Of a stretch of DNA of 64,000 nucleotides, positions 1 through 64,000 are shown in pieces. The DNA lies in assembly GCF_008035925.1 (NCBI RefSeq), contig NZ_CP036264.1, forward strand, positions 8,284,343 to 8,348,342. Reading direction: 5' to 3'. The stretch is from Stieleria maiorica (GTDB lineage: Bacteria; Planctomycetota; Planctomycetia; Pirellulales; Pirellulaceae). Under the pieces are notes generated by a model. The model was not told where the DNA came from. It made no database searches and was given only the letters and a program-made list of their open reading frames with translations. Position 1 is the stretch's first letter. Each line of letters starts with the position of its first letter. The position numbers were made by a program, and so were the translations under genes.

Positions 1-47
1 AGCGAAAAATCGCCGGCATGAATGGCAACGTTGTCCAGCTGGATCAC
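1..47 (-). CDS. ABC transporter ATPase, N-terminal fragment at window edge (ModC-like)
   Basis: On the minus strand a GTG at 47-45 overlaps the TGA stop of the permease gene (GTGA, 4 nt) and opens a frame reading MIQLDNVAIHAGDFS before the window ends. A short hydrophobic strand with this spacing is how ABC ATPase domains usually begin. Position after a binding protein and a permease in the same operon makes the nucleotide-binding subunit the expected gene. No Walker motif is inside the window, so the call rests on context and 15 residues. Confidence 0.55.
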   Translation of the reverse strand, partial: MIQLDNVAIHAGDFS

Positions 48-889
48 GCGTTTAATCCCGTCCCGAGCACGCGGAGAATCAACAACACGACCACGGCCAT
101 CGCGACCATCAACAACGACACGGCGACCGCGGCGTTCAACTGACCGATACTCAATTCCAAGAACACGGTCGTCGAAAGCACCTCCGTCCGCATCCGCGTT
201 GCCCCGGCGAACACGAGGATCGGTCCGAACTCGCCGAGCGCCCGCGCCCACGCGATCGTCGTCGCGGCGATCATCCCTCGCCACGCTTGGGGCAGCGCGA
301 TCTGCATGAACGCCTGGCCCCGCGTGCAACCGAGCGTCCGCGCCACGTCTTCGGCGCGTGGATCAATTTGGTCGAACGTCACACGCATCGTTCGCACCGC
401 AAACGCGCACGCCACTGAAAACTGGGCCAGCACCACCGCGGGCCACTGGTACGTGACCGGGAATCCGACGCTGTCGCGCAACCACGCCTCCAATTCCCAA
501 CCAAAAATCGGCAGGTGAAACAGGATCAACAGGCTCAGCCCCAACACCAACGGCGGCAACACGATCGGAATATCGACCAGGGTGTCGACCAACCAGCGTC
601 CCGGAAATCGATAGCGTGACAACAAGTACCCCAGCGGCGTCGCGACCCACAACGACAAGACGGCCGCGGCGGAGCAACTCAGGATCGTCAACCGAAACGC
701 CGCTTGAATCTCCGGTTTGCGAAGTGCATCGATGAAGTCACTCGGTGAGGTGAACACGACGTCCGCGACCAACAACAGCACGATCAAGACGATGAAGCAG
801 GCGGAGATCCCGCCCATCACCAGGAAAAATGGCGTGTCGCTGCGGCGCCGAAACGTCCGTGAAGAAGTGGAGTCCACCGGCTCACTCAT
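44..889 (-). CDS. ModB-like ABC transporter permease
   Basis: A protein of 281 residues with several hydrophobic segments and the EAA-type cytoplasmic loop of binding-protein-dependent permeases (ARALGEFGP near the C-terminus, preceded by RTLGCTRGQAF). This pattern is typical of the ModB/CysT/WtpB group that carries molybdate, tungstate or sulfate across the inner membrane. The start at 889 is chosen because its ATG overlaps the stop of the binding-protein gene by 8 nt (ATGAGTGA), which suggests translational coupling; upstream in-frame codons lie inside that gene. The exact oxyanion cannot be read from the sequence. Confidence 0.85.
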   Translation of the reverse strand: MSEPVDSTSSRTFRRRSDTPFFLVMGGISACFIVLIVLLLVADVVFTSPSDFIDALRKPEIQAAFRLTILSCSAAAVLSLWVATPLGYLLSRYRFPGRWLVDTLVDIPIVLPPLVLGLSLLILFHLPIFGWELEAWLRDSVGFPVTYQWPAVVLAQFSVACAFAVRTMRVTFDQIDPRAEDVARTLGCTRGQAFMQIALPQAWRGMIAATTIAWARALGEFGPILVFAGATRMRTEVLSTTVFLELSIGQLNAAVAVSLLMVAMAVVVLLILRVLGTGLNA

Positions 890-2381
890 CGGTCGCTGCT
901 TTACCAAGATTCTGCCAACGAAACCCTTCGGCGGCGAAGATGTCTTGTGACTCGGTGGAGCAGATCTGCTGGAACAGGCGCGATGCCAAGTTCGGATACG
1001 GTGACTCTTTGGCAACCGCCCATGGTTGAGTCGCCACACTGCACTCGATCCCCTGAATCCGGATCGCGTCCAAAAACTCCGACGCTCCGGCGGCGTTGCT
1101 CAAATAAGCCACCGCGGCGTCCAGCGAACCGGTTTGCAACTGGTTGACCAGCATGTCGCCGGTCGGTGTCTGCACCGTCACATTGGGCATGATCTCCTGC
1201 TGAACGCCGCCTTCGCGAAACGTGTTTTGCGTGATCCAGCCCATCGCACACTGTTTTTCGTGGCCGATCCCGACACGCAACCCTTCTTTGCCCAAATCCC
1301 GCAACGAGGCGATCCCCTTGGGGTTACCCTTCTGGACCAGGATCACGAGTTCGTTTTGCGAGACCGGAACCGGTTCGGGAAACAGATCGTGAACCTGGTT
1401 CATGAACTCACTGTCACACGCAAAGTAGGCGTCGGGGTGCTGGCCGGCCTTCATTTGTGCCACCAAGATCCCGCATCCGTTGTAGACGCGATTGACCTTC
1501 ACGCCCTCGCGTTTTTCGAACGCTGCGATCGTGTCCTCGATCGCCGGACGCAACATCGAACCGGCGAACACCGACAACTCGGGATGGTCCGCCCAAGTGT
1601 CACCGCCGGAGACGCGAAAGCCGTGCTCGGCGTAATGCTGTAGCCCTCGATCGGCTGATGAAACATAGCGAGCAAAATGCAATGCATCGGCTGCATGCTC
1701 GGTCGACGCAATCACACCGACCGAAATCTGCGATGCCGTCGCGGCCAGTTCGGGGATTTCGACGAAGGTCAAATCCGGATAGGTGTGCAGCACCGCGTCG
1801 TACACGATCCCGGCGTCGGCCGCCCCGATCTTGATGTCATTGGCCACTTCATTGACCGTTCCACGATACGCACTCGTGGCCTTGTCCAACGAGTCCCAGC
1901 GACCGAACGCATCCAAGGTTTCGCGGACGACTTTGCCGATCGCCGCCGAATCGGGACTGGCCAGAACGACACGGACGTCATCACGCAACAGATCGTCCAG
2001 GCTGTTGATCGATTTCGGATTCCCCTTGGGGACCGCGATCACGGCTTGCATTTTCGCGATCGGAAGCTCTTCCGCGATCAGTCCCTTTTCCTGACCCAGT
2101 TTCAGATAACTGTCGTCGGCCGGCAAATACAGATCCCCTTGGTTGGCGACTTCGATCGACGAAAGAAGTGTTTGCGACGGTCCGTACTGGATTTCAACGC
2201 TGCGGTCGAACTCCTGCTCGTACTCTTTGCGGATCGATTCCATCACCGCACGGTTGCTGGCGGCACAGTACAACATCACCGCTCGCCCGCTGGTCGACGG
2301 CTTTTCTTTTCCGCCCAGCATCACGCCGATGGCGATCAGTGCGACCAGCGAGCCGGCCATTAAGATATATGTTCGATTCAT
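882..2381 (-). CDS. Double-domain ModA-like substrate-binding protein
   Basis: The 499-residue protein begins with a single hydrophobic export or anchor segment (about residues 7-23) and then contains two periplasmic-binding-protein lobes in tandem. The first half (about 35-265) starts VMLYCAASNRAVMES and the second (about 270-495) starts LSVFAGSMLRPAIEDT; both continue with the ModA-style order of a substrate-loop Ser, a VNRVYNG/VEIQYGP strand and an AVAYLSNA/AGIVYDAV hinge. Usual ModA proteins have one such domain of about 250 residues. The gene lies 9 nt after the upstream secreted-protein gene and overlaps the permease. It probably captures an oxyanion such as molybdate or tungstate outside the inner membrane. 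Confidence 0.82.
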   Translation of the reverse strand: MNRTYILMAGSLVALIAIGVMLGGKEKPSTSGRAVMLYCAASNRAVMESIRKEYEQEFDRSVEIQYGPSQTLLSSIEVANQGDLYLPADDSYLKLGQEKGLIAEELPIAKMQAVIAVPKGNPKSINSLDDLLRDDVRVVLASPDSAAIGKVVRETLDAFGRWDSLDKATSAYRGTVNEVANDIKIGAADAGIVYDAVLHTYPDLTFVEIPELAATASQISVGVIASTEHAADALHFARYVSSADRGLQHYAEHGFRVSGGDTWADHPELSVFAGSMLRPAIEDTIAAFEKREGVKVNRVYNGCGILVAQMKAGQHPDAYFACDSEFMNQVHDLFPEPVPVSQNELVILVQKGNPKGIASLRDLGKEGLRVGIGHEKQCAMGWITQNTFREGGVQQEIMPNVTVQTPTGDMLVNQLQTGSLDAAVAYLSNAAGASEFLDAIRIQGIECSVATQPWAVAKESPYPNLASRLFQQICSTESQDIFAAEGFRWQNLGKAATDE

Positions 2382-2390
2382 AGCTTTAGT

Positions 2391-3425
2391 TTATCTGCGA
2401 CCCTGTGGTATCGGAACCAGGACGGGATTGCGATTGCGGCCTTCTTCGGCGCTGCGATCCGGGGGACGATTGTCGACGTCGCCGAACAGTTCACCGTCCC
2501 AGTCGGCATCGATCAGCAAATCGAAACCGGGATTCTGTTCTTTGACCTGGCACGAACAGGCACCACTCAGGAAGATCGTCAACTCTTCCATCAACCGCGG
2601 CGTCATGTCACGTGCCGGGATCACTTCCAGTGCCCGACCGCGGCCAAAGACCGGAACCAACAATGGTTCGCCTTCTTCGAACGCCTGTCCGCGCAATCCG
2701 GAAAGCAAACGGACCAAGAACCTCTCGCTGGGATCTTTCGGATCGATCTCCAACAGACTGAATTTCACCACCAACGGCAAGTCGGCGTACAATTCCGAGC
2801 CCGGCAATCCGATCCCTTCAGGCAACTTGATTTTCGACTGAAGTGTTTTGAATGTGTCTTCGACCAGCAGCTTTGCAGCAGCCGTTTTTCCATCGTCGGC
2901 CGATCGAACCAATAACCAGACGACACTGTGACCGGCCAGCAACCGATCGCGGAGTTCGTTGCGAACCGGTGATTGAAAAATCCCCATCCGATCCGCATCG
3001 CCGAGCGCTGCGTGCCAGTGGTTGACGGTGCGTCCCTGTCCCAGCTTGGTCCGGACCAGGACATGCGGCAACGTCGCTTGATCGTCCGCACTGATTTCCT
3101 GCCACAAAGTCTCGCGCGAGCGGTCTTTCCCACTGGCCAGATCGACCGCGATGACCTTGGCGTTGGCGTGCCCGCCGTGGTCGTCGGTCGAAGCGGTCAA
3201 TCGTTTCATCAGGCGGGCGTCGGCGGGCGAGAGCGGTCCATCGTGAAAAACAATCACTTCGCAATCATCCGGCGTCCATCGTTCCAGTGCGTAGCGAAAG
3301 ACGGGAATGTTGCACGCGCCGGCGCAAGAACTCCATGCCAAAAGGATGAAGGTTAGGACAAGTCCCCGCGAAGAATGGCAGGTGGGACCAAGACTTGGGC
3401 GACGGAAAATGCTCTTACATGACAT
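2391..3425 (-). CDS. Secreted protein of unknown function, first gene of the ModA/ModB-like operon
   Basis: About 344 residues. A long basic N-terminus is followed by a hydrophobic stretch (LVLTFILLAW) and a CAGAC sequence that could be a signal peptidase or lipobox site. The mature part begins NIPVFRYALERW and contains no catalytic motif I recognise; it includes a CSC pair near the C-terminus. I chose the ATG at 3425 because residues encoded further upstream are translations of the palindromic repeat at 3455-3511. The stop is only 9 nt from the binding-protein gene, so an accessory role in the importer is plausible but unproven. Confidence 0.7.
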   Translation of the reverse strand: MSCKSIFRRPSLGPTCHSSRGLVLTFILLAWSSCAGACNIPVFRYALERWTPDDCEVIVFHDGPLSPADARLMKRLTASTDDHGGHANAKVIAVDLASGKDRSRETLWQEISADDQATLPHVLVRTKLGQGRTVNHWHAALGDADRMGIFQSPVRNELRDRLLAGHSVVWLLVRSADDGKTAAAKLLVEDTFKTLQSKIKLPEGIGLPGSELYADLPLVVKFSLLEIDPKDPSERFLVRLLSGLRGQAFEEGEPLLVPVFGRGRALEVIPARDMTPRLMEELTIFLSGACSCQVKEQNPGFDLLIDADWDGELFGDVDNRPPDRSAEEGRNRNPVLVPIPQGRR

Positions 3426-3454
3426 CGTCACTGATTCAATCGTCCTCAATGGCT

Positions 3455-3511
3455 CCCCTCTCCCCCGGATTCTGGGCAAGCTCCACTTGCCCAGAATCCG
3501 GGGGAGAGGGG
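3455..3511. repeat. Perfect 26-bp inverted repeat, 5-nt loop (CCCTCACCCCCAGCCCC family)
   Basis: Arms 3455-3480 and 3486-3511 are exact reverse complements (core CTCCCCCGGATTCTGGGCAA) around the loop CTCCA, followed by GCTGGGGGTGAGGGGG. A shorter relative with the same flanking phrase is at 49183-49235. It lies between the stop of the PQQ gene (3655) and the start of the secreted-protein gene (3425), so on the minus strand it could act as a transcription terminator or an RNA 3'-end stabiliser. There is no obvious U tract. Confidence 0.85.
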
Positions 3512-3654
3512 CTGGGGGTGAGGGGGCATCCGACGCACCACGATCGAAACGAGCGATCATGCGGTATTCATGAATCGAAGCAGCAAACATAACAACCAGT
3601 TTCAAACGTGGTCTAAACAATCCGGCAAAGTGAAGTGTTCTGAACTTCAAAAGC

Positions 3655-6600
3655 TCACTTCCCAAAACACATCACACTTCCGTCGAGCGTTGAAAGAAAC
3701 AGACTGCCATTGGCGCCGGCCAGTCCGTCCCACGCTGGTAACGTGTCCAGCTTGATCTCATTTTCGATTTCGCCGGTGTCGATGTTCACCGCCAACAACG
3801 ACGACCCATCCTTGCCCATCAAGGCCGCGTCCTGGTCATCGAGCAACGCTTGGACTTCCGGATCGCTCTCGCTGAGTTGCTGGAACGTTTCTTCTTCGTT
3901 GATCGTGTCCGGTGGACCGACGATGAAGAGCTTGTTTCCGGCCAACACCATGCCGCGTACGTAAACCGGAACATCTTTGGCCCACTTCGGTTTGACCAGC
4001 GAATCACCGGGTTTGACATTGTTGTTCCCGCCCTTCTTCGCGGTTTGATTGCGGCTGGTGAACTGGACGGCCATGCCGAATTTCCCGTCGACCAGTTTGC
4101 CGCCTTCGAGGGTGCCGTTGTTGCGATGCAAGCTGTGATCGCGAGCGGTGCCGTCGTCAAAGCTGACCGCCAGCACGGCATCGGCCGAGATCTCCGAACC
4201 GTCGCCGTAGCGTTTGGCGACCTGATCGGCGGTTGCCGCCAGGAAATACAACCGCACCTCGTCGATCGCTCCAGAGAAGGCCAACGGAGACGTGTAATCA
4301 CCGACGGCGGTTTGACCATCGGCCCCGACATCCATGCCTTGAGCGGGGTCGACGTGAATCAATCCCGATGACTTGCCGCTGGCAGCGAGTTCTCCATCGA
4401 CGTACAGCGACATCGACTTGTCTTCACCCAACACGCCGACGACGTGGTGCCACCCGCCGACGATCCGTTTGGGCCCTTCGATCGTCGACAGCCCTTGTTC
4501 GCTGCGGACCAAGAACTGCGGTTTGCCCGCTTTCAGCGTCAGCGCGAATCCGGCTGATGGACCGCCGCGCGCGATGATCACTCCCTGGGGCTTGGTCGAT
4601 GTGATCCAAGCCTCCACCGTGATCGGTTTACCCTGTGGATTCAAACTCGGCGATTTGGGGAACGACGCGGACGGTGCCGACGCCCCGCCCCCTCCGCGTT
4701 TCTTTCCAAACCCTTCGGGAATCTCCGGCGGATTCTGTTCGGCGGAAAACAACTGGTGCTCCAGAACTGTCGTCCAACGCAAGTATTGTGGTTTGCGCCC
4801 GTAGCCATAAACGTACCCGTCACCCTTGACCAGGATGCGTCCCGACGGCGCGTACTTGCCGGCTTGATAGTAGCCGCCATGACCGCCGGCAAAACTCTGG
4901 CCCAGCACCCAATACGAGCGGTGGAACCAGGTGTCGTCCAAAAAGCCCATCGGCGCGAAGATGTGGGCGTCTTGGCCGCGCTGCTTGGAGGCTTGTGTGG
5001 CGAAGTCGCCCGAATTCGGTCCGATCTCTAATCGGTTGAGGTCAAAGTCAAATTTCTGGCTCTTCATGAACAAGTGCCGCCCGTCGGTGGACAAGATGTC
5101 GGGAAGCCCGACCGGCATTTGCAGGATTTGCAGTTTCTCCTGCAGGTTGTTTCCGGTCTCCGGATTGGTCTCGTCCATGATCGTTTCGGCCAGCTTTTTT
5201 CCGCTGGCCAAATCCAGCCGCAACAGCCGCATTCCGCCGTCCAAAAAGTTGGATCGCCCGGCAACGGTGTATACCGAGTCGTTGTGAATCAACACGCTGC
5301 CGTGCACCGGCCACAAGGATTCCAGTTGTTCATAGGCCATCGCACGACGATCGATCGGCGCGGCACGGTATCGCCAGACGAGTTCGCCGTCGGTGGTCAA
5401 ACAATACACCCAGCCGTCGGCGGCACCAAAGACGACGCGGCCACGATGCACGGTCGGCGGCGAATCGATCCGCGCCCCGGCGGTGTAGCTCCATTTCGCA
5501 TCGCCCGTTTTTTCGTCCAGGGCATGCAACGTGTGCTGGTCGATCTGGGCGACATAGACTTGCCCGTCGGCGATCACCGGGGCGGTCAGTCGGCCGCCCA
5601 AGTCCGCGGTCCATCGGGGGGCGACGTCGGAGCGAATCGTTCCGACAGTCGCGCCGCTGCGTCCCGCATCACGGCGGTAGGTCGGCCAATCGTCTGATCC
5701 GGCCGGGTTGGCGGCGGCCAACGCCACGTCGAACGCGGGGCCTTTTTCACGTCGCCCCGCTTCGGCGACCTTTGTCGGGATCGGACGGGTCGGGGCCAGC
5801 GGCGCCAGAGCGTTGAACCCGAACAGTTTGGCTTCGGGGTAACAGGCACAGTTGTGTGGCGGTGCGTACGTCAAACCGTTGCAGGGCATCACGCCGTACA
5901 GACACCCGCCGCGAACCCAGTGATGGATGTCCCAATGTTCTTTGTCGGGATCAACAAACTCGATCCCGGTCCGCGAAGGCATCAAGAAATTGTCGGTCGC
6001 CTTGGCGATGTAGCAACGGTGGTGAAACCAATACGTGTCCACATCGGGCGCAAATGATTTGACCACCTCGCCGGTTCGCGGGTTGCGTCCGGTGTAGACG
6101 CCGCTGTCCCTACCCGATGTCAACGGCGCCAACCAGACCAAACCATCGACGACCATCAAGTCCTGCGGTGATTGATAGCCGCTGTTGGGAAAACTCGCCT
6201 CCCACAGTTTTTCTCCGCTCTTCGCGTCGCTGCTGATCATCTTGCCGTCGCCGCCGGCGTACAACACCACGTCTTCGTAAACCACCAAGCGGGGACCAAA
6301 GTTGAACGTGAACGAATCGCGACGCGTCACCGATTCACTTTCCCAGACGATGTCGCCAGAATGTCCATCCAACGAGATGATCTTCTCGCCGTCGTGAAAG
6401 AAAATCTGTGAATCTTGGGCCGCCAACGTCAGCGGAGACACCTTCGTCTGCTTGGCCCAAAGCTGTTTTCCGGTGCTGGCTTGAAACGCCATCAACACGC
6501 GAGGTTCTTCGTTCCAGAAAAAACTGCGCGAACGCGCCTGGTCACCGACGGTGCCGTGCAGCGGGGCGTAGTCCTGCAGTTCCGCTTTCCCTTTTCGCAC

Positions 6601-7575
6601 CACCAGGAACAACAGATCGCCGGTGGAGATGATTTCCTCGGTCGCATCGCTGCCTTCATAGGTTCGCAGCAACTCGCCGGTCGCCGCATCCAATGCGGTC
6701 AGCGGCGCGTTGAATCCCAGTGTGACGAAGACTTCCGATTCGGTCGAAACCAATCGTCGCGACAATTGCGTCGGACCGCTTTTGAGCGGCCAGAGGTGCG
6801 GTTGCCAGTTGTCGATGTCTTTTTTCCACAACACGCTGCCGTTGAAGGCATCGCGCGCGATCAGTTTCCATTTGGGCGGCAACTGGATCGAGATTCGGCT
6901 GCCTTCGTCCATGATGTAAAACATCCGCCCGCCGGTGGACACCAACGCACTCATGCTGGCCATCCGGTCGTGGTGCCGCGACCATCGCGGGCTGCCCACC
7001 CATTGTAGGTGTCGCGGCGGGGCGACGACGTCGTCGTGGGCGACCGAGTTGCCCGTTGCGTCGTGCAAGTAGTGAGACCACTCGTCGATGTTGTCCGGTC
7101 GCTCCTTGCGATGTTTTTCCCACCGGTCACCGTTCTTGACCAGGGCGACGCCGGCCGGCACCAGCACCCGCAGGACCTCGTCCATCGAGACGTCACCCAG
7201 CGATTCGGCGATCAGCAAATTCACCATGTTGTCGACATAGGGAAGCTGATAGCCGTCGAAACGGTCAAACGCGATGTCACCATAGTCGCCTTGGGCGATC
7301 ACCCGGTCGCGGATCGAATTCAACTGATTCGCATCCCGGACCAACCCGTGAACCTGAGTCGCATCGTTTTGGCGCAGCGCCGCGGTCAGCCGGCCGTCCC
7401 CGGCATCCAAGTGCACGAAGAACCCGGCGTTGACGCCGGCCTGCTCGATCAGTTCGGACGCATCCTCGCGGATACCACCGTCCTCGCGGGCATCGGCGCG
7501 GCTGGCCCCAGAAAGACAGGTCAACAGAACGACCAAACAAGCACCAACGACATCTCGAATCGGTAGTCGCGACAT
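3655..7575 (-). CDS. Exported PQQ-like beta-propeller protein with methyltransferase-like and LamG domains
   Basis: 1306 residues. The start at 7575 is placed directly before a clear signal peptide (MSRLPIRDVVGACLVVLLTC, ending near SRADA). Residues about 35-150 resemble a degenerate class I methyltransferase fold (HLDAGDGRL, LPYVDNMVNLLIAE, EVLRVLVPAGVALV). Next come PQQ/Pyrrolo-quinoline-type propeller blades (for example ALDAATGELLRTYEG, ALDEKTGDAKWSYTAGA), then a LamG/concanavalin-like domain near 1010-1180 (TVEAWI, GGWHHVVGVL, LYVDGELAASG, GAIDEVRLY). A CACYPEAKL sequence sits between propeller halves. Large exported propeller proteins of this kind are common in planctomycetes; the substrate is unknown and the methyltransferase part may be non-catalytic. 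Confidence 0.82.
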   Translation of the reverse strand: MSRLPIRDVVGACLVVLLTCLSGASRADAREDGGIREDASELIEQAGVNAGFFVHLDAGDGRLTAALRQNDATQVHGLVRDANQLNSIRDRVIAQGDYGDIAFDRFDGYQLPYVDNMVNLLIAESLGDVSMDEVLRVLVPAGVALVKNGDRWEKHRKERPDNIDEWSHYLHDATGNSVAHDDVVAPPRHLQWVGSPRWSRHHDRMASMSALVSTGGRMFYIMDEGSRISIQLPPKWKLIARDAFNGSVLWKKDIDNWQPHLWPLKSGPTQLSRRLVSTESEVFVTLGFNAPLTALDAATGELLRTYEGSDATEEIISTGDLLFLVVRKGKAELQDYAPLHGTVGDQARSRSFFWNEEPRVLMAFQASTGKQLWAKQTKVSPLTLAAQDSQIFFHDGEKIISLDGHSGDIVWESESVTRRDSFTFNFGPRLVVYEDVVLYAGGDGKMISSDAKSGEKLWEASFPNSGYQSPQDLMVVDGLVWLAPLTSGRDSGVYTGRNPRTGEVVKSFAPDVDTYWFHHRCYIAKATDNFLMPSRTGIEFVDPDKEHWDIHHWVRGGCLYGVMPCNGLTYAPPHNCACYPEAKLFGFNALAPLAPTRPIPTKVAEAGRREKGPAFDVALAAANPAGSDDWPTYRRDAGRSGATVGTIRSDVAPRWTADLGGRLTAPVIADGQVYVAQIDQHTLHALDEKTGDAKWSYTAGARIDSPPTVHRGRVVFGAADGWVYCLTTDGELVWRYRAAPIDRRAMAYEQLESLWPVHGSVLIHNDSVYTVAGRSNFLDGGMRLLRLDLASGKKLAETIMDETNPETGNNLQEKLQILQMPVGLPDILSTDGRHLFMKSQKFDFDLNRLEIGPNSGDFATQASKQRGQDAHIFAPMGFLDDTWFHRSYWVLGQSFAGGHGGYYQAGKYAPSGRILVKGDGYVYGYGRKPQYLRWTTVLEHQLFSAEQNPPEIPEGFGKKRGGGGASAPSASFPKSPSLNPQGKPITVEAWITSTKPQGVIIARGGPSAGFALTLKAGKPQFLVRSEQGLSTIEGPKRIVGGWHHVVGVLGEDKSMSLYVDGELAASGKSSGLIHVDPAQGMDVGADGQTAVGDYTSPLAFSGAIDEVRLYFLAATADQVAKRYGDGSEISADAVLAVSFDDGTARDHSLHRNNGTLEGGKLVDGKFGMAVQFTSRNQTAKKGGNNNVKPGDSLVKPKWAKDVPVYVRGMVLAGNKLFIVGPPDTINEEETFQQLSESDPEVQALLDDQDAALMGKDGSSLLAVNIDTGEIENEIKLDTLPAWDGLAGANGSLFLSTLDGSVMCFGK

Positions 7576-7724
7576 GAAACAGCTCCGGACGAAGCGAACG
7601 GTGGGGAGAAGGGCAAGGCCCTGATTGTAACCGTCGCCGCCAGCCAGCGGTGTGGTGCCGCCGTCACGAACCTGCGGAAATCTACGGACGATCAGCGGTT
7701 TGGCACAAGCTATGCCTCTGACGA

Positions 7725-7784
7725 CGAATCCCCACCGCCCGAATCCCCAACACCCGAATCCCCGACACCCGAATCCCCAACACC
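7725..7784. repeat. 15-bp minisatellite, four units, in a divergent promoter region
   Basis: Four head-to-tail units of CGAATCCCCAACACC with small changes (CACCGCC in the first, GACACC in the third). The array lies in the 280-bp gap between the divergent starts of the PQQ protein (7575, minus) and the truncated PPK2 (7856, plus). Copy-number change here would alter promoter spacing. No other gene is seen in 7576-7855. Confidence 0.9.
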
Positions 7785-7855
7785 CTGCGCGCCTCGACTG
7801 CGTGCCTGCACCGCGCCCGATCGCCTGTAGACGCCCGTTTGCCCCCCATTCGGAA

Positions 7856-8557
7856 ATGTCAACGAAGCCTGCTAAACCGTCAAAAAACGGTACGAAAAAC
7901 GCGAAGTCGAAGTCAAAAAAGAAGACCAAACGTCGCAATCGGCTGGTCGCTGAGGGTGACACGTCACCTTCGCTGACACCACAGGAGTTGGAGGATTTCG
8001 AGGTCGATCGGTCCGTCGCAGCGGCCCTGCAGAGCAAAATCAGCGCCGTCCGAGACATCATCGAGACGACGCCCCCGCACGATGTGCACACGCTGGCCAA
8101 GACATTGGACGTGATCATCGACGGCGCTTCCCCGGAAGACGCCACCGTGCTGCGCAACGCCTTGTTCAAGAAGTCACACCCCAGTGCTGGCGGTCGGCGA
8201 CGCAGCAGCCCCGACGACCAACTCTCCAGCGGCTGGCGCGACGGCGCATTCCCCTATCGCAACTTGATGTCGCGAAAGACGTATGAAAAACAAAAGTACC
8301 AGTTGCTGGTTGAACTGCTGAAACTTCAGGCCTGGGTCAAGGAATCCAAAGAAAAAGTGGTGATCCTGTTTGAAGGATGTGACGCGGCCGGAAAAGGGGG
8401 GACCATCAAACGATTCATGGAACACCTGAGTCCTCGCGGTGCACAATTCGAATGGACTCGTCGCCTCGTCCACTACGCGAAACCAAGCGACGTCCAAGTC
8501 ACGCCGGCGGGTGAGGATGCGATGCCCCACGGCGCAAACGATACGCTACTCTATTAA
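7856..8557 (+). pseudogene. ppk2: Truncated polyphosphate kinase 2 with an unrelated C-terminal tail
   Basis: 233 residues. The ATG at 7856 opens a Lys-rich N-terminus and a helical region, then the start of a PPK2 domain: FPYRNLMSRKTYEKQKYQLL, the P-loop GCDAAGKGG (Lys180) and TIKRFMEHLSPRGA. PPK2 enzymes then continue for well over 100 residues with the Walker B and lid segments. Here homology stops at about position 8441 and is replaced by 36 residues (FEWTRRLVHYAKP ... ANDTLLY) that I cannot relate to PPK2. None of the three forward frames downstream resumes PPK2. It probably cannot transfer phosphate between polyphosphate and nucleotides, so I treat it as a gene remnant, though it may still be expressed. 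Confidence 0.72.
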
Positions 8558-8601
8558 CGCGTTCATTTATCCCGCCGCCCGTCAGACCAAAGGCTCTCAG
8601 C

Positions 8602-8949
8602 ATGTCCGCCGCAAATCCCTATGAATCGTCCGCCGCTCCTCCATCGATGACGCCCACGCGGCGGACCGTCACGGTCAAGCGGCTGGACGTAATGTCCTGC
8701 GGAACCATGCTGGGTGTGCTGTACGCGATCCTGGGGCTGATCGTCGGTGCGATGTTCACGTTGATGGCGTTGGTCGGGGTCGCCGCGCAGGGCGGTGATG
8801 CGGTGGCCGGGCTGATCGGCGGCATCGGCGCCATCGTCCTGATGCCCTTGTTTTATGGCGTCGGTGGCTTCATCGGCGGAATCATCGGGGCACTTCTGTA
8901 CAACATGTGCGCCACCTTCGTGGGCGGGATCAAATTCGATTTGGAGTGA
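8602..8949 (+). CDS. Small membrane protein, DUF3566-like
   Basis: 115 residues. A polar N-terminus (MSAANPYESSAAPP) leads to TVTVKRLDVMSCGTMLGVLY and a long hydrophobic region giving two membrane helices joined by a Gly-rich turn (GGDAVAGLIGGIGA), ending GALLYNMCATFVGGIKFDLE. The order of a conserved basic strand, two helices and a final short hydrophilic phrase matches DUF3566-type transmembrane proteins. Function unknown. It begins 44 nt after the truncated PPK2 and converges with the glycosyltransferase gene 9 nt away. Confidence 0.75.
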   Translation: MSAANPYESSAAPPSMTPTRRTVTVKRLDVMSCGTMLGVLYAILGLIVGAMFTLMALVGVAAQGGDAVAGLIGGIGAIVLMPLFYGVGGFIGGIIGALLYNMCATFVGGIKFDLE

Positions 8950-8958
8950 GCCCGGCCC

Positions 8959-10263
8959 TCAAAAGACGTGAATGTCTTTGCCGATGATCGCGTGTCCGGC
9001 GGCATCGACGACATTGGACCAGATCTGCCACTCCTCCTCGATCCGGCGGAGTGCGGCTGACCAGGCGTCATGCCGATGGTTCCCGTCGCGATTGCTGCTC
9101 ATGACCTGTTCGTACAGCCTGATCGTCCGCGCCGCCATCTCCTCCATCGAAAACCGCTGCGCCGTCTGCCAGGCCCCGGCACTCCACTGCCGATAGCGAT
9201 CGTGCGGGGCATCGTGGACTTGAATCAATGCATCGACAAATCGATCCGAGACCACGTCAACATCACCGCCCCCGGGAATCGGGGACTTGATCAACAGACC
9301 ATTTTCGCCGTCGCGAACCACGTCGCGGACTCCCGCAGCATCGACCGCCACGATCGGCACCGACGCCGCCATCGCCTCGGTGATCACCATCGCTTGTGTC
9401 TCACTTTGCGAGCTGAACGCGAACACGTTCATCGCATGGTAAAGGTCGACCAGGTCGTTGCGTGGCAGATTGCCCAACAGCTTCAAACGGTCCGACACGC
9501 CGTGCTTTTCAAACACATCGCGCACGGTCTTGCCCGATGGCCCCTGGCCGGCCACCACAAACATGGCGTCAGCACATCGCTGGACAAATCGGGCGACGCA
9601 AATCGCCAAACACTCCAGTCCCTTTTCCGGCGCCAAACGCCCGACATGCCCAACCACAAACGGACCCTCGTCGATGCCCAGACGTTTTCGCGCCTCCGAG
9701 CCGTCCCCATGACGAAAACGAACGACATCCACTCCCGTCGGGATTTCAGCCATCGGTCGGGTCACCCCCTGCTCCCGTAACCGCTTGTAGATCGTCTTGC
9801 CCGGAGCGATCACCGCGTCACACAAATTGCAGTAGCCGACCGCCAACTCGACCACGAATCGTTGCATGGTTTTGGAATCGCCGGGCACATAGTGCGTGTA
9901 CTTCTCGTATTGCGTGTGGTGCGTGAACACGATCGGAATGTCGCGCCCGGCCGAAACCCGGAGCGCCGTTCCGCCCAGCAAAAAGGGATGGTGCGAGTGG
10001 ATCAGGTCCGGCTGGAACTGATCCAACGTCGTCTTCAAATAACCCGGAATCGGCACCGGCACCGAAAAATCCGAACCGTTGAAATGCTGCACCGCCGGAA
10101 TCCGTACCACGCCCGTCTCATCGGTCGGCGCACCTTCAAACTCGGGTGCCACGATCAACACCCGATGCCCAAGCGCGCGAATCTCCTGGGTGAACTGCTG
10201 CACGCTGCGACACACGCCACCGACATGCGGTGTGAATGTGTTGGTAAACATCACCACCTTCAT
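8959..10263 (-). CDS. GT4-family glycosyltransferase
   Basis: 434 residues, starting at the ATG at 10263 (MKVVMFTNTFTPHVGGV), the usual first beta strand and Gly-rich loop of GT-B enzymes. The N-terminal domain carries the acceptor-side phrase LIHSHHPFLLG; the C-terminal domain has VGHVGRLAPEKGLE and the E-x7-E signature of retaining GT4 enzymes (SETQAMVITEAMAAS). The sequence is closest in style to lipid glycosyltransferases such as the mannosyl- or glucosyl-transferases of glycolipid synthesis, but neither donor nor acceptor can be read. The protein is expected at the cytoplasmic face of the membrane. Confidence 0.88.
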   Translation of the reverse strand: MKVVMFTNTFTPHVGGVCRSVQQFTQEIRALGHRVLIVAPEFEGAPTDETGVVRIPAVQHFNGSDFSVPVPIPGYLKTTLDQFQPDLIHSHHPFLLGGTALRVSAGRDIPIVFTHHTQYEKYTHYVPGDSKTMQRFVVELAVGYCNLCDAVIAPGKTIYKRLREQGVTRPMAEIPTGVDVVRFRHGDGSEARKRLGIDEGPFVVGHVGRLAPEKGLECLAICVARFVQRCADAMFVVAGQGPSGKTVRDVFEKHGVSDRLKLLGNLPRNDLVDLYHAMNVFAFSSQSETQAMVITEAMAASVPIVAVDAAGVRDVVRDGENGLLIKSPIPGGGDVDVVSDRFVDALIQVHDAPHDRYRQWSAGAWQTAQRFSMEEMAARTIRLYEQVMSSNRDGNHRHDAWSAALRRIEEEWQIWSNVVDAAGHAIIGKDIHVF

Positions 10264-10920
10264 CGCTCGATCTTCCGTCTGGCGTCGTTTTGTTTTCGAT
10301 TCGGCTCTACCGTCGCCGTCCTCTCCGAGGTCGGCGCGGAGCAAAGCTTCGCTTTTCAATCAGCCGAGGTCGGAGAACACGGCGACTCTCCGAACGCACC
10401 GTCGACCCGAAAATTGAGTGGCGGTAGACTGGGAGCGATGCGGTGCAATTGACAGGCCAATGCGGCCGCAGCGATCCGAATTCCAACCCGCTTGGTCCGC
10501 TGTTTGCATCACAGGCCGGTGTTCAGCGAAAGTCCCAAGCCCTTGGGTGGATCACGACGAGGAGAGATCGTGGAAACGAAACGGCCATGTGAATTCACCA
10601 GTACGGCACGTTGGCCTTGCCAACAGTTGCCGATCGCACCGAATTCGCCGACCGCCGATCGCCAACGATGCTCTCTCCGTCCCACGGCGGTGGCGCGCGA
10701 TCCGGACCGGTGGGGCCTCGCGACGGCACCGTCATCGAAGCGGAAAACCACGTGCCGACCGTGCACTTCCGTCACGGGTGTGCGAGAATGCACACTCGGT
10801 AGTCGATCTCACCCACGCACCCGGAGTGGCTTCAAGCGATTACCAGCGGCTTGGCATCCTTGATCGCCCCCTCGACCTACTTCACCCGCATCACCTTGCC
10901 AACGAGTCCAGCGAACCACC
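10264..10920. other. 657-bp intergenic region without a supported gene
   Basis: It separates the divergent glycosyltransferase and response-regulator genes. Open frames exist on both strands (about 94 and 123 codons) but they are Arg/Pro-rich, overlap each other and resemble no family. The left part holds the inverted repeat at 10313-10385. The remainder probably contains the two promoters; I could not define them. Confidence 0.6.
10313..10385. repeat. Inverted repeat, about 23-bp arms
   Basis: Left arm 10313-10335 (TCGCCGTCCTCTCCGAGGTC...) pairs with right arm 10363-10385 (...GAGGTCGGAGAACACGGCGA) with two short mismatched stretches. The 27-nt centre contains AGCAAAGCTTCGCT, which can form a small inner hairpin. 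It is one of several unrelated palindromic intergenic repeats in this window. Confidence 0.75.
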
Positions 10921-12345
10921 ATGTCTAATTCACCGATCAAGCTGCTGCTTGTGGAAGACGAAGACGATTTCCGTGAAACTTCCGCCCGCTGGATGGAGCG
11001 AAAGGGGCACGACGTCAGCGCCGCAGCGAGCGGAGCGGAAGCCTTGGAATTGTGCGCCCAAGACAGTTTTGACGTCGCGGTGTTCGACATGAATATGCCG
11101 GGGATGTCGGGGATGGAGTTGCTGCAGCGGGTCCAGCAAGACAAGATCGAGATGGAAGTGATCATCTTGACCGGCCAGGGCACGATCGAATCGGCGGTTT
11201 CGGCGATGAAGTTGGGCGCATGCGATTTCTTGACGAAACCATGTTCGCTGGGCGACCTGGAACACCATTGCATGTTGGCCCGCGATCGAGGCCGTTTGCG
11301 TCGCGAAAACAAACAGCTCAAAGCGATCATTTCGCGCAGCCGTCCCGCGTTGGAACTGGTCGGTGAATCACCGTCGATGCGGCAAGTCGTCAAGATGGTC
11401 CACAAGGTCGCCCCCACGGACAAACCGGTCTTGATCCAGGGTGAAAGCGGCACCGGGAAAGAGGTGGTGGCCCGCGCGATTCAACAGAACAGCCGCCTGA
11501 GCGACAGACCCTTTGTCACCATCAACTGCGCCGCGCTACCGGAACAGTTGGTCGAAAGCGAACTGTTCGGCCACCAGAGAGGATCCTTCACCGGCGCGAC
11601 ATCCGACAAACCCGGTCTGTTCGAAATCGCCGACGGAGGCACGTTGTTTATCGACGAAATCGGTGAACTGCCGCTTTCTTTGCAGCCCAAACTGTTGCGT
11701 GTCTTGGAAGACGGCTCGATGCGACGCATCGGATCGCACAAGGAACGGTTCGTCAACGTGCGAATCATCGCCGCGACCAACCGGGACCTGGCCAAGGAAG
11801 TCGAATCCGGGAATTTCCGCGAGGATCTGTTCTACCGCGTCAACGTGCTCTCCCTGCAACTCCCCCCACTGCGGGAACGCAGCGGCGACGTGGATCGATT
11901 GGTCGATCATTATTTGCCGGTTCCGTGGCATGTCGACCAGACCGCCCGCGATGCGCTCAATCGCTACCCCTGGCCCGGAAACGTTCGGCAGCTGATCAAC
12001 GTGATCCAACGCGCCACGATTCTGGCCGATGGTCACGATGTGACGCTGGACGACCTGCCCTCTGAAATCGCCGATTGTGCCGATGGCGACGCCCCGCGGC
12101 ACCCCAGCGACCGTGGCGGCAACGCCGATTCATCCGAATCCGATCACGGCGACGCGGCCTTTAAACCCGAATCGCTGAAACTGGACGACATCGCCAAAGC
12201 ACACGTGATGTACGTGTTGGCCAAAGAGAATGGCAACAAAGCCAAAGCGGCTCGCGTGTTGGGCATCCACCGACGCAAACTCTATCGATTGCTGGAACGT
12301 TTCAACGGCAGCGAAGCGGAAGCACCGTTGAGCGCGGTCGAGTGA
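10921..12345 (+). CDS. NtrC-family sigma-54-dependent response regulator
   Basis: 474 residues with receiver, AAA+ and Fis-type DNA-binding domains in order. The receiver (about 5-120) has the acidic DED pocket and phospho-acceptor Asp56 (FDMNMPG). The AAA+ domain has Walker A GESGTGKE from residue 174, Walker B (GTLFIDEIG) and the sigma-54 contact loop as GSFTGA (221-226) instead of the common GAFTGA. The C-terminus has KAKAARVLGIHRRKLYRLLE, a Fis-like helix-turn-helix. It should activate sigma-54 promoters when phosphorylated. No partner kinase is adjacent. Confidence 0.93.
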   Translation: MSNSPIKLLLVEDEDDFRETSARWMERKGHDVSAAASGAEALELCAQDSFDVAVFDMNMPGMSGMELLQRVQQDKIEMEVIILTGQGTIESAVSAMKLGACDFLTKPCSLGDLEHHCMLARDRGRLRRENKQLKAIISRSRPALELVGESPSMRQVVKMVHKVAPTDKPVLIQGESGTGKEVVARAIQQNSRLSDRPFVTINCAALPEQLVESELFGHQRGSFTGATSDKPGLFEIADGGTLFIDEIGELPLSLQPKLLRVLEDGSMRRIGSHKERFVNVRIIAATNRDLAKEVESGNFREDLFYRVNVLSLQLPPLRERSGDVDRLVDHYLPVPWHVDQTARDALNRYPWPGNVRQLINVIQRATILADGHDVTLDDLPSEIADCADGDAPRHPSDRGGNADSSESDHGDAAFKPESLKLDDIAKAHVMYVLAKENGNKAKAARVLGIHRRKLYRLLERFNGSEAEAPLSAVE

Positions 12346-12372
12346 TTCCGCGACACTCGCTGGCTTGGGGAT

Positions 12373-12756
12373 TTACCCGTCGACGTTGGCGTCGCCGGTG
12401 ATCTTGTCTTTGTACAGTGCCAGTCGCCCCAAGGCGTCATCGACGTCGCGTTTGGAGGCGCCGTAGTCTTCCATCGCGTCGGCGAAGTGCCCACAGAATT
12501 TTGCGAAGTGCACCGCGGTGATCCCGCGACCGGCATGGATCCGGGTCAAATCGGCCCCCGAATACTCGGCAGGCCCGTCAAAGGCCGACGCCAGAAAATG
12601 GAATTGCATCGTCCGCAAGCGTTCCATCGAGACCCCCTCAAAAAACGGTGCCAACTCCGGATCCTCCAGAACTCGGGCATACATTTCTTGAACAATCGCA
12701 GCGACTGCGGCGGTGCCGCCAAGACGGTCAAACAGGACTTGAGAATCGTCAGACAT
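12373..12756 (-). CDS. Truncated haemoglobin (group I-like)
   Basis: 127 residues, the usual size of the family. It starts MSDDSQVLFDRLGG, the A/B-helix opening of group I truncated globins, with Tyr26 at the likely B10 ligand-stabilising position and His74 (TRIHAGRGI) as probable proximal haem ligand, followed by the VHFAKFCGHF helix. It should bind haem and O2 or NO in the cytoplasm. The start at 12756 fits the family better than one nine codons upstream. It converges on the response regulator with 27 nt between stops. Confidence 0.9.
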   Translation of the reverse strand: MSDDSQVLFDRLGGTAAVAAIVQEMYARVLEDPELAPFFEGVSMERLRTMQFHFLASAFDGPAEYSGADLTRIHAGRGITAVHFAKFCGHFADAMEDYGASKRDVDDALGRLALYKDKITGDANVDG

Positions 12757-12821
12757 CAAAATCTCACTGAAAGTGGACGGCAACGAACTTCACGGGGACA
12801 AGTGTTGGTGTCTAGCCTTTC

Positions 12822-12940
12822 GGCCAATGCCACTTACTTTTTGAGCCGACGGCGCTAGCCTCGAGCCTTGGATTTCCCTTGTAAGGCCCGAGGCTAGCGC
12901 CTACGGCTCAGTTTGTGACCGAAAGTAAGTGGCATTGGCC
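12822..12940. repeat. Nested long palindrome with GCGCTAGCC core
   Basis: The outer arms (12822-12840, GGCCAATGCCACTTACTTT, and 12922-12940) are exact reverse complements. Inside, GAGCCGACGGCGCTAGCCTC pairs with 12889-12909 at all but two positions. The loop is about 25 nt. A second nested palindrome with the same GCGCTAGC core but different outer arms is at 46216-46325. It lies in the 326-bp gap between the haemoglobin and ppsA genes; the rest of that gap shows no gene. Confidence 0.9.
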
Positions 12941-13082
12941 TTTAGGCGATTCCCGGTCGCTGCTTCGCAGCGGCAGAAGACGCCTCAAGGCTGGACACCA
13001 GCGTTTGCTGCATCCCCTCACATTTATCCCCACGCACGCCGGGGCGGCAACGCTACTGTTGTAACCTTGGACACCGATTCTG

Positions 13083-15497
13083 TCAGGAACCGGCCGCCTC
13101 GACTTTCAGGATGTGCATCGTCGTCTTCAACACCGAATCGGGGGTCAGGGAAAGACTGTCGATCCCCTGTTGGACCAGAAACTCGGCAAACTGCGGGTAG
13201 TCGCTCGGCGCCTGGCCGCAGATTCCGATCTTGCGGCCGCTTCGCTTTGCCTGGGCGATCACGCTGGAAATCATTCGCTTGACCGCCTCGTTCTGTTCAT
13301 CGAAGACGTGGGCCAGGATGGCCGAATCGCGATCAACCGCCAACGTCAATTGCGTCAGGTCATTGGACCCGATCGAGAACCCATCGAAAATCTCCGCGAA
13401 TTGATCGGCCAGGATCACGTTGCTGGGGATCTCGCACATCACGTAGATCTCTAAACCGTTTTCGCCACGCACCAAGCCGTGTTTCGCCATCTCCGCTTGC
13501 ACGCGTTTTCCTTCTTCGATCGTGCGACAAAACGGAACCATCAGCTTGACGTTGGTCAGCCCCATCTCCCGGCGGACCCGCTGGGCGGCTTTGCACTCGA
13601 GCGCGAACGAATCGCGAAACCGGTCGCTGTAATACCGCGACGCGCCCCGAAAACCGATCATCGGATTCTCTTCCTTCGGCTCATACGCCCGGCCCCCGAT
13701 CAGATTCGCGTACTCGTTCGTTTTGAAATCGCTCATTCGAACGATCACATCTTTCGGATAAAACGCGGCGGCAATCATGGCGATGCCTTCGGACAAACGG
13801 TCGATAAAGAATTGTGGTTTGTCGTCGTATCCGTACGTCGCCTGATCTACCGCGGCGCGGGTGCTGGGGGCCAGTTGGTGAAAATCGATTAATGCTTGTG
13901 GGTGCACCCTGACGGAGTTGGAAATGATGAACTCCACCCGCGCCAGGCCGACTCCGTCGTTGGGGAGTGACGACAGCGCAAAGGCCTCGTCGGGCGTCGC
14001 GACGTTCATCATGATCTTGGTTTTCGGTCGCCCGATCGCGCCCAGATCAATCGTCTCGACTTCGAACGGTAGTTCTCCGTCATAAACGACGCCGACATCG
14101 CCGCTGGCACAGCTGACCGTGACGACCTGGCCGTCACGCAATCGATCGGTTGCCTCGCCGGTGCCGACGATCGCTGGCAACCCCAGTTCACGGCTGACGA
14201 TCGCTGCATGACAGGTCCGACCGCCGCGGTTGGTGACGATTCCCGCGGCACGCTTCATCACCGGTTCCCAATCCGGATCCGTCTTGTCGGTCACCAAAAT
14301 CTCGCCGTCTCGGAAGTGGGATAATTCATTCACATCGTGAACCAGGCGGACCGGGCCCACCGCGATCTTCTCGCCGACCGAGCGTCCCTCCAGCAGTTGC
14401 TCGCCCTGACGTTGAAGATGGTAACGTTGTAATTCATGCACCGAGCGCCGCGACTGGACCGTCTCGGGCCGGGCTTGAACGATGAACAATTCCCCCGTAT
14501 TCCCGTCCTTGGCCCACTCCATGTCCATCGGGCAAAACGTACCGCGCAGGTCGCTGTAGTGGTCCTCGATCACACACGCCCACCGCGCCAGCTGCAAAAT
14601 GTCTTCGTCGCTGAGCGCCTGACGTTTGGCCATGTCATCGGCGACCGGCACGTTCTTGGTCATCTTGCTGCCGCCCAAGTCGTACACCATCTTGATGGAC
14701 TTGGACCCCACCGTCCGCTTCAAAATCGGGCGATAGCCGTCGCGGAGCGTCGGTTTAAACACGTAGTACTCGTCCGGATTCACGCTCCCCTGGACCACAT
14801 TCTCGCCCAGACCATAAGCGGCGTTGATCAACACCGCGTCACGAAAACCGGTTTCGGTGTCGATCGAAAACATCACCCCCGACGACGCCAGATCCGAACG
14901 CACCATCTGTTGGATTCCGATCGATAGCGCCACCTGCATGTGGTCATAGTTGTGGTGCGCGCGGTAGGAAATCGCCCGATCGGTGAACAACGACGCCAAA
15001 CAGCGTCGACACGCGTCCAACAAGCTGGCCTGTCCGCGAACATTCAAATACGTCTCCTGTTGGCCGGCGAAACTGGCGTCCGGTAAATCCTCCGCCGTCG
15101 CGCTGCTGCGGACCGCAACGTCGGCCAATTCACCACGCTCCTTGGACAACCGGTGGTAGGCGTCGACGATCGCCTTGGACAACTCGTCCGACAGCGGCGT
15201 ATCGAGGATCATGTGACGAATGATCCGGCCGTGATGTTGCAGCGACCCGACGTCCCGATAATTGATCCCACTGAGAATCTGCTGGATCTTGTCGTCCAGC
15301 CCGCTCTCCGATAAATGCCGACGATAGGCCGACGCCGTCGTCGCAAACCCGTTGGGAATCCGCACGCCGCGGGGCGTCAATTCGCGATACATCTCGCCCA
15401 ACGAGGCGTTCTTGCCGCCAACGATGCCGACATCGTCCATGCCGACTTGGTCAAACCAGCGAATCGCGTCCGTGGCGGAGTCTGCTGCCGTACTCAT
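13083..15497 (-). CDS. ppsA: Phosphoenolpyruvate synthase
   Basis: 804 residues. It makes PEP from pyruvate and ATP with release of AMP and phosphate, a gluconeogenic step in the cytoplasm. The ATP-grasp N-terminal domain begins IVGGKNASLGEMYREL and contains AVRSSATAEDLPDASFAGQ; the swivelling domain carries the catalytic phospho-His in GGRTCHAAIVSRE; the C-terminal TIM barrel ends with GICGQAPSDYP. Length and domain order are those of PpsA rather than pyruvate phosphate dikinase. The ATG at 15497 (MSTAADSATD) is preferred because upstream residues are unlike the family. Confidence 0.95.
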   Translation of the reverse strand: MSTAADSATDAIRWFDQVGMDDVGIVGGKNASLGEMYRELTPRGVRIPNGFATTASAYRRHLSESGLDDKIQQILSGINYRDVGSLQHHGRIIRHMILDTPLSDELSKAIVDAYHRLSKERGELADVAVRSSATAEDLPDASFAGQQETYLNVRGQASLLDACRRCLASLFTDRAISYRAHHNYDHMQVALSIGIQQMVRSDLASSGVMFSIDTETGFRDAVLINAAYGLGENVVQGSVNPDEYYVFKPTLRDGYRPILKRTVGSKSIKMVYDLGGSKMTKNVPVADDMAKRQALSDEDILQLARWACVIEDHYSDLRGTFCPMDMEWAKDGNTGELFIVQARPETVQSRRSVHELQRYHLQRQGEQLLEGRSVGEKIAVGPVRLVHDVNELSHFRDGEILVTDKTDPDWEPVMKRAAGIVTNRGGRTCHAAIVSRELGLPAIVGTGEATDRLRDGQVVTVSCASGDVGVVYDGELPFEVETIDLGAIGRPKTKIMMNVATPDEAFALSSLPNDGVGLARVEFIISNSVRVHPQALIDFHQLAPSTRAAVDQATYGYDDKPQFFIDRLSEGIAMIAAAFYPKDVIVRMSDFKTNEYANLIGGRAYEPKEENPMIGFRGASRYYSDRFRDSFALECKAAQRVRREMGLTNVKLMVPFCRTIEEGKRVQAEMAKHGLVRGENGLEIYVMCEIPSNVILADQFAEIFDGFSIGSNDLTQLTLAVDRDSAILAHVFDEQNEAVKRMISSVIAQAKRSGRKIGICGQAPSDYPQFAEFLVQQGIDSLSLTPDSVLKTTMHILKVEAAGS

Positions 15498-15721
15498 CGT
15501 GACACTCGGGATCAGGTGGGAACAGGAATTCGGTCGCCGTTGACTCGATGCAATGCGCATGCCATCGCCCTTGTTCGCATCGAATCGGCACGGGCGCGCC
15601 ATTTCGCACAGGTGGGACAATACGCGCGCTGCGCAAGCCGATCTCACTCGCCCCTGACGATGTTTTGATTTTGGCACAAATCATGCAAACCTGTCTGCCG
15701 AACACCCCCAAGGAAACTGCC

Positions 15722-16696
15722 ATGCAACGATTTAAGAACATCTTGGTTTATGCGGGAACGGATGACCCGGAAACAGCGATCGCACGGGCCTTTGAGATTG
15801 CCAAGGAAAACAAGGCCGTGGTCACGCTGATGGATGTGATTAAACCCTTGCCCAGTGCGATCGGAATCATGACGCACGAGGCCAGTCCGGATAAATTGGA
15901 GCATTTGCTGATCGAAGACCGCGGACAGAGGTTGGTCGATCTGGCCAATCAGTTCTGCCGCGAAAGTCTGTCGGTCGAGATCCTGGTCCGTTGCGGTTCG
16001 CCCGCTCAAGAAATCACCAAGCGGGTGCTCGCCGGCGGGCATGATCTGGTCATCAAGACCGCCGACGGATGCACGACGACCGGGCGTTTGTTCGGCAGCA
16101 TCGCTCGGACACTGCTGCGAATTTGTCCCTGCCCCCTTTGGATCCTGAAACCCAAGGTCCACGCGGCGTTCAACCAGGTGCTCGCGGCCATCGACTTGGA
16201 TGCCGATGATGAAACCCATTTGAAACTGAACAACGACATTCTGGAATTGGCCTATGCGGTCGCCCGGCGTGACCAGGCAAAATTGCATCTGGTCAGCGTC
16301 TGGGACATGTGGATGGAACAATCCCTGCGCAGACGCGCCGGAGACGCAGAGGTCGATGCGGCGCTTGCCAAACGCGAAGCCAAGGTGCGCAATCGCCTGG
16401 ATCGGTTGTTGCAGCCGCCGTTTGAAGGCGGCGACGAAATCGAAGTCCACCTGCAGCGCGGGCAAGCGGCAACCAATATTCTTGGTGTCGCCGATGAGAT
16501 CGAAGCCGACCTGGTTGTCATGGGGACGGTTTGCCGCACGGGAGTGGCCGGATTTCTGATCGGCAACACCGCCGAAAACCTGCTCTCGGCGATGAAGTGT
16601 TCCGTCCTCGCACTCAAACCCGAAGGATTCCAATCCCCGATTGAAATCAATGAAGACGACGAAACGGCAGAATCATGCATGTTGCCGATGACCTAA
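15722..16696 (+). CDS. Tandem universal stress protein (two UspA domains)
   Basis: 324 residues with two UspA folds. The first (about 1-145) starts MQRFKNILVYAGTD and ends with the conserved CPLWILKP strand; the second (about 150-310) starts VLAAIDLDADDE and contains the ATP-binding-type loop GTVCRTGVAGFLIGNTAE. This matches UspE-like proteins. The start at 15722 is immediately before the first beta strand. It is divergent from ppsA with a 224-bp gap. Cytoplasmic stress or nucleotide-sensing role inferred from family. Confidence 0.9.
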   Translation: MQRFKNILVYAGTDDPETAIARAFEIAKENKAVVTLMDVIKPLPSAIGIMTHEASPDKLEHLLIEDRGQRLVDLANQFCRESLSVEILVRCGSPAQEITKRVLAGGHDLVIKTADGCTTTGRLFGSIARTLLRICPCPLWILKPKVHAAFNQVLAAIDLDADDETHLKLNNDILELAYAVARRDQAKLHLVSVWDMWMEQSLRRRAGDAEVDAALAKREAKVRNRLDRLLQPPFEGGDEIEVHLQRGQAATNILGVADEIEADLVVMGTVCRTGVAGFLIGNTAENLLSAMKCSVLALKPEGFQSPIEINEDDETAESCMLPMT

Positions 16697-16767
16697 CCGA
16701 CGGATGCGCCGATTGGACAAGGTGGTTTCATCAATGGCGGTCCGTGTGACACCCTACAGGTACGACG

Positions 16768-18339
16768 ATGAGTCACGCCGATGCCACCGCGACCGCCAAC
16801 CGTCCGACGGATTCACAACTGATCCAGGCACTCACCCGCCCCGAGGCGTATCCCAAAATCATCGCTTCGGGCCGCGATCCCGGACCGATCGAACTGCACC
16901 AGACGCACATCTCGTGGGTCTTTCTGGTCGGCGATGTCGCGTTCAAGATCAAAAAACCCGTTCGCAATGCCTTCCTGGATTATTCCACGCTGGAGAAACG
17001 CAAGCACTTTTGCGAAGAGGAACTCCGCTTGGACCGCAGGTTTGCCTCGGATCTTTACCTCGATGTCGTTCCGCTTTCATTGTGCGATGGACAACCGATC
17101 GTCGAGGGCTCGGGAGAGCCGTTCGAATACGCGGTCAAGATGCGGCGATTTCCGTCGGGCGCGCTGCTCAGTGAACGCATCGAATCGGACAAGCTGACGA
17201 CCGACGAAGTGTTCGAACTGGCACGATGTGTGGCGGATTTTCATCAATCGGCCGAGCGTCTGGACCTCAAAACCGGGAACAAGCAACTCGGTTCGATCGA
17301 ATCGGTTTACCGAAACGCGACCGACAACCTGACGGCACTTCGGAATGTGGTCGGCGGCGATTCGGCCAAGGTCGTCCGCGTCCTCGGCGATTGGACCGAC
17401 AGGTACTTTCACGAGCACCGCCGCGTCTTTTCCCAGCGTGTCGCCAACGGGTTCATTCGTGAGTGTCACGGTGACATGCACCTGGCAAACATCGTTCACT
17501 GGGGCGACCAACTGATCCCCTTTGACGGAATCGAGTTCAACGAGTCATTTCGTTGGATCGACGTGCTGAGCGATGCGGCGTTCGCGGCGATGGACTTTGC
17601 GGCCCGAGAGCGATTGGATCTGTCACGCAGCTTTATCAATGCCTACTTAGAAAACACCGGCGACCACGCCTCGCTGGTCGTGCTGCGTTGGTACCTGGTC
17701 TATCGCGCGCTGATTCGTGCCAAAGTGTCGGCGATCCGTGCGTCCCAGCCCGGCATGTCGGCCGCCGATCAGACCGCCGCGATGGACGATTGTGAACACC
17801 ATGTCGAATTGGCATACCAGTTTTCGCTGCGTGACCGCCCCCAATTGTGGATCACGCACGGGGTCAGCGGCAGCGGCAAAACGACCGCCAGCCAGTGGGT
17901 CGTGCAGCAACACGGTGCGATTCGTCTGCGCAGCGACATCGAGCGCAAGCGGCACTTCGGATTGGCCCCTTCCGACCGCGTCAGCGACCGGCAAAAGCAA
18001 ACCCTGTACTGCGAAACGGCGCACCATGCCACCTACGAACGTTTGCACAGGATGGCACGCTGCATCCTTCGTTCCGGCTATCCGGTCATCGTCGATGCGA
18101 CCTTCCTGCGGCAGGCCGACCGCCAGACCTTTCGATCCTTGGCCAGTCGCGAAGGGGCGACGTTCGGAATCCTTGATTGCCGCGCCGACGAACAAACGCT
18201 GCGGCAACGGATCACCGACCGCATCGCCCGCGACGAGGATGCTTCGGACGCCGATCTGGCAGTGCTCGATCAACAGCTTGCCAGTCGCCAACCGCTTTCG
18301 CAGCAGGAACAAAACAGCGTGGTCGAAACCCGCGACTAG
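16768..18339 (+). CDS. Aminoglycoside phosphotransferase-like / P-loop kinase fusion protein
   Basis: 523 residues in two parts. The N-terminal part (about 15-340) is a protein-kinase-like/APH fold with a Lys-rich ATP strand (FLVGDVAFKIKKPV) and the catalytic motif CHGDMHLANI (residues 233-242), with Asp236 as likely base. The C-terminal part (about 350-515) is an AAA/zeta-toxin-like small-molecule kinase with P-loop GVSGSGKT (365-372) and YPVIVDATFL. This architecture is widespread in bacteria, with no firm substrate. It follows the universal stress gene by 71 nt and could share its transcript. Confidence 0.85.
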   Translation: MSHADATATANRPTDSQLIQALTRPEAYPKIIASGRDPGPIELHQTHISWVFLVGDVAFKIKKPVRNAFLDYSTLEKRKHFCEEELRLDRRFASDLYLDVVPLSLCDGQPIVEGSGEPFEYAVKMRRFPSGALLSERIESDKLTTDEVFELARCVADFHQSAERLDLKTGNKQLGSIESVYRNATDNLTALRNVVGGDSAKVVRVLGDWTDRYFHEHRRVFSQRVANGFIRECHGDMHLANIVHWGDQLIPFDGIEFNESFRWIDVLSDAAFAAMDFAARERLDLSRSFINAYLENTGDHASLVVLRWYLVYRALIRAKVSAIRASQPGMSAADQTAAMDDCEHHVELAYQFSLRDRPQLWITHGVSGSGKTTASQWVVQQHGAIRLRSDIERKRHFGLAPSDRVSDRQKQTLYCETAHHATYERLHRMARCILRSGYPVIVDATFLRQADRQTFRSLASREGATFGILDCRADEQTLRQRITDRIARDEDASDADLAVLDQQLASRQPLSQQEQNSVVETRD

Positions 18340-18444
18340 CTGAGCAACCCCACGCTGCTGTAGCGACGCTCGCCGACGCGTGAAAACGCCGCCGAACCAC
18401 CTTCTGGTGAAGGTGGCTACGACGGTCGGGCGGATGGTGAGGGC

Positions 18445-18909
18445 TTACTTGGCTTTCACCGCCACCCGTTTAGCCTTGCTGACTTCGCCTTTGGGCAAAT
18501 GGATCGTGATCACTCCGTTGTCGGCTTCGGCGACCACGTCTTCGGCTTTGGTCCCCGGAGGCAGTGCGATGCTGCGATAGAATGATCCATAGCGACGTTC
18601 GATGCGATGCACCTTGGTTTCCTTGTCGTCGGTTTCCGCTTCTTCTTTCCGCTCGCCCTTGATCGTCAACCGATCTTCGCTGACGCTGATTTCAACGTCT
18701 TCGGGTTTGATCCCCGGCAAATCGACTTTGACTTGCAATGCTTGGTCGGTCTCCGAGATGTCAACACTCGGTTGCCATTCGCTGGCCGGCAGCATGCTTT
18801 CGAAATCGCCGTTTCCACCCCAGAAGTTTTGCAGCGCGCGATCAAATTCGTCTCGCATCCGATCGATGCTTGTCGGAAAGGAAGAACGATGTCTGGTCAG
18901 AAGTCCCAT
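18445..18909 (-). CDS. Hsp20/alpha-crystallin small heat-shock protein
   Basis: 154 residues. The alpha-crystallin domain (about 45-145) starts PSVDISETDQALQVKVDLPG and includes the diagnostic GVITIHLPKGE strand near the end, followed by a Lys/Ala tail. The role is ATP-independent holdase chaperone activity in the cytoplasm. The ATG at 18909 (MGLLTRHRSS) gives the normal family length; longer reading reaches into the divergent thioredoxin gene region. The 97-bp gap to the thioredoxin gene must hold both promoters. Confidence 0.93.
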   Translation of the reverse strand: MGLLTRHRSSFPTSIDRMRDEFDRALQNFWGGNGDFESMLPASEWQPSVDISETDQALQVKVDLPGIKPEDVEISVSEDRLTIKGERKEEAETDDKETKVHRIERRYGSFYRSIALPPGTKAEDVVAEADNGVITIHLPKGEVSKAKRVAVKAK

Positions 18910-19006
18910 CTCACTCTCCTTCATTGAAAACACGTGATACATTGTTTGGCAGACGTGCCCGGTGCACATCGTCGTTTTTGATGAATTGCAAAATCCATAC
19001 CATTTC

Positions 19007-19453
19007 ATGAATGCTGCTCCCCTGACGCTGGTTTGCTCCCACTGCCTTGCCGTCAATCGAGTCCCCGCAGATCGTCTCCATGACCGACCGATCTGTGGCA
19101 AATGCCAAACCACGCTGCTGCCCTCCGCACCGGTCGCGCTGACCGATCAGTCCTTCGGCAAGTTCGTCGCACGCTCCGATGTCCCGGTGCTCGTGGACTT
19201 TTGGGCGTCGTGGTGCGGCCCCTGTCGAATGATGGCCCCCGCATTTACCGAAGCCGCCGCAGAACTGTCTCCCCAGTTCATCCTGGCGAAACTGGACACC
19301 GACGCCGCACCGCAAACGGCCGGTCAGTTTTCGCTGTCCGGTATTCCGACGATCATTTTGTTTCTGCGGGGCAGCGAAATCGCGCGCCAATCGGGCGCGA
19401 TGAACACCGACCAAATCGTTCACTGGGCCCGATCGAGCGCGCCTCGGGTGTGA
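19007..19453 (+). CDS. trxC: Thioredoxin 2 with N-terminal zinc ribbon
   Basis: 148 residues. A short zinc-binding N-terminus has two Cys pairs (C10-SH-C13 and C30-GK-C33), and the thioredoxin domain follows with active site W-C70-G-P-C73 and the cis-Pro loop SGIPTIILF. This is the TrxC pattern; E. coli TrxC is about 139 residues. It reduces disulfides in the cytoplasm. The ATG at 19007 is preferred over one 15 codons upstream because the zinc ribbon normally begins within ten residues. Divergent from the Hsp20 gene, which fits a shared stress theme. Confidence 0.92.
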   Translation: MNAAPLTLVCSHCLAVNRVPADRLHDRPICGKCQTTLLPSAPVALTDQSFGKFVARSDVPVLVDFWASWCGPCRMMAPAFTEAAAELSPQFILAKLDTDAAPQTAGQFSLSGIPTIILFLRGSEIARQSGAMNTDQIVHWARSSAPRV

Positions 19454-19624
19454 ACCATCCGCACATCCGACGGGGCACCCAACCGCGGTCTCGAGTTTTT
19501 ATCCCTCGTCCCTGGGTCAGTCTGGTAACATTGTCTTGCTCGCAAGGGTACTGGTCAGCAATAAATCTTACGTCCTCCGCCTCCAGATGTGCGGCCGTGC
19601 GTGGCTGGAGCCACACGTGCAGTG

Positions 19625-19649
19625 CGTTCCCAGGCGGAGCCTTGGAACG
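19625..19649. repeat. Short palindrome CGTTCCCAGGC...GCCTTGGAACG
   Basis: An 11-bp inverted repeat with one mismatch and a 3-nt loop. It lies in the 301-bp stretch between the thioredoxin gene (stop 19453) and the dioxygenase start (19755). The rest of that stretch has no supported gene; an upstream extension of the dioxygenase reading frame passes through this repeat and is therefore not taken as coding. Confidence 0.7.
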
Positions 19650-19754
19650 AGACAAACGCCTGGCATGCTCCTGCGTTGCAACGCTCCCGGTGCGGCTGCG
19701 AAATTTGCTATCCTGAGGCTTCCCGCCCAAGCCCACGCTTCGCCCCGAACCCAA

Positions 19755-20594
19755 ATGTCCGCACCGATCCCCCATCTTGACCGCGAGCAATACCAGCGCG
19801 ACGGGTTTCTGCTTCGCAAGTCGCTGTTCGACGCCGAAGAAATCGACCTGCTGCGACGATCCGCTCGGGAAGACAAACAGCTCGACGATCACGCTTTCGG
19901 TCGTGCCGATGGCGAAGGTGGGACGGTGCGATTGTCGCTTTGGAATCATCCCGGCCAAGGCATCTATGGCGCCTTCGCCCGCTGTCACCGGATGGTCGAC
20001 ACCGCCGAGCAACTGCTCGATGACGAACCCTATCATTACCATTCCAAAATGATCATGAAAGACGCCCGCGTCGGCGGCGCGTGGGCCTGGCACCAGGACT
20101 ACGGGTACTGGTACGCAAACGGCGTCCTGACGCCGAACCTGGTCAGCGCCTTCATCGCCGTGGACCCCGCCACCCGCGAAAACGGTTGCTTGCAGGTCAT
20201 CCGAGGCTCCCATCATTGCGGACGGATTCACCATCAATTGACCGGTGATCAAGCTGGGGCGGACGTCGAACGGGTGGGTGAGATTTTAAAACGAATGGAA
20301 TTGGTTTATGTCGAAATGGATCCCGGTGACGTTTTGTTCTTCCACGCCAACCTGTTGCATCGCAGCGATCAGAACAAGTCGGACAATCCGCGTTGGTCGA
20401 TGATCTGTTGCTACAACGCAAAATCCAATGATCCCTACAAGGATTCGCATCACCCCCGCTACACACCGATCCAACGCTTGGACGATTCGGCGATCAAGAC
20501 AATCGGCGTCAAACGATTCGATGAGGATACCGCCGAAGCCGCCTTTCTGGATCCCGACCATGACGCCAGCGCCAAGTCGCTGCAGGACGAGTAA
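19755..20594 (+). CDS. Phytanoyl-CoA dioxygenase (PhyH)-family oxygenase
   Basis: 279 residues. The cupin fold of Fe(II)/2-oxoglutarate oxygenases is indicated by the metal triad His113-x-Asp115 ([11 protein letters not shown]) and distal His202 ([11 protein letters not shown]), with an Arg at NPRWSM suited to bind 2-oxoglutarate. The substrate is unknown; planctomycetes carry many such enzymes. The start at 19755 precedes the usual PhyH opening ([18 protein letters not shown]). The stop is 8 nt from the next gene, an oxidoreductase, so the two are probably one operon. Confidence 0.88.
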
Positions 20595-20602
20595 CGGTTT
20601 CG

Positions 20603-21697
20603 ATGCCTGACCGCCCCGCCCCTGAACCGCTGGACTACCTGCCCACCTTGCCCCGAAATCTGGACGTCGGCATCGGGTGCATCGGCGCGGGCTTCATCAT
20701 GGCCGACTGCCATCTGGTCGCGTATCGCGAGGCCGGATTGCAACCGGTCGCCATCACCTCGCGCACGGCCGAAAATGCTCGGCGGGTCGCCGAGCGTCAT
20801 TCGATCGGCTCGGTTTACTCGACCTACCATGAAATGCTGCAGGACCGGCGCGTCGAAGTCGTCGACATCGCCGTCCCGCCGGATTGCTTGCTCGATGTCG
20901 TCCGCGACGTTGTGAAATCCCCGCAGATCCGAGGCATCCTGGCACAAAAACCACTCGGCGTCTGCCTGGACCAGGCCGAACAGATCGTTCAATTGTGTCG
21001 CGATGCGGGCATCACGCTGTGCGTGAACCAAAACATGCGTTACGACCAATCGGTCCGAGCCTGTCATCATCTGATTCATCGCGGTGACCTGGGCGATCCG
21101 GTCTTGGCAACGATCGACATGCGAGCGATCCCGCACTGGATGCCTTGGCAACAGCGTCAGGGTTGGGTCACCTGTCGTATCATGTCGATCCATCACCTGG
21201 ACACCATGCGCTACTGGTTCGGCAACCCGGATCGCGTCTATGCCAGCTTTCGGACCGATCCGCGGACTCAGTTCGATCACCACGACGGCATCGGGCTTTA
21301 CATCCTGGAATACGAATCGGGGCTGCGCTGCATGATCTGCGATGACGTCTGGACCGGACCGGCACGCGAAGGGGCCGCCCAGGCCATCGGCATCACCTAT
21401 CGTGTCGAAGGCACCGAAGGGCTGGCACTGGGGGAAATCGGATGGCCCAAGTACCCGGAACGAACCCCCAGCACGTTGCAGTACAGCACCACGTCGACCG
21501 GCATTTGGCATCGCCCGCAATGGGACCAGGTCTGGTTTCCCGACGCATTCTTGGGACCGATGGCGGAATTGTTGGTCGCATTGGAAACCGATAGCCAACC
21601 GGCAATCAACGGCGACGACAATTTAGCCACCATGGCACTGGTCGACGCCTGCTATCAATCAGCCCGCGAGCACCGGGCAGTGGAATTGGATCGGTAG
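20603..21697 (+). CDS. Gfo/Idh/MocA-family oxidoreductase
   Basis: 364 residues. The Rossmann nucleotide-binding fold starts [15 protein letters not shown] (GxGxxx type), followed by the [17 protein letters not shown] strand and the EKP-like loop here written [13 protein letters not shown]. The C-terminal alpha/beta domain follows ([13 protein letters not shown]). The family oxidises or reduces sugars and inositols with NAD(P). Coupled with a PhyH-type oxygenase 8 nt upstream, it may act on the same small hydroxylated compound; that is inference. Confidence 0.88.
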
Positions 21698-21720
21698 GGC
21701 AGGCCGTTGGGATTGCGGCT

Positions 21721-21885
21721 GAGATGACAGAAAAATGGGGGGCAGAAAAATAAAAGACAACAACATCCCATAGTCCCGTTCCGAGTCCCCCACAATTCGT
21801 TTTCAACCAATCTTCTTGTCAGCCATTTTCCTGTCTAACTTCCTCTCCCATTTTTCTGCCCCCTATTTTTCTGTCATCTCCCCAC
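21721..21885. repeat. Inverted repeat with tandem GACAGAAAAAT motifs in each arm
   Basis: The left arm (21721-21752) reads GAGATGACAGAAAAATGGGG then GGCAGAAAAATA. The right arm (21847-21880) is its reverse complement almost base for base. Between them lies TCTTCTTGTC AGCCATTTTC CTGTC (21811-21835). It sits between the convergent ends of the oxidoreductase and the prenyltransferase-fold gene; the last residues (EMTEK) and stop codon of the latter come from the right arm. It could act as a two-way terminator. Confidence 0.85.
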
Positions 21886-23074
21886 CGACCGCTTTGCAAC
21901 GGTGCAGCGTCATCAGTGCGAACCCGGTACCGTAGGGGCGATGGTAATCGTACAACGGGTAATCCCACCACGATCCGTTCTTTTCTTGACGATCCAAGAT
22001 CAGCTTGGCCAGCATGGCCTGAAAGGGCGCCCGATCATCGGGCGGAAGTTGTTCCAAACAGAGGGCACCGTAGTAGTGTCCGAAATAATAAAAGTAGCCC
22101 GCCACTTGCATCCAAGACTCGTGCGGAATCGGCCGTTTGCGCCCGATGTCCAGCCATCCGTTGCGGACATACAGTCGGTACAGCCAGGTTTTGACCACGT
22201 CGTCGGTCACCGTTTCGTCTCCCCACGCCCGGAGCGCGGCGTTGCAGCACTGCGTCCGTCCCAAACTTCCGCCCGGGCGATTGATTTCCCGGGCCGGTCG
22301 ATCTTTCAGATACTCACCGTACAAGTAACTGAAATCGGACTTCTTTTGGCGGTTGGTGGCGGCGACGGCCCGTGCGACGATTCGCTCGGGAGGCTCGACT
22401 CCGATGTCACGGGCCTCGGCCAACGCGATCAATACGGCGCCGTTGACGAAACTGATCGAGCTGGATGTCGGTTGATTCGCCTGGTAGCGAAAATCGTAGT
22501 AGCCCCAGCCGCCGTCGACCGATTCATACCGCTGCAGCATTTCAAACTGATCGCGGATCAACGCGACAATTTTTTCTTGGGCGGCACTCTCACCGGCGTG
22601 TCGTCGGTGCAAACGCACGAGTGCCTGGATCGAGTAGGCGTGTCCCCAGACGTTGTAGATCGCATCGCCACTGGCGCGACGCAGGGACCCGAGATGCTCG
22701 TACAGCCAAGCCTCGGCCTGATCGATCGTCGCTTGGGCTTTCGGATCCTCGGGCGCGACTTCCAACAGCGCCGACAGTGCCAGCGAAGTTGTTCCGGCGC
22801 GAAAGGCATGGTGCGCCCCCGGGACCGGCGCATAGATATTCAACCCCTTGGTTTTGGTCGGCGATCCCCACGACCCGTTTGCGTTCTGGTCGGCGATCAA
22901 GAACTCGACGCCGCGTCCGATCGCAGTCTGCAAATCGTCTTCCGCCGCCGGCTCGACCACGGGCAACGGGCGGACTTCATCCCCGATCCGAATCGTTTCC
23001 TCAGTCCGAGCGTCGGACGGGCCGAGCATCAGGACGGAAACCGCCGCCAGCAAACATCGCGCAAAGGAGTTCAT
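21863..23074 (-). CDS. Secreted prenyltransferase/squalene-cyclase-fold repeat protein
   Basis: 403 residues with a signal peptide (MNSFARCLLAAVSVLMLG). The mature part has alpha/alpha-barrel repeats of the terpenoid cyclase/protein prenyltransferase type, shown by QW-like phrases: DQNANGSWG, ESVDGGWGYYD and DRQEKNGSWWDYP. The DxDD or DCTAE catalytic motif of squalene cyclases is not visible, so it is probably a structural or binding protein in the periplasm. The ATG overlaps the stop of the upstream adaptor gene (ATGA), so the two are co-translated. The final five residues come from an intergenic repeat. Confidence 0.8.
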   Translation of the reverse strand: MNSFARCLLAAVSVLMLGPSDARTEETIRIGDEVRPLPVVEPAAEDDLQTAIGRGVEFLIADQNANGSWGSPTKTKGLNIYAPVPGAHHAFRAGTTSLALSALLEVAPEDPKAQATIDQAEAWLYEHLGSLRRASGDAIYNVWGHAYSIQALVRLHRRHAGESAAQEKIVALIRDQFEMLQRYESVDGGWGYYDFRYQANQPTSSSISFVNGAVLIALAEARDIGVEPPERIVARAVAATNRQKKSDFSYLYGEYLKDRPAREINRPGGSLGRTQCCNAALRAWGDETVTDDVVKTWLYRLYVRNGWLDIGRKRPIPHESWMQVAGYFYYFGHYYGALCLEQLPPDDRAPFQAMLAKLILDRQEKNGSWWDYPLYDYHRPYGTGFALMTLHRCKAVGGEMTEK

Positions 23075-24363
23075 TTGGCCGGTTTGTCCTGTTTCGGTTC
23101 CGAGTCGTCGGCATCGTTTTCCGGTGCATCAAAGTGCAACTCACAGGTCATCGCGGGCAACACTTCGGCAGGCAGTTTGCCTCGCACGTTCACGATGCAA
23201 TCGAATTTGCCGGCGGCAAACGGGACGATCGAAATCGATTTGACGACGCCATCAAGCTCGGTATCCGAGACGCCTTTGGGAACGACCGTGCAACGGTCCC
23301 CGACATGCACGACCTTCAATTTATCTTCCGGCAGCTCGACGCGGACACGCAGCTTGGAGGGGTCAACTACCGTCCCGACCACTTGTTTGCCGGTGACCGC
23401 CGTATCCTTTTCCAGTTCGACCGGTTTTGCCGGCAACTTGCCTCGGGTGATCGCGCCGTAAACAAAGATCCCATCGATCTCTGATTTCAGAACCACCTTT
23501 TTTCGTTCGGCCCGCATCTCTTCAAACGCCTCGACCTGTTCCTCCAGCTTGACGCGTTTGCGTTGCAATTCCAGATCGCGTTTCTGTTCGTCGATCGTCA
23601 TCGCGTGCATCGATTTTTCGTATTCGATGTCGGCCCGCGATAAAGCCTCTTCCTGCTCGGCATCGCTTCGGGGGACCGATTGTTTGATCGTCCGGTCGTG
23701 TTGAATCTTGGCCCGCTCGAGAGCGAATTCGGCCGTCTCCATCGCCCGCTTGGCGCGGCGCAACACGATCTCTTCCGACTCCTCGGTCAGGTCGTCTTCT
23801 TTGTACATTTGTTCCAGCTGGCGATACTCTTCGGTCGCGCTTTCGAGCGAGAACTCAGACGACGCGAGCGAAAACGCCGCCTGTTTGATCGTCCGCTCGC
23901 GATCGGTCCGCTGGTAGTTGTCGTAGGCCTGCTGCGCCAAATCGCGCGTTCGACGCGTCTTCGCCTTATCGAGCGTCTGCTGTTTCAAAAACTGTTCATG
24001 TGCGAATTCGTCTGCTTTGAGGTCCAGACGTGCGATCGCGAGGTCCGATTCGGCGCTGCGGATCTTGTCGTCCAGCGGCTCGGTATCAAACCAAACCAGC
24101 GACTGTTCTTTTGTCACTTGGGTGCCATGGGGAACGATCCGCTCGATCAGCAATTGCGTCAGATGTTCGTTGCCCGGCGTGACTTCGAATTGCCGAAGCG
24201 CCTCAAACGTGCCATCAATCTTGATCGGTTCTGCAACCGCATTGTCGGCGGGCGCGGCCTTTTCATCCTTCTCCTGTGCATAGCCGCCTGGGACAAACAC
24301 GCACAGTAGCAAGACCAGGGGGGGCATCGGCCGGCAGAACGCTGGCCCGCAAAATCGTGTCAT
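23071..24363 (-). CDS. HlyD/RND-type periplasmic adaptor with long coiled coil
   Basis: 430 residues. After a signal peptide (PPLVLLLCVFVPGGYAQ) there is a lipoyl-type half motif (IVPHGTQVTKEQSLVWFD), then about 190 residues of Glu/Lys/Arg-rich coiled coil, the second half motif (LKSEIDGIFVYGAITRGKL), and a beta-barrel domain (LRVRVELPEDKLKVVHVGD). This is the layout of membrane-fusion proteins of efflux or secretion pumps. No pump or outer-membrane gene is next to it; the partner here is the coupled prenyltransferase-fold protein, an unusual pairing. Confidence 0.82.
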   Translation of the reverse strand: MTRFCGPAFCRPMPPLVLLLCVFVPGGYAQEKDEKAAPADNAVAEPIKIDGTFEALRQFEVTPGNEHLTQLLIERIVPHGTQVTKEQSLVWFDTEPLDDKIRSAESDLAIARLDLKADEFAHEQFLKQQTLDKAKTRRTRDLAQQAYDNYQRTDRERTIKQAAFSLASSEFSLESATEEYRQLEQMYKEDDLTEESEEIVLRRAKRAMETAEFALERAKIQHDRTIKQSVPRSDAEQEEALSRADIEYEKSMHAMTIDEQKRDLELQRKRVKLEEQVEAFEEMRAERKKVVLKSEIDGIFVYGAITRGKLPAKPVELEKDTAVTGKQVVGTVVDPSKLRVRVELPEDKLKVVHVGDRCTVVPKGVSDTELDGVVKSISIVPFAAGKFDCIVNVRGKLPAEVLPAMTCELHFDAPENDADDSEPKQDKPAK

Positions 24364-24550
24364 CGTGGTGTCGCTCTTCGTGGCAGAATCGAGATCGTGT
24401 CAACGGCCCCATGATTACTCATCCTCCGGCCGAGGTCCAGTTTTTCTTATGCTCCAGGGGCGATCCACGCCGCTTTTTGACCGCGGTCGAATGACCGAGT
24501 GGCTATGATAAGGGAAACCGAGTCCTTCCCCAGTTTGTCGGTTTGTCGCC

Positions 24551-28330
<3,780 letters not shown>

Positions 28331-28543
28331 CCCGCCATCGCTTCCATCGCTTCCATCGCCCCCCGCTGACGTGTCGGGCTGGCACAGGCACGCTGGATCG
28401 GAAGCGTCGGGAAAATCAACACGCCGTCGCCAGCGATTGGCCAAGACGTCGACAAGCCATGGCGGGTTTTGCCGGCCCGCAGACATTAGATCGTTGTCGA
28501 TGTAGCAATCTTTGCGTTCGTTGCCCCTCAGTTCTCCAAGCCC

Positions 28544-29278
28544 ATGAAACTCCGCTTCTCGCTCTGTGCCGCCTTGCTTTCCACGGTCGCAGGATCCACC
28601 GCCATGAACACCCGTGTTTCCGCTGACGATCCGTCAACACTCTCCGTCCAAATTCAGGAAACGGCGGCCAACGCTTCCAAACGCTATCCGGCCGAAGTCC
28701 TCCAAACTTTCCAAACCGGAATCGAAAACGTTCGCGCCACCGGCATCGAAAAATCGGCGAAACAAGTCGGTGACACGGCTGCCGATTCGACGCTGAAAGG
28801 TTGGGACGAACAGCCGGTCACGCTCAGTGAAGTGTGGGAGAAGAACCCCGTCATTTTGATGTGGTATCGCGGGGGGTGGTGCCCCTATTGCAACCTGCAA
28901 CTACGAGCGATGCAGAAACAAATCCACGCGATCGAGGGGGCGGGGGCCAAGCTCATTGTGCTGTCGCCGGAACTTCCGGAAAACGCGAAAGAGACCGCCG
29001 AGGCCAACGATCTGGACATGCTCGTCCTGCATGATGCCAACAATCAATTGGCCAGGAAGTTCGGCATCGTGTTCCAATTGCCGGATGCCATCCTGCCGGT
29101 CTATCGAGACAAGCTGCAACTTGCCAAACGCAACGGCAACGACGCCATGGAACTGCCCTTGGCAGCCACCTACGTCATCAACACCGACGGCAAGATCATC
29201 TACGCCTTCCTCGACGCGGACTACAAGAAACGAGCCGAGCCCGCCGAAGTGGTCGCCGCCGTGAACCAGTTGCGATAG
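28544..29278 (+). CDS. Exported peroxiredoxin-like (AhpC/TSA) protein
   Basis: 244 residues with a signal peptide (MKLRFSLCAALLSTVAG). After a helical N-terminal extension comes a thioredoxin-fold peroxiredoxin domain with WYRGGWCPYC (Cys113, Cys116) and VVFQLPDAI-type strands (GIVFQLPDAILPVY). This belongs to the peroxiredoxin-like group whose active site is a CxxC rather than the classical PxxxTxxC, so it may act as a thiol peroxidase or disulfide reductase outside the cytoplasm. It follows the hybrid kinase by 213 bp. Confidence 0.85.
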   Translation: MKLRFSLCAALLSTVAGSTAMNTRVSADDPSTLSVQIQETAANASKRYPAEVLQTFQTGIENVRATGIEKSAKQVGDTAADSTLKGWDEQPVTLSEVWEKNPVILMWYRGGWCPYCNLQLRAMQKQIHAIEGAGAKLIVLSPELPENAKETAEANDLDMLVLHDANNQLARKFGIVFQLPDAILPVYRDKLQLAKRNGNDAMELPLAATYVINTDGKIIYAFLDADYKKRAEPAEVVAAVNQLR

Positions 29279-29298
29279 AGAGCATTGTCTATCGGGAA

Positions 29299-29382
29299 AG
29301 GATGGCAGAATAATGAGGGGCAGAATAATGAAGTCAGGGTGGGATCTAAATGATCATTCTGCCCCGAATCATTTTGCCTTCC
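29299..29382. repeat. Inverted repeat with tandem GGCAGAATAATGA motifs
   Basis: The left arm (29299-29330) contains GGCAGAATAATGA twice in direct orientation separated by GG. The right arm (29351-29382) is its reverse complement with about six mismatches (GGGGCAGAATGAT read on the minus strand). The loop is 20 nt. It follows the peroxiredoxin-like gene and may end its transcript. Confidence 0.85.
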
Positions 29383-29530
29383 TACGCTCCCCGCGGTCAC
29401 CATCCGATCTGATCTGCCTGTATCACGCTTCGATTTGGTGTCACGCACGAACCTAGCCCCGCCACGGCCCCCAACGGTAAAATCAGGTTTTAGGAACTGA
29501 CAGCGTTTGGTCGCGAATTGGGGAATCGTC

Positions 29531-30589
29531 ATGCGTCACGGGGCCAACATTGACCCGCCGAACCGGTTCGAAGCATTGCATCGGGAACCTGACCTCGAAC
29601 ACCTGGAATGGGACGAGGAGCATCTGCGTTCGCTGACCGATCGGAAAATCGAATACATCGACGACGCTTCTCAGAGCATCGTCTCGCAGAACTCCTCTCC
29701 CGACATTCCGTTTCGGTGCAGCCTGAACCCGTATCGTGGGTGCGTCCATTCGTGCTCCTATTGCTACGCTCGTCCGGGGCACGAATACTTGGGGTTCAAC
29801 GCCGGGCTGGACTTCGAAACCAGGATCGTCGTCAAGCGAGACGCACCTCGATTGTTCCGTGAGTTTCTGTCCAAGGGGAACTGGAAACCCGAGCCGATTA
29901 CTTTTTCGGGTGTCACGGATTGTTACCAGCCGGCTGAACGAGAGTTTCGTCTGACTCGGAAGTGTCTTGAGGTTGCCTTGGAATGCCGCCAGCCGATCAG
30001 CATCATTACAAAGAATGCATTGGTTGTACGTGATCTGGGAATCCTCCAGCAACTCGCTGCGGACAAGCTTGTCCATGTTTATCTCTCCATTACCAGTCTC
30101 GACCCAGAACTCTCTCGGGACATGGAGCCTCGGACCAGTATCCCCAACGCCCGATTGCGAGCCGTCCGATTGCTCTCCGAAGCGGGGATCCCGGTCGGCG
30201 TGATGACGGCTCCGATCATTCCCGGCCTGAACGATTCCGAGATCCCACAACTTCTTGAGGCGGCCAAAACGTCGGGAGCGATCACGGCCGGTTACACGCT
30301 GCTTCGACTCCCGCTTACGGTGGAACCGGTCTTCATCGAGTGGCTCCGGCGGGTCCGCCCCAACCACGCAGAAAAAGTGCTGGGCCGACTCCAGCAGGCT
30401 CGGGGTGGAAAACTAAACAGTTCCGCTTGGGGAGAGCGGATGGTCGGCCAAGGGATGGTCGCCGATCAGATCCGAAACCTGTTCCGCATTTTCCGTCACA
30501 AGCACGGCTTGGACCGCCAAATGCCACCTTACAACTGCGATCTATTTCGGCCTCCCGCCGCCAAATCCGGTCAGCTGCGGCTTTTCTAA
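29531..30589 (+). CDS. PA0069-type radical SAM protein
   Basis: 352 residues. The cluster motif is Cys71-VHS-Cys75-SY-Cys78 (YRGCVHSCSYCYARPGHEY), the CxxxCxxC that binds the 4Fe-4S cluster and S-adenosylmethionine, with the spore-photoproduct-lyase-like phrase that marks the PA0069 group. Later motifs are FSGVTDCYQPAER and TAPIIPGLND. The substrate is unknown. The ATG at 29531 (MRHGANIDPPNRFE) matches the usual opening of the group; one eight codons upstream is also possible. Confidence 0.9.
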   Translation: MRHGANIDPPNRFEALHREPDLEHLEWDEEHLRSLTDRKIEYIDDASQSIVSQNSSPDIPFRCSLNPYRGCVHSCSYCYARPGHEYLGFNAGLDFETRIVVKRDAPRLFREFLSKGNWKPEPITFSGVTDCYQPAEREFRLTRKCLEVALECRQPISIITKNALVVRDLGILQQLAADKLVHVYLSITSLDPELSRDMEPRTSIPNARLRAVRLLSEAGIPVGVMTAPIIPGLNDSEIPQLLEAAKTSGAITAGYTLLRLPLTVEPVFIEWLRRVRPNHAEKVLGRLQQARGGKLNSSAWGERMVGQGMVADQIRNLFRIFRHKHGLDRQMPPYNCDLFRPPAAKSGQLRLF

Positions 30590-30596
30590 CCATCCT

Positions 30597-30700
30597 GATC
30601 TTCTTGTCACCCATTTTCCTGTCGCCTGTTCGCTCTACTGTCGTGTCCCATTTTTCTGTCATTCTCAAAATGGGTGGCACCAAATCGTATGCCTTCTCGT
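30597..30700. repeat. Dispersed TTTTCCTGTC/TTTTTCTGTC intergenic element
   Basis: Contains CTTCTTGTCACCCATTTTCC then TGTCGCCTG, and CCCATTTTTCTGTCATT, followed by AAAATGGGTGGCACC, which is complementary to the first CACCCATTTT. Related copies are at 21811-21880, 31968-32050, 33810-33851 and 48843-48885. It lies between the radical SAM gene and the secreted-protein gene. Confidence 0.75.
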
Positions 30701-30757
30701 GATCTTTATTGGTAAACTTGCGCAGTAGCAATGCGTTGGAACCGAGGGGAGACGTCA

Positions 30758-31810
30758 ATGCCATCTGAGAAGGCTATCGCAAGATCTTTTTGCTATGCAT
30801 TGTTTGCATTGCTCGTTTCATGGAGTGGGGTGAATAATGCCTGGGCAACCGATAGGTCACCACTGGAACGCAGGGTCATTGAGGCGTGGGGCAAGCGGTC
30901 CAGTCGTGCCCCGTCCTTACACTACTCTTTCAGCGGCACCTCAGTCTCAATGCCTGGACGCTACAACAATTCGCTGAGCGCTCGTCAGCGGAAAGGCAAA
31001 GATATCCCTGGTCAAGAGACGGCGTACCCACAAAAGCGAAGCCTATCGATCGACTTCAAAAGCGGGAACTTCAGCGTCGAAGAATTCGATTGGTTGATGA
31101 ACACTGACACCAGCCAAATGGGCTTTGCGCACACCAGGCACTGCGTCCTCGAAGGCGCGTATACACTTCACAATATCGATGCAACTGGGAAAAAAGCGGG
31201 GGGAACGTTTCTGGAGTACGGTGTTTTCGGAGGACCAAGCACCTACATCCCGTCCGTCGCCAATTTCTATTATGGACTCTTTGCATGCCATGGCTTTTTC
31301 GTGGCGAGCGATGACGGCCCCTTTGCCGTGGTTAACTTGAAAAAACTAGGCGATAATGGAAAAACCTCGTGTTCGACGCGCGAGGAGGCGGGAAGCGTCT
31401 ATGTTACGATCCGGCATGAACCGATTCGCAATTACGTTTTCCGGACTGAATTTGCTTGCGATGCCGACAACGAGTATCGACCGACTCGATCCTCGCACTA
31501 CTCCAAGGGGAGGCTCATGAACGAGATCTCCTATACCTACGCTGGGAGTGCCGGAACCAAAGACGATTATGTTTCAGCAATCACTGTCAATCGCTACGAA
31601 TTCATTCGTCCTCACAATTTGAAGGGGCCTTATGCGATGGACGTTCTAACGAACGATGGGTTTCGTTTATCCACTAGCGGATTTGATGACAGCATTTTTA
31701 GGATCGACCCTGCGGAAGGCGCCTGGTGCATTGACTATCGCAATATGAAGCTCTTTCGCTGGCACCAAGAAGACATTCCGTTGGCATGGTCAGCAGTTCC
31801 AGGTCCATGA
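30758..31810 (+). CDS. Secreted protein of unknown function
   Basis: 350 residues. A signal peptide (SFCYALFALLVSWSGVNNAWA) is followed by a mature region that starts SPLERRVIEAWGKRSSRAPS. No catalytic motif is recognised. The composition is less GC-rich than the neighbours, suggesting a recently acquired gene. The ATG at 30758 puts the signal peptide at the usual distance from the start. Two GFG/GAG-rich turns and several aromatic beta-like strands suggest a beta-rich fold, which is only a guess. Confidence 0.7.
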   Translation: MPSEKAIARSFCYALFALLVSWSGVNNAWATDRSPLERRVIEAWGKRSSRAPSLHYSFSGTSVSMPGRYNNSLSARQRKGKDIPGQETAYPQKRSLSIDFKSGNFSVEEFDWLMNTDTSQMGFAHTRHCVLEGAYTLHNIDATGKKAGGTFLEYGVFGGPSTYIPSVANFYYGLFACHGFFVASDDGPFAVVNLKKLGDNGKTSCSTREEAGSVYVTIRHEPIRNYVFRTEFACDADNEYRPTRSSHYSKGRLMNEISYTYAGSAGTKDDYVSAITVNRYEFIRPHNLKGPYAMDVLTNDGFRLSTSGFDDSIFRIDPAEGAWCIDYRNMKLFRWHQEDIPLAWSAVPGP

Positions 31811-31923
31811 GTCGTCGCAGCGTCTATTGCGACAAAGCTGGCGATCAAGCGGTAATGCAAGATTGCTTCACGCTGAAAACGTTTACAGAGCGATTGTCGG
31901 CCAAGCAATTCTATGATCGTTGA
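31807..31923 (+). CDS. Possible 38-residue ORF coupled to the upstream gene
   Basis: An ATG overlaps the TGA stop of the preceding gene (ATGA) and opens 38 codons (MSRRSVYCDKAGDQ...FYDR). It may be a small coupled gene, or the remains of the C-terminus of the upstream protein moved out of frame by an indel. There is no family match. Confidence 0.25.
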   Translation: MSRRSVYCDKAGDQAVMQDCFTLKTFTERLSAKQFYDR

Positions 31924-31967
31924 GTTTCCGGAAACCTCTTGGGTGGGTTCCGGAAAACGAAGGGTTG

Positions 31968-32050
31968 TTGTCGAGTGGCACCCAATTTCCTTTCACCTGT
32001 TCTTCCGACCGTCCCGTCCCATTTTTCTGCACCTCATTTTTCTGTCATGC
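31968..32050. repeat. Copy of the TTTTCCTGTC/TTTTTCTGTC element
   Basis: Reads AGTGGCACCCAATTTCCTTT then CACCTGTTC, CCCATTTTTCTGC and CTCATTTTTCTGTCATG. This matches the right half of the elements at 21811-21880 and 30597-30700 with small changes. The left inverted arm seen at 21721 is missing. Confidence 0.7.
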
Positions 32051-32135
32051 TCATGATGGATTGCACCAAACGACGGCCCGCGAGACGCCAAGCTTGCCGA
32101 GTCCACATGAGGGTGGGGACCGGAAAGAAAGCGGG

Positions 32136-32226
32136 GGTCAAAAAATCTGTTGGTCAAAAAATGGAGCCACCTCGCAGCAATGACTCCCAAGTCACCAATA
32201 TTTTTTGACCAACCCATCTTTTGACC
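32136..32226. repeat. Inverted repeat with tandem GGTCAAAAAAT motifs
   Basis: The left arm (32136-32162) is GGTCAAAAAATCTGTTGGTC then AAAAAAT. The right arm (32196-32226) is the reverse complement with few mismatches. Each arm carries two direct copies of GGTCAAAA. Design is the same as at 21721-21880 and 29299-29382, but the motif is different (GGTCAAAAAAT instead of GGCAGAAAAAT). Confidence 0.85.
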
Positions 32227-32506
32227 AGATCTCCCCAACCTGCCTGAATGGCGTCTCTGCCAGAATGGTGCCATTCACAAACCACGCCTGACCTTCGCTT
32301 TGCAGGCGTTAGCGTGCCCAATGCCCATCGCTACCCGACCTGATTGATGGCTGGCAGCAAAGGACGGTTGGGGAAAAGATTTCTGTTTTTCCAGTGTCAA
32401 TTGTCGATCTCGCCTGACGTCGTTCGACAACTTTATGATCGCCGGATCAAAGGGTCGAGAAGGCCGACGAGAAGGCGAGCGTAACTTCCACTCGGAGAAT
32501 CACTCA

Positions 32507-32911
32507 ATGAGCAAACAGATTTTTGTCAACTTGCCCGTTTCTGATCTGCAACGCTCCACAGCGTTTTACCAAGCACTTGATTTCAAGAACAATCCGCAGT
32601 TCTCCGACGAAACGGCCGCCTGCATGGTTTGGAGCGAGGCCATCTTCGTCATGTTGCTGACCCACCCAAAGTGGCAAACGTTCACCGATCGTCCGATCTG
32701 CCCCGCCACATCCAGCGAAGTGATGCTGGCTTTTTCTTGCGATCACCGCGACGCCGTGGACAAAATGATCGAGGTGGCCGGGGAACATGGTGGCACCGTA
32801 GACATCAATCCGGTGCAAGACCACGGCTTCATGTACGGCCGATCCTTCGCCGATCTCGACGGCCACGTCTGGGAGCCGTTCTGGATGGACCCCCAAGCCG
32901 TGGAGCGATAG
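32507..32911 (+). CDS. VOC-family (glyoxalase-fold) protein
   Basis: 134 residues starting MSKQIFVNLPVSDLQRSTAF, the first beta strand and helix of the vicinal-oxygen-chelate fold, and ending with DLDGHVWEPFWMDP, the conserved metal-site region. Members include glyoxalases, dioxygenases and antibiotic-binding proteins; this one is closest to small single-domain proteins of unknown substrate. A CGGAG ribosome-binding site precedes the ATG at 32507. It opens the detoxification-type gene set. Confidence 0.85.
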   Translation: MSKQIFVNLPVSDLQRSTAFYQALDFKNNPQFSDETAACMVWSEAIFVMLLTHPKWQTFTDRPICPATSSEVMLAFSCDHRDAVDKMIEVAGEHGGTVDINPVQDHGFMYGRSFADLDGHVWEPFWMDPQAVER

Positions 32912-33037
32912 GCCGACGCTCTGGAAGCGGCCCTTTTGCAGGCTTGCAGTCCTCGGGTGCGGCAGGGCAGTGCTTCAGGGGCTACGGAGAGCAGCAAACA
33001 CGAATTGAATGGACCACTTCATCAAGGAGATTGACGA

Positions 33038-33724
33038 ATGCCAAACCGAATTGTTAGTCGAACCGAATGGAATGAAGCGCGCGCGGAGCTGCTTGCTCGC
33101 GAAAAAGAGCAGACGCACGCCAGCGATGCGTTGGCTGCAGCTCGGCGGCGGCTACCGATGACGCCGATGGAACCGGTCACGGTCATCGGGGCAAATGGAT
33201 CCGTTGGGCTGCAGGAGGTGTTTGAGGGCCGGCGACTCTTGATCGTTTACCACTTCATGTGGAAAAACGGGAAGCCACACCACCAGCAGTGCGAAGGGTG
33301 CACGCACAGTCAAGCGGCCATGACCGCTGCGGTGTGTGCCTATCTGGCCGAGCGAGATGTGACCTACGCCGTCTTCAGCAGCGGCCCGATCGACGAGATT
33401 CTCGCCTATCGGGATTTCATGGGCTGGACGATGCCATGGTACTCGACCGCCGACTCCCCGGACGTCTTGGCGACTCGAAATGGCGGCGACCTCCGCTGCT
33501 ATCTGAGAACCGACGATCAGGTGTTCCAGACCTACGAAACCAAATGGCGTGGAATCGAAGCCATGATGCCTTCGCTGCAGTTGCTCGACCTGACAGCGGA
33601 CGGCCGCCAGGAAACCTGGGAGGACTCGCCAGCGGACGTTCCCCTTGCCAAAGCCGGTTCGTGGTGGCGCCGTGCTGGCCGTCCGATTGCTCAGTGGACG
33701 CGCACCGATGAAGCGGTTGATTAG
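33038..33724 (+). CDS. DUF899-family thioredoxin-like protein
   Basis: 228 residues. DUF899 features are the N-terminal RTEWNEARAELLAREKE, the LLIVYHFMW strand and the QQCEGCTHSQAAM segment, which in this family takes the place of the thioredoxin active site, and the later PWYSTADSPDVL. The reaction is unknown. A strong AAGGAG site lies 8 nt before the ATG. It follows the VOC gene by 126 bp in the same direction. Confidence 0.88.
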   Translation: MPNRIVSRTEWNEARAELLAREKEQTHASDALAAARRRLPMTPMEPVTVIGANGSVGLQEVFEGRRLLIVYHFMWKNGKPHHQQCEGCTHSQAAMTAAVCAYLAERDVTYAVFSSGPIDEILAYRDFMGWTMPWYSTADSPDVLATRNGGDLRCYLRTDDQVFQTYETKWRGIEAMMPSLQLLDLTADGRQETWEDSPADVPLAKAGSWWRRAGRPIAQWTRTDEAVD

Positions 33725-33756
33725 AGCGGGCAAAAACTGAAGACGGCGGCACGAAG

Positions 33757-33808
33757 TGCTAGCCAATTCAATCCAAGCGGTCGCCAGTCCCCGGATCGCG
33801 ACGCTGAC
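33757..33808 (-). pseudogene. Fragment matching the metallophosphoesterase N-terminal region
   Basis: On the minus strand this reads TGVSVAIRGLATAWIEL, nearly identical to FGVSVAVRGLATAWVEY of the metallophosphoesterase encoded at 47470-48747 (DNA positions about 48530-48580). About 50 bp of GTCGCCAGTCCCCGGATCGC-type sequence is shared. It is a decayed partial copy: the frame has no matching continuation on either side. It is followed by the TCTTCTTGTC element, as is the full gene at 48843. Confidence 0.65.
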
Positions 33809-33809
33809 G

Positions 33810-33860
33810 CCTGTGCAACATCTTCTTGTCACCCATTTTCTTGTCGCCAGTTCGCCCCAC
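33810..33860. repeat. Copy of the TCTTCTTGTCAC...TTTTCTTGTC element
   Basis: Reads GCAACATCTTCTTGTCACCC then ATTTTCTTGTCGCCAGTTCG. The same GCAACATCTTCTTGTCAC phrase occurs at 48843. The element directly abuts the broken DUF1330 reading frame on its right and the metallophosphoesterase fragment on its left, so it marks a rearrangement junction. Confidence 0.75.
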
Positions 33861-33861
33861 C

Positions 33862-33966
33862 GTGGAGGAGGCTCGCACATGGTACGACAGCCCGGCCTAC
33901 CAGGAAGCCGCTCAGCATCGTTTCCGTGGCGCGGTCAACCGCGGCCTCATCGTGGAGGGGATTTGA
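33862..33966 (+). pseudogene. C-terminal remnant of a DUF1330-family gene
   Basis: 34 codons read VEEARTWYDSPAYQEAAQHR followed by FRGAVNRGLIVEGI and a stop. This is the conserved end of DUF1330 proteins (WYxSPEYQ...R). These small proteins have about 95 residues; the first two-thirds are absent and the sequence directly upstream is an intergenic repeat. No start codon or ribosome site suits the remnant. Confidence 0.7.
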
Positions 33967-34083
33967 CCCGGTGAACTCCCTCGCCAAACTCCCGACAAGT
34001 TGCGTCCGTAGTACCCTTGCAGAACAGGTCGATGGTTTCAGCGAGGCTGCGAGCGAGTCACCGAGAAGGCATTCTCCCTTTGT

Positions 34084-35067
34084 CTATTCCATGGATTCAC
34101 GAAGCCGACGGTCGACTGCAATCGCAATCTTTCCTTGCACACCGTTGTTGGAACTCTCAAGACGCGCATGTGCGAGCGGAATGTCGGCGAGCGAATAGAC
34201 AGCGCCCACGTGTGGCTGGAGCTGACCGCGCTCTATCAATGCACTCAACTCATCAAGCTTGCCGCGGTTTTGTCTTGTGAAAACGAAGTGATAACTCGCG
34301 TTTTTACCCCAGGCTTGAATGAGGTTTTGTGGCAGCGCGGTGTCCACGATTGTGACAACGCGGCCAAGTTGGGCCAGCGCGTCGGGGCTGCGCGACAAGG
34401 TGTCGCCGCCGATGGTATCGAACACCACATCGACTCCTCGGCCACCCGTTTCCCGCATGATGGAATCGACGTAGTCCTCCTTTTGGTAGTCGATGATCAC
34501 ATCGGCCCCCATACTTCGTGCGAACTCAGCGTTTGCTTCGCGCACGGTCGTGAACACCTTCGCTCCGATGGCTTTTGCGAGCTGGATCGCCACATGACCG
34601 ACTCCTCCTGCGCCACCGTGTATCAGAATGCATTCACCAACTCTTAGCACCGCACGTACGATCAGTGCTTCCCACACCGTTCCGCCAACCAAGGTCAGGC
34701 TTGCCGCCTCAAGATGGCTCAACGAGGCAGGCTTCTTTCCGATGATGCTTTCGGCGGCAACGTGGTACTCGGCATAACTCCCGGGCCCGTCAAATATTTG
34801 CGGGGTGTACCAGACTTCGTCTCCTGGAGAGAAGGTCGTCACACCCGCTCCGACTTCTTCGACCACGCCCGATACGTCGTGTCCGGTAATGGCCGGCAGT
34901 TGCACCAGGTCGTGATAATCGCCGCGTCGGACCTGGTAATCCAACGGATTGATGGAGGTTGCATGTACCCGGACCAGGACTTGCTTCGCGTGCGGCACCG
35001 GCTTGGGGACGTCACAAAGCTCGAACGATTCCGGGCCACCAAACGACTTCAGTATTATCGCTTTCAT
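34084..35067 (-). CDS. Zinc-independent MDR alcohol dehydrogenase/quinone oxidoreductase
   Basis: 327 residues. The GroES-like N-terminal part ([20 protein letters not shown]) and Rossmann part with [20 protein letters not shown] place it in the QOR branch of medium-chain dehydrogenases. The catalytic and structural zinc Cys ligands of classical alcohol dehydrogenases are absent. It probably reduces quinones or enones with NADPH in the cytoplasm. The start at 35067 is preferred; one four codons upstream is also possible. It is convergent with the DUF899 gene, separated by gene debris. Confidence 0.88.
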
Positions 35068-35199
35068 TGCAATCTGCATTTCGATACATCGATGAACGAT
35101 TCTGCTGAGCAACCGAGGCACGCTGAACAATAATGTGCACCAAGTAGCGGACATGCGGCCCCGGTCAGGTGCAGGGGATGGTTCGGCGTCTTCGCTTGC

Positions 35200-35901
<702 letters not shown>

Positions 35902-36030
35902 GGTTTTCTCCAGAAGAGAAGAGTTCTCTGTTCTGCACCGCGACACCGCGATGTCTGCAAAGCAGGATAGAAAACCGGATGAGGAGAGTATCGGCGGTTA
36001 TTGCGGACTCTTTGGCGATTCTTGCTGTCT

Positions 36031-36957
<927 letters not shown>

Positions 36958-37249
36958 GATGCAACCTGCTGGTCTATGCCTCCTTCGCCGACCGCCAAAG
37001 CTAGCCGGCAGGAGTTGCGGAGGAACCTCGGAACTCCGACAAGCCGTGAAGCGGCACGGCCTGTCGCAGCATCATTGAAACACATTGTTCGGCATTACCG
37101 ACCAGCTTCATGGTAGTGCTTTCGAGGCCAACTTCATAGCAACCGGATTGGAATTCGACCGGTAAAACAAAGGACAGGGTTTTCACAGCGCATCGCCTAG
37201 CCGCGAAGTGAATGACGTTGTCTGATTTGGGATCGGCATACGCGACAGG

Positions 37250-38431
37250 TTAGACCGTCACTTGATCGTCCCTTACAACGATGGGCTCGTATTTTGGCCG
37301 TTCGGACAACAATACCCCCAAACCTTCCGCGGTGGTGGGATGCGCGAAGATCGCATCCGTCAACAGGGTGTACGGCACTGGTGCCAACATCGCCGTTTGG
37401 ACGGCCGCCAGCATCTCGCTCGCTTCCACACCAAATGCCGTGAACCCGAGAAGGCGATCGTCATCTCCCACGAGCGCTTTTACAAACCCTCGAGTCTCCG
37501 AGAGTGTACGACTGCGCAGCACAGCTGCCATAGGAATCTTTGCTACCCGGAACGCAATACCTTGGCGTTTTGCCTCCGTTTCGTTCAGTCCCACGCGAGC
37601 GAGTTCGGGGTCAGTGAACATTACCGAAGGGATCAAGCGATTGGTGGTCGTGCGATTGCCGCCTGCCAAGTTGTCGCGAACGACGCGGAAGTCGTCGTAG
37701 CTCACGTGAGTGAATTTCGGGCTTCCCGCCACCTCGCCTAATGCCCACACCTCTCTTGCCGTCGTCTCAAGGCGGTCGTTCACACGAATGAAGCCTGCTG
37801 CGTCGAGTTCGATTCCGCCTTTCGACGCGTCCAGGCGGTCGGTGTTCGGCGTCCTTCCTGCGGCGACAAGAAGGTCGGTTGCGGTAATCATTTCGGTTTT
37901 CGGTTCATCTCCGATGCGAAACGCGATTCGAACTTGGGCGCGCGTACCAGTTGCAATGAAGACCCGTTCGCCGCGCAGCAGCCTCGTTCCACCCGATCGC
38001 AACTCGACGGCGATCGTCCGGTCTTCGACAAATCGCCCTTCCCCAACGACAACTTCGGCGCCACTGGTGTTAAACCGCTCAATGTGCAGGTCGGCAAGCC
38101 CGTCGATCATACCTTGCTTGCGACGCACCACGCCTCGCATATCGACCGAAATGCTGTCCGTCGAAATACCAAACTCTTCTCCGCGGCGCAGTAGCGAGGC
38201 CACTTTCGCGCTGTGGATCACGTTCTTGCTGGGCAAGCACGCCACGTTGGGGCAGGCACCACCGAGTGCGCTGCGCTCGACGACAATCGTCGACTGATTT
38301 TGACGGGCAAGAGTCCAAGCCAGGAACTTGCCCGCTTCGCCACTGCCAATGACGACATTGTGATAATGCTCTTTCCTCATGCTTGATCCGAGATTGTGGA
38401 TGTCAGTCGCGGGAATGGCTGAGTCGGTCAT
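37250..38431 (-). CDS. Pyridine nucleotide-disulfide oxidoreductase-like flavoprotein lacking the NAD domain
   Basis: 393 residues. The FAD fold is VVIGSGEAGKFLAW and the redox pair is Cys60/Cys65 (GGACPNVACLPSKN), as in mercuric reductase-like proteins. The C-terminal dimerisation domain has the HPTTAEGLG His/Glu pair. Between them, ATGTRA joins directly to VRIAFRIG...LLVAAGRTPNT: the central NAD(P)-binding Rossmann domain of about 110 residues, with its second GxGxxG, is missing, so the protein is shorter than the usual 450-480 residues. The start at 38431 has AGGAG 6 nt upstream (38438-38442). Electron transfer from NAD(P)H is unlikely in this form. Confidence 0.8.
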   Translation of the reverse strand: MTDSAIPATDIHNLGSSMRKEHYHNVVIGSGEAGKFLAWTLARQNQSTIVVERSALGGACPNVACLPSKNVIHSAKVASLLRRGEEFGISTDSISVDMRGVVRRKQGMIDGLADLHIERFNTSGAEVVVGEGRFVEDRTIAVELRSGGTRLLRGERVFIATGTRAQVRIAFRIGDEPKTEMITATDLLVAAGRTPNTDRLDASKGGIELDAAGFIRVNDRLETTAREVWALGEVAGSPKFTHVSYDDFRVVRDNLAGGNRTTTNRLIPSVMFTDPELARVGLNETEAKRQGIAFRVAKIPMAAVLRSRTLSETRGFVKALVGDDDRLLGFTAFGVEASEMLAAVQTAMLAPVPYTLLTDAIFAHPTTAEGLGVLLSERPKYEPIVVRDDQVTV

Positions 38432-38475
38432 GGGGATCTCCTGAATGAAAGGTGACGCATCGTGAATACCGATGG

Positions 38476-39348
38476 CTATTCGGAATCGTGGGACGGAGGC
38501 GTTGCAGGGGAGTGTTGATTGGAATCGCTCAAGCGATAGTCGTTGCGTCGCTTGGTTTGAGAGAACGCCCATGCAAGCGTGTAGGATGCCACTTCTTCCC
38601 AGCCACGCTCGGCAATCAACAAATGAGAGCGGCCGGAGAATTCTTTGAAATCGGTCACCGAGTTTGAACAAGCATGACGGTGTAAGACGCGTCGAGTGAT
38701 CGTGTTTGGGACTAGATGATCGTCGCTACCGGAAACCAGCAACAATGGTGCTCGTTTGTGATTGCAATAATTCACGTAAAGTGGTGAGCGCGGGGTCAGG
38801 TTCGAGAATGCTAGCTCAAAAAGCACGCGGGCAGGCGCCGGAACCACATAACGATCGAAGAGCTCTGCTGCCTCGTCGTCGTCCACCGCATTTGCGACCA
38901 CACTTCGGAACCGATTCGATGACAGGGATACCGAACGCCCGTCGTTGAACGGATTGAGTAACACAGGGGCGATCATGCGGAGTTGTACGAACGTATACCG
39001 CCACACTCCAGGTGCCGCAGGCGCCGCGATGGCTACTCCTGCGCTGCCCCAACCACGGTCTAACAGCAATTGCACCAGGAGGCCGCCAAAGGAGTGTCCG
39101 ATCAGGAGCACCGGAGTGTCGAGCTTCTCAAGCAACCGCTCGTAGTGCTCGAAGATTTCGGCCGTGCCCAGCTCGGCAATTGACCTTCCCCGCTGGCATG
39201 TTTGACCTACCGTCTCACCAAACCGAGGCCATTCGGGGACCAGAACGTTGTATCCCCGCGATCGGTAGTACTCTGCAAAGCGTTCCAGACTCTGCGATGA
39301 GAGCCAGAGTCCGTGTATTAGAACGATTGTGTAGGCTGTGGGAGACAC
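38476..39348 (-). CDS. Alpha/beta hydrolase
   Basis: 290 residues. The oxyanion region is VLIHGLWLSS, the nucleophile elbow GHSFGGLLVQ, the acid SGSDDHLVP and the catalytic His region GRSHLLIAE, giving the complete Ser-Asp-His order of the fold. The substrate is unknown (esterase or lipase-like). It precedes the flavoprotein gene by 44 bp on the same strand and may share its transcript. Confidence 0.85.
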   Translation of the reverse strand: MSPTAYTIVLIHGLWLSSQSLERFAEYYRSRGYNVLVPEWPRFGETVGQTCQRGRSIAELGTAEIFEHYERLLEKLDTPVLLIGHSFGGLLVQLLLDRGWGSAGVAIAAPAAPGVWRYTFVQLRMIAPVLLNPFNDGRSVSLSSNRFRSVVANAVDDDEAAELFDRYVVPAPARVLFELAFSNLTPRSPLYVNYCNHKRAPLLLVSGSDDHLVPNTITRRVLHRHACSNSVTDFKEFSGRSHLLIAERGWEEVASYTLAWAFSQTKRRNDYRLSDSNQHSPATPPSHDSE

Positions 39349-39616
39349 TTCGGGGAGCAGTCGCTTGAGAGAAGGAACCTGTTTCTTTCGGCAGTCTCAT
39401 TGAGCGTAGGAGGTGGACACCGGACCGCAATGACATTCGTTGACGCAGCAGTCAGGCCGCGTTAGGTGGTGGTGCCCTGTTCGGCAAATGTCGCTCACCC
39501 GAGACTGCTTCAAGTGACGCACGGGACACCGGTCGGTCCGGAAGCTTCCCTCAATCCCCAGCAGGTACGTATACTTGTGCACGTATGGTGGAAGTCGACT
39601 TTAATGGGCTCCGAGA

Positions 39617-40243
39617 ATGGACAATGATCACACGACTTTGGCTGTTCAGCATTACCTGGAAGAACTTGCCCAGATGGAGGGCGATGCTGCGGTGGCCCCC
39701 GTCGTCGGCGAGCTCATCGCTCGCTCGGTCGCACGACTCCAGTTGCTCTGTGGGTCGCTATTGTTCAGAAGCTATCCTCGCCTGTTGTCCCCGCCACTCA
39801 ATTTGCAAACAGAGGAACTGCTTAGCGCGGTTGTCGACCGACTGCTACGGGCGATTCGAGAAGTCAGACCCAAGACGGTTCGCCAGTTCTTTGCGCTCGC
39901 AAATAAGCACATTCGTTGGGAGCTCAATGACCTTGCGCGGCAACTGGACGGACCATCGGCAGCGCTCGAATTGCAAGAAGGACTCGTCGCTTCGCCTGAG
40001 CCGAGCGGCTCACAATTGAGCGGTAACGCGCGACGTATTTTGCAGGCGATCGAAGAACTGCCCGAGGCGGAACGTGAGACATTTAGCTTGGTACGTGTGC
40101 AGGGGATGAGCCACGTCGAGGTGGCTGAACTTGTCGGAGTCTCTACCAAGACGATTCAGCGGCGTCTGAATCGAAGTCTGATGCTACTCTCGGCGAAACT
40201 CAGCGATCTTGATCCCATGGCATCAACGCCAAATGGAGTCTAG
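39617..40243 (+). CDS. ECF-type RNA polymerase sigma factor
   Basis: 208 residues. Region 2 is present (SVARLQLLCGSLLF, LAAVVDRLLRAIRE-like phrases ending RWELNDLARQLDG) and region 4 is clear: AIEELPEAERETFSLVRVQG then VAELVGVSTKTIQRRLNRS. This is the pattern of planctomycetal ECF factors paired with Ser/Thr kinases. Its TAG stop overlaps a GTG of the kinase gene, so the two are almost certainly one transcript. No anti-sigma factor is seen; the kinase may control it. Confidence 0.88.
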   Translation: MDNDHTTLAVQHYLEELAQMEGDAAVAPVVGELIARSVARLQLLCGSLLFRSYPRLLSPPLNLQTEELLSAVVDRLLRAIREVRPKTVRQFFALANKHIRWELNDLARQLDGPSAALELQEGLVASPEPSGSQLSGNARRILQAIEELPEAERETFSLVRVQGMSHVEVAELVGVSTKTIQRRLNRSLMLLSAKLSDLDPMASTPNGV

Positions 40244-40248
40244 TGGCC

Positions 40249-42300
40249 ATGCCTCACAACGCGCGAGTAGAAGAACTCGTTGAGCAGATCATGGAGTCCG
40301 AAATCTCGACAGAAGAGGCTTGCCGCTTCGAACCGAGCCTGTTGCCGGCGGTGGTAGTTCGACTGGAACAGATCCGGGCCGTTGCCTTGCAGGTCGATTC
40401 GCTTTTTCCGTCCCGGGAACGAGCGGCATGGCCCGCGTCAGCAACTTTTCCATCAGGGGCAGCGCTGCCAACCGTGCCAGGCTACGACATCGAGGATGTG
40501 CTCGGCCGAGGTGGCGTGGGCGTGGTGTACAAGGCGACTCAGCTCAGCCTGCATCGTTCCGTCGCCCTGAAAATGCTACTGGTCGGCTCCTACGCAAGCC
40601 AGCTAGAACTGGCGCGATTCACTCGCGAAGCGAAGGCACTCGCTGCACTTCGGCACCCCAATATCGTCCAGATCTACGACGTGGGGCAGGTGGATGGCCG
40701 TCCGTTCTTCACCATGGAATTTGTGGACGGGGGGACGCTAGGGCAGCGATTTGCCAGTGCCCCCCATTCGGTCCGTGACGCGGCCAAGGTGATCGCGACG
40801 CTCGCGTCTGCAGTGCAGGCGGCTCACGATTTAGGGATCATTCACCGGGACCTCAAACCCGCCAACATTCTACTGACGGCCGACGGCGAATTGAGAATCA
40901 CCGATTTCGGTCTTGCACGAAGGGTGGATGACGCAACCGCGCTCACTCGAACGGGCGCACGAATGGGAACTCCCAGTTACATGGCGCCCGAGCAGGTTCT
41001 CGGTACGACGCTCACGGTTTCGGCGGACATCTACGCATTGGGGGCACTGCTCTATGAGATGCTCACCGGTCGCCCCCCCTTTCGAGCATCAAGTTTTGCC
41101 GAGATCGAAAGACAGTTGCTCAATGACCAGGTTGTGCCTCCGTCCAGGCTGAATCCCAAGACGCCTCGCGATCTGGATACCATTTGCTTGAAATGTCTTG
41201 AGAAAGATCCACAGCGACGCTATGCCACCTCGGACGACCTCGCTGCCGACGTGGAAAGGTTCCTTCGTCACGAACCGATTCACGCCAGACCATTGAGCCG
41301 GACAAAGCGCTTTGTGCGATGGGGACGACGAAATCCATCTCTCGCCGCAGTGTTCTTGATGTTCACCGCGTTTCTCGGTTTGCTCGCCGTCGAAGGCTCC
41401 CGCGAGGTCGCATTCGCGGCAGGTCGTCGAGCCGAGAAAGCCCGGCTCACCGCGCGACTTGAATCCGGCCTGGAATTGATGCGCGCCGAGAAGTTTTCCG
41501 AAGCCGATGCGCTGCTGGGGAAACTAGGGGACGGAGGATTTGCAGATCTGCGAGAGCGAATTGACAGTGCGTTGAGCCATTTAAAATTGGTCGAAGATTT
41601 GGGGTTGGTGACGATCCGGCGAGTCTCTGCGTGCAAGATGCTTGGGCGATCTGCTCAGACCAACCGCGACGCGGAGCGGAGCTACGAGGCGCTCTTCCAG
41701 AATGCTGGGCTGGCCGCGATTTCCGACACGCCCCAAGAGGTTGCCACCCGCATTCGTCAAATGGACACGCACAACGCTCTTTTGGCCGCAATGGACGACT
41801 GGGCCGCAAGTACGCTAGATTTGGATCGCCGAGAGTGGTTGTTGGAGATCACCAGGAATGCCGATCCGGATCCTCGAGGGTGGCGCGGCCAAGCAAGAAA
41901 CTCGGAAAATTGGGCCAAACCCCAGGCACTTTTGTCGCTTTCTCAAACAGACTTCGACGGCGAAGTTTCAGTTGAGCTACTGTGTCTGCTTGCGGATCGG
42001 ATGGACGCGGCTGGCATCGACTCGCTTTCGTTCCGACGGAAGATCCAACGCGAAAGACCCGACGATTTTCTTGCCAACATGGTGTTGGCCGATGCGCTGA
42101 GAAGCGAGTCACCCGACGAAGCGATTCGCTTTCTGCAAGCAACGGTGGCGATCTCTCCCCATGTCCCCGCGGCGCACACCAAACTGGGGGCGACACTGCT
42201 CTCGCTGGGCAGATACGACGAAGCGCGTGAGTCGCTGGAAAAGGCGCTCTTACTGAATCCCGATTCCGAGATCGCTCGCACCTATCTTGCCAAATTCTAG
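40249..42300 (+). CDS. Membrane-anchored Ser/Thr protein kinase with TPR-like C-terminus
   Basis: 683 residues. The Hanks-type kinase domain (about 80-345) has the Gly loop LGRGGVGVVYKA, Lys in VALKMLL, catalytic HRDLKPANI with Asp201, DFGLAR and the APEQ activation end. A single membrane helix follows (SLAAVFLMFTAFLGLLAVEG), then an outside domain ending with TPR-like helices (AHTKLGATLLSLGRYDEARE). The ATG at 40249 has GGAG 10 nt upstream; a GTG at 40243 overlapping the sigma-factor stop is possible. Its own stop TAG is part of the CTAG duplicated by the insertion sequence that follows. Confidence 0.9.
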   Translation: MPHNARVEELVEQIMESEISTEEACRFEPSLLPAVVVRLEQIRAVALQVDSLFPSRERAAWPASATFPSGAALPTVPGYDIEDVLGRGGVGVVYKATQLSLHRSVALKMLLVGSYASQLELARFTREAKALAALRHPNIVQIYDVGQVDGRPFFTMEFVDGGTLGQRFASAPHSVRDAAKVIATLASAVQAAHDLGIIHRDLKPANILLTADGELRITDFGLARRVDDATALTRTGARMGTPSYMAPEQVLGTTLTVSADIYALGALLYEMLTGRPPFRASSFAEIERQLLNDQVVPPSRLNPKTPRDLDTICLKCLEKDPQRRYATSDDLAADVERFLRHEPIHARPLSRTKRFVRWGRRNPSLAAVFLMFTAFLGLLAVEGSREVAFAAGRRAEKARLTARLESGLELMRAEKFSEADALLGKLGDGGFADLRERIDSALSHLKLVEDLGLVTIRRVSACKMLGRSAQTNRDAERSYEALFQNAGLAAISDTPQEVATRIRQMDTHNALLAAMDDWAASTLDLDRREWLLEITRNADPDPRGWRGQARNSENWAKPQALLSLSQTDFDGEVSVELLCLLADRMDAAGIDSLSFRRKIQRERPDDFLANMVLADALRSESPDEAIRFLQATVAISPHVPAAHTKLGATLLSLGRYDEARESLEKALLLNPDSEIARTYLAKF

Positions 42301-43946
42301 CTGGACAGCGCCACTTCGTGGCTTGAGGTGGCAGTTTCACGTCGATTTGTCCTCCACGGATTTGATCGCGTCTGGATCGATCCCCATTGCGAGATACTCC
42401 GCGATTCGCTTTTTCCGATGAGAGCGACTGGCGTCTGCGTTTCGAACCTGATGATACTTGATTCGTTCAAGCTCCGTTTCATATTCCCGGTATCGGATTG
42501 GACGAGAGAGACCCATACAACGGATAAACACATCGGCTGCGCGGCGAACCTGCTCTACCGTCAATCGCTCTGCGTCGGTGACGACTTCTGAGCGACAGAG
42601 CCGATGCCGAACACGAGCGCAGAACAACTGGGCAAGAATCGTCACGATGAAGTGACGATGCACACAGCCCCATCCACGACACTCGAAGTGGTCCCAGCCC
42701 AGCTCTTCTTTCGCTTCACGGAAGCAAGCTTCGACCTTCCAGCGACCGAAGGCGACTCGCAGCAGTTCGCGAACCGTCCAGCCACCGCGACCGGGAATCC
42801 GATTGCTGATGAAGTACTTTGTTTCTCCCGTACGGACGTTTCTCGCGACAATCAGCGTGCACTGCGAACTGACAAGCCGACCATCGTGCGTCTTTCGATA
42901 ACAAACGTGCCACCTGACTTCCCATACTTCCGGTCCTTTGTGCGAATCACGGACACGGTATCGCTGCGGTGTTTGTGAAGCCAAGCCGGGCGAATGCTTG
43001 GCGAGGTTTTGGACCTCGTACGGCTTTGCGTCACGGGCAGCCAAACGTGGATACTTCTTGGGACGTCCGTTACGGTTTCGGGGCGGTTTTCGCAGGACTT
43101 GCGGCTTCCGAGTCCACATCATGAAGTTCGGAGGCACTTCACCTACAAATGCTTGCTTGCGTTCATCGAGGCCGTCAAGGAACTTGCCGTCTCGTCCGTA
43201 GAATTCGTCAAAGGCCCAGGCTTTGACCGCAATTCCGTCCGCCATTGCCTCATCGACCAGTACCAATGCGATTTGCGGCTTGGTTAGAAACGTAATGTCG
43301 TCTGGAACATGAGTTTTATTCGGCGCGACGCATCGCTGGCCCACTCTTTGGGTAAGTACATGCGAGCGGCGATCAATCTTTGGAAGGTTCTGGTTGCGAA
43401 GGTTAACGCAACGCTGACGACGGCGTTTTCGACTTTGCCCCGATTGCCGTTGTACTGGCGTTTGACTCCGACCGTTTGGTTGCCGCTCTTGGCTGTTCCG
43501 GTCTCGTCGATCACACCGATGGCGTCGGGATCGGCTTGCTCTTGGACAACGATCTTGCGGCATCGACGAAGCACCTCGTCGTGGTCCCACTTGATCGATT
43601 CGAGAAACCGTTGGAGCGTTCTGGGCCGAACTCCCTGTTTTAGGGCGATCGCTTCGACGTTCTTGCGTTGCAAGTCTGATAGCAACCCACAGACATACGT
43701 CGACAAAAGTCGACGGCCTTTGACGCCATGGAAACAGTCGGCGAAGAGAGCCAGAAATTGGGCGAGCAATTTCCCGAGCGATGCGATATCCTGGAGCGAC
43801 ATTGAAGCGACCTTCCGTGGTTTCGTCGTGAAACTTAAGCACACGGAGGGTCGTTTCTTTTTGGCTTCCACGTCAAGCGAGATAAGTCGCATTCCAGTCA
43901 CGACTTACCGATAATTTGAAGCCACGAAGTGGCGCTGTCCAGCTAG
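42297..43946. mobile_element. IS701-family insertion sequence with 4-bp CTAG target duplication
   Basis: The element (42301-43942, 1642 bp) has perfect 24-bp terminal inverted repeats starting CTGGACAGCGCCACTTCGTG; the right copy is 43919-43942 reversed. Direct CTAG duplications flank it (42297-42300 and 43943-43946), as expected for IS701 elements, which target YTAR. The transposase lies on the minus strand. The left CTAG contains the kinase's TAG stop, so the kinase is intact. Confidence 0.95.
42337..43901 (-). pseudogene. IS701-type DDE transposase, split by a -1 frameshift at AAAA
   Basis: The N-terminal frame (43901 to 43284) contains VIDETGTAKSGNQTVGVKRQ, the first catalytic Asp of IS701 transposases. 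The C-terminal frame (about 43317 to 42337) begins NKTHVPDDITFLTK and carries VLVDEAM (second Asp region) and WKVEACFREAKEELG (Glu). The frames differ by -1 at the AAAA tract at 43314-43317; slipping there restores RRIKTHVPDD, the expected family sequence. It could be programmed frameshifting or a 1-bp loss. Joined length would be about 520 residues from the first ATG (about 490 from an internal one). Confidence 0.85.
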
Positions 43947-44092
43947 TTGCTGGAGTTCGTACAGGCCGACTCTCGGGGCATTCGTTCTTTGTCAGAAGTA
44001 CAGTGTCCACTTCTTCCGCTCAGTGATTCAGTGACGAGATCGACACAGGGATCGATCTTGAATACTTCGCTACTTGAACGGAGAGAACCGCC

Positions 44093-45103
44093 ATGACGAC
44101 AACTGAAGCGTGGGTTGCCACCGCTGCCAATCAACCTTTGACTCGCCAGACAATCGAGTTTGGACCATTGGGGGCGGAGGAGGTCGAAGTCGAGGTCGAG
44201 CATTGTGGCATTTGCCACTCCGATCTGTCCATGCTGAACAATGAGTGGGGCATGACTCAGTACCCCGCAGTCCTCGGCCACGAAGTGGTCGGTCGGATTG
44301 TGGAGCTGGGGCCCGCCGCAAAAGGACTCAAGGTCGGCCAACGTGTCGGAATCGGTTGGACGGCAAGCAGCTGCATGCATTGCCGCCAATGCATGTCGGG
44401 AGATCAACATCTGTGCGCCCATGCCCAGGGAACGATCGTTGGGCACCGCGGCGGGTTTTCGAACCGAGTGAGAGCTCACTGGGCCTGGACGATTCCTTTG
44501 CCAGAGGGCATAGCCGCGGAAGACGCAGGCCCTTTGTTCTGTGGTGGTATTACGGTCTTCAACCCGCTGGCACTCTACGCCCAACCTATCCACCGCGTCG
44601 GCATCGTGGGAATCGGGGGCCTGGGTCACCTAGGGGTCAAGTTTGCTTCCGCCTACGGGTGCGAAGTCACCGCGTTCACCTCCAGCGAGGGCAAGTTTGA
44701 CGAGGCCCGCCAGCTGGGCGCCCACCACGTGGCGTCAAGTCGTGATTCGCAGTCGTTTGCACGACGCGCCGGGTATTTCGACCTGCTGATCGTCACCGTT
44801 GCAGTTCCTCTCGACTGGCCGGCGATCATCGCTGCACTCGCGCCCCGCGGCCGACTCCACATCGTGGGCATCGTCCCCGAGCCCATCAAAGTGGACGTGT
44901 TTTCGCTGCTGATGGGGCAACGGTCCGTTTCCAGCTCTCCAACGGGTTCACCAACCGACATCGCGCAAATGCTGGACTTTGCCGCCAGGCATCGTCTTGC
45001 GCCACAGACCGAGCACTTTCCGATGAGCCGGATGAACGAGGCGATGGAGCACCTGGCAGCCGGCAAGGCCCGCTACCGCATCGTGCTCGACGCGGACTTT
45101 TGA
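44093..45103 (+). CDS. Zinc-dependent NAD(P) alcohol dehydrogenase (cinnamyl-alcohol/YahK type)
   Basis: 336 residues. Catalytic zinc ligands are in CGICHSDLSML and LGHEVVGRIVE; the structural zinc has four Cys in CMHCRQCMSGDQHLC. The Rossmann motif is GIVGIGGLGHLGVKFASAYG. This is the CAD/YahK branch, which reduces aldehydes with NADPH in the cytoplasm. A GGAGAG ribosome site precedes the ATG. It lies just right of the insertion sequence, so its promoter is within 150 bp of the insertion site. Confidence 0.92.
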   Translation: MTTTEAWVATAANQPLTRQTIEFGPLGAEEVEVEVEHCGICHSDLSMLNNEWGMTQYPAVLGHEVVGRIVELGPAAKGLKVGQRVGIGWTASSCMHCRQCMSGDQHLCAHAQGTIVGHRGGFSNRVRAHWAWTIPLPEGIAAEDAGPLFCGGITVFNPLALYAQPIHRVGIVGIGGLGHLGVKFASAYGCEVTAFTSSEGKFDEARQLGAHHVASSRDSQSFARRAGYFDLLIVTVAVPLDWPAIIAALAPRGRLHIVGIVPEPIKVDVFSLLMGQRSVSSSPTGSPTDIAQMLDFAARHRLAPQTEHFPMSRMNEAMEHLAAGKARYRIVLDADF

Positions 45104-45189
45104 CACATAACGTCTCGTTTGGCTGGACTTGCAACGCCTGTCCTTGACTGGATCATTCTACGAACCATTCCACCAATTTGAAGAAAACC

Positions 45190-46215
45190 ATGAAAGCCAT
45201 TGCCCTCACACGCTATCTGCCGATTGATGATTCCAACTCTCTGATTGACGTCGACCTCGAAAAACCGGTTCCCAAAGCGCGTGATCTGCTCGTCGAGGTA
45301 AGAGCAATCGCGGTCAACCCAGTGGACACAAAGGTGCGAGCTCCCAAGGATCAGGTAGAGCCGACACCGCGAATCCTAGGCTGGGATGCCGCCGGCATCG
45401 TCCTCGACGTGGGTTCCGAAGTGAGCTTGTTTCGCCCTGGAGACGCGGTTTTTTATGCCGGCGATCTCACTCGCCAGGGGTGCAATTCCCAGATGCAACT
45501 CGTCGATGAACGGATCGTCGGCCACAAACCTTCGTCGCTTGATTTCGCGCAGGCCGCAGCATTGCCGTTGACCGCCATCACGGCCTATGAAGCGTTATTT
45601 GATCGTCTCGGACTCGACCCGGATGGCGAAAACGGGCAGCCGAGCCTACTGATTGTAGGCGGCGCTGGCGGTGTCGGATCCATCGCGATTCAGCTCGCGA
45701 AAATTGCGAAACTGAATGTCGTGGCGACCGCCTCTCGGCCCGAGTCCGTGCAGTGGGTGACCGAACTGGGGGCCGATCATGTTGTCAACCACCGGGAACC
45801 CTTGCGGCCACAGCTCGAAGCGATTGGCCTGCGGCATCTCGATTTCATCGCCTTGTTTAACGATACCGACGGTCATTGGAACGCGGCCACCGACTTGATA
45901 CGGCCTCAAGGCACGATTGTGACCATCGTGGAGAACAAAAGGCCGTTGAGCCAGGATGTGATGAAGGCCAAGTCGGCCAAGCTTGCCTGGGAGTTCATGT
46001 TTACCCGATCGATGTTCCAAACCAACGACATGGAGCAGCAACACCGGCTGCTGCATCGGATCGCCGAGTGGGTCGATCAAGGGGGGCTTCGCAGTACGGT
46101 CAATCGAGTCATCAGCCCCATCTCTGCGGACAATCTACGCGAGGCGCATCGCCTGATCGAAACCGGACGAAGCATCGGCAAAATTGTCCTGGAGGGGTGG
46201 CCACTCGCGTATTGA
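45190..46215 (+). CDS. MDR-family oxidoreductase (zinc-binding-like alcohol dehydrogenase family, no zinc site)
   Basis: 341 residues. GroES-like N-terminus (MKAIALTRYLPIDDSNSLID) and the Rossmann motif GGAGGVGSIAIQLAKIAKLN. No Cys cluster for structural zinc is seen, so it belongs to the quinone-oxidoreductase-like branch. The ATG at 45190 is chosen over a TTG 12 nt upstream. It follows the YahK-type gene by 86 bp in the same direction, and both probably share a transcript, ending in the palindrome at 46216. Confidence 0.88.
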   Translation: MKAIALTRYLPIDDSNSLIDVDLEKPVPKARDLLVEVRAIAVNPVDTKVRAPKDQVEPTPRILGWDAAGIVLDVGSEVSLFRPGDAVFYAGDLTRQGCNSQMQLVDERIVGHKPSSLDFAQAAALPLTAITAYEALFDRLGLDPDGENGQPSLLIVGGAGGVGSIAIQLAKIAKLNVVATASRPESVQWVTELGADHVVNHREPLRPQLEAIGLRHLDFIALFNDTDGHWNAATDLIRPQGTIVTIVENKRPLSQDVMKAKSAKLAWEFMFTRSMFQTNDMEQQHRLLHRIAEWVDQGGLRSTVNRVISPISADNLREAHRLIETGRSIGKIVLEGWPLAY

Positions 46216-46325
46216 CCTGTTGATTTACTAGCCAGCGGCGCTAGCAAGGGCGAGTCGGATCCACTCGCTAGCGCTTCGGGCTCGTTTTGTCCTGTTCTTC
46301 CATCGAAAACGAATAAATCAACAGG
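46216..46325. repeat. Nested palindrome with GCGCTAGC core, second copy
   Basis: Outer arms CCTGTTGATTTA (46216-46227) and TAAATCAACAGG (46314-46325) are perfect complements; the inner arms AGCCAGCGGCGCTAGC and GCTAGCGCTTCGGGCT pair with a few mismatches. Same inner core as 12822-12940 with a different outer stem. It lies at the end of the oxidoreductase gene and can serve as a terminator. Confidence 0.85.
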
Positions 46326-46413
46326 CCGGTATGCAAGCTGTTGCACCGCGAAGCAGTCGCGTTGCCATCGCGTTGCCATCGCGTGGGAGTGTAGCACCTG
46401 CTAATCGAACAAC

Positions 46414-47259
46414 TCAGGTGCCGACTGACTCTCCTTGAATGAATGCCAACAGATCCGCATTGATGACATCGCTGTTGGTGGTACACATTCCGTGCGAAAA
46501 CTTTTCGTAGATCTTGAGCTTGCTTTGCTTCAGTAGTTTTGCCGAGAGCATCGCGGAGGCTCCGATGGGCACGATCTGATCATCATCACCATGCATGACG
46601 AGTGTTGGCACGTCAATCGCCTTCAGGTCGTCGGTGAAATCCGTTTCCGAGAAAGCCTTGATCCCATCGTAGTGCGCCTTGGCACCTCCCATCATTCCCT
46701 GCCGCCACCAGTTCTGCACGACAGGTGCCGAGGGAGTCACCTCCGGACGGTTGAAGCCGTAGAAAGGTCCGCTGGCGACGTCCCAGTAGAATTGCGTCCG
46801 GTTGGCCAGCAATTGCTCACGAAACCCATCAAACACATCGAGTGGCAGTCCATCCGGGTTATGCTGCGTTTTCACCATCAGCGGCGGAACGGCGCCGATG
46901 AGTACCAGTTTTGCAACGCGCCCCGCTCCGTGCTGCGCAACATAACGAGCCGCTTCACCGCCGCCTGTCGAATGGCCAATATGAACAGCGTCTCGTAAAT
47001 CAAGATGCTTCACCACGGCGGAAACGTCGGCAGCATAATGATCCATGTCATGACCATCGCTAACCTGACTGGATCGCCCATGGCCTCGTCGATCATGAGC
47101 GATCACGCGATAGCCTTTGGACAGGAAGAACAGCATCTGGGAATCCCAATCATCGGAGCTGAGCGGCCAGCCATGATGAAAGACAATAGGCTGATCGCTG
47201 GGGTTCCCCCAGTCTTTGTAAAAGATGTTTGCGCCGTCTGCGCTCGCAACCAAGCTCAT
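46414..47259 (-). CDS. Alpha/beta hydrolase of the non-haem chloroperoxidase type
   Basis: 281 residues. Motifs in order are [16 protein letters not shown] (oxyanion strand), HDRRGHGRS, the nucleophile elbow [13 protein letters not shown], and [13 protein letters not shown] (acid) with catalytic His in FSHGMCTTN. These are the signature segments of the perhydrolase/arylesterase group called non-haem chloroperoxidases. In vivo it is probably an esterase. It is convergent with the oxidoreductase gene across a repeat, with a 210-bp upstream gap that shows nothing notable. Confidence 0.92.
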
Positions 47260-47469
47260 CGGTACGTCCTTTTTTCAAAGTGAATCGGAATGCAGTCCGC
47301 CAGCGAAGGCGAAGCGCATTCTGACTTCGAATCTCGTTCACAATGTTAAGCGTAACCGATGGACAGCCTTGTCAAGTCGACGTGCACCGGGACCGCCAAT
47401 TCTAGTATTGGCTTGGCTCCAAAAGCGAAAGGAGAATGGAAAGAGATCGTCCCGACGGGATGCAGGTGA

Positions 47470-48747
47470 TCAGGACCACTGGTGCCGGTGAAGCACATCG
47501 CCTTGTAGGTTGACGATCCGGATTTCCAGTCGCTGTTCGGCGTCTTCTTGAACAGCGTCGACGATGGTCAGTGTCGCTTGGCCCGGTCGCGGTCCTCCGC
47601 CGACGAATTGCAGGACCGGCATTTCCTCGCTCGCCGCGTCCAGGCGGTCGCGGTGCATGTGTCCCGACAGGATCGCGTGAACGCCTGCCTGTTTTAAGAC
47701 GGGCAGCCACAGTTTGGCGCCGAAACCGCAATAGCTGGCGTAGCCTTCCAGAGTCGTCCCGTCGTTCTGGCCGTCGAGTCCGCGTAAGGGGATATGGCAC
47801 GCGACCACCTTGAGCGGCGCCTGCTTGATCTCGGGGCGATCCAGCACGCGTTTCAGCCATGTGGCTTGGCGTGCACGATAGGGTTCGTAGGCGGCGGTTC
47901 CGGCAAACACCGGATGGCTGTCCGGTTTATCCTCTCCCGTATCCAGTGTGATCAACGCCAGCGGACCGAGCCGCAACGCCTGGTTGTAAGGCAGCTCTGT
48001 CGACTCGGGGCAACCCGCAAAACTCTTGATGACTTCGCGCGCCCGCTGGCCTCGAACATCATGATTCCCGTTGCTGAACAGAAGCGGACGCGTGCCGGCC
48101 CAGGCCAGGTTTGCATCCTGAGCCGGATTGAGCAAGATTTGCTCGGGGGAATCGGAGGCGTCAAAGTCGTTGCAACTGTCGCCATTCCAGATCAATGCGT
48201 CCGGCCGGAGCTTTTCAATTTCGCCGTGCAGGACTCGGATCGTCTCCAGGTTTTCATGCGTGTCGTTGATGCTGACCAGACGAATCCGTTTCTTCGCGCC
48301 GCTGGGCAACCGGAGGGCATACGTGCGAGTCGCGTCCGGCTCACCGCGTTGCAGCGAATAGGCGTTCACATAGTGCAGCGGTTGCACCAGCACACGATAG
48401 TAAATCGGGCGATCGGTCGGCAGCGGTTCATGGTGTTCGATGCGAACATGCAACGCGCGGTCATCGGCACGAATCAATCCGTGGTCACTGGCGACGGAAG
48501 TGAACCGCAGGTCATCGGCGGCCAGCCCGTATTCAACCCAGGCGGTGGCCAGTCCCCGGACCGCGACGCTGACGCCGAAGCCGTCTTCACGCGGGTTTTG
48601 CACCACCGGTGGGCTGGCGAGCAGTCCCCGCGCGTCGGTCGGATCCGATGAGGTCCCTTGCGACTGAGCGGACTGTTGAAGCCCGATCGCGGAGACGGCA
48701 ACGGAGCTGATCGGAACGGTGCCCAGGAATTGGCGACGACTTACCAT
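47470..48747 (-). CDS. Tat-exported metallophosphoesterase
   Basis: 425 residues. A twin-arginine signal is at the start (SRRQFLG, then a hydrophobic stretch to about residue 28). A fibronectin-like region (residues about 45-150) precedes the calcineurin-like phosphoesterase domain with SINDTHEN (metal ligands), WNGDSCNDFD (GD), SNGNHDVRG (GNHD), ACHIPL and SGHMHRDRLD (GHxH). This is the complete metal-binding set of the family. It should hydrolyse phosphate esters in the periplasm. A partial decayed copy of its N-terminal region is at 33757-33808. Confidence 0.9.
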   Translation of the reverse strand: MVSRRQFLGTVPISSVAVSAIGLQQSAQSQGTSSDPTDARGLLASPPVVQNPREDGFGVSVAVRGLATAWVEYGLAADDLRFTSVASDHGLIRADDRALHVRIEHHEPLPTDRPIYYRVLVQPLHYVNAYSLQRGEPDATRTYALRLPSGAKKRIRLVSINDTHENLETIRVLHGEIEKLRPDALIWNGDSCNDFDASDSPEQILLNPAQDANLAWAGTRPLLFSNGNHDVRGQRAREVIKSFAGCPESTELPYNQALRLGPLALITLDTGEDKPDSHPVFAGTAAYEPYRARQATWLKRVLDRPEIKQAPLKVVACHIPLRGLDGQNDGTTLEGYASYCGFGAKLWLPVLKQAGVHAILSGHMHRDRLDAASEEMPVLQFVGGGPRPGQATLTIVDAVQEDAEQRLEIRIVNLQGDVLHRHQWS

Positions 48748-48842
48748 CTTGATCTCGACGATGAACGGACCGGATGCAACCGAATGAGGTCACTTTAGTC
48801 GAACGATTTCATTTCAGCGACCAACGCCACTCCCACCGGAAC

Positions 48843-48885
48843 GCAACATCTTCTTGTCACGCATTTTCCTGCCCCTCATCGAACC
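48843..48885. repeat. Copy of the TCTTCTTGTCAC element
   Basis: Reads GCAACATCTTCTTGTCACGC then ATTTTCCTGCCCCTCA. It lies about 95 bp upstream of the metallophosphoesterase start, in the same order (gene then element) as the gene fragment and element at 33757-33860. Confidence 0.7.
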
Positions 48886-48897
48886 CTCCCGGTCCGG

Positions 48898-48938
48898 AAA
48901 CGAAAAACCCCGCCAAGCACATCGCTTGACGGGGTTAA
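48898..48938 (-). terminator. Rho-independent terminator after tRNA-Pro
   Basis: On the minus strand AACCCCGTCAAGC and GCTTGGCGGGGTT pair over 13 positions with one mismatch around a 5-nt loop, followed by TTTTT. It begins 9 nt past the tRNA and ends that transcript. Confidence 0.9.
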
Positions 48939-48945
48939 TCGTGAG

Positions 48946-49020
48946 TCGGGATGACAAGATTCGAACTTGCGACCTCTGCACCCCCAGTGCAGCGCTCTAA
49001 CCAGGCTGAGCCACATCCCG
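48946..49020 (-). tRNA. tRNA-Pro (anticodon GGG)
   Basis: The minus strand reads CGGGATG...CATCCCG as a 7-bp acceptor stem with discriminator A. The anticodon arm is CTGCA-CTGGGGG-TGCAG, with anticodon GGG for CCC codons. The T arm has GTTCGAATC. No CCA end is encoded. Length is 75 nt. Cloverleaf pairing is complete. Confidence 0.97.
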
Positions 49021-49401
49021 CTCGGGTGCGATAGGGTAACGAACAGTGATTTTCTTTTCTAGACCGGAACGATCGGCTTTGGGTTCAGTTTTTGAAGTGG
49101 GGATCGGAGAGCGGGAGTCAGGGGTGAGGCGCGAGCTCACTTGATCTGCAGATCCGCATTGAGTCACTCTTCAGGCCGCTCGCCCCCTCATCCCCAGCCC
49201 TTTTCCCCCGCAAAGCCGGGGGAGAAGGGAGCCAGGGTAACTGTGAAAACTTCGTTTGATGCCCTCTAGGAGACATCTTCGACGCTTGAAGCTTCTGACC
49301 TGGACGTCCCCGCTTTGGAGAAAGGGGACGGTTTCGCTCTCGGCGACTTTGCGGCACACTCTTGGCTGATCCCTGCATTCTCCACGGAGCACCCCCACAC
49401 C
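49021..49401. other. 381-bp intergenic region between tRNA-Pro and pyrF
   Basis: No gene is supported. The stretch holds the promoters of the divergent tRNA and pyrF, and the palindrome at 49183-49235. Open frames that extend pyrF upstream or run through the region on the minus strand are composed of repeat or shadow sequence. Confidence 0.6.
49183..49235. repeat. Inverted repeat of the CCCTCATCCCCAGCCC family
   Basis: CCCTTTTCCCCCG (49198-49210) pairs with 49217-49229 with one mismatch and a 6-nt loop; the left flank CCCCCTCATCCCCAGCCC matches that of the repeat at 3455-3526 (reverse orientation). Confidence 0.8.
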
Positions 49402-50301
49402 ATGTCTTTTGCGACTCGATTGGCCGACGCGGTTCGGCGGACTCGTAGCGTCACCTGCGTCGGACTGGACCCCCGCAAAGCCTCGCTGCCGGCACCGATC
49501 CGTGACTCGGTCAGCCAGGACCGGCCGGAGGAATGGGCGGCGGCATACACCCAGTTTTGCTGCGAAATCATCGACGTCGTCGGCGATCTTGTGCCCTGCG
49601 TGAAGCCGCAAGCGGCGTTTTTCGAGCAACTCGGCCCTGCCGGAATGATCTCGCTGGGCGAAGTCATCGCCTACGCCCGATCGAAAAACCTGTTGGTCAT
49701 CCTGGACGGCAAACGCAACGACATCGGCAGCACCGCGACCGCCTACGCCGACGCTTACCTGGGCGCCGAGAGCCCTTGGGGCAGCGATTCGCTGACGGTC
49801 AGCCCCTATCTGGGACGCGACAGCATCGAGCCGTTCGTGGACGTTTGCGATTCTCGAGCGGCAGGGGTGTTCGTCTTGGTGAAAACGTCCAACCCCGGTG
49901 GTGGGCTACTGCAGAACCGCGAAACCGATGGGCAAACGGTGTTCGGAGCCGTCGCAGAATTGCTGACCGAGTTGAATTCGACGCGGCAAAACGCCGAGGG
50001 TTACGGGCCTTTGGGGGCGGTCGTCGGTGCGACGTATCCGCAGGAATTGGCCGAATTGCGGGCCGCGATGCCTCACAGCTGGATCCTGATCCCCGGATTC
50101 GGTGCCCAGGGCGGTGCGGCCGACGACGTCAAGGTCGGGTTTCACGAGGGCGGGATGGGGGCGGTGGTCAACAGTTCCCGTCACATCATTTTCGCTCATG
50201 CCCGCCCGGAATATGCCGATAAGTTCGGGGACGCACGCTGGCACGACGCGGTCCGGGCGGCGACCGAGCAGATGAACGCGCAATTGGACCTGGTGAGTTA
50301 G
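49402..50301 (+). CDS. pyrF: Orotidine 5'-phosphate decarboxylase
   Basis: 299 residues, the long (type 2) form. It makes UMP from OMP, the last step of pyrimidine synthesis. The catalytic Asp-Lys-Asp set is in LDGKRNDIGSTA, and the barrel ends with GFGAQGGAADD. The start at 49402 (MSFATRLADAVRRTRS) is chosen because longer reading enters intergenic sequence. It lies upstream of the rpmI-rplT group with a 171-bp gap. Confidence 0.95.
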   Translation: MSFATRLADAVRRTRSVTCVGLDPRKASLPAPIRDSVSQDRPEEWAAAYTQFCCEIIDVVGDLVPCVKPQAAFFEQLGPAGMISLGEVIAYARSKNLLVILDGKRNDIGSTATAYADAYLGAESPWGSDSLTVSPYLGRDSIEPFVDVCDSRAAGVFVLVKTSNPGGGLLQNRETDGQTVFGAVAELLTELNSTRQNAEGYGPLGAVVGATYPQELAELRAAMPHSWILIPGFGAQGGAADDVKVGFHEGGMGAVVNSSRHIIFAHARPEYADKFGDARWHDAVRAATEQMNAQLDLVS

Positions 50302-50472
50302 TTGGGCCCAGTGAATTGATTAGGCCCCGTGAAGTCGTCGAATCCAGGCGATTTTGCCGTTTTGGCCGCTCGAACCCTCTTCCGGACCCGGACGCCAGTT
50401 GCTACCTTTCGCGGTTCTCCGTCGACCGACTCCGACGGGAAAAATCAATGACCCCCAGCAGATGATGGAATC

Positions 50473-50679
50473 ATGGGCAACAAGATGAAGACCCATAAGG
50501 GTATCAAGAAACGCTTTCGCTTGTCCGCCACGGGCAAGGCGATGCACCGCCAAAGTGGCACCAGCCACCTGGCAAACGGTTTGACCAAAAAGCGTCGGCG
50601 AAACCTGCGCGGCACGACCGCGGTGGACACCTGCATGGAAAAATCCATCCAGGCCTCGCTGAACGGTTACAGCAACTAA
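50473..50679 (+). CDS. rpmI: 50S ribosomal protein L35
   Basis: 68 residues, basic, with the L35 pattern MKTHKGIKKRFRLSATGK and HLANGLTKKRRRNLRG. It belongs to the large ribosomal subunit. An ATG four codons downstream is also possible. It is followed by rplT at 95 bp. In many bacteria infC precedes rpmI; here pyrF does. Confidence 0.95.
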   Translation: MGNKMKTHKGIKKRFRLSATGKAMHRQSGTSHLANGLTKKRRRNLRGTTAVDTCMEKSIQASLNGYSN

Positions 50680-50774
50680 CGATCGAATTTCACCCATTTG
50701 GATAGGCGAAACATCGACGCAAACTTCTTTGACGTCGGGGCCTGATTCAAAACAACCTCGGAAGGAATGCACCC

Positions 50775-51131
50775 ATGCGTGCGACCAAAGGTGCCGCTCG
50801 TCGGCAATCCAAGAAACGTCTGTTCAAACGCGCCAAAGGTTACGTCGGCGGACGCGGCCGTCTGACCCGATCGGTCAAGGAAACGCTGCTCCGCAGTGGC
50901 GCGTACGCCTTTCGCGACCGCCGCGTGCGAAAACGCGATTTCCGTCGCTTGTGGATCACGCGTCTGAACGCCGCGACCCGCATGCACGGCCTGCGATACA
51001 GCGAATTCATTCACGGTTTGAAGAAAGCCGGGATCGAATTGGACCGCAAGACGCTGTCCGAAATGGCCATCCACGACGAAGCCGGTTTCAAGGCCGTCGT
51101 TGATAAGGTCAAAGAAGCGTTGGCCGCGTAG
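50775..51131 (+). CDS. rplT: 50S ribosomal protein L20
   Basis: 118 residues with the L20 pattern [40 protein letters not shown] and [19 protein letters not shown]. It acts in large-subunit assembly and in many bacteria regulates the rpmI-rplT transcript. GGAAGG precedes the ATG at 8 nt. pheS starts 34 nt later. Confidence 0.96.
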
Positions 51132-51165
51132 GCTTCGGCCGCGGTTTCCGCCAAGCGTTCCAGTT

Positions 51166-52197
51166 ATGTCGCTGCAGAATTTTCTCTCCGCCCTCGATGC
51201 TTTGCAAAGCGAGGCGATTGCAACCCTTGATGCCGCCTCCGATCCGGAGGCCTTCGAGGCTGCGCGGGTCAAGTACGTGGGCCAAAAGAAAGGCGCACTG
51301 AAAGACATTCAAAAGCAAATGGGCGGCGTGGCGGCGGACGATCGAAAGTCCGCCGGCATGCGGCTGAACGAAGTCAAGCAAGCGATCGAAAAAGCGGTCG
51401 CCGAGGCCCAGTCGCGACTATCCGGTGGCGGCGACAGCGGCGTCGATCCGACGTTCGATCCCACGTTGCCCGGTGTGCGGCCAACGATCGGGCACATCCA
51501 TCCGATCACCCAGACGATCACGCACCTGACCGAGATCATGGGGCGGATGGGGTTCGAAGCGGCCGAGGGTCCCGAGGTCGAAGACCCCCACCACAACTTC
51601 GTCGCCCTGAACATCCCCGAAGACCACCCGGCCCGCGATCCGTTGGATAACTTCTATCTGGCGACCGCAGCCACGGGGACGGAAAAGCAGAACATCGAAG
51701 GCACGCGGTTGCTGCGCAGCCAAACCAGCACGGTTCAGATCCGTGTGATGGCCAACCGCAAGCCGCCGGTCCGTGTCATTTCGCTCGGCCGCGTCTATCG
51801 TCCCGATGATCCGGACGCGACCCACTTTCCGATGTTTCATCAGATGGAAGGGTTGCTGGTCGACACGCACGTGACGATGGCGAACTTGAAAACCGTGTTG
51901 CGCGTGTTTGCGACCAACTACCTGGGCGGTGACGTCGAGATTCGTTTTCGACCGTCGTTCTTTCCGTTCACCGAGCCCAGTGTCGAAGTCGACTTTTTGT
52001 GGGACGGGAATTGGATCGAGTTCGGGGGCGCGGGAATGGTCGACCCCAACGTGTTCCGCGCGGTCGGCTACGATCCCGAAGAAGTCTCGGGGTTTGCGTT
52101 CGGCCTGGGCGTCGAACGGTTGTGCATGCGTCGCCATGGCATCAAGGACATCCGTGACCTGTACAGCGGCGACATGCGTTTTCTGTCACAGTTTTAA
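51166..52197 (+). CDS. pheS: Phenylalanyl-tRNA synthetase alpha subunit
   Basis: 343 residues. It charges tRNA-Phe together with PheT. Class II motifs are visible: motif 1 region GFEAAEGPEVEDPHHNF, motif 2 RVISLGRVYRPDDPDATHFP and motif 3 GFAFGLGVERLCMRRHG. The coiled-coil N-terminus is present (about 1-85). The ATG at 51166 gives the usual length. rpmI-rplT-pheS-pheT order is conserved among bacteria. Confidence 0.97.
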   Translation: MSLQNFLSALDALQSEAIATLDAASDPEAFEAARVKYVGQKKGALKDIQKQMGGVAADDRKSAGMRLNEVKQAIEKAVAEAQSRLSGGGDSGVDPTFDPTLPGVRPTIGHIHPITQTITHLTEIMGRMGFEAAEGPEVEDPHHNFVALNIPEDHPARDPLDNFYLATAATGTEKQNIEGTRLLRSQTSTVQIRVMANRKPPVRVISLGRVYRPDDPDATHFPMFHQMEGLLVDTHVTMANLKTVLRVFATNYLGGDVEIRFRPSFFPFTEPSVEVDFLWDGNWIEFGGAGMVDPNVFRAVGYDPEEVSGFAFGLGVERLCMRRHGIKDIRDLYSGDMRFLSQF

Positions 52198-52218
52198 CTC
52201 AGTTCCGATATTCCGATC

Positions 52219-52270
52219 TTCCAGGTTTCAAGTTGCGATTCCTGAGGGGCTTGGAACGTGAAACCTGGAA
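52219..52270. repeat. 12-bp perfect inverted repeat between pheS and pheT
   Basis: TTCCAGGTTTCA (52219-52230) and TGAAACCTGGAA (52259-52270) with a 28-nt loop fill most of the 88-nt pheS-pheT gap. It could form a hairpin in the transcript just before the pheT start. Confidence 0.8.
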
Positions 52271-52285
52271 CCCCCAACCAGAACA

Positions 52286-54331
52286 ATGCTTGTTTCTTGG
52301 AAATGGCTCACCCGCTACGTCGATCTGCCGGCCGACCGTGAAGAGTTGGAAACCCGGCTCAGTTTGAGCGGGCTGAATCACGAAGGGACGGAGACGTCGA
52401 ACGAGAACCCGGCGCTGGCGGCCGATGACGTTTGCATCGACCTGGAAGTCACCAGCAACCGCGGCGATTGTTTGGGGCACATCGGCGTGGCGCGAGAGAT
52501 CGCGGTGCTGTATGACACGGAGTTGCGGGTGCCGTCGCCGACGCTTGAGGAGTCCAAGACAGACGTCGCGTCGCTGCTGAAAGTTGAGAATGAGTTCACC
52601 GAAGCTTGCCCACGCTACACCGCGCGTGTGATCCGGGGCGTCAAGGTTGGCCCCAGCCCGGCGTGGATGCAGGCCGCCCTGACCAGCGTCGGGATCGGCG
52701 TGGTCAACAACGTCGTCGACGCGACCAATTACGTGTTGATGGAATGCGGGCAGCCGTTGCATGCGTTTGATTACGCCAAAATTGCGGACCAGAAAATCGT
52801 CGTGCGGCCGGCACGCGAAAAAGAAATCATCACCGCGATCGATCACCGCCAATACGAACTGGATCCGTCGATGTGCGTGATCGCCGACGCAAAATCGGCC
52901 TCCGCCGTCGCCGGTGTGATGGGCGGAGCGGATTCGGAAGTGACCGATTCGACGGCCGACGTGGTGATCGAGGCGGCCATCTTCACTCCGCTTTCCGTGC
53001 GACGGGCGGCGCGAACGCTGAAATTGCACAGCCCCTCGTCGTTTCGGTTCGAACGCCGCGTCGATCCGGTCGGCGTGGATTGGGCCAGCCGACGCGTTTG
53101 CCAGTTGATCGTCGAGTCGGCCGGCGGAACCGTCGCCAAAGGAATCATCGATACGGCACCGGAGATCGAACCGCGACCGCCGATCGTGTTGCGACGGTCG
53201 CAACTGGAACGGATCCTGGGGATCACGATCGAGCCCGGCGAAGTCGATCGCATCCTGACGGCGCTCGGTTGCCAAAGTGACGCCAAGATCACGGCGGGAT
53301 CCGGTTCCTACCGTGCCCCATCGTGGCGTCATGACCTGACCCGCGAGGCCGATTTGATCGAGGAAGTGGCTCGGATTCACGGTTACGACAAGATCCCCGA
53401 GGACAGCCCGATCCCGGTTGCGCCGAGCAGCAAGCGGACCTTCGACTCGGCGACGGAAAAGATTCGTGGCGTGTTGACCGCCGCGGGGCTGAGCGAAGCG
53501 ATGACGCCGAGTGTGGTGACGAAAAAGCTTGATTCGTCACTTTCGCCATGGACCGAACGACCAGCCTTGAGCACTCAGACGGCGATGTTAAAAGGCGCCA
53601 AGCGACTTCGCCGCACGCTATTGCCGAGCTTGATCGAAGCACGCGCCAACAACTGGGCATCGGCGTCGATCGAAGCGGATCTATTTGAAATCGCGCACCT
53701 TTACCTGCCCGGTGAGACCGAAGACGAGTTGCCCGATGAGCTTTACGCGGTCTCGTTGGTCTGTGGCGGTGACTTCTTTGCCGCCAAAGGCATCATCGAA
53801 TCGCTGTGCCAGCGATTGGGCGCACGACAAGCCGTTTCGGTCTCCCCGGTCGATTCTCCCGGCTTCGTCACCGGTCAGTTGGTCCAGTTGTCGCTGGGCG
53901 ATTCACCACTGGGGTATCTCGGTGTCGTCGCACCCAAGACCTTGAAACAGTGGAAACTATCGGGCAACGTCGTGGTCGCCGAATTGTCGATCGCCGCGTT
54001 GTTGGCCGATGCCGAATTGGTGCCACAGCAACGCATCGTCAGCATGTTCCCCTCGGTCGAACGCGACCTGAATTTCGTGATGTCCGAATCGGTGCGTTGG
54101 AACGATCTGGAAAATGTGGTCCGATCGGCCGTCGGCGATCAGCTGAAATCGGTCACCTATCGTGAAACGTATCGCGATCCGAAAAAGGATGGCAAGGATC
54201 GCAAACGCGTGTTGCTGTCGATGCAGTTGCAAAGTGACGAGACGACGCTGAGCGGTGACGATGCCGACGCGCTGGTTCAAAGCGTCATCGGCGCCTGTAA
54301 GAAGAAGCTCGACGCCGAGTTGTTGGGTTGA
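52286..54331 (+). CDS. pheT: Phenylalanyl-tRNA synthetase beta subunit
   Basis: 681 residues, shorter than the 790-800 of the E. coli form. The N-terminus begins MLVSWKWLTRYVDLPADREE and goes directly to the B3/B4 editing region (GDCLGHIGVAREIAVLY, VVNNVVDATNYVL), so the N-terminal EMAP-type tRNA-binding domain of about 110 residues is absent. The catalytic-like core (EVARIHGYDKIPED) and the C-terminal anticodon-binding fold are present. A short PheT of this kind is normal in several bacterial groups. The stop TGA shares its last base neighbourhood with the next gene (1 nt apart). Confidence 0.95.
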   Translation: MLVSWKWLTRYVDLPADREELETRLSLSGLNHEGTETSNENPALAADDVCIDLEVTSNRGDCLGHIGVAREIAVLYDTELRVPSPTLEESKTDVASLLKVENEFTEACPRYTARVIRGVKVGPSPAWMQAALTSVGIGVVNNVVDATNYVLMECGQPLHAFDYAKIADQKIVVRPAREKEIITAIDHRQYELDPSMCVIADAKSASAVAGVMGGADSEVTDSTADVVIEAAIFTPLSVRRAARTLKLHSPSSFRFERRVDPVGVDWASRRVCQLIVESAGGTVAKGIIDTAPEIEPRPPIVLRRSQLERILGITIEPGEVDRILTALGCQSDAKITAGSGSYRAPSWRHDLTREADLIEEVARIHGYDKIPEDSPIPVAPSSKRTFDSATEKIRGVLTAAGLSEAMTPSVVTKKLDSSLSPWTERPALSTQTAMLKGAKRLRRTLLPSLIEARANNWASASIEADLFEIAHLYLPGETEDELPDELYAVSLVCGGDFFAAKGIIESLCQRLGARQAVSVSPVDSPGFVTGQLVQLSLGDSPLGYLGVVAPKTLKQWKLSGNVVVAELSIAALLADAELVPQQRIVSMFPSVERDLNFVMSESVRWNDLENVVRSAVGDQLKSVTYRETYRDPKKDGKDRKRVLLSMQLQSDETTLSGDDADALVQSVIGACKKKLDAELLG

Positions 54332-54332
54332 T

Positions 54333-55361
54333 ATGCCCGTTGAAATCTTTGCGTACTGCACGCACCGTGATCCGCCCGAACCGCAATTCCCCCACGAACC
54401 GGTGTTCGTGCGCGACGAGTCGACTCCGGGATTCGTCGAACATCTGATGGGTTTGGTCCAAGACCTGTTTGAATCGCAGCAGGATCAGTTCAGTCAGACC
54501 GTGTACGCGATTTGTCGGCACTTGCAGCGGACCAACATGCTGGTGGCGATGAAGGTCGATGGCGAGCACATCGAAGCGATCGCTCCTTGGGCGTGGCAGG
54601 CCAACGCGATCCTGTTTCTGCCCGACCGCAGTATCCGCGACCCCAACGGCGCGGTGCTGTACGACCCGGCGGCCGTGCAGCCTGATCCGAACGCCCAATT
54701 GCCGTTTTTGCCCGATGCCCGACAGCGAAAGGCTCAAGCAGAAATCGAACTTCGAAACCGATTGATCGACACGCCCGAGGCATTGCCGCCGGTGGTCAGC
54801 GAATTCGAAGTTACCTTGCGTTCGGCGGATGAAGTCGTGTGGCGAATGCTCGCGTTGTTCGTCGTGGCGGTCCGCGCCGAATCGCTGTCGAGCGGAAAAC
54901 CGATCCCGGTCGCGGCGTTACGGGAGAAGTCTCCTTTGGCGTTCCAATCGCTCACGTCTTGGGAGACCACCTTTTTGGAAAACGAGTCGCCGCCCGAAGC
55001 CGATGTTTCGGCCGCGGGTTGGCGCTACGAGGCGCTCGCGTTGTTGCAATGGTCCTTGGGGATGCACTCGGAACTTGCCTTTCCCGACGCGATTTGTGAT
55101 GTCCCGGAGGTTGCCCGCCAGATGATCGCGATGCCGGCGCGACAGATGATCGAATCGGCGGCGTTGCGACCAACGGGCGAAATCCTGGACGCCCTGGACA
55201 TGAATTTTCGACTGCTGTGGGCGGCCCGCGATGCGGCGACGCGGCAGACGGAACCCCCGGCGGGCATCGAAGGCGGCGTGATCGCGGAGCGGCAACACGC
55301 GCTGAATTGGTTGACCCGTTTTGAGAACGCGGAATGGGACGAGGTGGACATTCCGAGTTAG
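54333..55361 (+). CDS. DUF4272-like protein
   Basis: 342 residues. The C-terminal half contains WRMLALFVVAVRAESLSSGK and GWRYEALALLQWSLGMHSEL, phrases typical of DUF4272 proteins, and a final helix RHALNWLTRFENAEWDEVD. No catalytic residue is known for the family. It starts 1 nt after pheT ends, so it is probably translated from the same transcript. The 112-bp repeat array begins at its stop codon. Function unknown. Confidence 0.75.
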   Translation: MPVEIFAYCTHRDPPEPQFPHEPVFVRDESTPGFVEHLMGLVQDLFESQQDQFSQTVYAICRHLQRTNMLVAMKVDGEHIEAIAPWAWQANAILFLPDRSIRDPNGAVLYDPAAVQPDPNAQLPFLPDARQRKAQAEIELRNRLIDTPEALPPVVSEFEVTLRSADEVVWRMLALFVVAVRAESLSSGKPIPVAALREKSPLAFQSLTSWETTFLENESPPEADVSAAGWRYEALALLQWSLGMHSELAFPDAICDVPEVARQMIAMPARQMIESAALRPTGEILDALDMNFRLLWAARDAATRQTEPPAGIEGGVIAERQHALNWLTRFENAEWDEVDIPS

Positions 55362-56740
55362 GCGGTGGGGGAACATTTGGGACGATGGTTCTACACTCGC
55401 AGCGTAGAACCGCTGTCTCAGCTGTTCTCTCGTGGCAGCGAAGCTGACAGAGGACACGCGTTCCGCCGGGACGGCGGTGGGGGAACATTTGGGACAAATG
55501 TTCTACAATCGCAATGTAGAACCGCTGTCGCAGCTGTTCCCTGGTGGCAACGAAGTTGCCAGAGGACACGTGCTCCGCCGGGACGGCGGTGGGGGAACAT
55601 TTGGGACAAATGTTCTACAATCGCAATGTAGAACCGCTGTCGCAGCTGTTCCCTGGTGGCAACGAAGTTGCCAGAGGACACGTGCTCCGCCGGGACGGCG
55701 GTGGGGGAACATTTGGGACAAATGTTCTACAATCGCAATGTAGAACCGCTGTCGCAGCTGTTCCCTGGTGGCAACGAAGCTGACAGAGGACACGCGTTCC
55801 GCCGGGGCGGTGGCGGGGGAACAATTGGGACAATGGTTCTACACTCGCAGTGTAGAACCGCTGTCTCAGCTGTTCCCTGGTGGCAGCGAAGCTGACAGAG
55901 GACACGCGTTCCGCCGGGGCGGTGGCGGGGGAACAATTGGGACAATGGTTCTACACTCGCAGTGTAGAACCGCTGTCTCAGCTGTTCCCTGGTGGCAGCG
56001 AAGCTGACAGAGGACACGCGTTCCGCCGGGGCGGTGGCGGGGGAACAATTGGGACAATGGTTCTACACTCGCAGTGTAGAACCGCTGTCTCAGCTGTTCC
56101 CTGGTGGCAGCGAAGCTGACAGAGGACACGCGTTCCGCCGGGGCGGTGGCGGGGGAACAATTGGGACAAATGTTCTACACTCGCAGTGTAGAACCGCTGT
56201 CTCAGCTGTTCTCTCGTGGCGGCGAAGCTGACAGGGGATAGACGCTCCGCCGAGGCGGCGGGTGGGGGAACAATTGGGACAAATGTTCTACACTCGCAGT
56301 GTAGAACCGCTGTCTCAGCTGTTCTCTGGTGGCAGCGAAGCTGCCACAGGACACGCGTTCCGCCGGGGCGGCGGTGGGGGAACAATTGGGACAAATGTTC
56401 TACACTCGCAGTGTAGAACCGCTGTCTCAGCTGTTCTCTCGTGGCAGCGAAGCTGACAGGGGATAGACGCTCCGCCGGGGCGGCGGTGGGGGAACATTTG
56501 GGACAAATGTTCTACACTCGCAGTGTAGAACCGCTGTCTCAGCTGTTCTCTGGTGGCAGCGAAGCTGCCACAGGATACGCGTTCCGCCGAGGCGGCGGGT
56601 GGGGGAACATTTGGGACAAATGTTCTACACTCGCAGTGTAGAACCGCTGTCTCAGCTGTTCCCTGGTGGCAGCGAAGCTGACAGGGGATAGACGCGCCGC
56701 CGGGACGGCGGTGGGAGAACATTTGGGACAAATGTTCTAC
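55361..56740. repeat. Tandem array of 112-bp units (12 anchors) with hairpins
   Basis: The unit begins GTAGAACCGCTGTC; these anchors lie at 55404, 55516, 55628, 55740, 55852, 55964, 56076, 56188, 56301, 56413, 56525 and 56638, so spacing is 112 nt except two of 113. Partial units flank both ends. Each unit can form stem-loops: GAACATTT-GGGAC-AAATGTTC, GTTCTACACT-CGC-AGTGTAGAAC, GGCAGC-GAA-GCTGCC and CCGCC-(GGGAC)-GGCGG. The first two share a GTTC and exclude each other. Open frames cross on both strands only because 112 is not a multiple of three; I see no coding evidence. Confidence 0.97.
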
Positions 56741-56745
56741 AAATA

Positions 56746-56774
56746 TTCATGGATGAGAGTCGTTTGCGTACAAT
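56746..56774 (+). promoter_or_regulatory. Possible sigma-70 promoter for pssA
   Basis: TTCATG, 17 nt, then TACAAT (56769-56774), starting 6 nt after the last repeat unit and 62 nt before the pssA start. The -10 box is good, the -35 poor. Confidence 0.35.
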
Positions 56775-56835
56775 GTTTTCCATCATTTTGATCCACTTCG
56801 ACGGCACTTTCTCTCCGGTCACCCCTTAGACATTC

Positions 56836-57768
56836 ATGAGTGAATTAAAACGCGAACTCCACTCGGCGGATGAATTCGACGAGGTATTGGAGGTCGAGGC
56901 GCCGGAGGAGCAGGAAGCGGACAAGCCGTTGTCGCGCAAGGACTTTCGGCGGCAGAAACGCAAGCGTCGTCGCAAAGTCATGCTGGCGGTGCTGCCCACC
57001 ATGCTGACCCTCGGCAACGGCGTCTGTGGGCTGGGGGCGATCGCCGTGGCGGTCAGCGGTGCCGAACTGGGCTGGCCGTTGGAGCAAAAACTGTTCACGT
57101 CCGGAATGCTGATTTTCGGCGGAATGCTGTTCGACGCGCTCGACGGATCGGCGGCTCGGATGACCGGCCAGGAGACCGAGTTCGGTGCTCAGCTGGACAG
57201 CTTGTGCGATGCCGTCACGTTCGGCACCGCTCCGGCGGTGATCATCTGGCGGATCAGTGATGCGTTGCCGCAGCGGTTTCTGTGGGCCGTGGGTGTGCTG
57301 TTCACCTTGTGCGTGTTGATCCGGCTGGCCCGTTTCAACGTCGAAACCGGTGAAGACGATTCACACGAGACGTTTGAGGGGCTGCCCAGCCCGGCCGCGG
57401 CGGGAACACTGGCCGCGTTTGCGATCGCGATGCCGGACTTGAAGGACTTGGCCAGTAACAAGATCTACCCCGAAAACGTTCAGGCGATCGCGGATGCGGC
57501 GTTGGTCGGTTCCCACTACTTCATCCCTGCCTTGGCGGGGGTGCTGGCGTATTTGATGGTGTCTCGGTTTCAGTACCCGCACTTGGTGGCCCAATGGGTC
57601 AAGGGACGCCGCACGACGCACCAAATCGGTCAAGCGATGTTCGCCCTCGGCGGCGTCTTTCTGTTGCATTGGTTGGCGCTGCCGATCGCGTTTTGCTACT
57701 ACTCGTTCGCCGCGCCGCTGCGGTCGTTGATGCGATCTCGGCGAAGTTGGCTGCGGGCGAACGAGTGA
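56836..57768 (+). CDS. pssA: CDP-diacylglycerol-serine O-phosphatidyltransferase
   Basis: 310 residues. The CDP-alcohol phosphotransferase motif DGxxAR...G...D...D is exact: FDALDGSAARMTGQETEFGA then QLDSLCDAVTFG. A charged N-terminal extension (about 1-50, Glu/Lys/Arg-rich) precedes membrane helices (MLPTMLTLGNGVCGLGAI and others). It makes phosphatidylserine in the inner membrane, the precursor of phosphatidylethanolamine. Archaeatidylserine/PS synthases of the Bacillus type have this layout. It lies just downstream of the 112-bp array. Confidence 0.9.
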   Translation: MSELKRELHSADEFDEVLEVEAPEEQEADKPLSRKDFRRQKRKRRRKVMLAVLPTMLTLGNGVCGLGAIAVAVSGAELGWPLEQKLFTSGMLIFGGMLFDALDGSAARMTGQETEFGAQLDSLCDAVTFGTAPAVIIWRISDALPQRFLWAVGVLFTLCVLIRLARFNVETGEDDSHETFEGLPSPAAAGTLAAFAIAMPDLKDLASNKIYPENVQAIADAALVGSHYFIPALAGVLAYLMVSRFQYPHLVAQWVKGRRTTHQIGQAMFALGGVFLLHWLALPIAFCYYSFAAPLRSLMRSRRSWLRANE

Positions 57769-57785
57769 TCTGTCGGGGTGAAAGC

Positions 57786-57869
57786 GGTAGCGGAAGCTGC
57801 CAAGGCTTTCGTTGTTCCCCCGCGACCTGAATCCTCAGGCGAGCGAAACTCTTGGCGAGTTCCGCTACC
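57786..57869. terminator. Imperfect 26-bp inverted repeat between convergent genes
   Basis: GGTAGCGGAAGCTGCCAAGG (57786-57811 arm) pairs with CTTGGCGAGTTCCGCTACC (57844-57869 arm) with a few mismatches. It fills the 116-bp gap between pssA and the last pseudopilin gene and could terminate both. Confidence 0.65.
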
Positions 57870-57884
57870 GGAAAACGGGTGGCA

Positions 57885-58259
57885 CTAAAACGAATCCGGC
57901 AAGACCGGCAGCGATCCGGCCAGCGGATCGGGCTCGGCCGTGACATCCCACTTGTCGGTGTCGACGGATTGGTAGGTGATCCGGTAGAGCGTCGTTTGGA
58001 CGCCGTCGTGATGTGAATACTGGTACGAGACGCTGCTATTCGTGGGGTTGCCGGTTTCGATTCGTTGACAGGCGAGGGCTAGCACCATCATCGGTCCGCG
58101 TGCCCGCGATTCGCTTCGCATTCGGGCTTGTTCGATGCGCAGTGCCGAGGCGAGTTGGCGGGCGTGAACGGCCGCCATGGCGGTGGTGGTCAAGATCAAC
58201 AGCATCACCACCAGCATGGCATACCCGCGTCGTCGGCTTGGAGGGCGTCGCTGCATCAT
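57885..58259 (-). CDS. Minor pseudopilin without Glu5 (GspK-like N-terminus)
   Basis: 124 residues. The prepilin segment is RRRG-YAMLVVMLLILTTTAM: a Gly cleavage site and a hydrophobic helix, but Val at mature position 5 where most pilins have Glu. Loss of Glu5 is known in GspK-type minor pseudopilins that cap the fibre tip; true GspK is about 300 residues, so this would be a short version. It is the last gene of the secretion operon, 4 nt after the neighbouring gene. Confidence 0.65.
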   Translation of the reverse strand: MMQRRPPSRRRGYAMLVVMLLILTTTAMAAVHARQLASALRIEQARMRSESRARGPMMVLALACQRIETGNPTNSSVSYQYSHHDGVQTTLYRITYQSVDTDKWDVTAEPDPLAGSLPVLPDSF

Positions 58260-58263
58260 GGCG

Positions 58264-58794
58264 TTAGATATCGGGGGTATTGAAGACGTAGGTTTCCGTG
58301 ACGCCGCCCAATCGAAAATCGAGCGTGATCCTTAATTCGTTACCGATCACTTCAAAGTTCACCGCATCGACCAGGTGAGCGACCACGTTGGTCCGCCCGT
58401 TTTCCAGATCGGAACGGATCAGTTGTCCGTCGCTGGCCGAATAGATAATGACGCGATCGGGTGAGACCCAATCGGCCGATCCGTCGACGCCGGCATCAAA
58501 GCAAAGTCGTAATTCTTCGGCGCTGGGGATCATGCGGCCGACCAGCCGCCAGCGGTTGCGGTCTCCGGTCGGAGTGTCCGGGTCGTTTCCGGAGAAATCT
58601 CGTCGCAACGCTTCGATCGCCAATCGGGCTTCGCCGGCCACCCGCGTCCGGGCGATGTTGTCTGCCACGTTGCGCGTCAGGTCCATGGTGACGCCGGCAG
58701 CCATCACGGTGATCGTAGCCGCCATGATGGATCCGATGGTGACCTCCAGCAGGCTCAGCCCCCGCCGTCGTTGGTGTCCGAGATTGCTCGCCAT
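58264..58794 (-). CDS. Pseudopilin (type II secretion/type IV pilus)
   Basis: 176 residues. The prepilin signal is HQRRRG-LSLLEVTIGSIMAATI, with Gly before the cut and Glu5 present. The globular part contains ARLAIEALRRDFSGND and a beta-rich region, as in GspJ/GspI-like minor pseudopilins. The ATG shares its bases with the TGA of the upstream gene (TGATG, 1-nt overlap). Confidence 0.75.
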   Translation of the reverse strand: MASNLGHQRRRGLSLLEVTIGSIMAATITVMAAGVTMDLTRNVADNIARTRVAGEARLAIEALRRDFSGNDPDTPTGDRNRWRLVGRMIPSAEELRLCFDAGVDGSADWVSPDRVIIYSASDGQLIRSDLENGRTNVVAHLVDAVNFEVIGNELRITLDFRLGGVTETYVFNTPDI

Positions 58795-59621
58795 CAGTCC
58801 AGCTCCACCGTGACCGTCGCACCGCCGTCGGGTGTCGCCAGGGCAGGCGTGACGATTTCGACCGATCGACGGCATCGCAACATGACGGCATCGGCGATCA
58901 ACCAATCACCGGAGACCGGCGTGTCGTAAATCAGGACGTGCACGGTGCTGTGGGTAAAGGTGTACGTGCCCAAACTTTCCCACCAGCGCCCGGACCGTTC
59001 CAGGTCGTGCTTGAGCGAGCGTTGGTCCACGTGGACGGTACCCACCAACCCGTCGCAATAGACATGGTGTGGAACGGCGGAACCGAACTCGCCGGCATAC
59101 GAGCTTTTCTTTTCCGGCACGTAGGTGAATAGTTCGTAGTCACCCGGCGGGACGCTATAAAACGAAAACAAGGCATAGGACCCATAGGCGGCGGTGGTTT
59201 GGATTTCATGGACCGTTGATTCATTGTCGCCCGGGTGTCCGCCGTACTCTTCCCAGTCATCGCCGCCGGTTGCCGCGTGGGTGGTAAAGCCGCTGCTGTC
59301 TTCGTTGTCACGGATCGCCTGGTACCCCGAGTTGAGCGGGTAAATGGGCGACGGTGCCGCGACCGCGTCGGGGACAATGTCTGCGTAGACACCAAACTTT
59401 TTTGCCCAGGCCGCTTCGGCGGGGCTGCCGGCGGTCACGGGATTGATCGATGCGATTTGATCCGCGGGAAGCATTTGCTGCAGCTGGGCCGTTTGACGCG
59501 ACTGGACCACCGACAAGCTGTACAGTCCGCTGATACCGATCGAGAGCAGGACCATCGCGACTTGGACCTCCAGATAGGTCGACCCACGGCGTGCTGAAGT
59601 AACAGAATTCTGTACGGGCAT
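58794..59621 (-). CDS. Pseudopilin fused to a golvesin-like domain
   Basis: 275 residues. The prepilin segment ARRG-STYLEVQVAMVLLSIG has Gly before the cut and Glu5. The globular part (about 140-250) is a golvesin/Xly-CBD-like beta domain: PGDYELFTYVPEKKSSYAG, VHVDQRSLKH, ESLGTYTFTHSTVHVLIY and DWLIADAVML. Such domains occur in secreted polysaccharide- or peptide-active proteins and are unexpected on a pilin. The ATG at 59621 has GAGGA 8 nt upstream; a TTG at 59636 is less likely. It sits between gspG and the next pseudopilin. Confidence 0.7.
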   Translation of the reverse strand: MPVQNSVTSARRGSTYLEVQVAMVLLSIGISGLYSLSVVQSRQTAQLQQMLPADQIASINPVTAGSPAEAAWAKKFGVYADIVPDAVAAPSPIYPLNSGYQAIRDNEDSSGFTTHAATGGDDWEEYGGHPGDNESTVHEIQTTAAYGSYALFSFYSVPPGDYELFTYVPEKKSSYAGEFGSAVPHHVYCDGLVGTVHVDQRSLKHDLERSGRWWESLGTYTFTHSTVHVLIYDTPVSGDWLIADAVMLRCRRSVEIVTPALATPDGGATVTVELD

Positions 59622-59632
59622 CACGGGTGTCC

Positions 59633-60112
59633 TCAAAAACCCGGCGCAACGGTGGGGGCGCTGCCGAGGATCGGATTGAACCTGCCCTCGACGTCGCCTG
59701 TGATTTCACCCGTCTCATCGATCTGAAAGTCACCACTCCAGGCCCCGTTGTAGACGGGATTGCCGGCGGTGTTGAAGTTTCGCCGGCGCGCCTGGGCCGT
59801 GAACCCGGCGGCGTCGGCCGCGGTGATCGAGAACTCATAGCGGGGCGATGCATTGATCAGTTCGTTGTCGACCAATTCGGTGTCGATCAATTCCTGAAGC
59901 GTCGTCGCATAGGTGCGGTTTTCCAACCAGAAGAACCGCTGGGCGGAGGCGATCGAACGCAAACTGGCGCCGGCCAGATCGGCGTGCGACTGTTCCATCG
60001 TTTGAACGACGCTGGGGGCCGCGAACGTCAGCAACACGGCCAGAATCGTCATCGTGACGATGACCTCGATCAGCGAGAACGCGGCTCGATTCGGTCTGTG
60101 GCGGGCGATCAT
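59633..60112 (-). CDS. Major pseudopilin-like protein GspG/PilA
   Basis: 159 residues. The prepilin segment RAA-FSLIEVIVTMTILAVLLT has Phe1 and Glu5 and a 22-residue helix; the usual Gly at -1 is Ala here. The helix continues to SLRSIASAQRFFWLENRTYA, as in GspG and type IVa pilins. The ATG overlaps the gspF stop by 4 nt (ATGA). It is the most likely main subunit of the fibre. Confidence 0.78.
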   Translation of the reverse strand: MIARHRPNRAAFSLIEVIVTMTILAVLLTFAAPSVVQTMEQSHADLAGASLRSIASAQRFFWLENRTYATTLQELIDTELVDNELINASPRYEFSITAADAAGFTAQARRRNFNTAGNPVYNGAWSGDFQIDETGEITGDVEGRFNPILGSAPTVAPGF

Positions 60113-61203
60113 TTCACGTTCCCCGCCATTTCAAACATCGGAATGTAGATCGCCAGCATCACCACGCTGATCACCGCGCCCATGACCATGATGATCGCCG
60201 GTTCGGCCAGTTTGGTGACGCGTGACATGAACGCTTGCGTCTTTTCGCGATAGTACGGCGCGATCTCTTCCATCACGCGGCCCAGTTGTGCCGATTCTTC
60301 GCCGACGCGGACCGCGTTGACCATCATGGATGTGAATAAACCGGATTCCTCCAGGCCATCGGCCAAACTGCGACCGGCGGCCATGCGGTTCTTGGCGTAC
60401 TCGATGGCTTCGCGATAGGGCGGTTGGGCGGCGAAGACGTCGGCGACCGTCTGCATCGTTTCCAGCATCGGAACGCCGCTTTTTAGTAACAACGCCAAAT
60501 TGGAAGCAAACCGATACATCGATGATTGGATCACCAGATCGCCGATGACGGGAATCGCCACCATGACGCTGATCGATCGTCGTCGGCCCGCATCGGTCCC
60601 CAGCCACCGTTTCAACAGGTAGCCGCCGACGCAGCAAGCTGCGATGACATACAGTCCGTAGGCGGCGACCTGGTCGCTGAGGTCCAACACGAAAACCGTG
60701 ATGCCGGGCAATTCCGCGCCCATTTCTTTGAACATGTCACCGAAGGTCGGGACCACAAACCAGAGCATCGCGAACACGACCAGGACGGCGACAAAAATCA
60801 GCACACAGGGATAGATCATCGACCCGATAAACTTGCTGCGTGTGTCGGCCGCTTCGCGGATCTGGCGATTCAGATCGACCAGGACTTCATCCAGTTTTCC
60901 GGTCGCTTCGCCGGTGGCGATCATCGCGACCCAGTGCATGGGAAAAATATCGGTGGTCGCTTCGATCGCCGAGTGCAGCGGCATGCCCGAGGCGACCCGC
61001 TCGGCCACCTCTTCCATCACCGCCTGCAACGCTTTGCTTTGATTCTGTTCGGCGGCCACGTGCAGGGCGCGCAACAGCGGCGTCCCGGATGCCAGCAGCG
61101 ACCCGAGTTGTTGGAAGAATGTCATCTTGTCGTCCAGGCTCGCGCGTCCATGCTGCTTGGCAGAGACACGTGCGCGAGACAAGAACCAGGCGTCGAGAGA
61201 CAT
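60109..61203 (-). CDS. gspF: Type II secretion/type IV pilus inner-membrane protein GspF/PilC
   Basis: 364 residues with two GspF domains. The first begins TFFQQLGSLLASGTPLLRAL, the second FASNLALLLKSGVPMLETM; membrane helices lie at FAMLWFVVPTF, LYVIAACCVGGYL and near the C-terminus (VMGAVISVVMLAIYIPMFEM). The protein is the membrane platform that couples the GspE motor to the fibre. The start at 61203 (MSLDAWFLSRARV) is 13 nt after gspE. Confidence 0.9.
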   Translation of the reverse strand: MSLDAWFLSRARVSAKQHGRASLDDKMTFFQQLGSLLASGTPLLRALHVAAEQNQSKALQAVMEEVAERVASGMPLHSAIEATTDIFPMHWVAMIATGEATGKLDEVLVDLNRQIREAADTRSKFIGSMIYPCVLIFVAVLVVFAMLWFVVPTFGDMFKEMGAELPGITVFVLDLSDQVAAYGLYVIAACCVGGYLLKRWLGTDAGRRRSISVMVAIPVIGDLVIQSSMYRFASNLALLLKSGVPMLETMQTVADVFAAQPPYREAIEYAKNRMAAGRSLADGLEESGLFTSMMVNAVRVGEESAQLGRVMEEIAPYYREKTQAFMSRVTKLAEPAIIMVMGAVISVVMLAIYIPMFEMAGNVK

Positions 61204-61216
61204 GACAGGTAGGGGG

Positions 61217-62971
61217 TTAGTGATCGTTACACAAACTGACGGCTTCTTCCAGGCTGGTGAGGCCCTCGGCGACCTTCGCCGCGGCACTTTGCGATAGCAA
61301 CTTCATGCCGTCTTCCACTGCGGCACGTTTCATGGCGCCGACCGATTCGCCGGCTTGGATCATGTCCTTGAGGTTTTGGTTGATCCGAATCACTTCAAAC
61401 ACGGCCAGCCGACCCTTGTAGCCGATGTTGCGACAGCGATCGCAACCGCCGGCGCGGAAGACCGGGATCTCGCGGGGGATTCCGTATCGCTGGCTCGATT
61501 CGGGGTCCAATTGGTACGGCACCTTGCACTCATCGCAAAGGCGTCGGACCAACCGCTGGGCGACCAGCAAACGCAGCGTGCTGGCCAGCAGAAAGGGTTC
61601 GATGCCCATGTCCTGCAGACGCGTGATGCTGCTGAGTGCGTCGTTGGTGTGAAGGGTGGAAAACACGAAGTGCCCGGTCAGCGCGGCACGCATGCAGATC
61701 TCCGCCGTTTCGTCGTCACGGACTTCGCCGACCATGATCACGTCGGGGTCTTGCCGCAGGAACGCTCGCAGCGCGCTGGCGAACGTCAGTCCGACTTTGG
61801 CGCGCGTCTGGACCTGGTTGATGCCGCCGAACTTGAATTCGACGGGGTCTTCGACGGTGCACAGGTTCGTTTTTTCGTCGTTCAGCGCGTTCAGGCAGGA
61901 ATAGAGCGTGGTGCTTTTCCCGCTCCCGGTCGGCCCGGTGACCAGCATCAACCCGTGCGGGCTTTGGATCGATTCGGTCAGATCTTTGAATTGCCGCGAG
62001 TCCATGCCCAGCATCGATAAATCGTGTGGCAGCGCATTCTTGTCCAGCACCCGCATCACAATCTTTTCGCCGAACACGGTCGGACAGGTGTTGACCCGCA
62101 TGTCGACCCGGTGCTCGCCGGTCCGCAAAGCGATCGCCCCGTCCTGCGGGAGTCGTCGTTCAGCGATGTCCATTTTGCTGAGGACTTTCAAGCGGCTGAT
62201 CACCGAATTGAGCAACGGCATCGCGGGCGGTTGGATCTCCGACAACACCCCGTCGACACGCAAACGGACGCGACATTCGTCCTCGTACGGTTCGATGTGA
62301 ATGTCGCTGGCGCCGGTCGACAGGGCCTGTTCGAAGATGCTGTTGACGTAGCGGATGATGCGGCCGTCGCGTCCCGGCGGTGGTGCCTGGTCCAGGTGGA
62401 TGACCTCGGTCGCTTCGGCGGCTTCTTCCTGGTCCAGGTCATCGGCGTCGTCGACTTCCTGGAAACTGGTCGCGCTCGAAACGGGGATCGCGGTGTTCCA
62501 ACCGCCTTCCTCGTAGAGCATCGTCAGCAGCCGTTCGATCACCGAAAGCGGCGCGAACATCGGACGCATCTGACGACCGGTCAGCAACTTAATCTCATCG
62601 GCCAGCAACAAGGAATCCGGAGAGAACACCGCGATTTCCAACACGCCGCCGTCGTCGCTGAGCGGTGCGATCAAGTGATCACGGCAAAGTCGATTGGGCA
62701 GCACCGACGCGACCGACGGGTCGATCGGCGGTGGCGATTCGGCCGGCGGATCGAACAACGGAACCAAGTAGTGATCCGCATAGGATTTGGCGATTTGGGT
62801 TTCCGTGGCAACGCCGCAGCGAATGATCGACTCCTCAATCGTCACGTCCGCTTTGCCGACCGATTGCCAAAGCTCCTCCAGCTTTTCCGGATCGAGGTTT
62901 TCGATCGAATCCAGCAGCCGAATGATCAGTGGATGGTTTTGTGATGCCAGAGCAGAGGTTGCGTTGCTCAT
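61217..62971 (-). CDS. gspE: Secretion/pilus assembly ATPase GspE/PilB
   Basis: 584 residues. The N-terminal MshEN-like region (about 1-160) has repeated ITEESIIRCGVAT-type modules. The ATPase domain has Walker A GPTGSGKST (346-354), the Asp box region VIMVGEVRDDETAEICMRA, and the zinc finger with two CxxC pairs (LCDECKVPY and GCDRCRNIGY). It drives fibre assembly from the cytoplasmic side. It is located upstream of gspF in the same operon. Confidence 0.94.
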   Translation of the reverse strand: MSNATSALASQNHPLIIRLLDSIENLDPEKLEELWQSVGKADVTIEESIIRCGVATETQIAKSYADHYLVPLFDPPAESPPPIDPSVASVLPNRLCRDHLIAPLSDDGGVLEIAVFSPDSLLLADEIKLLTGRQMRPMFAPLSVIERLLTMLYEEGGWNTAIPVSSATSFQEVDDADDLDQEEAAEATEVIHLDQAPPPGRDGRIIRYVNSIFEQALSTGASDIHIEPYEDECRVRLRVDGVLSEIQPPAMPLLNSVISRLKVLSKMDIAERRLPQDGAIALRTGEHRVDMRVNTCPTVFGEKIVMRVLDKNALPHDLSMLGMDSRQFKDLTESIQSPHGLMLVTGPTGSGKSTTLYSCLNALNDEKTNLCTVEDPVEFKFGGINQVQTRAKVGLTFASALRAFLRQDPDVIMVGEVRDDETAEICMRAALTGHFVFSTLHTNDALSSITRLQDMGIEPFLLASTLRLLVAQRLVRRLCDECKVPYQLDPESSQRYGIPREIPVFRAGGCDRCRNIGYKGRLAVFEVIRINQNLKDMIQAGESVGAMKRAAVEDGMKLLSQSAAAKVAEGLTSLEEAVSLCNDH

Positions 62972-63037
62972 TGTGCGGTGCGATGTGCGAGTAAGTTTGG
63001 TTGATCCGCCTACGACCGAGACTTTGTTGCTGCGGTC

Positions 63038-63727
63038 TCAGGGGGTCGCTTGGAATAACGGCGTGCTCGGGTTTCCGTCATTGCCCGGGCGCGGCGAAGT
63101 TGCCGACGCCGAATCTTCGTCTTCCAGATCCTCGTCTGGATCTTGTTCGTCTGGATCGGGAGTTTGCGAGTCCGTTTGTGGTGATGACGGCGTCACCGCT
63201 GGTGGAGACGCATTGGTCGTCTTGCCCGAGCGAGGTTTTCGTTCTTGTTGTTTCAATTCGACGGTCAGTGGACCGGCCACGACGGTGACATGATCGGCGG
63301 CAATGTCGCGGACGGTCGCCGACAGATCCGTGAATCCGATGACCGGCAGCTGGTCGCCGATTTTGCAGACCCGGCCGTTGATGATGGCCCAGCGGTGGTG
63401 ATCGGTCTGGGCGATTCCACCGAGCCGCAATCCGACGTGCAGATCTGCGGGCGTCGGCCCGGTCGGTTCGTCGGGGACCGATTCCGGAGTCTTCGCGGTG
63501 GTTGCCGGATCGCCGGAAGTTGGCTCGACCAGCACGGCCGCAAACGGATCCTTGCCGATCACCGTCGGCAGGGACGGGGATTGGAGATCGGAAATTTTCC
63601 AACGCACCGATTTCGCGCGGACGACGTCTTCACCCAGGTCCAACGGAGCCGGGGGAGGCCAACCGAGGTACAACGCGATCGCAATCACCACGGTGGGCGG
63701 TCCGTACTTTTGAAGGGCGACGTTCAT
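63038..63727 (-). CDS. Inner-membrane protein with GspC/PilP-like homology region
   Basis: 229 residues. One membrane helix (PPTVVIAIALYLGWPPPAP) is followed by a proline-rich linker and a small beta domain: VGLRLGGIAQTDHHRWAIIN, GRVCKIGDQLPVIGFTD and ADHVTVVAGPLTVELKQQ. That is the HR/PulC pattern of GspC and PilP, which link inner and outer membrane parts. The C-terminus is acidic and low complexity (DPDEQDPDEDLEDEDS). Its ATG overlaps the stop of the PilO-like gene (63724-63727, ATGA). Confidence 0.65.
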   Translation of the reverse strand: MNVALQKYGPPTVVIAIALYLGWPPPAPLDLGEDVVRAKSVRWKISDLQSPSLPTVIGKDPFAAVLVEPTSGDPATTAKTPESVPDEPTGPTPADLHVGLRLGGIAQTDHHRWAIINGRVCKIGDQLPVIGFTDLSATVRDIAADHVTVVAGPLTVELKQQERKPRSGKTTNASPPAVTPSSPQTDSQTPDPDEQDPDEDLEDEDSASATSPRPGNDGNPSTPLFQATP

Positions 63728-64000
63728 TCCTTCTCCTTCAGTATGCGTACGGACAGCTGCATCGTGGGCTTCGCGTCACCACGCTCGGCCGGATTGATCA
63801 CCAGCGACTCGACGCGAATCAATTCGGGCTGTGATTCCAGCCGGAACAGTGCCTGGTTGAGTTCGGAAAATTCGCCCGCCAAATCCAGGGTGACGCGGAC
63901 GTTGTAGATCGGTCCCAGCCGTTGCGGGGCTTCGGCATTGATTTGCAGCAAGTCGGCGCCGCCGTCACGGAACAGATCGATGAAAAAACTGGTCACCGCA
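63724..64000 (-). CDS. PilO/GspM-like protein, 3' part, cut by the window edge
   Basis: About 90 residues are visible. They read LQINAEAPQRLGPIYNVRVT, then LAGEFSELNQALFRLESQPEL and SLVINPAERGDAKPTMQLSV, ending KEKE. This beta-alpha-beta ferredoxin-like pattern is that of the C-terminal domain of PilO and GspM. The gene continues past position 64000. PilM/PilN-like genes would be expected further right. Confidence 0.65.
   Translation of the reverse strand, partial: AVTSFFIDLFRDGGADLLQINAEAPQRLGPIYNVRVTLDLAGEFSELNQALFRLESQPELIRVESLVINPAERGDAKPTMQLSVRILKEKE

Follow-up and report, generated by a model that had tools for sequence, protein, structure and literature searches.

In the genome of the planctomycete Stieleria maiorica, the space between a DUF4272 gene and a gene initially annotated as pssA is filled by a tandem array of 112-bp units with several short palindromes, and the question that this locus raises is what such an array is: a structured RNA, a protein-binding array or a replication-linked repeat, the three options offered by the initial annotation. 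The stretch that was analysed (64,000 nucleotides, hereafter the window) sits in a single contig of 9,894,293 bases. The evidence presented below makes it very probable that the array is a tandem REPIN cluster (BIME) of a planctomycete REPtron which was multiplied in place by recombination. Among the three options, the sequence data favour a protein-binding array, probably one of a special kind that consists of RAYT-recognised REP hairpins in single-stranded DNA, with the structured RNA and the replication-linked repeat ranking lower. The inverted pairing of the REPs, their dispersal in the genome and the matching RAYT gene go beyond the initial account.

Anatomy of the array

The sole array called by TRF in the gap has a period of 112, 12.3 copies and a score of 2177, and its 13 anchors (twelve had been counted initially) define 12 spacings, ten of 112 and two of 113 nucleotides. 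The flanking genes are listed in Table 1, and 94 bp separate the array end from the downstream one. Isolated copies elsewhere in the genome, from which the borders could be read off, place the natural start of the unit at the GTAG tag of a hairpin denoted REPα, followed by hairpins H2 and H3 and an inverted REPβ; with the phase set at this tag, the first unit is truncated, and the array totals 12 REPα and 13 REPβ. The first two palindromes do share GTTC, as the initial annotation described, one of the two being REPβ and the other the junction of neighbouring units. The array is not a CRISPR, as already recognised, given that the entire 112-bp unit repeats and there are no unique spacers. Open frames do cross the array; a protein-coding role was set aside because the period is not a multiple of three.

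Table 1. Features of the array and of the flanking genes (positions are those of the window).
Feature	Position	Strand	Description
DUF4272 gene	54255..55361	+	PF14094, 204 bits; start codon predicted; stop codon forms the first bases of the array
Whole array	55361..56741	.	truncated first unit (part of H3 and REPβ), then 12 complete REPα-H2-H3-REPβ units
REPα, example unit	56301..56324	+	GTAG tag, hairpin GAAC-c-GCTG-TCT-CAGC-t-GTTC
H2, example unit	56329..56347	.	GTGGCAGC-GAA-GCTGCCAC; the stem noticed initially
H3, example unit	56360..56374	.	CCGCC.. / ..GGCGG form
REPβ, example unit	56380..56403	-	inverted
REPα starts (n = 12)	55404, 55516, 55628, 55740, 55852, 55964, 56076, 56188, 56301, 56413, 56525, 56638		
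REPβ starts (n = 13)	55371, 55483, 55595, 55707, 55819, 55931, 56043, 56155, 56268, 56380, 56492, 56605, 56717		
Chimeric unit 4 region (REPα at 55740)	55730..55844	.	left half of unit 2/3 type, right half of unit 5-7 type
CDP-alcohol phosphatidyltransferase gene ("pssA" of the initial annotation)	56836..57768	+	PF01066, 72 bits

The H2 stem reads GGCAAC-GAA-GTTGCC in units 2 and 3 and GGCAGC-GAA-GCTGCC in units 9 and 11, exactly as first quoted; the commonest form, with one stem pair broken, is GGCAGC-GAA-GCTGAC (6 of the 12 units). The compensatory change on which the initial annotation relied is real, but it amounts to one event in the array, and the strongest covariation is found in the REP hairpins. 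Two short tandem repeats of period 15 were also detected in the window (7725-7785, 4.1 copies, and 27890-27949, 4.0 copies), possibly within coding frames.

A dispersed REP family and the pairing that it conserves

A query of two units produced 122 matches in the genome at E up to 10, many of which are one site matched again on the opposite strand owing to its palindromes. Isolated copies are bordered by AGTGTAGAACCG(C/T)TGTC..CA(G/A)CTGTTC, which is followed by two hairpins and then by the inverted counterpart GAACAATTG..GACAATGGTTCTACACT; each unit end consists of GTAG and the imperfect hairpin GAAC-c-GYTG-loop-CARC-t-GTTC. The core REP pattern has 127 sites in the S. maiorica genome and its reversed control has none. 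When the fetched loci were searched with the tag left out of the pattern, GTAG preceded 195 of the 219 sites, GTCG 20, GTGG 2 and other tetranucleotides 2. The REPs collected from the fetched loci number 249, namely 186 from S. maiorica and 63 from the sister species (genome G013, represented by 18 stretches); totals drawn from fetched places only are lower bounds, and the collection favours near-consensus sites (at most four substitutions), with the two variable inner bases of each arm left free. The S. maiorica genome contains at least 186 REPs. These are grouped in no fewer than 47 clusters, whose size ranges from a single REP to the 25 of the window array, and crude ORF calling places 36 of these 47 clusters between ORFs and 9 inside an open frame, with 2 undecided. 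Another array of the same family (L046, G000:C1:8283246-8283755, where G000 denotes the S. maiorica genome) ends about 590 bp before the window starts, and the outer stem of its REPβ, GCAC/GTGC, is a double change relative to GAAC/GTTC.

Head-to-head REP pairs number 92, of which 90 have a spacer of 52-70 nucleotides; the other two (spacer of 2-3 nucleotides) were excluded from the unit counts. The inner pairs differ between the two REPs in 79 of the 90 units, hence the distinction of α and β as unlike REPs; tagged REPs also occur singly, and some doublets have their REPs in a different order. The array between DUF4272 and pssA is accordingly a member of the GTAG super-family of REPs by its tag, its dispersed and mostly extragenic copies and its complementary changes, and it has the inverted REP pair as the repeated unit that characterises REPINs and BIMEs. 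This putatively mobile doublet is present at the array site in a lineage-specific manner; empty or newly filled sites were not encountered in either species, which counts against the REPIN/RAYT account.

The initial annotation had proposed that pairing is kept and had stated beforehand that a lack of covariation among the copies aligned genome-wide would speak against its reading. Covariation is present. The two variable inner pairs of the 249 REPs read GT/AC in 88, AT/AT in 80, GC/GC in 62, TT/AA in 6 and otherwise in 13, and they are complementary in 239 and 246 REPs, compared to 126 and 152 expected from the column composition; among the 72 distinct REP sequences, the respective numbers are 65 and 69 against 37 and 43 expected. 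The outer stem is doubly changed as well (GAAC/GTTC in 214, GAGC/GCTC in 12 and GCAC/GTGC in 4). The position between the two parts of the stem is a C opposite a T in 216 of the 249 REPs and non-Watson-Crick in 231, and a stem bulge is required for the activity of E. coli TnpAREP according to the accessible text of PMC8266576. In the window array, the bulge C is replaced by A, which pairs with the opposite T, in 9 of the 13 REPβ; such copies may no longer be substrates, and these closed bulges count against the REPIN/RAYT account.

Whole units were compared in an alignment of 29 of the 90 units from 28 loci (one unit per locus, two for L034). The window is represented there by the unit at 56299-56405, which was chosen by hand over the 55850-55956 unit selected by the script, so that its H2 row pairs better than the commonest unit of the array. 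The local four-hairpin structure pairs 92.3% of the cells, with both-sided changes at 9 pairs (30 cells), a result matched by none of 500 shuffles; further pair types (18, compared to 17.6 in the shuffles) are not above the shuffle level, and this measure likewise counts against the REPIN/RAYT account. Pairing of the unit end to end accommodates 90.7% of the cells, with a both-sided change at a single pair in a single cell, which is the level of the shuffles. Shuffle tests are optimistic given related rows, and the contrast between local and end-to-end pairing draws on identical rows. RNAalifold, unaided, recovers the hairpin of each REP and the upper part of H2, and does not recover H3. Covariation that is strong inside the REPs and absent between the unit ends indicates that the local hairpins are what is conserved.

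The two inner hairpins are 81.7% (H2) and 89.4% (H3) paired in the same 29 rows, with double changes at 3 of 7 and 2 of 7 pairs, respectively, and one H2 pair is unpaired in 18 rows. The exact palindrome TCAGCCG-N2/3-CGGCTGA, the commonest form of H3 in the alignment, has 13 sites in the genome, all at most 53 bp from a REP of the family; this pattern does not cover the H3 of the window array, which is of the CCGCC form. A GNA triloop makes a very stable DNA mini-hairpin; the notion that the H2 triloop is always GNA was dropped, the loop being GNA in 16 rows and other in 13.

The unit could also be viewed as a fixed four-hairpin mini-transposon, in which REPα and REPβ are two dissimilar termini, left and right, in the manner of IS200/IS605, and H2 and H3 are needed in the single-strand intermediate. 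This possibility is supported by the unlike ends of most units, by the span of H2 and H3 across all 29 aligned units with some double changes and by the proximity of every exact H3 palindrome to a REP, and is nevertheless to be regarded as somewhat unlikely; were it true, recombination would enlarge arrays located behind genes into long blocks of variable length.

The same hairpins could be read at the RNA level, with the array being a structured RNA or an element such as a terminator or an mRNA stabiliser and the covariation resulting from selection on RNA. A single unit folds better than 200 of 200 shuffles on either strand (z of -4.5 and -5.3 with RNA parameters), the crude ORF call puts 30 of the 47 clusters between genes that converge or point the same way, and many GTAG repeats are described as plausibly transcribed in the accessible text of PMC3733652. 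An RNA-level role can coexist as a secondary one, but as the principal explanation we find it highly improbable: the two variable inner pairs show G-T wobble intermediates in only 4 and 2 of 249 REPs, the repeats surround a RAYT gene, and no Rfam family reaches its gathering score, the 11 sub-threshold matches at positions 55000-57200 being taken as chance because they are far under the gathering scores (the best, MIR8622, has 40 of 197 bits). There is scarcely any likelihood that the unit is a MITE which a DDE transposase mobilises in double-stranded form: its ends do form mutual inverted repeats of 26-28 bp, as the end-to-end pairing attests, but they covary only at the shuffle level, their inner pairs usually differ while each end is self-complementary, and REPs exist singly and as doublets in other orders.

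A candidate RAYT gene and its relation to known systems

The enzyme that would act on the REP hairpins is the product of a candidate RAYT gene, G000:C1:6067422-6068117 (L031:3423-4121), a frame of 232 residues located 2.27 Mb from the window array and flanked by its own REP family: 6 REPs precede it, and 16 follow, starting at its stop codon. This gene was overlooked by the Pfam Y1 search and was found by reading the frame between two arrays. It scores 57.1 bits (E 1.8e-15) with the NCBIfam REP_Tyr_transpos model, compared to 12.3 bits with the IS200 transposase model, and 20.3 bits with Pfam Y1_Tnp; the values below the curated cut-offs (80 for NCBIfam and 23 for Pfam) count against the REPIN/RAYT account. 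Two further RAYT-like proteins of the genome are also under the NCBIfam cut-off (68.9 and 75.6 bits). In a profile search of the PDB, the sole match at E up to 1 is 4er8, the E. coli TnpAREP (E 1.6e-9). The AlphaFold model (pLDDT 91.3, pTM 0.84) likewise retrieves 4er8 as the best Foldseek match (E 9.9e-6) and the only one at E up to 0.001, with ranks 2-30 occupied by transposases of the IS200/IS605 group or related ones; the similarity of the model to 4er8 is modest (TM-score 0.40 by query and 0.55 by target, rmsd 9.7, 16% identity). Six residues, H150, H152, W189, D195, R199 and Y210, are invariant in 30 aligned relatives, and Q190 and H196 are nearly so. Matched by spacing and by the alignment with 4er8, these eight residues correspond to the HuH motif, to the tyrosine and to the sites of GTAG contact, which in E. 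coli involve W94, Q95, E100, H101 and R104 (PMC6006769, accessible text). The product is thus predicted, from sequence and model, to combine the HuH motif and a catalytic tyrosine in a Y1 fold that is closest to TnpAREP.

Under the proposed scenario, GTAG-tagged REP hairpins in inverted pairs that enclose two more hairpins would constitute the REPIN unit, the RAYT would bind the REP hairpins as single-stranded DNA via the GTAG tag and the bulge, and it would cut and join REPs, spreading the units as non-autonomous elements; an effect on neighbouring genes, if any, would be a by-product.

The four Pfam Y1 matches in the genome were considered and set aside: L065 and L066 were taken for IS200-type, and L067 and L068 are RAYT-like with other repeats beside them; the REP family of the array was found near none of the four. 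The second RAYT-like gene (L069:5950-6798, minus strand, near G000:C1 8851233-8852797; 68.9 bits to NF047646) lies directly beside a 100-bp tandem array of a different sequence (L069:5234-5952, 7.3 copies), and the two form another REPtron-like locus. The third (L070:4950-5582, minus strand, near G000:C1 1538758-1539918; 75.6 bits) has 78-80 bp repeats of yet another sequence on both sides (L070:4759-4966 and 5632-5919). Five open frames of 396-399 residues (L155-L159; G000:C1 4645220, 5010042, 5129210, 5884045 and 7374039), which all match the C-terminal half of the RAYT model with 30.9 bits, represent a gene in several copies that may be an insertion sequence.

Inverted REP doublets, tandem clusters and REP-flanked RAYTs are already established in the accessible portions of PMC3116915, PMC3733652, PMC8266576 and PMC6006769, so the present system is of a known kind (REPIN/RAYT), a long new example rather than a new system. 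The REPINs of Pseudomonas fluorescens SBW25, as far as described in the accessible text of PMC3116915, resemble the present ones in that the unit is an inverted REP doublet, flanking sequence is included in the tandem clusters and each RAYT has a cluster next to it. However, the largest SBW25 cluster has four REPINs and one REP, compared to the 12 REPINs of the S. maiorica array, and the S. maiorica units differ from those of SBW25 in that the spacer, of 52-62 nucleotides, holds two conserved hairpins and most units combine REPs of two types. The E. coli REPtron (TnpAREP, Y and Z REPs, BIMEs; PMC8266576 and PMC6006769, both in part, and 4er8) resembles the present one in the GTAG tag, the imperfect hairpin with a conserved bulge, the inverted pairs of unlike REP types, the tandem copies and the HuH-Tyr enzyme with tag-contacting residues, whereas the S. 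maiorica RAYT differs by an N-terminal part of roughly 130 residues and by D at the position of E100, and the stem and loop sequences of the REPs differ. The GTAG repeat families of Di Nocera and others include those of Rhodopirellula baltica, a planctomycete of the same family, for which several REP families and many tyrosine transposase genes are reported (PMC3733652, accessible text); they share the GTAG-tagged palindromes, the head-head and tail-tail dimers and the clusters, and the comparison with the 24 families of that study is by text alone, their consensus sequences being given in a figure. IS200/IS605 transposons have hairpin ends and the Y1 HuH transposase fold in common with this system, but the S. 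maiorica units are gene-less and the enzyme scores far better as a RAYT. In the passages of the literature that were covered, no description of the Stieleria REP family was found.

The S. maiorica family stands out by the length of its array and by the two-hairpin spacer. With it, and with clear covariation data for its REPs, a planctomycete RAYT clade can be tied to a REP family of its own, in a host far from the gamma-proteobacteria, whose REPtrons were studied in vitro (PMC8266576, accessible text).

Distribution among genomes and history of the array

The REP pattern was detected in 4 of 60 genomes, with 130 sites in S. maiorica, 118 in G013, 22 in G023 and 10 in G028, and with none in the controls. 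Among the 14 genomes of the genus, S. maiorica and its sister species are the only ones that bear REPs, and these are the same two that possess a close RAYT. The RAYT model has 11 matches in S. maiorica and 6 in G013, in each case with REPs within about 1.5 kb of one; these two REP-flanked RAYTs are orthologs with 78% identity. In the draft genomes G023 and G028, none of the 8 RAYT-model matches has the respective REP nearby, an observation that counts against the REPIN/RAYT account. Two MAG loci, L104 and L105, have RAYTs with 55% identity that are situated amid REPs built on the same plan, with the sequences GAGCGATTG..CAATCGCTC and GAACGATTG..CAATCGTTC. Near the other 28 RAYT relatives in that set, the REP of the array is absent, the one match with 5 mismatches (L085) not being palindromic; several of these relatives have GTAG- or GTCG-tagged palindromes of a different sequence. 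An automatic finder of tagged hairpins by other RAYTs was too strict and missed known cases, so no counts were taken from it. Of six loci from a contig scan, three flavobacterial ones were dropped, as they match over 16 residues only. RAYTs at 100, 78 and 55% identity, together with REPs that carry both-sided stem changes, provide a natural series on the reading of stem, bulge and tag.

In G013, the same array is interrupted by contig ends, and the sequence at its two edges, one at the stop codon of DUF4272 and the other ahead of pssA, is nearly the same as in S. maiorica. In 11 of the 12 remaining members of the genus, DUF4272 and pssA are neighbours with roughly 107-949 bp between them, and in the twelfth no DUF4272 gene was found next to pssA; the REP pattern has no match anywhere in these 12 genomes. 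Given the shared junctions and the absence of the REPs from the 12 other members, the insertion most likely predates the split of the two species. The copy patterns suggest a single insertion behind the DUF4272 gene, after which slippage or unequal recombination would have multiplied the unit in place and produced the chimeric unit 4. Units 2-3 and units 5-7 form runs of identical copies, and unit 4 has the variable bases of the former on the left and of the latter on the right, with the breakpoint at the H2 loop. This clean chimera accounts for the one-sided change at 55740, for which the initial annotation had rightly considered recombination.

Local tandem duplication is the likely cause of the copy number in the window array, as the identical runs and the chimeric unit imply, but a plain satellite that arose by slippage duplication, with no mobile ancestry and with the palindromes and paired changes produced by template switching between arms, has almost no claim as the full account, because the element is dispersed over no fewer than 47 clusters, between two of which a RAYT gene lies, and such switching would tend to close the bulge that most REPs retain. 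With its 12 units and with closed bulges in the majority of its REPβ, the array is a test case for array growth without transposition.

In the accessible text of PMC3733652, REP ends are noted to often supply TAG stops to flanking ORFs, and this arrangement recurs here for the RAYT genes themselves: in 8 of the 32 RAYT genes examined (L074 and L103 counted once), those of L073, L074, L075, L085, L093, L099, L104 and L105, the stop codon is the TAG of the GTAG that opens a palindrome.
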